DNA of 33,700 bases from contig CAMUZA010000016.1 in assembly GCA_947165085.1 (NCBI GenBank), positions 1-33,700 on the forward strand, in the 5' to 3' direction. Both the position numbers and the translations under genes were made by a program. Positions 1 to 33,700 of this stretch are shown here, piece after piece; within the stretch, counting starts at the first letter, position 1; each line of letters starts with the position of its first letter. Origin of the DNA: an uncultured Clostridia bacterium. Lineage in GTDB: Bacteria > Bacillota > Clostridia > Oscillospirales > Oscillospiraceae. The notes below the pieces were generated by a model that did no database searches, was not told the DNA's origin, and worked only from the letters and a program-made list of their open reading frames with translations.

Positions 1-2
1 AA

Positions 3-1103
<1,101 letters not shown>

Positions 1104-1119
1104 AAGGAGGAGCAATACG

Positions 1120-4100
1120 ATGAGCAACAAGACATTCAGTGCAATCAAGATCGGCATTGCTTCGCCGGAAATGATTCGAGACTGGTCCTACGGCGAGGTC
1201 AAGAAGCCGGAGACCATCAACTACCGCACCCTGAAGCCGGAGCGCGACGGTCTGTTCTGCGAAAAGATCTTCGGACCGACGAAGGACTGGGAATGCCACT
1301 GCGGCAAGTATAAGAAGATCCGCTACAAGGGCAAGATCTGCGACCGCTGCGGCGTTGAGGTCACCAAGAGCAAGGTGCGCCGCGAGCGCATGGGTCACAT
1401 CGAGCTCGCCGCGCCGTGCAGCCACATCTGGTACTTCAAGGGTATCCCGTCCCGCATGGGTCTGCTGCTTGACATCAGCCCCCGCATTCTTGAAAAGGTG
1501 CTCTATTTCGCGAGCTATATCGTCACCGATCCGGGCGACGCTCCGTTGAGCAGGGGTCAGATTCTCAACGAAAAAGAATACCGCGATATGCGCGAAAAGT
1601 ACGAGGATGATTTTGACGCAGGCATGGGCGCGGAAGCAGTCAAGAAGCTGCTTGCCGACATCGACCTGGAAGAGCTCTCCGAGCAGCTCCGCAGCGAGCT
1701 CAAGGGCGCGAACGGTCAGAAGAAGCTGCGCATCATCAAGCGTCTGGAGGTCGTCGAGGCGTTCCGTCTGTCCGGCAATAAGCCCGAATGGATGATCATG
1801 GACGTCCTGCCCGTCATTCCTCCCGAGATTCGCCCGATGGTCCAGCTCGACGGCGGCCGCTTCGCAACGAGCGACCTCAACGACCTGTATCGCCGCGTCA
1901 TCAACCGCAATAACCGTCTCAAGCGGCTCATTCAGCTCAACGCGCCCGACATCATCATTCGCAACGAAAAGCGCATGCTGCAGGAAGCGGTGGATGCGCT
2001 GATCGACAACGGCCGCCGCGGCCGCGCCGTCACCGGCGCGAACAACCGTGCGCTCAAGTCCCTGTCCGATATGCTCAAGGGCAAGCAGGGCCGTTTCCGT
2101 CAGAACCTGCTGGGCAAGCGCGTTGACTACTCCGGCCGAAGCGTTATCGTCGTCGGTCCGGAACTCAAGCTCTATCAGTGCGGCGTGCCGAAGGAAATGG
2201 CGATCGAGCTGTTCCGCCCGTTCGTGATGAAGAAGCTCGTCGAGGACGGCGTTGCAAACAACATCAAGAGCGCGAAGAAGAAGATCGACCGGGGCGAGCC
2301 CGAGGTTTGGGACGCGCTGGAAGACATCATCAAGGATCGCCCGGTCATGCTGAACCGCGCGCCGACTCTGCACAGACTCGGCATCCAGGCGTTTGAACCG
2401 GTGCTGGTTGAGGGCCGCGCGCTCAAGCTCCATCCGCTGTGCTGCACCGCGTTCAACGCGGACTTCGACGGCGACCAGATGGCGATTCACGTTCCGCTGT
2501 CCGCGGAGGCGCAGGCGGAAGCCCGCATGCTGATGCTCTCGGCGAACAACCTGCTGCGTCCGCAGGACGGCAAGCCCGTCACCGTGCCGACGCAGGATAT
2601 GATCCTCGGCACCTACTATCTCACTTATGTCCGTCTGGGCAAGAGTGAGAAGGGCGCCGAAGAGGTCATCGTGACCGATAAGGGCGACTTCGATCTGCCG
2701 GAAGGAGAGCTCGTCGACGGCGATCTGGTCGAAGCTGCGCTGGACGAAGCGGAGCGCACCCATAAGAAGGCACCGCAGTTCATGGCGAAGCACGCATACT
2801 CCAGCGTTGACGAGGCGATCACCGCCTACACCTGCGGCGCGATCGGTCTGCATGCGCCCATCCGCGTCCGCTACGGCAAGGAGATCGACGGCGTGATGCA
2901 GTACAAGCTCATCAACGCCACGGTCGGCAGGCTCATCTTCAATGAGCCGATCCCGCAGGATCTCGGCTTCGTGGATCGCAGCAAGCCCGAAAACGCTTTC
3001 GATCTGGAGATCAGCTTCCTGGTCGGCAAGAAGAAGCTCGGCGTTATCATCGACAAGTGCATCCGCAAGCACGGCTTCACCATCGCGACCGAGATGCTTG
3101 ACCGCGTGAAGGCGCTTGGCTACAAGTACTCCACCAAGGGCGCGATCACCGTCTCTATCGCGGATATGGCGATCCCGGAAAAGAAATACGCGCTCGTCGC
3201 GGCGGCGGAAGAAGAAGCCGTCAAGATCGACCGCAAGTATAAGCGCGGCTTCATTACCAACGAGGAACGCTACCGCCTGGTCGTCAACCAGTGGGAGCAG
3301 ACCATCAAGGACGTTACCGGCGCGCTGCAGGAGAACCTCGACCGCTTCAACCCCATCTATATGATGGCGGACTCCGGCGCTCGAGGCAGCATGAACCAGA
3401 TCCGTCAGCTCGCCGGCATGCGCGGACTGATGGCGGACACCAACGGCCGCACCATCGAAATCCCGATCAAGGCGAACTTCCGTGAAGGTCTGTCTGTTCT
3501 GGAATACTTTATCTCCTCCAGAGGCGCGCGTAAGGGCTTGACGGATACCGCTCTGCGTACCGCGGACTCCGGTTATCTGACCCGCCGTCTGGTCGACGTC
3601 TCGCAGGAGGTCATCATCCGTGAGCCCGACTGCGGCACAAAGCACGGCATCCACCTTGCGGAGGTCGTCGAAAAGGGACAGATCATTGAGAGCTTTGCCT
3701 CCCGTATCCACGGCCGCTATCCGGTCAATGATATCCTCGATCCCGAGACCGGCGAAGTGCTGATCCCGAACACCAAGATGATGATGGAAGAGGACGCCAA
3801 GCTGCTCGAAGCGCACGGCATCCACAGCGTTTATGCCCGTACTGTGCTCGGCTGCCGCGCCCGCAGCGGCGTGTGCGCCAAGTGCTACGGCATGAACCTC
3901 GCGACTTCCGAGCTCGTCAACCTCGGCGAAGCGGTCGGCATCATCGCTGCGCAGTCCATCGGCGAACCGGGCACGCAGCTTACCATGCGTACCTTCCACA
4001 CCGGCGGCGTCGCGGGCGACGATATCACCCAGGGTCTTCCCCGTGTTGAGGAACTGTTCGAAGCGCGCAAGCCGAAGAAGATGGCGGTCATCGCTGAGAT

Positions 4101-4812
4101 CGACGGCACCGTCGACGTGGACGACAGCCACCGCAGCGCGCTGCGCGACATCACGGTCACAGCGGACGACGGCGAAGTCAAGATCTATCAGGTCCCGTAT
4201 TCCGTCGGCCTGAAGGTCGAGACCGGCAAGCGCGTCAAGAAGGGCGAGCCGATCACCGACGGCGCGCTGAACCCGCACGACGTGCTCCGCATCTCCGGCG
4301 TCGAGGCAGTGCAGAACTATCTGACGCAGGGCGTTCTGGCGGTGTACCGTCAGCAGGGCGTCGACATCAACGATAAGCACATCGAGGTCATCATCCGTCA
4401 GATGATGCGCAAGGTGCGCGTTGAGGACGTCGGCGATACCGAGCTTTTGAGCGGCACGGTCATTGACGTCTATGAATTCGACGACGCCAATGACAAGATT
4501 CAGGCGCGCATCGACGCGGGCGAGACGGATCTCCGCCTCGCGACCTGCACGCTGCTGCTCATGGGCATTACCAAGGCTTCTCTGGCAACGGAATCCTTCC
4601 TGTCCGCCGCTTCCTTCCAGGAGACCACCAAGGTCCTGACCGAAGCCGCGATCAAGGGCAAGGTCGACCACCTCGTCGGATTGAAGGAAAACGTCATCAT
4701 CGGCAAGCTGATCCCCGCCGGCTCCGGACTCGACATTTACCGCGACTACACGGTGAGCGAGTGGCCGGAATCCGAGGTCACGCAGGACATGATCGACAAC
4801 GAGGTCAGATAA
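1120..4812 (+). CDS. rpoC: RNA polymerase beta-prime subunit
   Basis: Beta-prime subunit of RNA polymerase, 1230 residues, close to the usual Gram-positive length of about 1200. The frame is open further upstream, but ATG 1120 follows AAAGGAGG at 1103-1110 and gives the expected N-terminus [12 protein letters not shown]. The first zinc site has Cys59, Cys61, Cys74 and Cys77. The catalytic magnesium motif NADFDGD is at residues 446-452. The second zinc site has Cys838, Cys912, Cys919 and Cys922. The bridge and trigger helix region reads [20 protein letters not shown] and TFHTGGVAG. It is cotranscribed with rpoB and ends at a strong terminator. The ribosomal genes rpsL and rpsG, which often follow rpoC in Firmicutes, do not follow here. 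Confidence 0.98.
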
Positions 4813-4838
4813 CGCTCTTAAAAACCAAATAGTTTGCA

Positions 4839-4872
4839 AAAGAGGCATGAATTTAGGTTCATGCCTCTTTTT
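4839..4872 (+). terminator. Rho-independent terminator of rpoBC
   Basis: An inverted repeat built on AAGAGGCATGAA and TTCATGCCTCTTTTT with a short loop, ending in a T-run. It lies 26 nt after the rpoC stop and separates the RNA polymerase operon from the molybdenum hydroxylase operon. Confidence 0.92.
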
Positions 4873-4964
4873 AACGCCGTAATAATTTGATTTTCGCAAA
4901 ACTGCGATATGGTTATTTTTTACAAAAAATAACGAAATTGCACTGTTTTTTTGTCGATTATCCC

Positions 4965-4993
4965 TTGCGCTTGTGGAAAATATATAGTATACT
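4965..4993 (+). promoter_or_regulatory. Probable sigma-A promoter of the molybdenum hydroxylase operon
   Basis: TTGCGC at 4965-4970, a 17-nt spacer, then TATACT at 4988-4993. The -35 is imperfect and the -10 is good. It leaves a leader of about 85 nt before xdhA. This is the best match in the 272-nt gap after rpoC. Confidence 0.65.
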
Positions 4994-5007
4994 CTATTTA
5001 GAGAAAT

Positions 5008-5044
5008 GGGAGTCTGTGCATTTGCGCTGCTCCCGATGGCGCAA
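5008..5044 (+). promoter_or_regulatory. Possible structured leader of xdhA
   Basis: Two short helices are possible in the leader: GGGAG 5008-5012 with CTCCC 5030-5034, and TTGCGC 5022-5027 with GCGCAA 5039-5044. They cross each other, so they would form an H-type pseudoknot or be mutually exclusive. The pairings are short and could be chance. Confidence 0.25.
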
Positions 5045-5084
5045 AGAACCAAAGCGATCATCGATATTGCAAGGAGGCAAAACT

Positions 5085-7229
5085 ATGGCGGCAACCAGAA
5101 TCGGTGACAGAATACGGAGAGTCGACGCCGTTCAGAAGGCGCGCGGCGAATCGAAATATGTCTGCGACCTGACCTTCCCGGATATGCAGTATGCATACAT
5201 GGTGCGCTCCACTGTTCCGAGAGGAAAGATCCTCAATATTTCGCTTCCGGACTTTCCCGAAGGCTATTATTTCATTTCCGCGAAGGATATCCCGGCGAAG
5301 GGGAAAAATGAGCTTTGGATGATTACCAAGGACTGGCGGTGCTTCGCTGACGAGTACGTCCTCTACGTCGGCGAGACGATCGGCGTCGTGGTCGGTCCCG
5401 ACCGCGGCGTTCTGAAGGAGCTCCGCAGCAAGATCAAGATCGACTATGAAGAGCAGACGCCTGCCGTCACCATCGACGACGGCATTGCCTGCGTCGGCGG
5501 TCCGATGTTCCCCGAGAAGAACAGCAACGTCATGTGCGAGCTGTTCTGCGAGAAGGGAAGACCCATGGAAGAGGTCTTCGCCGAGGCGGACGAGGTCTTT
5601 GAGGAGACCATCACCACGCCCTATCAGGAGCACGTGCATCTGGAGACCAACAGCGCGATCGCGACTTATGAAGACGGCAAATTCGTTTTCTACGCCTCCG
5701 CGCAGTGCCCGTTCTACATCCGTAAATCCATCGCGGGACTGCTGGATATCCCGTATAGCGACATCATTGTCCGCCAGCAGACCACCGGCGGCGCGTTCGG
5801 CGGCAAGGAGCATTTCCCCGACGTCATCTGCGGCGCTCTGCTCGTTGCGGAGAACATCATCCGCAAGCCGATCAAGATGGTTTTTGACCGCGAAGAGGAC
5901 ACGCAGTTCTCCGTCAAGCGCCATCCGTCCAAGTGCGTTTACAAGTCCGCGATCAAGGACGGCAGAGTGATCGGTGTGCAGGGACATATCTATTACAACT
6001 GCGGCGCATACCTCGCTTCTTCTTACGTTGTCCTGCAGCGCGGCGTCTTCCATGCCAACGGCGTTTACACCTTCCCCAACACCTATCTCAAGGGCGAAGG
6101 CATCGGCACGAACACCTTCCCGACCTGCGCCTTCCGCGGCTTCGGCGCGCCGCAGACGCTGTTTGCCATTGAGACCCACATGGATCATATCGCGCGGCAT
6201 CTCGGCATCGACCCGCTGGAGTTCAAGATGAAGCACATCTGCAAGCAGGGCGACGAGACGACGACGAACGGTCATATCATCGAGGAGGTCAAGCTCCCCG
6301 AGATGATCGAGGTCTTGACGAAAGAATCCGACTACTGGAGAAAAGCGAAGGAATACAAGCCCGGCTGCGGCAAGGGCATCGGCATTTCGATGTATAACCA
6401 CGGCGGCGCCTTCACCGGCAACGGCGAGCAGGCAATCATCAAGGCGCACTCCCTGCTGGTAAAGAAGGGCGACAAGGTCACGATTCTGGTCGGCTCTACC
6501 GAAATGGGCCAGGGCTTCAAAACCTCTCTGCGGAAGATCTGCGCGGCGACCCTCGGCATTTCCATGGACAACGTGGACTATCCCGACCCCGACACCTCGA
6601 AGGTCGTCGACTCCGGCCCGACCGCCGCTTCCCGTTCAACGATGATCGTCGGCAAGCTGGTCGAGCGCGCGGCGCAGCAGATGAAAGAGCGCTGGGACGA
6701 GGGCGACTTCTCCGTTGAGGTCGAATATGAGCATCCCGAAGGCTATCCGTGGGATCAGAGCACGTTCCGCGGCGACGCGTATCTCGGCTACGGCTGGGGC
6801 GCGGCGATCATCGAGGTCGAAGCAGACAAGCTGACCAACGAGATCAAGACCGTCGGTATCTGGACCTCCCACGAGATCGGCAAGGCGATCGACGAGCTGA
6901 TCGTCCACGGACAGATCAACGGCGGCGTCATCCAGTCGCTCGGTTACGGCTCCATGGAGAAGCTGGAGAATAAGAAGGGCTTCTTCCGTCAGAAGAGCAT
7001 GTCCGACTACGTGATTCCGACCTCCATGGACTTCCCGAAGCAGTTCTATCATATTCAGGAAAACCCCTATCCCTGGGGTCCCTATGGCGCGAAGGGCATG
7101 GGCGAGCTGGTCTTTAACGGCGCGTCAGCCGCCTACGTCGATGCGGTCGAGCGTGCGCTGAATACCAGTTTTACAGCCATTCCGATTCCCCCGGAAGATA
7201 TTGAGGAGGCGTTGAAGAATGTACAGTAA
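5085..7229 (+). CDS. xdhA: Xanthine dehydrogenase-family molybdopterin-binding subunit
   Basis: Large catalytic subunit of a molybdenum hydroxylase of the xanthine oxidase family, 714 residues, cytoplasmic. ATG 5085 follows AAGGAGG at 5071; the frame is open further upstream but runs over the promoter. The residues known from bovine xanthine oxidase all have counterparts: Gln181 in YQEHVHLET, Glu242 in GGAFGGKE, Arg351 in FRGFGAPQ, and the general base Glu674 in GAKGMGE. The Glu and Arg pair is typical of purine hydroxylases rather than aldehyde oxidases, so xanthine or hypoxanthine is a likely substrate, but this is inference. It overlaps xdhC by 11 nt. The iron-sulfur and FAD functions are on separate following genes, as in XdhABC-type enzymes. 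Confidence 0.9.
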   Translation: MAATRIGDRIRRVDAVQKARGESKYVCDLTFPDMQYAYMVRSTVPRGKILNISLPDFPEGYYFISAKDIPAKGKNELWMITKDWRCFADEYVLYVGETIGVVVGPDRGVLKELRSKIKIDYEEQTPAVTIDDGIACVGGPMFPEKNSNVMCELFCEKGRPMEEVFAEADEVFEETITTPYQEHVHLETNSAIATYEDGKFVFYASAQCPFYIRKSIAGLLDIPYSDIIVRQQTTGGAFGGKEHFPDVICGALLVAENIIRKPIKMVFDREEDTQFSVKRHPSKCVYKSAIKDGRVIGVQGHIYYNCGAYLASSYVVLQRGVFHANGVYTFPNTYLKGEGIGTNTFPTCAFRGFGAPQTLFAIETHMDHIARHLGIDPLEFKMKHICKQGDETTTNGHIIEEVKLPEMIEVLTKESDYWRKAKEYKPGCGKGIGISMYNHGGAFTGNGEQAIIKAHSLLVKKGDKVTILVGSTEMGQGFKTSLRKICAATLGISMDNVDYPDPDTSKVVDSGPTAASRSTMIVGKLVERAAQQMKERWDEGDFSVEVEYEHPEGYPWDQSTFRGDAYLGYGWGAAIIEVEADKLTNEIKTVGIWTSHEIGKAIDELIVHGQINGGVIQSLGYGSMEKLENKKGFFRQKSMSDYVIPTSMDFPKQFYHIQENPYPWGPYGAKGMGELVFNGASAAYVDAVERALNTSFTAIPIPPEDIEEALKNVQ

Positions 7230-7701
7230 CGTTTGTTTCAAGCTCAACGGCGAAGAGAAATGCTACGAGGGTGATCCGCTGCGGCGGCTTCTGGACGTGC
7301 TGCGCGAGGACTATGGGCTGACCGGCTCCAAGGAGGGCTGCGGCGAGGGCGAATGCGGCGCCTGCTCGATCGTCAAGGACGGCGAGCTGGTCACGAGCTG
7401 CATCATCCCGATCGGCGCGGTGAACGGCTGCGAGCTTCTCACCATCGAGGGCATCCGCGACACCGAAAAAGGCAAATGCATCATCGACGCTTACGCAGAG
7501 GGCGGCGCGGTACAGTGCGGCTTCTGCATTCCCGGCATGGTCATGGCGACCTACTGCCTGCTGAACAAGAATCCCGACCCGACGGAGGACGAGATCCGGC
7601 TCGGCATCAGCGGCAACATCTGCCGCTGCACCGGTTACGATCTGATCGTTGAATCCATCCGTCTGGCGGCGAAGAAAGGAGCGGCGTTATGGAACAGGTA
7701 A
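7219..7701 (+). CDS. xdhC: Xanthine dehydrogenase-type 2Fe-2S subunit
   Basis: Small electron-transfer subunit carrying two 2Fe-2S clusters, 160 residues, the usual length of CoxS/XdhC proteins. The N-terminal plant-ferredoxin-like cluster uses Cys41, Cys46 and Cys49 in GCGEGECGAC plus Cys61. The C-terminal helical cluster uses Cys100 and Cys103 in QCGFC and Cys135 and Cys137 in NICRCTGY. All eight ligands are present. The start overlaps the end of xdhA by 11 nt and the stop lies 13 nt inside xdhB, which indicates translational coupling in one operon. It passes electrons from the molybdenum centre of the preceding subunit to the FAD subunit that follows. Confidence 0.93.
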   Translation: MYSNVCFKLNGEEKCYEGDPLRRLLDVLREDYGLTGSKEGCGEGECGACSIVKDGELVTSCIIPIGAVNGCELLTIEGIRDTEKGKCIIDAYAEGGAVQCGFCIPGMVMATYCLLNKNPDPTEDEIRLGISGNICRCTGYDLIVESIRLAAKKGAALWNR

Positions 7702-8555
7702 AATGCTTCATGCCCCAGACGCTGCAGGAGGCGCTGCAGATCCGCAAGGAATACCACGCGACGATCCTCGCGGGCGGCTCCGACCTGATGGTCTCCAAAA
7801 GCATGGGTCCAGGCATTACGCCCGCGTTTACGGATCCCGTGCTGATCCTGACCGGCGTGAAGGAGCTGAAAGGCATCCGTAAGAATGCCGACGGCAGCGT
7901 GTCCATCGGCGCGCTGACGACTTCTGCGGAAATCAGCCGCTCGGAGCTGGTGCATCCGCTGCTCATTGACGCCGCGTCCCGCATGGGCGCGATCGCCCTG
8001 CGCAACAGCGCGACGATCGGCGGCAACATCGGCAACGCCTCTCCGAAGGGCGACATGCCGCAGCCGCTGATCCTGCTCGACGCCGAGCTTGTGCTGAAAA
8101 GCGTTGACGGCGAACGCAGAATGAAAGTTGACGACTTTATCCTCGGCAGCAAGAAAACCGCGCTCGGAGACGATGAGATCATCACCGAGGTCATTCTGCC
8201 GCCGCAGGACTTCACCCACATTTTCTACCGGAAGATCGGCATGCGCCGTGCGAACGCGATCTCCAAGCTGACGCTTTCCGCGGCTGCGACCGTCAAGGAC
8301 GGCGTTGTGGTCGATTTCCGCGCCTCCTCCGGCGCGGCGGGTCCCAAGGTCGCAAGGTCCAGAGCGGCGGAGGAAATCCTGATCGGCAGGAAGCTGTCCG
8401 AGCTGCCCGCCGTCAAGGATGAATTCCTGGACGCTTGGAACGGCGTCATCAGTCCGCACGCAATGCCGGAATACAGAAGAAACTCTACCAGAAGAATGCT
8501 GGCATACTTTATCGACGCGCTCGCCGCCGGTCATCCGGCAGGCAGAGTGGAATGA
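7689..8555 (+). CDS. xdhB: Xanthine dehydrogenase-type FAD-binding subunit
   Basis: FAD-binding subunit of a molybdenum hydroxylase (CoxM/XdhB family), 288 residues, standard length. The FAD pyrophosphate-binding motifs are visible: ILAGGSDLMV near residues 31-40, and RNSATIGGNIGNASPKGD near residues 105-122. The C-terminal third matches the CO dehydrogenase flavoprotein C-terminal domain. ATG 7689 overlaps xdhC by 13 nt. It completes a Mo, FeS and FAD three-subunit enzyme with the two preceding genes. NAD+ is the usual acceptor in the family, but ferredoxin or another acceptor cannot be excluded in an anaerobe. Confidence 0.9.
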   Translation: MEQVKCFMPQTLQEALQIRKEYHATILAGGSDLMVSKSMGPGITPAFTDPVLILTGVKELKGIRKNADGSVSIGALTTSAEISRSELVHPLLIDAASRMGAIALRNSATIGGNIGNASPKGDMPQPLILLDAELVLKSVDGERRMKVDDFILGSKKTALGDDEIITEVILPPQDFTHIFYRKIGMRRANAISKLTLSAAATVKDGVVVDFRASSGAAGPKVARSRAAEEILIGRKLSELPAVKDEFLDAWNGVISPHAMPEYRRNSTRRMLAYFIDALAAGHPAGRVE

Positions 8556-8570
8556 TCGGAGGATAAAACG

Positions 8571-9263
8571 ATGATCTACAAACCGACCACCGTTCGTGAG
8601 GCAGTCGCCTTGCGGGCAGAACACCCGGATGATACCGTTTATCTCGCGGGAGGCACGGACGATCTTCGCCTCGGCTCCTGCGCGGAAGGCAAAGACCTGA
8701 TCGACATCAACGGTCTTCTTTCCGACACGGTCGAGGAAAAGGACGGCAAGCTCGTCATCGGCGCGCTCTGCACCCTGCAGACCCTGAGAGAATGCGAGAA
8801 GGTTCCCGCATTCCTGCGCGAGGCGGCAGGCTTCTGCGCCTCCTTTGTCAAGAGAAACAGCGCGACCGTCGGCGGCAACATCGCGCTCCGCCGGCAGGAC
8901 AGCTACATGGCGGCTGCCTTTGCCGCTGCGAATGCGACCGTCCTTGCGACCTCGCCGGACGGCGACAGGGAAGTGCCGATCGCAAAGTATCTTGCCTGCG
9001 ACTGCGCCTGCCTGCTCCGCGGCTTCGTGATCGACCCGTCGATCACCGGCAGGGTCAAGCGCTTCGGCAACACCGCCGCCTCGCATGCCGCCGTGATCGC
9101 GGCACAGAGCGGCGATACCTACGCGCTCAGCGTTTCCGGCAGCGGTCTCGCGGTCGGCAGCAGTCCCGATATCTGGAAAACGCTGGAATATCAGGACGAT
9201 CTGACCGGCAGCGCGGACTACAAGAAGTATCTTGCCAAAATCGTTTTTGAACAGGGGAGGTAA
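8571..9263 (+). CDS. ygfM: FAD-binding subunit, YgfM type
   Basis: A second FAD-binding molybdenum-hydroxylase subunit, 230 residues, shorter than xdhB because the C-terminal part is reduced. FAD motifs are YLAGGTDDLRL near residues 24-34 and KRNSATVGGNIALRRQDSYM near residues 90-109. The ALREA-like FLREAAGF and the C-terminal sequence near DYKKYLAKI resemble E. coli YgfM as I remember it. ATG 8571 follows GGAGG about 8 nt upstream and lies 15 nt after xdhB. Because it sits directly before the XdhD-family gene, just as ygfM and xdhD are paired in E. coli, it probably serves that enzyme. In annotation databases this pair is often called 'putative selenate reductase'; that function is not supported by anything visible here. 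Confidence 0.85.
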   Translation: MIYKPTTVREAVALRAEHPDDTVYLAGGTDDLRLGSCAEGKDLIDINGLLSDTVEEKDGKLVIGALCTLQTLRECEKVPAFLREAAGFCASFVKRNSATVGGNIALRRQDSYMAAAFAAANATVLATSPDGDREVPIAKYLACDCACLLRGFVIDPSITGRVKRFGNTAASHAAVIAAQSGDTYALSVSGSGLAVGSSPDIWKTLEYQDDLTGSADYKKYLAKIVFEQGR

Positions 9264-9268
9264 GCGCG

Positions 9269-12148
9269 ATGGAATATAAATGCAGAATCAACGGCGAGCT
9301 TCGCACGCTGATCGGCGAGCCGACCGAGCGTTTGAGAGACGTTCTTTACCGCAGCGGTTATCTCTCCGTCCGCGACAGTGACGATGCAGAGGGATTTGCC
9401 GGCTCCGATACCATCGTGTTCAACGGAAAACTGAGATACTCCAATCTTATCCTGCTGTATCAGGCGGAAAACGCCGAGATCCGCACGGCGGAGGGACTTC
9501 TCAACGGCAGAGAACTCAACTTCGTGCAGAAGGCCATGATCTCCGCAGGCGTCGTCGCCAGCGCGTACAACGCGCCGACGGCCGCGCTGATCCTGACATG
9601 GCTGCTGGAAAAGAATCCGTATCCCACGAGAGAAGAAATCAAGGAAGTTCTGACCGGTATCTTCATCCGAGACGCCGGCTACGAGCATTACTATCTTGCC
9701 GTCAAGCTGGCGATCGAGCTGCGTGACACCGGCGCGTATCAGAGCGAGATCGCGCCCTCTTTCCGTCCGAAGCTCGAGATCGTCGGCAAGCCGATGGACA
9801 AGATCGACGGCGCGGCGCTTGTCTCCGGCGAGCCGGTCTTCGTCGAGGACAAGGTTCCCGCGAACGCCTGGGTACTGCATGTGCTCAGAAGCCCGTTTGC
9901 CAGCGCGTACATTAAGTCGATCGACACCTCTGAGGCGGAGAAGCTGGACGGCGTTGCCGCGATCATCACCGCGGAAAACTGCCCGGACGTCTACTATATG
10001 CAGGCAGGTCAGGGCAATCCTGAGCCGTCTCCCCATGACCGCCGCCTCTTTAACCGGAAAGTGCGCCATGTTGGCGACCGCGTCGCGGGTATCGTGGCAA
10101 GAACGAAGGAAATCGCCGATCAGGCGGCCTCCTTAATTAAGGTCGAATATGAGCCGACCGGCACCGTCTTCACCGTCGAAGAAGCGATGGCAGAGGGCGC
10201 GCCGCTGGTGCATAACGGACCTGTGCAGTACAACGCCGGCGCGCCTGCCGATTTGGACGAATTCAACGCCAGAGCGGGCGACGAGCGCGAGGGCAAGGTC
10301 GTCTATCAGTTCCCGCTCGGCGCGAACATTCAGAAGAACATTGCCGCGTCCAACAAGGGCGGCATCGGCGACATGGAAAAGGGCTTTGCCGAGGCGGACG
10401 CGATCGTCGACCGCACCTACCAGACGAGCCAGATCCAGCATACCCCGCTGGAGCCGCACGTCTGCTATGCCCACGTCGAGCACGGCAGACTGGTGCTCAA
10501 CTGCTCCACGCAGGTTCCGTATCACGTCCGCAGGATCGTGAGCTGGGTCTGCGGCATCCCCGAGAATAAGATCCACGTCATTAAGGAGCGCGTCGGCGGC
10601 GGTTACGGCGCAAAGCAGGATATTCTGGTGGAAGAACTCACCGGCTACGCCGCATGGATCACCGGCAAACCCGTCTACTACAGAAACACCCGCGAGGAAG
10701 AATTCATCGCCAACTCCACCCGCCATCCGATGCGCGTCAGAGTCAAGATGGGCGGCAAGAAGGACGGCACGATCACGGCGATTTTCATGGAGGTCTGCGC
10801 GAATACCGGCCCCTTCGGCAACCACTGCCTGACCGTCCCGATGAACAGCTGCTCGAAGACGCTGCCGCTGTTCAAGGTCGATAACATGGCGTATGACCTC
10901 AAGGTCTTCTACACCAATACACCGCCTGCCGGCGCCTATCAGGGCTACGGCACGCCCAAGGGCAACTACGGCATCATGATGGCGATGGCGGAGCTTGCGG
11001 ATAAGCTGGGCATTGACTTCAAGCTGATGATCGAAAAGAACCACGTCGAAGAGGGCTACATGCTGGAGATTCTGAAGGGTCTCGGCGAAGGTCGCGAGGG
11101 CGCGGTCGTTCCCGTCGGCTCCTGCGGTCTGGACGAAGCGATCGAAAAGGGCTGCAAGATGATCGAATGGGGCAAGAAGGAAGTCTCCGACGACCCCGAC
11201 TGGAAGATCGGCAAGGGCTTTGCCATGATCATGCAGGGCAGCGGCCTGCCGGGTCTTGACCACGCAGAGGCGATTGCGAAGCTGGAAACGGACGGCACGG
11301 TCATCCTAAACAGCGGCGGCGCCGACCTCGGAACCGGTCTGGACACGATCTCCGCAAAGATCGTCTCCGAGGTGCTGAAGCTCCCGATGGATCGCATCAC
11401 GGTCGTCTCCGGCGATACCGATTCGTGCGCGTTCGACACCGGCTCCTACGCCTCCTCCGGTACGTTCTTCTCCGGCAACGCCTCTCTCGCGGCAGCGACC
11501 AAGCTGAAGGAGCTGATCCTGAAAGAGGCTGCGCTGCAGTTGAATGAAAAGGTCGAGGACTTGGACGTTCGCGCGCCCGGCGAGGTCTATTCCAAGGCTT
11601 CCGGCGCGACGATCAGCTACTATGAGCTGACGCATACCGCCACCTCCGGCGGCGGCAGAGGACAGATGATCGCGCACGGCAGCTTCGTTACGACAGCCTC
11701 CTCCGTACCATACGGTGCGCATTTCGCGCAGGTCGCGGTCAACGTCAGGACCGGCGAGATCAAGGTGCAGAAATTCTACGCGCTGCAGGACGCCGGCACG
11801 CCGATCAATCCCGAATGCGCGCTGACGCAGATTTACGGCGCGGTGATGAAGTCCATCGGTCACAGCCTGTACGAGGGCATGTATCTTGACGAAAACGGCA
11901 GGTGCGTCAACGCCAATCTGACTGACTACGGCGTGCCGATGATCAACGAAGCGCCGGACGACTTCAAGTCCGTGCTCATCGACGTGGACGACAAGTTCGG
12001 TCCCTTCGGCGCGAAGTCGATCTCCGAGATCGCCTGCAACGGCGCGGCGCCCGCGATCGGCATTGCCATCCACGACGCCTGCGGCGTGTGGCTGCGCGAC
12101 TGGCCGATGACGCCGGAGAAGATCCTGAAAGCGTTGGGAAAAATCTGA
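9269..12148 (+). CDS. xdhD: XdhD-family molybdenum hydroxylase with degenerate ferredoxin-like domain
   Basis: A 959-residue fusion of an N-terminal ferredoxin-like region (about 1-155) and a molybdopterin-binding part (about 165-959). The whole length follows E. coli XdhD (about 956 residues), with shared stretches such as KIVSEVLK-like regions, KNIAAS, VIKERVGGGYGAKQDIL, EEEFIANSTRH and GPFGAKSISEI. The N-terminal region keeps the fold pattern but has lost all eight cluster cysteines, so it cannot hold 2Fe-2S clusters; E. coli XdhD also lacks them. In the active site Gln450 replaces the usual Glu (GGGYGAKQ) and Gln558 replaces the usual Arg (YQGYGTPKG), while the base Glu920 is kept. The substrate is therefore probably not plain xanthine. 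ATG 9269 follows GGGGAGG; the gene is 5 nt after ygfM. Confidence 0.88.
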   Translation: MEYKCRINGELRTLIGEPTERLRDVLYRSGYLSVRDSDDAEGFAGSDTIVFNGKLRYSNLILLYQAENAEIRTAEGLLNGRELNFVQKAMISAGVVASAYNAPTAALILTWLLEKNPYPTREEIKEVLTGIFIRDAGYEHYYLAVKLAIELRDTGAYQSEIAPSFRPKLEIVGKPMDKIDGAALVSGEPVFVEDKVPANAWVLHVLRSPFASAYIKSIDTSEAEKLDGVAAIITAENCPDVYYMQAGQGNPEPSPHDRRLFNRKVRHVGDRVAGIVARTKEIADQAASLIKVEYEPTGTVFTVEEAMAEGAPLVHNGPVQYNAGAPADLDEFNARAGDEREGKVVYQFPLGANIQKNIAASNKGGIGDMEKGFAEADAIVDRTYQTSQIQHTPLEPHVCYAHVEHGRLVLNCSTQVPYHVRRIVSWVCGIPENKIHVIKERVGGGYGAKQDILVEELTGYAAWITGKPVYYRNTREEEFIANSTRHPMRVRVKMGGKKDGTITAIFMEVCANTGPFGNHCLTVPMNSCSKTLPLFKVDNMAYDLKVFYTNTPPAGAYQGYGTPKGNYGIMMAMAELADKLGIDFKLMIEKNHVEEGYMLEILKGLGEGREGAVVPVGSCGLDEAIEKGCKMIEWGKKEVSDDPDWKIGKGFAMIMQGSGLPGLDHAEAIAKLETDGTVILNSGGADLGTGLDTISAKIVSEVLKLPMDRITVVSGDTDSCAFDTGSYASSGTFFSGNASLAAATKLKELILKEAALQLNEKVEDLDVRAPGEVYSKASGATISYYELTHTATSGGGRGQMIAHGSFVTTASSVPYGAHFAQVAVNVRTGEIKVQKFYALQDAGTPINPECALTQIYGAVMKSIGHSLYEGMYLDENGRCVNANLTDYGVPMINEAPDDFKSVLIDVDDKFGPFGAKSISEIACNGAAPAIGIAIHDACGVWLRDWPMTPEKILKALGKI

Positions 12149-12162
12149 TCTGTACGCAATTC

Positions 12163-12198
12163 AAAACACGGTATCTCGTTACGAGATACCGTGTTTTT
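12163..12198 (+). terminator. Rho-independent terminator of the molybdenum hydroxylase operon
   Basis: A near-perfect palindrome, AACACGGTATCTCG, loop TTA, CGAGATACCGTGTT, followed by a run of T. It starts 15 nt after the xdhD stop and closes the five-gene operon. Confidence 0.95.
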
Positions 12199-12294
12199 TT
12201 GCCAAAAACACAAACGTATGTTCAAAAATTCGGATTTCCGGCAGAAAGTACCGAAAAAAATCATAAAATTACTATAGAATATGCGAAAAAATGA

Positions 12295-12323
12295 TTGCTT
12301 TTTTCTTTTGTTGATTGTATACT
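12295..12323 (+). promoter_or_regulatory. Sigma-A promoter of the dcw cluster
   Basis: TTGCTT at 12295-12300, a 17-nt spacer and TATACT at 12318-12323. It lies about 60 nt before mraZ and directly upstream of TGGAN-type repeats. Confidence 0.8.
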
Positions 12324-12333
12324 GAAAGCGTAG

Positions 12334-12368
12334 TGGAGCAAAATGGATGAAAAATGAGTAAAATGGAG
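12334..12368 (+). promoter_or_regulatory. Probable MraZ operator: four direct repeats at helical spacing
   Basis: TGGAG at 12334, TGGAT at 12344, TGAGT at 12355 and TGGAG at 12364 recur every 9 to 11 nt, each separated by A-rich spacers. E. coli MraZ is known to bind TGGGN repeats with 5-nt spacers in its own promoter region. The position between promoter and mraZ and the one-turn spacing fit autoregulation; binding itself is inferred. Confidence 0.65.
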
Positions 12369-12381
12369 CGAGGTGAAGGGA

Positions 12382-12798
12382 ATGTACGGTAAATATCAAC
12401 ATGCATTAGATGCGAAGGGAAGACTGTTCGTTCCCGCAAAGCTCAAGGAAGAGCTCGGCGCATCCTTCTATATCGCGAAGGCGCCGGACGCCTGCCTGAC
12501 GGTCTATCCGGAGGCTGAGTGGCAGAAGGTACTGGATCACTGCAACGAGCTGCCGTCTTCCAAGGCGCGCGCCATGCGCTTTTTCTTCGCGAACGTCGCA
12601 AAGTGCGAGCCGGACAAGCAGGGCAGATTCCTGCTGCCCGAATCCTTCCGCGACTATGCCGGCATCAAGCAGGACGTCGTTTTCCTCGGTCAGGCCGGAC
12701 GCGCGGAGATCTGGTCGGCGGAACGCTACGCGGCGGAGGAGGAGAAGTTCCTCACGCCCGAGGCGATCGCCTCCGTGATGGAAGAGCTGGGCTTCTGA
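12382..12798 (+). CDS. mraZ: Transcriptional regulator MraZ
   Basis: DNA-binding regulator of the division and cell-wall cluster, 138 residues, near the usual 140-150. Two SpoVT/AbrB-like halves are visible, each with its DxxGR motif: DAKGRLFVPAKL near residues 10-21 and DKQGRFLLPESF near residues 79-90. ATG 12382 is preferred over the in-frame GTG 12373 because GAGGTGA lies 5 nt before it and the product then starts MYGKYQHALDAKGR, as in the family. The stop TGA shares one base with the rsmH start. As first gene of the cluster it probably binds the repeats in its own leader and represses or tunes the operon. Confidence 0.96.
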   Translation: MYGKYQHALDAKGRLFVPAKLKEELGASFYIAKAPDACLTVYPEAEWQKVLDHCNELPSSKARAMRFFFANVAKCEPDKQGRFLLPESFRDYAGIKQDVVFLGQAGRAEIWSAERYAAEEEKFLTPEAIASVMEELGF

Positions 12799-13730
12799 TG
12801 GAATTCTCACATAAGTCCGTCCTTTTGGACGAGTGCATTGAAAACTTGGCGATCAAACCGGACGGGATTTATCTGGACGGTACGCTCGGCGGCGCGGGGC
12901 ATTCATTCGAGATCGCGAAGCGGCTGACGACCGGAAGACTGATCGGCGTCGACCGCGATGCCGTAGCGCTGCAGGCGGCGCGGGAGCGGCTTGCGCCGTT
13001 TCTGGAGCGCGTGACGACGTTGCATTCCAATTTTTCCGAATTGGATCAAATCCTTGACGGTCTCGGTATCGACGCGCTTGACGGCATGCTCTTCGATCTG
13101 GGCGTATCCTCGCCCCAGCTCGATGATAAGCAGCGCGGGTTTTCCTATATGGCGGACGCGCCGCTGGACATGCGCATGAACCGGGAGGACACGCTGACTG
13201 CCTACGACGTGGTCAACACGTGGGGGCAGGAAGATCTGCGCAGAATTCTTTACGAATACGGCGAGGAGCGGTACGCGCCGCAGATCGCCGCCAGTATCGT
13301 CAAAAAACGTGAAGCTGCACCGATCGAGACGACTCTGCAGCTCGTGGATGTGATCCGCGGGGCGATGCCGCCGCAGGCGCTGCGGGAAAAGCAGCACCCT
13401 GCCAAGCGGAGCTTTCAGGCGATCCGCATCGCAGTCAACGACGAGCTCGGCGCGGTCAGCAAACTGATGAAAACGGCGTTTCGCCGTCTCAAGCCGGGCG
13501 GACGGCTGTGCGTGATCACCTTCCATTCACTGGAAGACCGTATCGTAAAAAACGAAATGCAGCAGGCGGCAAAGGGCTGTACCTGCCCGCCGGAGTTTCC
13601 GGTCTGCGTCTGCGGCAAGAAGCCGATCATCCGCATTGTTTCCAAAAAACCGATCCTCTCCGGCGAAGAGGAATTAAAGGACAATCCCCGCGCCAGAAGC
13701 GCAAAGCTGCGGGTCGCGGAAAGAATCTGA
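12798..13730 (+). CDS. rsmH: 16S rRNA m4C1402 N4-methyltransferase
   Basis: SAM-dependent enzyme that methylates N4 of cytidine 1402 in 16S rRNA, 310 residues, normal length. The start region EFSHKSVLLDECIENL, the SAM motif DGTLGGAGHS near residues 27-36, FDLGVSSPQLD, and the C-terminal KPGGRLCVITFHSLEDRIVK are typical of RsmH (MraW). The frame is open well upstream, but ATG 12798 overlaps the mraZ stop (TGATG) and gives the family N-terminus, so the genes are translationally coupled. Its place as second gene of the dcw cluster is conserved across bacteria. Confidence 0.96.
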   Translation: MEFSHKSVLLDECIENLAIKPDGIYLDGTLGGAGHSFEIAKRLTTGRLIGVDRDAVALQAARERLAPFLERVTTLHSNFSELDQILDGLGIDALDGMLFDLGVSSPQLDDKQRGFSYMADAPLDMRMNREDTLTAYDVVNTWGQEDLRRILYEYGEERYAPQIAASIVKKREAAPIETTLQLVDVIRGAMPPQALREKQHPAKRSFQAIRIAVNDELGAVSKLMKTAFRRLKPGGRLCVITFHSLEDRIVKNEMQQAAKGCTCPPEFPVCVCGKKPIIRIVSKKPILSGEEELKDNPRARSAKLRVAERI

Positions 13731-13755
13731 TTTTGACGAAGGGGGGGCGATTCCG

Positions 13756-14265
13756 GTGGCTGAGCAATACCGCACAAACGGATCTGCTGCGCTGAATATC
13801 TACACGCAGGAAAACACCGCGCGACCGCTGGAACGCCCGAAAAAACTGCCCGACGCACCGGCGCAGGAACAGCAAAAGGAGAGACTGCGTCTGGTCGTCT
13901 CGCCGTTTACGATCCTGGGCGGCGCAGTCGCGATCTTCATGCTCCTTCTCGTCGTGTTCAGCCTGGTTCGCATGTTTGAGGAGCAGAGCAGGGTCAGCGA
14001 ACTGCAGCAGACGCGCGCCGCGCTGACGCAGGAACAGGAACGTCTGACGGCGGAATACGAGCAATCTCTGGATCTGAAACAAGTGGAACAGCGCGCCCGA
14101 CAGCTCGGGATGCGCGAGGTCCAGCAGTCACAGATCCGCGAAATAGAAATTGCAGCCGGCGATACCACGCAGGTTTTCGACGCACCGGAAGAACGCAATA
14201 TATTCGAGCAGGTCTTTGACGCATTCCAGAGCTTGTTCCGTGATGCGGTGGAATACTTCTCATAG
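13756..14265 (+). CDS. ftsL: FtsL-like septum protein
   Basis: Bitopic membrane protein of the division complex, 169 residues. It has a cytoplasmic N-tail of about 47 residues, one membrane span at about 48-71 (VVSPFTILGGAVAIFMLLLV), and an extracytoplasmic coiled coil at about 74-108. The coil is followed by RARQLGM, the short motif common to FtsL and DivIC proteins. The start is GTG 13756 after a G-rich ribosome site. Sequence similarity in this family is weak, so the call rests on architecture and on position between rsmH and the division PBP, where ftsL is normally found. A tail of about 50 residues after the LGM motif is longer than in many relatives. It would pair with FtsQ and a DivIC elsewhere to activate the synthase. 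Confidence 0.82.
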   Translation: MAEQYRTNGSAALNIYTQENTARPLERPKKLPDAPAQEQQKERLRLVVSPFTILGGAVAIFMLLLVVFSLVRMFEEQSRVSELQQTRAALTQEQERLTAEYEQSLDLKQVEQRARQLGMREVQQSQIREIEIAAGDTTQVFDAPEERNIFEQVFDAFQSLFRDAVEYFS

Positions 14266-14292
14266 CCTGCGACATATAGTAAACAAGCAGAG

Positions 14293-14327
14293 CATGGGCG
14301 GTGAACCAAATAGCCGCCCATGTTTTT
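14293..14327 (+). terminator. Terminator-like hairpin between ftsL and the PBP gene
   Basis: CATGGGCGG at 14293-14301 pairs with CCGCCCATG at 14314-14322 and is followed by five T. It starts 28 nt after ftsL inside the dcw operon and lies within a possible but unlikely 5' extension of the next gene. It could lower expression of downstream genes or act as an attenuator. Confidence 0.75.
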
Positions 14328-14354
14328 GAACTATATTCCGGGGCGGGGAAATGC

Positions 14355-16706
14355 ATGAAGCACACGGCGGTCAGTCTGAACAGGAAACGTATTCGCAAAC
14401 AGCAGAGCGTTTCCGACACCTACATTCGCAGAGGGATCCTCGTACTGCTGCTGTTCTTCGGGATCGCAGCGTTTGCGGTGGTGACGGGAAGACTGGTCAA
14501 GCTGATGCTGATCGATCATGAGTATTATCAGTCCAAGGCGATCAGCAACCAAACGCGATCAACCAGCGTGACGGCAAGCCGCGGCACGATCTACGACCGG
14601 AACATGGAAGTGCTGGCGGCGTCCGCCAGCGTGGAAAACATTTTCCTCGATCCTTTGGAGCTCTATCAGAACAAGGTCGATATCGACTACCTGGCGAGCA
14701 ACCTTGCAAGAATCCTGGATCTGGACGAGGCGTACATCAAAAAGCAGGCTGCGGACACCTCCATGCGCTACAAGGTGCTGCGCCGCAAGCAGCCGCAGGT
14801 GGTCTGCGACGCGGTAAGGCAGTTTGTCAGCGACAACGGGATCGTCGGCGTTCACCTGGAGCCGGACTCTCTGCGCTACTATCCGAATCATGAACTGGCT
14901 TCCCAGCTGCTCGGCTTCACCAATGTGGAGAACAAAGGCTCCGAGGGGCTGGAGGCCTACTATAACGGCACTTTGGAGGGGACTGCCGGCGCAGTCATTA
15001 CGACAAAGGGCAATAACGAGACCGAAATGCTGTATTCCTACGAGACTTATTACGAGGCGACGGACGGAGACAGCATGGTGCTGACGATCGACCTGACGGT
15101 GCAGCGCGCGCTGGAAAAGCAGATGCATGACGCGATCGACCGCTACGACGTCAAAAACGGCGCGTTCGGCATCGTCATGGACGCGCAGACCGGCGAGATC
15201 GTCGCCATGTCCACGCTCGGCGGCTACGATCCCAACCGCTATCTTGAGATATTCGACCCGCTGAAGGATAGGCAGTTGGAATCGCTCTACGACGCTGCCA
15301 TGGAGCTGCCGGAGAACTCGGAGGAGCGGCAGCAGGCGATCGACGACTACAACAACGCTGTCGCGGCGGAACGCCTGCGCCAGTGGCGCAACCGCTGTGT
15401 TTCCGACGGCTACGAGCCCGGCTCGACGTTCAAGCTGATCACGCTTGCCACGGGACTGGACTGCGGCGCGGTGACGCTGCGCGACAGCTTCTACTGCGGC
15501 GGAAGAGAACAGTTCGAGGGCCGCTCCCAGCCGCTCAATTGCTGGCGGCATCAGGGGCACGGCTCGGAGACGACGGCGCAGGCGCTGCAGAATTCCTGCA
15601 ATCTCGCCTTCGCGCACATGGGGCTGAAGATCGGCGGCGAAACGCTCTACGATTACTGCAAAGCGTTCGGTCTGATGGAGCGGACGGGGATCGATCTGCC
15701 CGGCGAATCGAGCGGCATTTTCCATACGCGCGAACGCCTTGCCGACCGCAACACCTACGGCACGAGCTATCTGATCGCGACCTCGTTCGGTCAGACGATC
15801 AAGCCCACGCCGATCCAGCTTGTCCGCGCTGTCTGCGCGATCGTCAACGGCGGCTATCTGCTCAAGCCATACGTCGTTTCACAGGTACTGGACGAAAACG
15901 GCGAGATCGTCCGTCAGCAGGAGCGCACGGTCATCCGACAGGTCATCTCCGAGGAGACGTCCGCGATGATGCGCGAGCTGATCGAGTCGGTCGTCACCGA
16001 GGGTACGGCGAAGAACGCAAATGTGGCGGGCTTCCGCATCGGCGGCAAGACCGGTACGGCGGAAAAAACCGATCAGCGCGAGGATAACGGACAGCTCACA
16101 AACGACAAGATCGTATCTTTCGTCGGCATCGCGCCGATGCAGGATCCGCGCTACGTGATCCTGATCGCGCTGGATACGCCGAGTCCGACGAGCGGCATCT
16201 ATATCTCCGGCGGCGTCATGGCGGCGCCGACCGTCGCTGCCGTATTCGAGGATATTCTGCCCTATCTCGGCGTCGAACCGCAGTATGAAGACGGCGACCT
16301 CTGCCGCGTCAGTGTTCGCATGCCGGACGTGAGAGAAATGACAAGAAGCGAGGCAGTCGCGGCGTTGAAAGAGGTCATGCTGGACTGCCGCGTGATCGGC
16401 TCCGGCAGCCGCATAGTCAGCCAGATCCCCGCGCCGGGCAGGGAAGTACCGGGACGTTCCACCGTTCTTCTGTATACCGACGACACGATGCCGACGCAGA
16501 AGACGAGCGTGCCGAATCTGCTCGGAAAAACGGTGGAGGAAGCGACGCGCGCTCTGAATGACGCCGGACTGTATTTACAGGCAAAAGGAACGAATACGAC
16601 GCGCGGACACGTCGTCGTGACCGCACAGGATATCCCGCCCGGCACGCAGGTCGAGCGCGGCACGACCGTGACGGTGCTGTTTGCCGACACGACTGATATG
16701 GACTGA
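14355..16706 (+). CDS. ftsI: Class B penicillin-binding protein (FtsI/SpoVD type) with two PASTA domains
   Basis: Septal peptidoglycan transpeptidase, 783 residues. It has a short basic cytoplasmic tail, a membrane anchor at about 27-45, and a PBP dimerisation domain starting at SRGTIYDRN. The transpeptidase domain has nucleophile Ser357 in PGSTFK, SCN at 414-416 and KTGTAEK from Lys565. Two C-terminal PASTA domains lie at about 655-712 and 718-778. PASTA domains occur in Gram-positive Pbp2B, Pbp2x and SpoVD. Only one class B PBP lies here, so whether it acts in vegetative division, spore cortex synthesis or both cannot be told. ATG 14355 follows a G-rich ribosome site; an in-frame GTG at 14301 lies inside the upstream hairpin and is rejected. 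It probably works with the FtsW encoded downstream. Confidence 0.93.
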   Translation: MKHTAVSLNRKRIRKQQSVSDTYIRRGILVLLLFFGIAAFAVVTGRLVKLMLIDHEYYQSKAISNQTRSTSVTASRGTIYDRNMEVLAASASVENIFLDPLELYQNKVDIDYLASNLARILDLDEAYIKKQAADTSMRYKVLRRKQPQVVCDAVRQFVSDNGIVGVHLEPDSLRYYPNHELASQLLGFTNVENKGSEGLEAYYNGTLEGTAGAVITTKGNNETEMLYSYETYYEATDGDSMVLTIDLTVQRALEKQMHDAIDRYDVKNGAFGIVMDAQTGEIVAMSTLGGYDPNRYLEIFDPLKDRQLESLYDAAMELPENSEERQQAIDDYNNAVAAERLRQWRNRCVSDGYEPGSTFKLITLATGLDCGAVTLRDSFYCGGREQFEGRSQPLNCWRHQGHGSETTAQALQNSCNLAFAHMGLKIGGETLYDYCKAFGLMERTGIDLPGESSGIFHTRERLADRNTYGTSYLIATSFGQTIKPTPIQLVRAVCAIVNGGYLLKPYVVSQVLDENGEIVRQQERTVIRQVISEETSAMMRELIESVVTEGTAKNANVAGFRIGGKTGTAEKTDQREDNGQLTNDKIVSFVGIAPMQDPRYVILIALDTPSPTSGIYISGGVMAAPTVAAVFEDILPYLGVEPQYEDGDLCRVSVRMPDVREMTRSEAVAALKEVMLDCRVIGSGSRIVSQIPAPGREVPGRSTVLLYTDDTMPTQKTSVPNLLGKTVEEATRALNDAGLYLQAKGTNTTRGHVVVTAQDIPPGTQVERGTTVTVLFADTTDMD

Positions 16707-16716
16707 GGAGATAAAT

Positions 16717-18168
16717 ATGAGACTGCAATCGCTGCTGAAAGACATCGAAATACTGGACACCGACGCACCGATGGATCTGGAGATCAGCGGCGTTCGCTAT
16801 TCCTCCCGCGACGTGCAGCCGGGCGACCTCTTTGTCGCCGTTCCCGGTTACGCGACGGACGGTCACAGGTACATTCCGGACGCCGTCCGAAATGGCGCGG
16901 CAGCGGTGCTGTGCGAGCGGGATATGCCGGAAAACGTTCCGTGGATACGGGTGAAATCCTCCCGCGAGGCGCTTTCGAAGCTCGGCGCGAATTGGTACGG
17001 CGATCCGTCTGAAAAGATGCAGGTGATCGGCGTGACCGGCACGAACGGCAAGACCTCCGTGACGTATCTGCTCAAAGCTCTGCTGGAGCATGCGCTCGGC
17101 GCGAAGGTCGGACTGATCGGCACGATCTGCAACAGGATCGGCGACGAAGTCCTCCCGACCGAGCGTACGACGCCGGAGAGCTTTGAGCTGCAGGGACTGC
17201 TTGCGCGAATGCAGGAAGCCGGCTGTACGCATGTTGTCATGGAGGTATCCTCCCACGCGCTCTACCTGCACCGCGCCGCGAACATTCATTTCCGCGTCGG
17301 CGCGTTCACCAACCTCACCGAGGATCATCTGGACTTCCACGGCACGATGGAGAATTACGGCAGGGCGAAAGCGATCCTGTTCCGCAATTGCGACCGCGGC
17401 GTGTTCAACGCAGACGATCCCGCGAGCGAAACGATGATTGACGGATCGACCTGCAGCGTGTATACTGTCGGAGTTGAGCCTGCTGCCGACCTGCGCGCGG
17501 AAAATATCGAGCTCGGCGCGGATCACGTCGGAATGGACGTCTGCGAGGGTTCGCAGCGGGCACATCTTCGCATCGGCATTCCCGGACGTTTCACGGTCAG
17601 CAACGCTCTGATCGCCCTGGGCATCGCCCGTCAGCTCGATATTCCGCTCGACCGTGCGGCGCAGGCGCTCAGCCTTGCAAAGCCGGTCAAGGGTCGTATC
17701 GAGATCGTCCCGACTCCGGGCAAAGACTATACCGTTCTGATCGACTATGCCCATACGCCGGACGGACTGGAGAAGGTCCTGCGCTCCGTCCGTGATTTCT
17801 GCAAGGGCAGACTGATCGTTGTATTCGGCTGCGGCGGCGACCGCGACCGCACGAAGCGTCCCATTATGGGCCAAATCGCGGTGCGGCTTGCTGATCTCGC
17901 CATCGTGACCTCGGATAATCCCAGAACGGAGGAGCCGCTGGCGATCATTGACGAGATCCTCGCCGGTATGCGGGATACAAAAACGCCCTGCAAGGTGGAG
18001 GAAAACCGCCGCAAGGCGATCCGCCTCGCTATGCGCATGGCGCAGAAGGACGACGTGATCGTGCTGGCAGGCAAGGGACATGAAACCTATCAGATCATCG
18101 GCACGGAAAAAACGCATTTGGATGAACGCGAGGAGGTAGCCGCGGCATTATGCGAAACGGAAGAATAA
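16717..18168 (+). CDS. murE: UDP-MurNAc-L-Ala-D-Glu:meso-diaminopimelate ligase
   Basis: Cytoplasmic ATP-dependent ligase adding the third amino acid of the peptidoglycan stem peptide, 483 residues, usual length. The ATP-binding loop GTNGKT is at 108-113. The UDP-sugar contacts TTPESFELQ and VMEVSSHAL follow, and CGGDRDRTKRP lies further on. The amino-acid specificity motif is DNPR at 400-403; this form selects meso-diaminopimelate, while lysine-adding enzymes have a different motif, so the wall is predicted to be of the mDAP type. ATG 16717 follows GAGGAG and lies 10 nt after the PBP stop. The 3' end overlaps murF by 19 nt. Confidence 0.96.
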   Translation: MRLQSLLKDIEILDTDAPMDLEISGVRYSSRDVQPGDLFVAVPGYATDGHRYIPDAVRNGAAAVLCERDMPENVPWIRVKSSREALSKLGANWYGDPSEKMQVIGVTGTNGKTSVTYLLKALLEHALGAKVGLIGTICNRIGDEVLPTERTTPESFELQGLLARMQEAGCTHVVMEVSSHALYLHRAANIHFRVGAFTNLTEDHLDFHGTMENYGRAKAILFRNCDRGVFNADDPASETMIDGSTCSVYTVGVEPAADLRAENIELGADHVGMDVCEGSQRAHLRIGIPGRFTVSNALIALGIARQLDIPLDRAAQALSLAKPVKGRIEIVPTPGKDYTVLIDYAHTPDGLEKVLRSVRDFCKGRLIVVFGCGGDRDRTKRPIMGQIAVRLADLAIVTSDNPRTEEPLAIIDEILAGMRDTKTPCKVEENRRKAIRLAMRMAQKDDVIVLAGKGHETYQIIGTEKTHLDEREEVAAALCETEE

Positions 18169-19523
18169 CGCTCGGACGGGCGGCACAGTGGTGCGGCGGA
18201 ACGGCTGCGCCGGAGTTTGCCGAAATTGCGTTCAGCGGTGCGAATTTTGATACGAGAAGACTGCAGCCCGGCGAGCTTTTCATCGCCATCAAGGGCGCGA
18301 GAGACGGGCATGACTTTGCCGAAACCGCCATGCAGAACGGCGCTGCGGCAGTGCTGGCAAGCAGACCGCTCGATCCTGCGATCCCTGCGATCTATGTGGA
18401 AGATACGGTCAAAGCGCTGCAGGAGATCGCGCGGCATTGGCGCGAACAGCTCCATATTAAAGCGGTCGGCGTTACCGGCAGCGTGGGCAAGACGACGACG
18501 AAAGGCATGATCGCTTCCGTACTGCAAACGGCGTTCGTGACGCAGCGGACGGAGGAAAACTTCAATAACGGCATCGGACTGCCCGTGACCCTGCTCGGCA
18601 TGGACGAAACCTGCGAGGCAGCGGTTCTGGAAATGGGCATGAACCATTTCGGAGAAATCTCCTTGCTGACAAGCATCGCCCAGCCGGATATTGCCGTCAT
18701 CACCAACGTCGGCACGATGCATATTGAATATCTCGGCTCCCGCGAGGGGATCCTCAAGGCGAAGCTGGAGATTCTGGAGGGGCTGCGTCCCGGCGGCGTC
18801 GCGATCTTCAATGGTGATAATGATCTGCTGTCAGGCGTCGCGGCGCAGCATCACGCGCTGACCTTCGGATTGGGCAGGCAGAACACGATCCATGCCGAGG
18901 ATATCCGATCGCGGGACGATCAGACCGATTTTACTGCGGTCGGCTTCGGAAAGCGTATTCCGATCACCCTGCGCACGGTCGGCGAGCACAACGTCGTCAA
19001 CGCGCTTGCCGCGGTTGCGGTGGGACTGTGCTGTAAGCTGACGCCGGAGCAGATTCAGGAAGGTCTGCTGCATTTTCAAAACCACGGCATGCGGCAGAAG
19101 ATGTATGTACGCGACGGCATACATATTATCGAGGACTGCTACAACGCCGGACCCGAATCCATGCGGGCGTCGTTCAAGGTGCTTGCCGGCGCACAAGGGC
19201 GTAAAATCGCGGTGCTCGGCGGAATGCTCGAGCTCGGCAGCTTCGCGCCGCGGGAGCATTACCTCGTCGGTAAAGAGGCTGCAAAAGCGGCGGATCTGCT
19301 CTTTGCCTACGGCGAGAACAGCGGGGAATACGTGCGCGGCGCTCTGGAAGAGGGCATGCAGTACGCCCGAGAATTCGACACGCATGAAGACCTGACTGCC
19401 GCGCTGCAGAAAACGCTGCTGCCCGGCGATACCGTCTTGTTCAAGGGAAGCCGCGGCATGAAGATGGAGCGTGTGCTCCAAAACCTGGATACAAGCGAAA
19501 TCGGAGGAAAAGAGAATGGATAG
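18150..19523 (+). CDS. murF: UDP-MurNAc-tripeptide:D-Ala-D-Ala ligase
   Basis: ATP-dependent ligase adding D-Ala-D-Ala to the UDP-MurNAc tripeptide, 457 residues. Visible motifs are DTRRLQPGELFIAIKG (N-terminal UDP-substrate domain), the P-loop GSVGKT at 110-115, NNGIGLPVTLL, EMGMNHFGEI, and EDCYNAGPESM in the C-terminal domain. ATG 18150 lies inside the end of murE (19-nt overlap). The nearest AGGAGG (18131-18136) is 13 nt upstream, longer than optimal, so translation may depend on coupling to murE. The product then flows to MraY, encoded next with an 8-nt overlap. Confidence 0.95.
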   Translation: MRNGRITLGRAAQWCGGTAAPEFAEIAFSGANFDTRRLQPGELFIAIKGARDGHDFAETAMQNGAAAVLASRPLDPAIPAIYVEDTVKALQEIARHWREQLHIKAVGVTGSVGKTTTKGMIASVLQTAFVTQRTEENFNNGIGLPVTLLGMDETCEAAVLEMGMNHFGEISLLTSIAQPDIAVITNVGTMHIEYLGSREGILKAKLEILEGLRPGGVAIFNGDNDLLSGVAAQHHALTFGLGRQNTIHAEDIRSRDDQTDFTAVGFGKRIPITLRTVGEHNVVNALAAVAVGLCCKLTPEQIQEGLLHFQNHGMRQKMYVRDGIHIIEDCYNAGPESMRASFKVLAGAQGRKIAVLGGMLELGSFAPREHYLVGKEAAKAADLLFAYGENSGEYVRGALEEGMQYAREFDTHEDLTAALQKTLLPGDTVLFKGSRGMKMERVLQNLDTSEIGGKENG

Positions 19524-20511
19524 AACAATTCTGACGGTGCTGATCTCCGTCGCTGCGGGCTTTGTGCTTGCACTGCTGCTGGGAAAGGTATTGCTTCCCG
19601 CGCTGCGCGCGCTGAAGGCGGGACAGTCGATCCGCGAGGTCGGTCCCAAGTGGCACAACAGCAAGGCGGGTACGCCGACCATGGGCGGTCTGATGTTTAT
19701 CGCAGCGTCCGTTCTGTGCGTTTTTACCGGCTGGTTTGCGATGCGCGACGGCGACTACAGCCATCTTCTTGTGCTCGCGCTTGCGCTGATGTTCGGCCTG
19801 ATCGGCTTCTACGACGATTTCATCAAGGTAAAAAAGAAGCGAAATCTCGGTCTGACCGGCACGCAGAAGCTCCTTTTGCAGGTGCTTGCCGCCGCGATCT
19901 TCCTCGCCGCGATGCATTTCACCGACAATCTGCATTATGATCTGTATATTCCCTTTGTCAAAGAGCCTGTCGTAAAGGTGCCGACCGTGCTGTATCTGGC
20001 GGCGGCGGTCTTTATCATCGTCGGCTGCGTGAACGCGGTCAATCTGACCGACGGCATCGACGGACTGGCGTCCGGCGTAACGATGCCTGTCATGGCGTTC
20101 TTTACGATCGTCTCCATGAGCATGAAGAGGGCGGGACTTGCGACCTTCCCGGCGGCGCTGCTCGGCGGACTGGGCGGCTTCCTGTGCTATAATTTCCATC
20201 CGGCAAAGGTCTTCATGGGCGACACCGGCTCGCTGTTTCTCGGCGGCGCGGTGGTCGGCTTGGCGTTTGCGCTCGATATGCCGCTCGTCCTGCTCTTCGT
20301 CGGACTGATCTACATCATCGAGACCCTGTCCGATATTATTCAGGTCAGCTATTTCAAGCTGACCCACGGAAAGCGGATCTTCAAAATGGCGCCGATCCAT
20401 CATCACTTTGAAATGTGCGGATGGTCGGAAGAGAAGATATGGATCGTCTTCGTTCTCGTCACCGTGATTATGTGCGTGATCGCATATTTCGGCGTTCGAA
20501 TCTGGTTCTGA
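19516..20511 (+). CDS. mraY: Phospho-MurNAc-pentapeptide transferase (lipid I synthase)
   Basis: Polytopic membrane enzyme that moves phospho-MurNAc-pentapeptide onto undecaprenyl phosphate, 331 residues with about ten hydrophobic spans. Catalytic and substrate motifs are all present: KAGTPTMGG near the N-terminus, Asp100-Asp101 in DDFIKV, NLTDGIDGLASG from residue 176, GDTGSLFLGG from residue 235, and PIHHHFE at 293-299. ATG 19516 follows GGAGG at 19503-19507 and overlaps murF by 8 nt. In most clostridial clusters murD follows; here ftsW follows directly, 17 nt downstream. Confidence 0.97.
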   Translation: MDRTILTVLISVAAGFVLALLLGKVLLPALRALKAGQSIREVGPKWHNSKAGTPTMGGLMFIAASVLCVFTGWFAMRDGDYSHLLVLALALMFGLIGFYDDFIKVKKKRNLGLTGTQKLLLQVLAAAIFLAAMHFTDNLHYDLYIPFVKEPVVKVPTVLYLAAAVFIIVGCVNAVNLTDGIDGLASGVTMPVMAFFTIVSMSMKRAGLATFPAALLGGLGGFLCYNFHPAKVFMGDTGSLFLGGAVVGLAFALDMPLVLLFVGLIYIIETLSDIIQVSYFKLTHGKRIFKMAPIHHHFEMCGWSEEKIWIVFVLVTVIMCVIAYFGVRIWF

Positions 20512-20528
20512 AATAAGGAGGTACAGCA

Positions 20529-21677
20529 TTGACCCGAAGCGGGAAGATCAATACGGAAGAAACTGCAAGACGCGCGGCGGTCACGGATCTCGGCGTCATT
20601 GATCTGCCGTATTTGCTCCTCACGCTCCTGCTTGTCGCAATCGGTCTGATCCTGCTGTATTCTGCCAGTTTTGCGCGGGCGTACTACGTCACCGGGAATC
20701 CCGCCAGCTATTTTACCGCGCAGCTTGTCTTTGCGGCGGCGGGGGTCGCCGTACTGTTCGCGGTCAGCCGCGTGCCGTACGACTGGTACCGGAAGCTCTC
20801 GCGCGTGATCTACGGCGTGACGGTGCTGCTATTGGCGGCGGTTCTGGTCGCGGGAACGAATGTCAACGGCGCGACCCGCTGGATCAGCCTCGGTTTCACG
20901 CAGTTCCAGCCCTCTGAGGTCGCAAAATTCTCTCTGATTCTCACGTTATCCGTCATAATGACGCGGTTTCAGAAGGAAATCCGATCGTTTCGCATCTTCC
21001 TGCTCTGCGCGGCTGCGATGATCGTTATCGCGATCCTGCTCGTGCTGGAGCCGCATTTTTCCGCCACGATCATCATTGCGTCGCTCTGCTTTTGTATGAT
21101 GGCGATCGGCGGCGTCAATCTGAAATACCTCGGCGTCGTCGCCGCGTTGGGCGCGGCGGTGCTGCTGTTTTTGCTCCTGAGCGGCGGATATACCGGCGAC
21201 CGTATCAGCGCGTGGCGCAATCCCGAAGCAGACCCGCTGGATACGGGCTTGCAGATATTGCAGTCCGAATACGCCATCGGCTCCGGCGGTCTGCTCGGCC
21301 TTGGCTTCGGCAAGAGCCGTCAGAAATACCTGTATCTGCCGGAGGAGCACAACGATTATATCTTTTCCATCGTCTGTGAAGAGCTCGGCTTTCTCGGCGC
21401 GCTCGCGATTCTGCTCCTCTTCGCGCTGCTGATCATCCGCGGCTTCTGGATCGCGATCCATGCCAGAGACCGCTTTTCCATGCTGCTTGCAGCGGGACTG
21501 ACGACCCTGCTCGCCATTCAGGTTTTACTGAACGTGGCGGTCGTGACCAATCTTTTGCCCTCGACGGGCATCTCACTACCGTTTTTCTCTTCGGGAGGCA
21601 CGGCGCTCATTATGCAGCTTGCAGAGTGCGGTATCGTGCTGAATATCTCCCGCAGCATTTCCCAAAGTCCGAAGTAA
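20529..21677 (+). CDS. ftsW: SEDS-family peptidoglycan glycosyltransferase FtsW
   Basis: Integral membrane glycosyltransferase that polymerises lipid II at the septum with its partner PBP, 382 residues with eight to ten hydrophobic spans. SEDS signatures are QPSEVAKF in the first half, EEHNDYIFSIVCEELGF with the conserved Asp, and NLLPSTGISLPFFSSGG near the C-terminus. The start is TTG 20529, chosen because AAGGAGGT lies 6 nt before it. FtsW, RodA and SpoVE are close relatives; position in the dcw cluster between mraY and murG supports FtsW or SpoVE rather than RodA. Confidence 0.93.
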   Translation: MTRSGKINTEETARRAAVTDLGVIDLPYLLLTLLLVAIGLILLYSASFARAYYVTGNPASYFTAQLVFAAAGVAVLFAVSRVPYDWYRKLSRVIYGVTVLLLAAVLVAGTNVNGATRWISLGFTQFQPSEVAKFSLILTLSVIMTRFQKEIRSFRIFLLCAAAMIVIAILLVLEPHFSATIIIASLCFCMMAIGGVNLKYLGVVAALGAAVLLFLLLSGGYTGDRISAWRNPEADPLDTGLQILQSEYAIGSGGLLGLGFGKSRQKYLYLPEEHNDYIFSIVCEELGFLGALAILLLFALLIIRGFWIAIHARDRFSMLLAAGLTTLLAIQVLLNVAVVTNLLPSTGISLPFFSSGGTALIMQLAECGIVLNISRSISQSPK

Positions 21678-21689
21678 GGAGGCTTTCCT

Positions 21690-22814
21690 TTGAAGGTCAT
21701 ATTCACCTGCGGCGGTACCGGAGGTCATATCAATCCGGCGATCGCGGTCGCGAAGATACTCAAAGAGCGCAAGCCGGACTGCGAGATCCTGTTTGTCGGC
21801 GCGGACGACGGCATGGAAACGGAACTGGTTCCGCGCGAAGGCTTCCGCATCGAGACGGTGAAGATTTCCAACTATCTGCGCAGCCTGAAGCCGACGGCGC
21901 TGTGGCATAACGCCAAGGCGGTCTTTATCATCCGGCAGGCGCTGCGCAGGGCAAATCAGATCATCAAAGACTTCCGGCCGGACGTGATTATCGGCACGGG
22001 CGGCTACGCGAGCTATCCGATGCTGCGGCAAGGCGTGAAAAACGGCATTCCCACCGCTCTGCATGAGGCGAACGCCGTGCCGGGTCTTGCGACAAAGCTG
22101 GTCTGCGACAAGGTGGATAAAATCCTTGTCAGCTTTGCCGAGAGCAAATCGCAGTATAAGAACGCGGACCGCGTCATCGCCGTGGGCATGCCGGTGCGCG
22201 AGGAATTTGTCTTTACCAAGCGCGAGGACGCGCGCAAGGAGCTGGGACTGGACGACAAGCCTCTGGTCGTGTCGGCGTGGGGCAGCCTCGGCGCAAGGGA
22301 AATGAACAAAAAGATCGCACAGTTTATGAAACTGGAATGCGAGGAGGAACCGTTCCACCACATTCACGCGACCGGCTCGTTCGGCTGGCGTTGGATGCCG
22401 GATTACGTGAAAAATCTCGGTGTTGACCTTGCTGCGCACCCGCTGGTGCAGATGCAGGAATACATCTACAATATGCCGACAGTTATGGCGGCGGCTGACG
22501 TCTTTATCAGCCGCGCAGGCTCGTCCACACTCAATGAGATCGCTGCGGCGGGAACGCCGTGCATTATCGTTCCGTCGCCGAATGTGACGAACAACCATCA
22601 AGAAAAGAACGCACGCATTCTTGAGCAGCGCGGCGCGGCAATCGTCATCCGCGAGGCGGACTGCGACGGAGAAGTGCTCTACCGCGCGGCAAAGGAGCTG
22701 CTTGCCGACCCCGAACGCTGCAGAAAAATGCGAAGCGCGCTGCGGGAGATTGCGGTGATCGACTCGGCGGAGCGCATCTATCAGATCCTTCTGGATTTGG
22801 CAAAATCACGCTGA
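21690..22814 (+). CDS. murG: UDP-GlcNAc:lipid I GlcNAc transferase (lipid II synthase)
   Basis: Membrane-associated GT28 glycosyltransferase converting lipid I to lipid II, 374 residues, usual length. The glycine-rich loop CGGTGGHINPA is at residues 7-17, GTGGYAS follows, and HEANAVPG is present. The C-terminal UDP-GlcNAc-binding part includes SRAGSSTLNEIAAAGTPCI and VTNNHQEKNA. Start TTG 21690 follows AAGGAGG with 8 nt spacing, and the gene lies 12 nt after ftsW. MurG uses the MraY product and supplies FtsW, so three successive lipid-cycle steps are adjacent in the operon. Confidence 0.96.
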   Translation: MKVIFTCGGTGGHINPAIAVAKILKERKPDCEILFVGADDGMETELVPREGFRIETVKISNYLRSLKPTALWHNAKAVFIIRQALRRANQIIKDFRPDVIIGTGGYASYPMLRQGVKNGIPTALHEANAVPGLATKLVCDKVDKILVSFAESKSQYKNADRVIAVGMPVREEFVFTKREDARKELGLDDKPLVVSAWGSLGAREMNKKIAQFMKLECEEEPFHHIHATGSFGWRWMPDYVKNLGVDLAAHPLVQMQEYIYNMPTVMAAADVFISRAGSSTLNEIAAAGTPCIIVPSPNVTNNHQEKNARILEQRGAAIVIREADCDGEVLYRAAKELLADPERCRKMRSALREIAVIDSAERIYQILLDLAKSR

Positions 22815-22836
22815 ACGTCTCCAGGGCATAGAATGG

Positions 22837-22863
22837 GGCAAATTTCCGTTACGGAGGTTTGCC
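22837..22863 (+). promoter_or_regulatory. Hairpin covering the murA ribosome-binding site
   Basis: GGCAAATTTCCG at 22837-22848 can pair with CGGAGGTTTGCC at 22852-22863 over a TTA loop: ten Watson-Crick pairs and two G-U pairs. The right arm contains the GGAGG of murA, and the ATG begins one base after the stem. The structure would hide the ribosome site and could set or regulate murA translation. Confidence 0.6.
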
Positions 22864-22864
22864 T

Positions 22865-24112
22865 ATGGGGGCGTATCAAATCATCGGCGGCAGACCGCTG
22901 GAAGGCGCGGTGCATATCCACGGCGCAAAGAACAGCGTGCTGCCCATCCTCGCCGCAACGTTAGCCGGCGGCGGACAATATACGATTTACAACTGTCCGG
23001 AGATCTCCGACGTCGATACCGCGCTGGATATCCTGCATGCACTCGGCTGTAAGACGGAGCGCAGCGGCGCGCGTGTGTGCGTCGATACGTCAGCGGCGGA
23101 GAACCGGGAGATCCCGGAAGCACTTATGAAGAAAATGCGGGCTGCGATCCTTTTTCTGGGCGCGCTGCTTGCCCGCTTTGGAGAAGCAAACCTGACCGCG
23201 CCCGGCGGCTGCGTTCTTGGGGAGCGGCCGATCGACTTACATCTGCTCGGACTGCGACTGATGGGCGCGGAGTATGAATATGACTGCGAAACGCTGCGAT
23301 GCAGGGCAAAAGCGCTGCGCGGATGTACGGTCGCGCTGCCGTTTCCGAGCGTCGGCGCAACGGAAAATCTGATGATCGCTGCGCTTGCCTGCAAGGGCGA
23401 GGTCACGATCTGCAACGCAGCGCGAGAGCCGGAGATCGGCGATCTGATCGCCTTCCTTCGTGCCTGCGGCGCGAAGATCGACGGCACGGGCACTTCCGTA
23501 CTCCATATCGCCGGAGCTGCCGCTCTGCACGGAACGGAATACGCCGTGATGCCGGATCGCATGGAGGCGGCGACCTATCTCGCCGCAGCGGCGGCAACAC
23601 GCGGCAGGCTCGTCCTGCAGTACGCGACGCCTGCGCATCTGCAGGCGGTGATCTCAACCCTGGAGCGCGGCGGCTGCGAAATTGTGCAGCGTCCGAACGA
23701 GATGATCGCTCGCTGCGACCGTCTCAGGGCGGTCAGTCCGATCGTTACCGCACCGTACGACGGTTTTCCTACTGACGCGCAGGCGCCGGTCATGGCGGCG
23801 ATGGCGACTGCGGAGGGCGTCAGCGTTTTTGAAGAAACGGTATTCTCCGGCCGCATGCGGCACGTGCCTGCGCTGCGCTCAATGGGTGCGAGGATCTACG
23901 CCACGGACCGGCATGCCGTGGTCACGGGCGTAAAACGCCTGCACGGCGCTTGCGTGGAGGCGACCGATCTGCGCGGCGGCGCGGCAATGGTGATCGCCGC
24001 GCTGAGCGCGGAAGGGGAAAGCAGAATCACGAAGACAGAGCACATGGAACGCGGCTATGCCTCGTTCGTCCAAACGCTGCGATCCTGCGGGGCGCAGATC
24101 GAGTGTATATAA
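22865..24112 (+). CDS. murA: UDP-N-acetylglucosamine 1-carboxyvinyltransferase
   Basis: First committed enzyme of peptidoglycan precursor synthesis: it transfers enolpyruvate from PEP to UDP-GlcNAc. 415 residues, cytoplasmic. Substrate-binding Lys22 and Asn23 are in HGAKNSVLP, and the catalytic cysteine is Cys116 in PGGCVLGERPIDLH, the residue attacked by fosfomycin in this family. DLRGGAAMVIAAL near the C-terminus carries the conserved Arg. ATG 22865 is preferred over TTG 22859 because GGAGG then lies about 7 nt upstream and the product starts as in the family. The 50-nt gap after murG holds a hairpin over the ribosome site. Many Firmicutes have two murA paralogues; only this one is visible here. 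Confidence 0.94.
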   Translation: MGAYQIIGGRPLEGAVHIHGAKNSVLPILAATLAGGGQYTIYNCPEISDVDTALDILHALGCKTERSGARVCVDTSAAENREIPEALMKKMRAAILFLGALLARFGEANLTAPGGCVLGERPIDLHLLGLRLMGAEYEYDCETLRCRAKALRGCTVALPFPSVGATENLMIAALACKGEVTICNAAREPEIGDLIAFLRACGAKIDGTGTSVLHIAGAAALHGTEYAVMPDRMEAATYLAAAAATRGRLVLQYATPAHLQAVISTLERGGCEIVQRPNEMIARCDRLRAVSPIVTAPYDGFPTDAQAPVMAAMATAEGVSVFEETVFSGRMRHVPALRSMGARIYATDRHAVVTGVKRLHGACVEATDLRGGAAMVIAALSAEGESRITKTEHMERGYASFVQTLRSCGAQIECI

Positions 24113-24123
24113 GGAAAACGGCT

Positions 24124-25200
24124 ATGGAACAAAAGAACAGAATTAAACAGAATCAGCGTTCTTCGTCGAACGGCAAAAAGAAGCGCACCTCTCCTGCAGC
24201 GCGGATCGCGAATCAGCGGCGCAGACAGCGCCTTGCCGAGGAAGCGCAGCAGGTCCAGCAGACGCAGGAGGAAAAGCGGCGCAAGAAAGCCAAGGAGGCA
24301 AAGCGCAGACGCGAGGCGCGGAAAGAACGCTCTTCCCGTGCTGCCGCCGAAGCCCAGCGCAGGCGCGATGAGCGCAAGGAGCGCACCCGACTGGACGGGA
24401 TGCGCGACAAGCAGAAAAGGCAGGCAAAGCACAGCGTCCGTCACCGCGTCAGCCCGGACGCATGGAAGCGGCTCATTATCATGGGCGGTATCGCCGTTGC
24501 GCTTGTGCTGAGCATGATCATCTTCTTCCGCGTCCGCACGATCGAGGTACAGGGCAACCAGTACTATTCCGCCGAGGAGATCATCGAGGCGGCGGGGATC
24601 GCGAGCGGCGACAATCTCCTGACGCTTTCACGCGCGGAGATTGCAGGCAGAGTCATTGAAAAAACAGAATATGTCAAAAACGTGCGCGTGACCCGGAAGC
24701 TGCCGGATACCGTGGTAATCACGGTAACGGAGGATGAGACGACCTTCGCGATCAGGGATCAGGGCGGGAAGTACTACCTGATCACCGCTGCCGGCAAGGC
24801 GACGAAGCAGGTCGAGGAGTACGACGCAAAAAAGCACATTCTGATCCAGAACCTTGTCATTCAGCCGCCGGTGATCGGCGAAGCGATCCACGTCGCCGAG
24901 GATCCGGACAGCACGGAATCCCCCGCAGAACTGCTGGACGCGCTGACGAAGCTGCTGAATGAGATCAAGGCGTCCGGTCTGGAAAAGGACGTCACCGCAG
25001 TCAGCGTGCCGTCCGCGTTCCAGCTGACGTTGTGGTATGAAAATCGGTTTGAAGTCTGGCTCGGCTCGACAGATGATCTGGCGCTGAAGCTCGAGTATCT
25101 GAAAGCCGTCGTTGAGAAACAAACCGACTATGCGTCGAGCATCATCGACCTGACTTTCAGCAGCGGTCAGGCGGCGCATATCATGCCGCGAGAGGAATGA
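24124..25200 (+). CDS. ftsQ: FtsQ/DivIB-type division protein with long basic cytoplasmic tail
   Basis: Bitopic division protein, 358 residues. The membrane span is at about 116-135, followed by a POTRA domain (FRVRTIEVQGNQYYSAEEII onward, about 136-206) and a beta domain (about 207-340). The cytoplasmic part is unusual: about 115 residues almost wholly Arg, Lys, Glu, Gln and Ala, probably one long charged helix or coiled coil. The frame is open upstream into murA, but ATG 24124 follows AAGGA by 7 nt and is 11 nt after murA. It is the last gene of the dcw run and would join FtsL and DivIC in the complex that activates FtsW and its PBP. Confidence 0.9.
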   Translation: MEQKNRIKQNQRSSSNGKKKRTSPAARIANQRRRQRLAEEAQQVQQTQEEKRRKKAKEAKRRREARKERSSRAAAEAQRRRDERKERTRLDGMRDKQKRQAKHSVRHRVSPDAWKRLIIMGGIAVALVLSMIIFFRVRTIEVQGNQYYSAEEIIEAAGIASGDNLLTLSRAEIAGRVIEKTEYVKNVRVTRKLPDTVVITVTEDETTFAIRDQGGKYYLITAAGKATKQVEEYDAKKHILIQNLVIQPPVIGEAIHVAEDPDSTESPAELLDALTKLLNEIKASGLEKDVTAVSVPSAFQLTLWYENRFEVWLGSTDDLALKLEYLKAVVEKQTDYASSIIDLTFSSGQAAHIMPREE

Positions 25201-25245
25201 ATCCGCAAAAAATGTAAATAATTTTCCGAAAAATGAGAAAATCTA

Positions 25246-25274
25246 TTGACCTAAGCGCAATTTGACTGTAGAAT
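25246..25274 (+). promoter_or_regulatory. Sigma-A promoter of ftsZ
   Basis: TTGACC at 25246-25251, a 17-nt spacer and TAGAAT at 25269-25274, 66 nt before the ftsZ start. No terminator is visible after ftsQ, so ftsZ may also receive read-through from the dcw operon. Confidence 0.8.
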
Positions 25275-25339
25275 ATAAAGGTATAAATCTGGAAGAATAG
25301 ACTTTATCCATAATCAGTATACATAGGAGGAGATTTACA

Positions 25340-26428
<1,089 letters not shown>

Positions 26429-26439
26429 ACCGGAATCAT

Positions 26440-26472
26440 ATCGGGCTGTCGAAAAAAGACAGCCCGATTTTT
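26440..26472 (+). terminator. Rho-independent terminator of ftsZ
   Basis: ATCGGGCTGTC at 26440-26450 pairs with GACAGCCCGAT at 26458-26468 around an A-rich loop, followed by a T-run. Confidence 0.95.
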
Positions 26473-26482
26473 GTATTTTTAC

Positions 26483-26511
26483 TTTACTTTCATGAAAGAA
26501 AGTGCTATAAT
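26483..26511 (+). promoter_or_regulatory. Sigma-A promoter of the yerC operon
   Basis: TTTACT at 26483-26488, a 17-nt spacer and a perfect TATAAT at 26506-26511, 29 nt before the yerC start. Confidence 0.8.
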
Positions 26512-26540
26512 ACAGAAGAACATACTTCGGAGGGGATCCT

Positions 26541-26837
26541 ATGAACAACCAAAACAAGCGCTCTGACCCGAAAAGCGAACTTTATCAGGCTATTTTGACG
26601 CTTCACACGCCGGAGGAACTGCATAAGTTTTTCCTCGATCTGTGCACGCAGTCCGAGCTGAGCGCGATTGAACAGCGCTATGAAGTCGCGAAGATGCGCT
26701 ATGCCGGCATGATCTATAACGACATCCTCAGCAAGACGAACGTCAGCTCCGCGACCGTCAGCCGTGTCAACCGCAGCCTGCTCAACGGCGAGGGCATGTA
26801 TGAGGTTGTCTTCAACCGTCTGAAGGATCCGAAATGA
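26541..26837 (+). CDS. yerC: YerC/YecD-family TrpR-like DNA-binding protein
   Basis: Small helical DNA-binding protein of the TrpR superfamily, 98 residues. The N-terminal half (LYQAILTLHTPEELHKFFLD, then LCTQSEL) and the helix-turn-helix region (YNDILSKTNVSSATVSRVNR, about 59-78) match the YerC/YecD family of Firmicutes. The target genes are not known from the sequence. ATG 26541 follows GGAGG at 26529. The 3' end overlaps the methyltransferase by 4 nt (ATGA), so the two are coupled. Confidence 0.88.
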   Translation: MNNQNKRSDPKSELYQAILTLHTPEELHKFFLDLCTQSELSAIEQRYEVAKMRYAGMIYNDILSKTNVSSATVSRVNRSLLNGEGMYEVVFNRLKDPK

Positions 26838-27574
26838 CCGCTTATTCGTCTCTTGCCGCCTCCTATGACGGCCTGACAAAAGACATCCCTTACGAACCTA
26901 TATTGGACTTTCTGGAGGCGATACTGCGGCAGTCGGGCAAACAGCCGGAAACGGCGCTCGACCTTGCCTGCGGTACCGGCTCCATGTCTTTGCTTTTGGC
27001 AAAGCGCGGCTACCGCGTGATTGCCTCGGACGTCTCCGAGGAGATGCTGACGGTCGCCGCGCAGAAGGCAGGCGATCTGGCGCAGCCGCCTTTTTTTATC
27101 TGCCAGCCGATGCAGCGGCTGCGCCTGCCGGAGCCGGTAGACGTTGTATTCTGCCTGCTGGACAGCTTGAACTATCTGGACAAGCCGAGCGATTGCAGGA
27201 AGACCTTCGATCGTGTGTTCCGATCGCTCAAGCCCGGCGGCGTCTTCCTGTTTGACATCAACACGCCGGAGAAGCTGCGCGGTCTGGACGGGCAGGTTTT
27301 TCTGGACGAGAACGAGGACAGCTACTGCGTCTGGCGCACGGAATTCGACGAAGCCGAGAACTGCTGCTATTACGGCATCGACCTGTTTCAAAAGGACGGA
27401 GATCGCTGGAGGCGCAGCTTTGAGCAGCACTGCGAATATGCCTACGATCCGCGGGAGCTTGCGCAGTGGCTCGCGGCGGCGGGCTTCGCGCGCGTGGAGC
27501 AGTACGGCGACTGCAGTCTGGATGCCCCGGCGGCAGGGGAGCAGCGCATCTATTTCGCTGCCTATAAGGAGTGA
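26834..27574 (+). CDS. Class I SAM-dependent methyltransferase, substrate unknown
   Basis: A 246-residue Rossmann-fold methyltransferase. Motif I is ALDLACGTGS at 41-50. RVIASDVSEEML follows with the acidic ribose-binding residue, and PVDVVFCLLDSLNYL, RSLKPGGVFLFDINTP and the C-terminal sheet follow the class I order. It resembles the small-molecule methyltransferases with a CxLDSLNY-like loop that are common in Firmicutes, but nothing visible gives the substrate. It overlaps yerC by 4 nt, and hslO follows 5 nt downstream, so it belongs to the same transcript. Confidence 0.85.
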   Translation: MTAYSSLAASYDGLTKDIPYEPILDFLEAILRQSGKQPETALDLACGTGSMSLLLAKRGYRVIASDVSEEMLTVAAQKAGDLAQPPFFICQPMQRLRLPEPVDVVFCLLDSLNYLDKPSDCRKTFDRVFRSLKPGGVFLFDINTPEKLRGLDGQVFLDENEDSYCVWRTEFDEAENCCYYGIDLFQKDGDRWRRSFEQHCEYAYDPRELAQWLAAAGFARVEQYGDCSLDAPAAGEQRIYFAAYKE

Positions 27575-27579
27575 TTTCT

Positions 27580-28458
27580 ATGCAGGACTATATTGTTCGC
27601 GCCATGACGTCGGACGGGTATATCAAGGCAATGGCGATCCGCTCGACGCATCTTGTGGAGCGCGCGCGGAATATTCACAAAACCACGCCGACGGCGACGG
27701 CGGCGCTCGGCCGCGTTCTGACGGCGGCGTCCATGATGGGCAACGTCCAGAAGGTGGAGAACGGCGCGCTGACCCTGCAGATCAAGGGCGGCGGTCCACT
27801 GGGGACGATCCTTGCAACATCGGACGCGGTCGGCAACGTGCGCGGCTACGTGCATAATCCCTCGATCACCCTGCTCGAAAAATACGCGGGGAAGCTGGAC
27901 GTCGGCGCGGCGGTCGGTACAGACGGCATGCTGACGGTCATCCGAGATCTGCAGATGAAAGAGCCGTACATTGGCTCTGTCGCACTCGTGTCCGGCGAGA
28001 TCGCGGACGATGTGACGGCGTACTTTGCCCAGAGCGAGCAGACGCCGACCGCCTGCGCGCTCGGCGTGCTGGTGAATCCCGATCAGAGCGTCAGGGTCGC
28101 GGGCGGCTATCTCATTCAGCTTCTGCCGGGCGCGCCGGAGGAGGCGATCGACAAGCTGGAGGCAGGCATTCAGAAGGCGGGCGCGGTGACGCCGATGCTC
28201 GCGGACGGACTGAGCCCGGAGGATATCCTGCGGCGTGTGATGTCTGATTTTGAATTGGAATTCCTGGAAACCACGCCGGTCGCGTACAAGTGCTACTGCA
28301 GCCGCGAACGGGTGAGCGCGACCCTCATCGCCATCGGCAGGAAGGATTTGCAGGAAATCGCCGACGAGGGCGAGCCGATCACGATCGAATGCCAGTTCTG
28401 CGACACGAAGTATCAGTTCTCGCCGGAGGAGATCCGGGGACTTCAGGCGACGTTATAG
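27580..28458 (+). CDS. hslO: Redox-regulated chaperone Hsp33
   Basis: Cytoplasmic holdase activated by oxidation, 292 residues, normal length. The N-terminal substrate-binding domain (DYIVRAMTSDGYIKAMAI, then HKTTPTATAALGR and KGGGPLGTI) is typical. The C-terminal zinc switch is intact: Cys238 and Cys240 in KCYCS, and Cys271 and Cys274 in ECQFCDTKY. ATG 27580 is chosen over GTG 27571 because AAGGAG at 27566-27571 overlaps the GTG and sits 8 nt before the ATG. In an anaerobe it would protect proteins during oxygen exposure. Confidence 0.95.
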   Translation: MQDYIVRAMTSDGYIKAMAIRSTHLVERARNIHKTTPTATAALGRVLTAASMMGNVQKVENGALTLQIKGGGPLGTILATSDAVGNVRGYVHNPSITLLEKYAGKLDVGAAVGTDGMLTVIRDLQMKEPYIGSVALVSGEIADDVTAYFAQSEQTPTACALGVLVNPDQSVRVAGGYLIQLLPGAPEEAIDKLEAGIQKAGAVTPMLADGLSPEDILRRVMSDFELEFLETTPVAYKCYCSRERVSATLIAIGRKDLQEIADEGEPITIECQFCDTKYQFSPEEIRGLQATL

Positions 28459-28461
28459 GCG

Positions 28462-28491
28462 GCATGCGGAGGTAAAACTGCCTCCGCATGC
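28462..28491 (+). other. 11-bp hairpin after hslO, no U-tract
   Basis: GCATGCGGAGG at 28462-28472 pairs perfectly with CCTCCGCATGC at 28481-28491. No T-run follows on either strand, so it is not a standard terminator. It may protect the transcript 3' end or be a weak terminator. Confidence 0.5.
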
Positions 28492-28527
28492 GGTGGAAGA
28501 AAAAACCGAAAAAAACAAAAATAGTGC

Positions 28528-28556
28528 TTGACAATCCTTGAAGCTATGTGTATAAT
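28528..28556 (+). promoter_or_regulatory. Perfect consensus promoter of the tRNA operon
   Basis: TTGACA at 28528-28533, exactly 17 nt, then TATAAT at 28551-28556. It lies 28 nt before tRNA-Val, as expected for a strongly transcribed stable-RNA operon. Confidence 0.95.
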
Positions 28557-28584
28557 AACGACTGTCGCGGATATGCGGCAGTTC

Positions 28585-28660
28585 GGGAGCATAGCTCAGC
28601 TGGGAGAGCACATGCCTTACAAGCATGGGGTCACAGGTTCGAGCCCTGTTGTTCCCACCA
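28585..28660 (+). tRNA. tRNA-Val (anticodon TAC)
   Basis: 76-nt cloverleaf. The acceptor arms GGGAGCA and TGTTCCC pair with one G-T. The anticodon stem CATGC/GCATG encloses CTTACAA, so the anticodon is TAC. The T-arm is ACAGG-TTCGAGC-CCTGT and CCA is encoded. Confidence 0.96.
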
Positions 28661-28666
28661 TCATCT

Positions 28667-28743
28667 GGCCCGGTGGTGCAGTCGGTTAGCACGCCAGCCT
28701 GTCACGCTGGAGGTCGACGGTTCGAGTCCGTTCCGGGTCGCCA
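28667..28743 (+). tRNA. tRNA-Asp (anticodon GTC)
   Basis: 77-nt cloverleaf. The acceptor arms GGCCCGG and CCGGGTC pair, and the anticodon stem CCAGC/GCTGG encloses CTGTCAC, giving GTC. CCA is encoded. It begins 6 nt after tRNA-Val. Confidence 0.96.
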
Positions 28744-28755
28744 TAGTAACGCATC

Positions 28756-28778
28756 TGAGCCGAGATTATCTCGGCTCA
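28756..28778 (+). other. 10-bp triloop hairpin in tRNA-Asp/tRNA-Phe spacer
   Basis: TGAGCCGAGA and TCTCGGCTCA pair perfectly around TTA. It fills most of the spacer and has no T-run, so processing or separation of tRNA domains is more likely than termination. Confidence 0.6.
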
Positions 28779-28782
28779 ACAT

Positions 28783-28858
<76 letters not shown>

Positions 28859-28864
28859 TTTTTA

Positions 28865-28954
28865 CGCATCAGCTTCGCGTGTCGGAGTTGAAAGGCGGCT
28901 CTTGGCAACATGCCTGTGGCATGTTGCAACCGCCGTGGCTTTCCCGCAGGAAAG
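28865..28954 (+). other. 90-bp structured insert between tRNA-Phe 3'-end repeats
   Basis: GTCGGAGTTG at 28881-28890 pairs with CAACTCCGAC at 28955-28964 as an outer stem. Inside are GGCGG/CCGCC (28894-28898 with 28930-28934) enclosing a 10-bp stem GCAACATGCC/GGCATGTTGC (28905-28914 with 28918-28927). A second hairpin is GCTTTCC/GGAAAGC (28938-28944 with 28949-28955). Together this resembles a three-way junction. No coding frame or known RNA family was recognised. Confidence 0.55.
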
Positions 28955-28981
28955 CAACTCCGACCGGAGGCACCATTTTTA
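28955..28981 (+). repeat. 27-bp direct repeat, second copy (orphan tRNA-Phe 3' end)
   Basis: Exact copy of 28838-28864 without any 5' tRNA part. It may be an attachment-site remnant or the end of a decayed tandem tRNA. Confidence 0.9.
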
Positions 28982-28988
28982 TGGCAAT

Positions 28989-29011
28989 TGGTTCTTCGGA
29001 ACGAAGAACCA
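28989..29011 (+). other. 10-bp triloop hairpin before tRNA-Gly
   Basis: TGGTTCTTCG and CGAAGAACCA pair perfectly around GAA. There is no T-run. It is one of a series of such hairpins in the tRNA spacers. Confidence 0.6.
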
Positions 29012-29014
29012 CAT

Positions 29015-29090
29015 GCGGGTGTAGCTCATCTGGTAGAGCGCCACCTTGCCAAGGTGGAGGTAGCGAGTTCGAGCCTCGTCACCCGCTCCA
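29015..29090 (+). tRNA. tRNA-Gly (anticodon GCC)
   Basis: 76-nt cloverleaf. The acceptor arms GCGGGTG and CACCCGC pair, and the anticodon stem CCACC/GGTGG encloses TTGCCAA, giving GCC. CCA is encoded. Confidence 0.96.
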
Positions 29091-29097
29091 AAAAAAT

Positions 29098-29118
29098 AAG
29101 GAACGCATTGCGTTCCTT
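29098..29118 (+). other. 9-bp triloop hairpin before tRNA-Cys
   Basis: AAGGAACGC and GCGTTCCTT pair around ATT in the Gly-Cys spacer. There is no following T-run. Confidence 0.6.
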
Positions 29119-29129
29119 GTTTCATATCC

Positions 29130-29204
29130 GGTGCCGTGGCCAAGTGGTAAGGCAAAGGTCTGCAAAACCTTCACTCCCCAGTTCAAATCTGGGCGGCACC
29201 TCCA
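29130..29204 (+). tRNA. tRNA-Cys (anticodon GCA)
   Basis: 75-nt cloverleaf. The acceptor arms GGTGCCG and CGGCACC pair, and the anticodon loop TGCAAAA gives GCA. CCA is encoded. It is the last gene of the operon. Confidence 0.96.
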
Positions 29205-29205
29205 G

Positions 29206-29237
29206 AAAAAAGCACTTGCGAAAGCAAGTGCTTTTTT
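29206..29237 (+). terminator. Rho-independent terminator of the tRNA operon
   Basis: AAAAAAGCACTTGC and GCAAGTGCTTTTTT pair perfectly over 14 bp around a GAAA tetraloop and end in T. Confidence 0.96.
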
Positions 29238-29374
29238 CAATGATAGCTCCGCTGCGTGGATTTGTGAGCAGATCTGGTTCATTCGTTTCTTCCGCCGTGA
29301 GCGGGCACGTCCGCCTTGCCGTCTTTGCCGTTGCTCTACTCCAAAATCTGTGAAGGAAATAGTGTCGAAAAGTG

Positions 29375-29403
29375 TTGAAATCCCAAAATGCATGGTTTAT
29401 AAT
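29375..29403 (+). promoter_or_regulatory. Sigma-A promoter of the YegP-family operon
   Basis: TTGAAA at 29375-29380, a 17-nt spacer, then TATAAT at 29398-29403, 45 nt before the start. The preceding 29238-29374 shows nothing recognisable. Confidence 0.85.
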
Positions 29404-29447
29404 AAAAACGGGAAACCAATAAACTACTATCAGGAGGAATACATATC

Positions 29448-29816
29448 ATGGGTAAGTTTTCTGTTCGCAGCACCGCGACCGGCATTAAGTTTGACCTGAA
29501 GGCCGGCAACGGCGAAGTCATCGCAACTTCTGAAGTGTACACCACTGAGGCTGCCTGCAAGAAGGGCATCGCAAGCGTGAAGAAGAATGCTCCGATCGCC
29601 GCTGTTGAGGATCAGACCGTGGAAGGCTACAAGGCCGAGAAGCATCCGAAGTTTGAGATCTACAAGGACAAGGCAGGCGAGTTCCGTTTCCGCCTGAAGG
29701 CGACCAACGGTCAGATCATCGCGATCGGCGAGGGCTACAAGGCAATGGCGAGCTGCAAGAACGGCATCGAGTCCGTAAAGAAGAACGCGCCCGAAGCTCC
29801 CATCGTAAAGGAGTAA
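29448..29816 (+). CDS. YegP-family protein with two DUF1508 repeats
   Basis: 122-residue soluble protein made of two tandem units of about 50 residues. Unit one has FDLKAGNGEVIATSEVY and KKGIASVKKNAP; unit two has FRLKATNGQIIAIGEGY and KNGIESVKKNAP. This is the DUF1508 pattern, and the arrangement follows E. coli YegP. The biochemical role of the family is not established. ATG 29448 follows AGGAGG by about 10 nt. Strong promoter, strong ribosome site and Lys/Gly-rich composition suggest high expression. A 72-residue gene follows 3 nt after the stop on the same transcript. Confidence 0.85.
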   Translation: MGKFSVRSTATGIKFDLKAGNGEVIATSEVYTTEAACKKGIASVKKNAPIAAVEDQTVEGYKAEKHPKFEIYKDKAGEFRFRLKATNGQIIAIGEGYKAMASCKNGIESVKKNAPEAPIVKE

Positions 29817-29819
29817 TCC

Positions 29820-30038
29820 ATGGACATCAAGGCAAAGATCACGGAGATCGTTGACAAGATCAAGAACGATCCGTCCCTGGCGCAAGAATTCACGAAGAAT
29901 CCCGAAAAGGCGATCGAAGGCGTTGCCGGCATCGATATTCCCGACGGTGCGCTGGATACCGTCGTTTCCGGCGTCAAGGCGAAGCTCGCGGGCGACAAGC
30001 TCTCCGGCGTCGCAGATACGCTGAAGAACCTGTTCTGA
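29820..30038 (+). CDS. 72-residue protein of unknown function
   Basis: Small acidic and amphipathic protein without membrane span or signal peptide. AAGGAG at 29808-29813 lies 6 nt before ATG 29820, and only 3 nt separate it from the YegP-family gene, so translation is well supported. The segment DPSLAQEFTKNPEKAIEGVA followed by GIDIPDGALD has the DPxL...F..NPxxAxE..GIDIP pattern. That pattern resembles leader regions of NHLP or Nif11-type RiPP precursors. It lacks a GG cleavage site and a distinct core peptide, and no maturation enzyme is nearby, so an ordinary small helical protein is more likely. I do not recognise a named family. Confidence 0.75.
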   Translation: MDIKAKITEIVDKIKNDPSLAQEFTKNPEKAIEGVAGIDIPDGALDTVVSGVKAKLAGDKLSGVADTLKNLF

Positions 30039-30049
30039 TCAGAATCGAA

Positions 30050-30077
30050 AAATGCTGCCGCATGCGCGGCAGCATTT
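30050..30077 (+). terminator. Terminator hairpin, left copy of 28-bp target duplication (element 1)
   Basis: TGCTGCCGC and GCGGCAGCA pair over 9 bp around ATGC, preceded by AAA and followed by TTT. It lies 11 nt after the 72-residue gene. Identical to 30242-30269. The T-tract is cut to three T by the following element. Confidence 0.85.
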
Positions 30078-30241
30078 CAGACTGTCAAAAAAAGGTAGAA
30101 CGTGGGGCATTCGGAGGGAAAGAAAGTGTGAAAGAAAACCGTCAGGGTTGTCTTTCACGTTCAATCAAGCAGGATTTTCAAACTTTTTTGGAAGTTTGAA
30201 AATCCGCATGAGCGTGTCAAAAAGGCTTTTTTGACACGCTC
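30078..30241 (+). mobile_element. Terminator-associated short repeat element, copy 1 (164 bp)
   Basis: Begins CAGACTGTCAA and ends TTGACACGCTC; the ends form an imperfect terminal inverted repeat (8 of 11 positions, with TGTCAA identical). It contains three hairpins: GTGAAAGA/TCTTTCAC at 30128-30158; GATTTTCAAACT/AGTTTGAAAATC at 30173-30204; and a 14-bp stem GAGCGTGTCAAAAA/TTTTTGACACGCTC at 30210-30241 that is the 3' end. The last 130 bases or so are nearly identical to copy 2; the region 30088-30109 is divergent. It is flanked by a 28-bp direct repeat consisting of the local terminator hairpin. No transposase frame is present, so it looks like a non-autonomous, MITE-like element. Confidence 0.8.
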
Positions 30242-30271
30242 AAATGCTGCCGCATGCGCGGCAGCATTTTT
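30242..30271 (+). terminator. Terminator hairpin, right copy of target duplication (element 1)
   Basis: Same 28-bp sequence as 30050-30077, here with a full run of five T, so this copy remains a good terminator directly before the yitT promoter. Confidence 0.9.
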
Positions 30272-30275
30272 GCTG

Positions 30276-30304
30276 TTGACTTTTCCGTGTAAACTTGCTA
30301 TATA
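30276..30304 (+). promoter_or_regulatory. Sigma-A promoter of the YitT gene
   Basis: TTGACT at 30276-30281, a 17-nt spacer, TATATA at 30299-30304, 31 nt before the gene. The -35 starts only 5 nt after the terminator T-run. Confidence 0.8.
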
Positions 30305-30335
30305 TGTGTAGGTATTCTCACTAAGGAGGGCGGAA

Positions 30336-31196
30336 ATGAAAGGCTGGCGCTATGTACGGGATTTTTCCTTCATCATGTTTGCTGCATTGCTTTTGGCATT
30401 CAGCTATCACATCTTTATCTTTCCGAATGAATTTGCGCCCGCGGGACTTCCCGGCTTTGCGACGATGCTGCAGTATCTGTTTAATTTCAAAGTCGGCTAC
30501 ATGATGTTCATCATCAATATACCGCTGGTGATCATCGTCTATCTGATGATCGGGCATAAATACGCGATCCGCTCGGCGGTTTTCGCCGCCACCTTTGCGG
30601 GCATGCTGCTCGTACTGGATTATGTGGATCTGTCCATGTTCCTATACAAGACGGAAAACAGCGCCGTCCTCGCGCCCATCGCGGGCGGCGTGATCACCGG
30701 CTTCTGCTACGGCATCGTGATGCGGCGCAACGGCAGCACCGGCGGCACCGATCTGGTCGCCGCGCTGGTGCAGCACAAGTATCCGGAATACAATATTCTC
30801 TGGATCATTTTTGCGATTAACGCCGCAGTCGCCGGCGCGTCCTATTTTGTCTACGGCTTCAAGATCGAGCCGGTCATTCTCTGCGTGATCTACTGCTTTA
30901 TTTCCAGCGAGGTCAGCGACGTCATTCTCAAAGGCTTCAAGGAAGCGGTCAAGTTCGAGATCGTGACCGATCAGCCGGAGGAGATGGCGAAAGCGCTGAT
31001 GGAGAATCTGCACCACGGCGTGACGGAGCTCCCCGCAGTCGGCGGCTATACGCACAGCAACAAAACGCTGCTGATCTGCGTGGTCAACAAGCGGCAGATC
31101 GTCCGCTTCCAGAAGGTCATCAGCAAATTCCCCGGCTCGTTCGCCTATCTTTCCAACGTCAGAGAGACGATGGGCAATTTCACAAGAAGCAGATAA
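30336..31196 (+). CDS. YitT-family membrane protein
   Basis: 286-residue protein with about five hydrophobic spans in the first 195 residues and a soluble C-terminal domain (about 200-286) of the DUF2179 type. The stretches LPGFATMLQYLFNFKVGYMM, GGVITGFCYGIVMRRNGSTG and GGTDLVA are typical of YitT/DUF161 proteins, which are abundant in Firmicutes and have no firmly known transport function. ATG 30336 follows AAGGAGGGCGG. The gene has its own promoter and stands alone between two copies of the short repeat element. Confidence 0.88.
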   Translation: MKGWRYVRDFSFIMFAALLLAFSYHIFIFPNEFAPAGLPGFATMLQYLFNFKVGYMMFIINIPLVIIVYLMIGHKYAIRSAVFAATFAGMLLVLDYVDLSMFLYKTENSAVLAPIAGGVITGFCYGIVMRRNGSTGGTDLVAALVQHKYPEYNILWIIFAINAAVAGASYFVYGFKIEPVILCVIYCFISSEVSDVILKGFKEAVKFEIVTDQPEEMAKALMENLHHGVTELPAVGGYTHSNKTLLICVVNKRQIVRFQKVISKFPGSFAYLSNVRETMGNFTRSR

Positions 31197-31201
31197 GAAA
31201 C

Positions 31202-31231
31202 AACGGCTCGCACGTCTGTGCGAGCCGTTTT
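31202..31231 (+). terminator. Terminator hairpin, left copy of 30-bp target duplication (element 2)
   Basis: AACGGCTCGCAC and GTGCGAGCCGTT pair over 12 bp around GTCT, then T. It lies 5 nt after yitT. Identical to 31394-31423. Confidence 0.9.
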
Positions 31232-31393
31232 CAGACTGTCAAGAAAGGCAGGGAGTGGGTGTTTCGGAGGGAAAGAAAGTGTGAAAGAAAACCGTCAGGG
31301 TTGTCTTTCACGTTCAATCAAGCAGGATTTTCAAACTGATTTTAAGTTTGAAAATCCGCACGAGCGTGTCAAAAAGGCTTTTTTGACACGCTC
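31232..31393 (+). mobile_element. Terminator-associated short repeat element, copy 2 (162 bp)
   Basis: Starts CAGACTGTCAA and ends TTGACACGCTC like copy 1, with the same order of three hairpins. Differences in the conserved part are confined mainly to the loop of the second hairpin (GATTTTA in place of a T-rich loop) and a C for T before the third hairpin, so the stems are preserved. It is flanked by a 30-bp direct repeat that is the yitT terminator hairpin and is unrelated to the hairpin beside copy 1. Both copies have the same orientation, 1154 bp apart. Confidence 0.8.
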
Positions 31394-31423
31394 AACGGCT
31401 CGCACGTCTGTGCGAGCCGTTTT
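31394..31423 (+). terminator. Terminator hairpin, right copy of target duplication (element 2)
   Basis: Same 30-bp hairpin as 31202-31231, 7 nt before the end of the convergent mgtE. It may serve both directions, although the T-run is better on the + strand. Confidence 0.8.
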
Positions 31424-31430
31424 GATGTTT

Positions 31431-32807
31431 CTATAGCGTAAGCAGCGCGGAGGCGACGCCGAAATAAACCAGCAAAGACAGGGCGTCGACAATGGTGGTG
31501 ATGAACGGACTTGCCATGACCGCCGGATCAAAGCCGAGCTTCTTTGCCAGCATCGGCAGGGTACAGCCGATGACCTTCGCGATCAGCACGGTCAGCGCCA
31601 TCGTGGCGCATACGACGAGGGCGACCAGCCACGTTACGTCCGCGTTGCCGAGAAGCAGATGATCGACCAGCATGATCTTGCCGAAACAGACGACGGAGAG
31701 GGACACACCGCAGAGCACCGCAGTGCGGATCTCCTTCCAGATGATCTTGGGCAGATCGGCAAATTCGATCTCGCCGAGCGAGAGCGCACGGATGATCGTA
31801 ACGGAGGACTGCGAGCCGGAGTTGCCGCCCGTATCCATCAGCATCGGGATAAAAGCGGTCAGCACGACCTGTGCGGCAAGCGCGTCCTCAAAGCCGGTGA
31901 TGATCAGACCGGTGAAGGTCGCAGAGACCATCAGCAGCATCAGCCACGGGATACGGTGGCGGAACAGATCGAAGACCGTCGAACGCAGATACGTCTTGTC
32001 CGACGGCGTCATGCCTGCCATGATCTCGATATCCTCAGTGGCCTCGTCTTCCATGACGTCCATCGCGTCGTCGAAGGTGATGATGCCGACCATACGGTTT
32101 TCCGCATCGACCACGGGCAGCGCGAGGAAGTTGTATTTTGAGAACATCTGCGCGACTTCTTCCTGGTCGGTCATGGTACTGACAGAAATGACGTTGGTCA
32201 CCATGATGTCTTCGATCGTGGTCTCATCATCCTGCGCCAGCAGGAGGTCCTTGACCGTGACCAGACCGATCAGCGTGCGGTTGCGTGTTACATAACAAGT
32301 ATAGATGGTTTCCTTGTCCACACCGGTGCGGCGAATGCGAAGAATGGCTTCTTCCACCGTCATGCCGGGGCGCAGGGAAACGTACTCGGTCGTCATGATC
32401 GAGCCGGCGGAGTTTTCCGGATAGCGCAGGATCTCATTGATCTCCTTGCGCATCTGGGGGTCCGCCTGGGATAAGATACGCCGCACGACGTTCGCGGGCA
32501 TTTCCTCCACAAGGTCGACCGCATCGTCGACGTACAATTCGTCAAGCACCTCGCGCAGCTCCACGTCGGAGAAGCCGCGGATCAGCAGCTCCTGCGCTTC
32601 GGGCTCCATTTCAACGAAGGTTTCCGCTGCCAGCTCCTTCGGCAGCAGACGGAACAGAAGGGGAAGACGCTCCACCTCTAATTCGTCGAAAACGGAGGCG
32701 ATATCGGACGGGTTCATCGTAATCAGAATGTCGCGGATCGTCGGGTACTTTTTTTCCTCCAAAAGCCGCTGCAGCGTGCTTTCGACGGTAACGCTATGTT
32801 CTGCCAT
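31431..32807 (-). CDS. mgtE: Magnesium transporter MgtE
   Basis: Magnesium-gated Mg2+ channel of the inner membrane, 458 residues, usual length. The order is an N-terminal helical-repeat domain (about 1-130), two CBS domains (about 135-195 and 200-258) that sense cytoplasmic Mg2+, a linking helix, and five membrane spans from about residue 287. The pore signature PMLMDTGGNSGSQSS is at 321-335, and the C-terminal LGFDPAVMASPFITTIVDAL is also typical. The start at 32807 (ATG on the minus strand) is preceded by AGGAGG about 10 nt upstream. A long leader with a mini-ORF lies between promoter and gene. It is convergent with yitT. Confidence 0.96.
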   Translation of the reverse strand: MAEHSVTVESTLQRLLEEKKYPTIRDILITMNPSDIASVFDELEVERLPLLFRLLPKELAAETFVEMEPEAQELLIRGFSDVELREVLDELYVDDAVDLVEEMPANVVRRILSQADPQMRKEINEILRYPENSAGSIMTTEYVSLRPGMTVEEAILRIRRTGVDKETIYTCYVTRNRTLIGLVTVKDLLLAQDDETTIEDIMVTNVISVSTMTDQEEVAQMFSKYNFLALPVVDAENRMVGIITFDDAMDVMEDEATEDIEIMAGMTPSDKTYLRSTVFDLFRHRIPWLMLLMVSATFTGLIITGFEDALAAQVVLTAFIPMLMDTGGNSGSQSSVTIIRALSLGEIEFADLPKIIWKEIRTAVLCGVSLSVVCFGKIMLVDHLLLGNADVTWLVALVVCATMALTVLIAKVIGCTLPMLAKKLGFDPAVMASPFITTIVDALSLLVYFGVASALLTL

Positions 32808-32856
32808 CGGTTCTTTCCTCCTGCATCATAGTTTTTCACAGATTCGGAAGCCGGCG

Positions 32857-32957
32857 GCGGCAGACGCTTATCGGGACAGGGAACAGCTCTCACGGATGCG
32901 GAGCCATCCCTGCGGACTTCGGCCTGCCGCTATGCCGTTGGTACTCCCAGCATCCAT
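32857..32957 (-). promoter_or_regulatory. Candidate structured leader of mgtE
   Basis: On the minus strand GCGGCAG (32924-32930) can pair with CTGCCGC (32857-32863), enclosing CAGGGA (32907-32912) with TCCCTG (32877-32882). GGATGC (32950-32955) at the 5' side can pair with GCATCC (32894-32899) in the inner loop, making a pseudoknot. I do not see M-box riboswitch signatures. Control of a Mg2+ channel by a structured leader would fit known logic, but the class is unassigned. Confidence 0.45.
32868..32957 (-). CDS. 29-residue leader mini-ORF upstream of mgtE
   Basis: ATG (32957-32955 on the minus strand) follows AAGGAGGG with ideal spacing and opens a 29-codon frame starting MDAGSTNGIAAGRSPQGW and ending SLSR before TAA. 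It lies between the mgtE promoter and mgtE and overlaps the predicted structured region. It is too short to judge by similarity. A translated leader peptide that couples ribosome movement to the RNA fold is one reading; an accidental frame behind a strong Shine-Dalgarno-like purine tract is the other. Confidence 0.4.
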   Translation of the reverse strand: MDAGSTNGIAAGRSPQGWLRIRESCSLSR

Positions 32958-32994
32958 GTCATTCCCTCCTTTGTGATCAATTTTCAGCCATATT

Positions 32995-33023
32995 ATGATA
33001 GTCCAAAACGGAAAAAAAGTCAA
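32995..33023 (-). promoter_or_regulatory. Probable sigma-A promoter of mgtE
   Basis: On the minus strand TTGACT (33023-33018), a 17-nt spacer and TATCAT (33000-32995), about 190 nt before mgtE. The -35 is good and the -10 moderate. Confidence 0.65.
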
Positions 33024-33126
33024 GCGCGGAAGACGGAAAAGTGCGATGAGGGCGCGCGAATTCACCACATTTTTCAATGAAATGGGCGTACAATACATCC
33101 AAACGCCGCTAAAATGACATTCTAAC

Positions 33127-33157
33127 AGGAAAACACAACATTTTTATCAGTTTTCCT
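33127..33157. promoter_or_regulatory. Inverted repeat upstream of the glgB promoter, possible operator
   Basis: AGGAAAAC (33127-33134) and GTTTTCCT (33150-33157) are perfect inverted repeats 15 nt apart, 9 nt upstream of the glgB -35. Either a protein site or chance in AT-rich DNA. Confidence 0.3.
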
Positions 33158-33166
33158 ATGAAACGG

Positions 33167-33194
33167 TTGCAATTTTTGTGCAAAGTGGTATAAT
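33167..33194 (+). promoter_or_regulatory. Sigma-A promoter of glgB
   Basis: TTGCAA at 33167-33172, a 16-nt spacer and TATAAT at 33189-33194, 48 nt before the start. The rest of 33024-33166 between the divergent promoters shows no gene. Confidence 0.75.
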
Positions 33195-33242
33195 ACAATA
33201 TAAAGATATTATACTCCCGAAATATGACCAAAGGAGGCAGAG

Positions 33243-33700
33243 ATGGAACAGAATCTACTCAATGCGGTGAAGCGCTTTTCCGACGGCGACGAGCTGCGTG
33301 CCTACACTTTTCTGGGCTGCCATAAGGCGCAACTGGACGGGGAAAACGGCTATGTGTTCCGCGTGTGGGCGCCGAACGCGCACGGTGTCAGCGTAACGGG
33401 CGACTGGAACTTCTGGAACGAAGAAGACATGCCGATGACCTGGGTAAAGAACGGCGTCTGGGAAGCGTTTTCTCCGTTTGCGCAGGAGGGACAGGCCTAT
33501 AAATTCTGCATCCGCAGACCGGACGGCAGCCGCGTGTACAAATCCGATCCCTACGGCTTCCGCATGATGGACCGCCCGGACACTTCCAGCCGCGTCTGCA
33601 CGCTGGAGGGTTATGCATGGAGCGACGCCGCCTACCGCAGACAGCAGGGCAAAAAGAAGCTGCTGGACAGCCCGATGAACATCTACGAAGTGCACGCCGG
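33243..33700 (+). CDS. glgB: 1,4-alpha-glucan branching enzyme, N-terminal part (runs off window)
   Basis: The frame stays open to the end of the window, 152 complete codons. ATG 33243 follows AAAGGAGG. The visible part is the N-terminal CBM48 beta-sandwich of glycogen branching enzyme: FLGCHKAQLDGENGYVFRVW, APNAHGVSVTGDWNFWN, then YKSDPYGFRMMDRPDTSSR. It enters the GH13 catalytic domain at SPMNIYEVHAG. GlgB adds alpha-1,6 branches to glycogen. The catalytic Asp and Glu lie beyond the window. Some related GH13 proteins (GlgX, trehalohydrolase) also start with CBM48, but DPYGF with MNIYEVH favours GlgB. Confidence 0.88.
   Translation, partial: MEQNLLNAVKRFSDGDELRAYTFLGCHKAQLDGENGYVFRVWAPNAHGVSVTGDWNFWNEEDMPMTWVKNGVWEAFSPFAQEGQAYKFCIRRPDGSRVYKSDPYGFRMMDRPDTSSRVCTLEGYAWSDAAYRRQQGKKKLLDSPMNIYEVHA

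Follow-up and report, generated by a model that had tools for sequence, protein, structure and literature searches.

The short element that occurs twice in the window (the whole 33,700-nucleotide stretch analysed here, from an uncultured Clostridia bacterium) is present in many copies, is absent from orthologous empty sites, has ends in common with IS1182-family transposons, and lies between two copies of what was one hairpin; the length and the centre of the duplicated unit follow that hairpin, and autonomous IS behave in the same way. As the most probable reading, to which we assign a probability of roughly 0.86, we propose a MITE that is moved by a DDE transposase of the IS1182 family; the enzyme would recognise its target by palindromic structure, most likely as a cruciform, and join the element to the 5' feet of the hairpin, which gap repair would then copy. 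An earlier note on the same DNA, made from its letters alone, had suggested a mobile element that recognises terminator hairpins. The multiple copies, the empty sites with a single hairpin and the IS with the same behaviour support this suggestion, while cleavage itself has not been shown.

Two elements between duplicated hairpins

The two MITE-like elements occupy positions 30078–30241 (copy 1, 164 bp) and 31232–31393 (copy 2, 162 bp), both on the + strand. They are 91% identical and have the common ends CAGACTGTCAA...TTGACACGCTC, and both insertion sites are intergenic. Each element is bracketed by an exact direct repeat, of 28 bp at site 1 (30050–30077 and 30242–30269) and of 30 bp at site 2 (31202–31231 and 31394–31423). 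Elements and repeats thus agree with the earlier description, according to which, moreover, each repeat is a terminator hairpin together with adjoining A and T residues. This needs only a minor amendment: all four repeat copies score as terminator-like, but the A and T residues lie inside the stem, all of them at site 1 and part of them at site 2. Thus, the duplication reaches the foot of the whole stem, and the duplicated unit extends 0–2 nt past it. At both sites the right copy is terminator-like on the + strand and the left copy on the - strand (30074–30056 at site 1), so that a gene coming from either side meets a T-tailed hairpin at the far copy. By direct reading of the sequence, the first hairpin copy met by an incoming gene has only two to four T ahead of the start of the element. 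We infer that termination is preserved after insertion.

Empty sites were sought in congeners, and a single hairpin without the element was found at site 1 in five of them (G002, G003, G006, G010, and G012) and at site 2 in three (G002, G006, and G012). The site 1 hairpin of G006 is identical to the duplicated 28 bp. When the window was aligned to the congeners, the genes flanking the sites were found on one contig and in the same order in G002, G006, G010, and G012. Since the empty sites carry a single hairpin, the second hairpin of the window is, on this comparison of sequences, best read as a target-site duplication. Tandem hairpin copies that existed before the insertion are ruled out by the empty sites, and hairpins carried by the element itself are ruled out as the hairpins differ from site to site. 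The occurrence of two hairpins without the element, named beforehand as an observation that would refute the suggestion, was encountered once, at site 2 of G010, and otherwise not in the congeners examined. The two hairpins of G010 are related neither to each other nor to those of the window, and some 200 bp of repeat-like sequence separates them. At neither site did any of these congeners show the same hairpin twice in the absence of the element. In G010, this two-hairpin region (L233, about 1212–1501) replaces a simple terminator region, and a repeat resembling its sequence was observed near an IS in L110 and L115.

The element is short and multicopy and contains no transposase gene. A search for other copies in the own genome yielded 16 that are full-length or nearly so (covering at least element positions 5–162), in addition to further fragments. 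Fourteen of the 16 copies lie between two similar hairpins, which vary from site to site. Of the other two, L002 retains only part of its right hairpin and L015 lacks a hairpin on the right. Hairpins also bracket L021, a diverged copy, and five truncated copies (L017, L018, L019, L020, and L022) could not be assessed on both sides. Matches to the element occurred in 10 of 60 genomes including the own genome, that is, in 9 of 59 relatives, of which 7 are congeners; G006 alone had 19 MITE matches. Scanning named genomes with a pattern of the element core gave at least 113 stretches. Among the matches listed, the core occurs in Flavonifractor plautii ATCC 29863, Flavonifractor sp. An10 and An112, Pseudoflavonifractor capillosus, one Acutalibacter MAG, and various uncultured members of the Oscillospiraceae or Clostridia. 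The core pattern misses the copies that have diverged most. No copy of the element was found in the phage collection searched.

Geometry of the duplicated unit

At least 139 non-redundant core matches were obtained, 106 of which had enough sequence on both flanks. Among the matches listed, the left and right flanks repeated each other with a score of at least 14 in 74 of these 106 copies, compared to 0.66% of mismatched (re-paired) flanks. In a few of the 74 (e.g. L140, L147, and L214), the repeat is not a hairpin but a tandem or end-sequence match. Both ends were recognised by pattern in 51 of the copies listed, and the repeated flanks were flush with the ends in 38 of them and not in the remaining 13. 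Across these 38 copies, the length of the unit tracks the span of the hairpin (r = 0.82). Units over 40 bp and scores under 18 were excluded from the statistic of the centre, leaving 33 of the 38. In this set, among the matches listed, the duplicated unit measures 20–39 bp, and its centre is offset from that of the hairpin by a mean of -0.09 nt (sd 0.70 nt), with an offset within 1 nt in 29 of the 33 well-aligned cases. The unit of L054, which lies outside the statistic by the length limit, is 47 bp long and has an offset of 0. A strong centred stem was present in 82% of the true windows and in none of the windows of the same length shifted by 6–12 nt. The units were delimited by alignment, so that in older copies, where only a conserved stem may have kept its similarity, the centring could be overstated.

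Twenty hairpin pairs (16 at MITEs and 4 at IS) are identical, and none of these is a perfect palindrome. The identical pairs are, therefore, direct repeats, which indicates that the primary duplication is direct. To the 38 flush pairs, ten hand-picked ones (7 IS pairs and 3 MITE pairs) were added, the latter three chosen because they looked inverted; of the resulting 48 pairs, 42 were closer in direct orientation, 4 in inverted orientation, and 2 were tied. In L086, L218, and L123, the loops are inverted or replaced between the two hairpin copies, with stems that agree. The same was noted by eye for the loop of L160, the pair as a whole scoring as direct. These four cases suggest later copying, flipping or conversion between two palindromes.

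Autonomous transposons with similar ends

A profile search for IS1182 transposases was performed on 120 genomes of the family and subsequently on 400 family genomes together with the genus (the own genome and 16 congeners). Complete IS with MITE-type ends and duplicated hairpins were obtained from the 120 genomes as L058/L086 and L059/L090, and the wider search added L093, L094, L095, and L097. A transposase gene between ends like those of the element, as had been proposed as a check, thus exists within hairpin-bracketed IS1182-family transposons in the family and in one congener. The link to IS1182, previously offered as an inference only, gains support from these autonomous elements, which have like ends (CAGNNTGTC) and the same hairpin duplication; mobilisation of the MITE in trans remains inferred. 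Against the curated IS1182 model, L058 and L057 score 385.9 and 388.6 bits, respectively, at a cut-off of 270, and the Pfam domains of the transposase are DDE_Tnp_1_6 and DUF772. Terminal inverted repeats around the IS gene were identified in L086 (CAGACTGTCGAA/TTCGACAGTCTG), in L090 (CAGTTTGTCAAAAAA), and in others.

The transposase of congener G006 is 79% identical to that of L058. The corresponding IS has the left end CAGACTGTCAAAAAAC and the right end TTCTTTGACAGTCTG, both of its outer flanks start with the same 29-bp hairpin, repeated exactly, and its implied length is 1522 bp. Its two halves lie on separate contigs with an exact overlap of 99 bases, and that they represent one insertion is our inference. 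The left end of the MITE, CAGACTGTCAAAAAA, is the same as in the G006 IS; its right end, GAGCGTGTC, is similar, though not identical, to the IS ends CAGACTGTC. The right ends of IS in G012 and G015, inspected by eye, also adjoin hairpins, with the gene broken off at the contig edge. IS ends thus lie at contig edges in all three congeners, G006, G012, and G015. In the own genome, a draft of 94 contigs, no transposase of this clade was detected at E ≤ 1e-8, and no match to PF13751 at E ≤ 0.001. The IS end pattern had two one-mismatch matches in the own genome, one being the MITE copy of L009 and the other (L262) not recognisable as an IS end; the backwards control of the pattern also gave one match. 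The absence of the transposase could reflect either loss or, for a multicopy IS, the draft state of the assembly.

In a tree of 32 transposases, every hairpin-flanked row fell into one clade of 24 (support 97/95). Within this clade, 12 rows have duplicated hairpins, 3 have two different hairpins, 3 have one hairpin, and 6 could not be assessed. Outside it, 6 of the 8 rows are without a flank repeat above a score of 10 and 2 are not assessable, so that duplicated hairpins occur in none of the 6 assessable rows. The rows with one hairpin are L057, L096 (at a contig end), and ISEfa7. The two unrelated hairpins occur at L092 (G285) and at L104 and L107 (both G402), which are perhaps recombinants between IS copies. 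L072 (which contains stops) and IS1272 were left out of the tree, the hairpin labels were assigned by reading the flanks, and several branches are long, with the Aminobacter row and some of the outside rows unsurely placed. Exact hairpin repeats of 18–26 bp bracket the IS of the Streptococcus phages YS387, Javan87, Javan256, and phiJH1301-3 as well as that of the Aminobacter plasmid pMET1. The IS1182-type transposase of the Streptococcus satellite phage Javan256 (L255, 565–2016) is annotated as a cell wall hydrolase.

Target recognition and internal structure

DDE transposases attach the 3' ends of their element at staggered positions of the target, and host repair copies the stagger; the resulting target duplications are usually of a length set by the enzyme. 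For the element described here, we propose that the transposase of the CAGNNTGTC-ended clade picks its target by palindromic structure, that is, by DNA shape rather than by sequence, and that an extruded terminator cruciform is the likely substrate. Each of the two 3' ends of the element would be joined to the 5' foot of a hairpin, one on the top strand and the other on the bottom strand; in a cruciform, these feet would meet at one four-way junction whatever the length of the stem. With the 5' feet held together at the junction, an ordinary transpososome could give a duplication of variable length. Gap repair by the host would then copy the hairpin, so that a complete terminator stands in direct orientation on either side of the insertion. 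With no experiment to draw on, we infer that the element is mobilised in trans, that a cruciform is extruded, that the strands are transferred to the 5' feet, and that termination is preserved. In a more general form, which we consider somewhat more probable than its opposite, a DDE clade present in Clostridia of the gut, in phages of Streptococcus, and on at least one alphaproteobacterial plasmid acts at cruciform junctions and has no fixed duplication length, what is duplicated is an entire working terminator, and the three-hairpin MITE spreads nearly harmlessly via the terminators of Oscillospiraceae. If true, this would explain how insertion into terminators leaves each neighbouring gene an intact one. 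A duplication length set by the target palindrome would be a trace that structure recognition leaves in the genome, whether cruciforms extrude at terminators in living cells would become directly testable, and the many natural insertion sites could serve for mapping the targeting rule.

Some IS families make long target duplications, and both sites of the window, the only two that were annotated, are intergenic. These points would fit a transposase whose long-staggered cuts are placed largely at random, with selection removing the insertions that damage genes and sparing those in terminators; yet such a process should neither bring the middle of the duplication to within about a nucleotide of that of the hairpin nor make its length track the stem, and we consider it very unlikely. 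Symmetric, hairpin-centred cuts are also expected if no cruciform is extruded and a symmetric protein dimer reads the hairpin on its two arms as a linear palindromic duplex. A dimer of this kind should, however, require a fixed spacing or sequence, whereas spans of 20–39 bp (47 bp in L054) occur and the target sequences are unrelated between sites; we therefore doubt this explanation without dismissing it.

The inverted or replaced loops of L086, L218, L123, and L160, with their agreeing stems, show that copying between hairpins may occur, and the element might accordingly insert beside a hairpin and acquire the second one only afterwards, through template switching or copying from one palindrome to the other. 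That this accounts for the general pattern is barely conceivable, as the 20 identical direct pairs favour duplication at insertion and the same pattern occurs at autonomous IS of Oscillospiraceae, of Streptococcus phages, and of an Aminobacter plasmid. Finally, covariation of the core and right-terminal hairpins across genera (see below) could point to a structured regulatory RNA or a two-hairpin switch instead of a transposon. We regard this as highly improbable given that the element is multicopy, has empty sites, a target duplication, and ends common to an IS, and belongs to no Rfam family; it could have an RNA function in addition to its transposon nature.

Several known systems are close to the one described here. 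Group IIC introns are retroelements that also insert beside terminator hairpins and, unlike the element described here, are not known to duplicate their target; the comparison here extends only to the absence of Rfam matches at gathering score. In ISfinder, direct repeats of up to some 60 bp are given for IS1182, so that its curators may already have seen such duplications. Among bacterial MITEs, RUP and QMITE2 are treated in PMC10969869, and Correia elements are a further example. Such MITEs have terminal repeats and no room for a transposase and are likewise short and multicopy; unlike them, the present element has a hairpin as its target, a whole-terminator duplication of variable length, and three internal hairpins kept across genera. 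The IS of the Streptococcus phages (that of Javan87 is annotated as IS1562) and of pMET1 belong to the same transposase clade and have hairpin repeats, but are autonomous and occur in other hosts. No description of their target was found in the literature searched, of which only parts were accessible; IS1562 is mentioned in PMC2766830.

Palindrome targeting is known for some members of the IS1182 family, as quoted from reviews in the accessible portions of PMC4923244 and PMC5678879, on which the following comparison rests. IS1272 of this family targets a hairpin and replaces it (stem-loop replacement, PMC5678879), and the IS1272-based TnSha1 targets hairpins, including several terminators; the hairpin is partly deleted there and is not duplicated (PMC4923244). 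The targets of both, which are found in staphylococci, have no primary sequence consensus (PMC4923244, PMC5678879). The element described here resembles IS1272/TnSha1 in its affiliation to the IS1182 family and in its hairpin targets, several of which were confirmed as transcription terminators in that system. It differs in that the whole hairpin is kept twice, whereas in IS1272/TnSha1 it is partly deleted or replaced without a target duplication. IS1272-type stem-loop replacement is ruled out for this element by the two retained hairpins. Duplication of a whole hairpin appears, as far as the source could be consulted, as the hypothetical pathway b beside the observed replacement (Fig. 13 of PMC5678879). 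In the open literature searched, for which partial texts were available, we found no description of whole-terminator duplication by an IS nor of this MITE family; we thus take the duplication as a new form of a known hairpin targeting. Relative to that partly available literature, the whole-terminator duplication and the MITE family appear new, while hairpin targeting by the IS1182 family was already known.

Three hairpins are kept within the element across genera. The conserved core hairpin lies at 30127–30159 in copy 1 (helix 2, with 99.5% of cells paired) and, by homology to helix 2, at 31280–31312 in copy 2, both pairs of coordinates being counted by hand. The middle hairpin, at 30172–30205 in copy 1 and at 31325–31357 in copy 2 as a self-complementary match, occurs in all 17 diverse elements, its sequence differing among them and between subfamilies. 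The right-terminal hairpin, at 30210–30241 in copy 1, includes the right end of the element and corresponds to helix 3, with two-sided change in 5 of 13 pairs; in copy 2, it lies at 31362–31393. All six hairpins are given on the + strand. In an alignment of 16 of the 17 diverse elements (L187 was left out), the core and right-terminal hairpins covary: 7 pairs showed two-sided change, a number reached by none of 500 shuffles, and 26 cells with two-sided change compared to 6.1 in the shuffles (0/500). The number of further pair types, which is less telling, was matched in 36 of 500 shuffles. A shuffle test of this kind can be inflated by related sequences. In Rfam, no family matched at its gathering score, the one weak match being STnc320 with 24 bits against 50. 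The right ends of the autonomous IS L058, L111, L114, and L115 have a hairpin directly inside, parallel to the right-terminal hairpin of the MITE.
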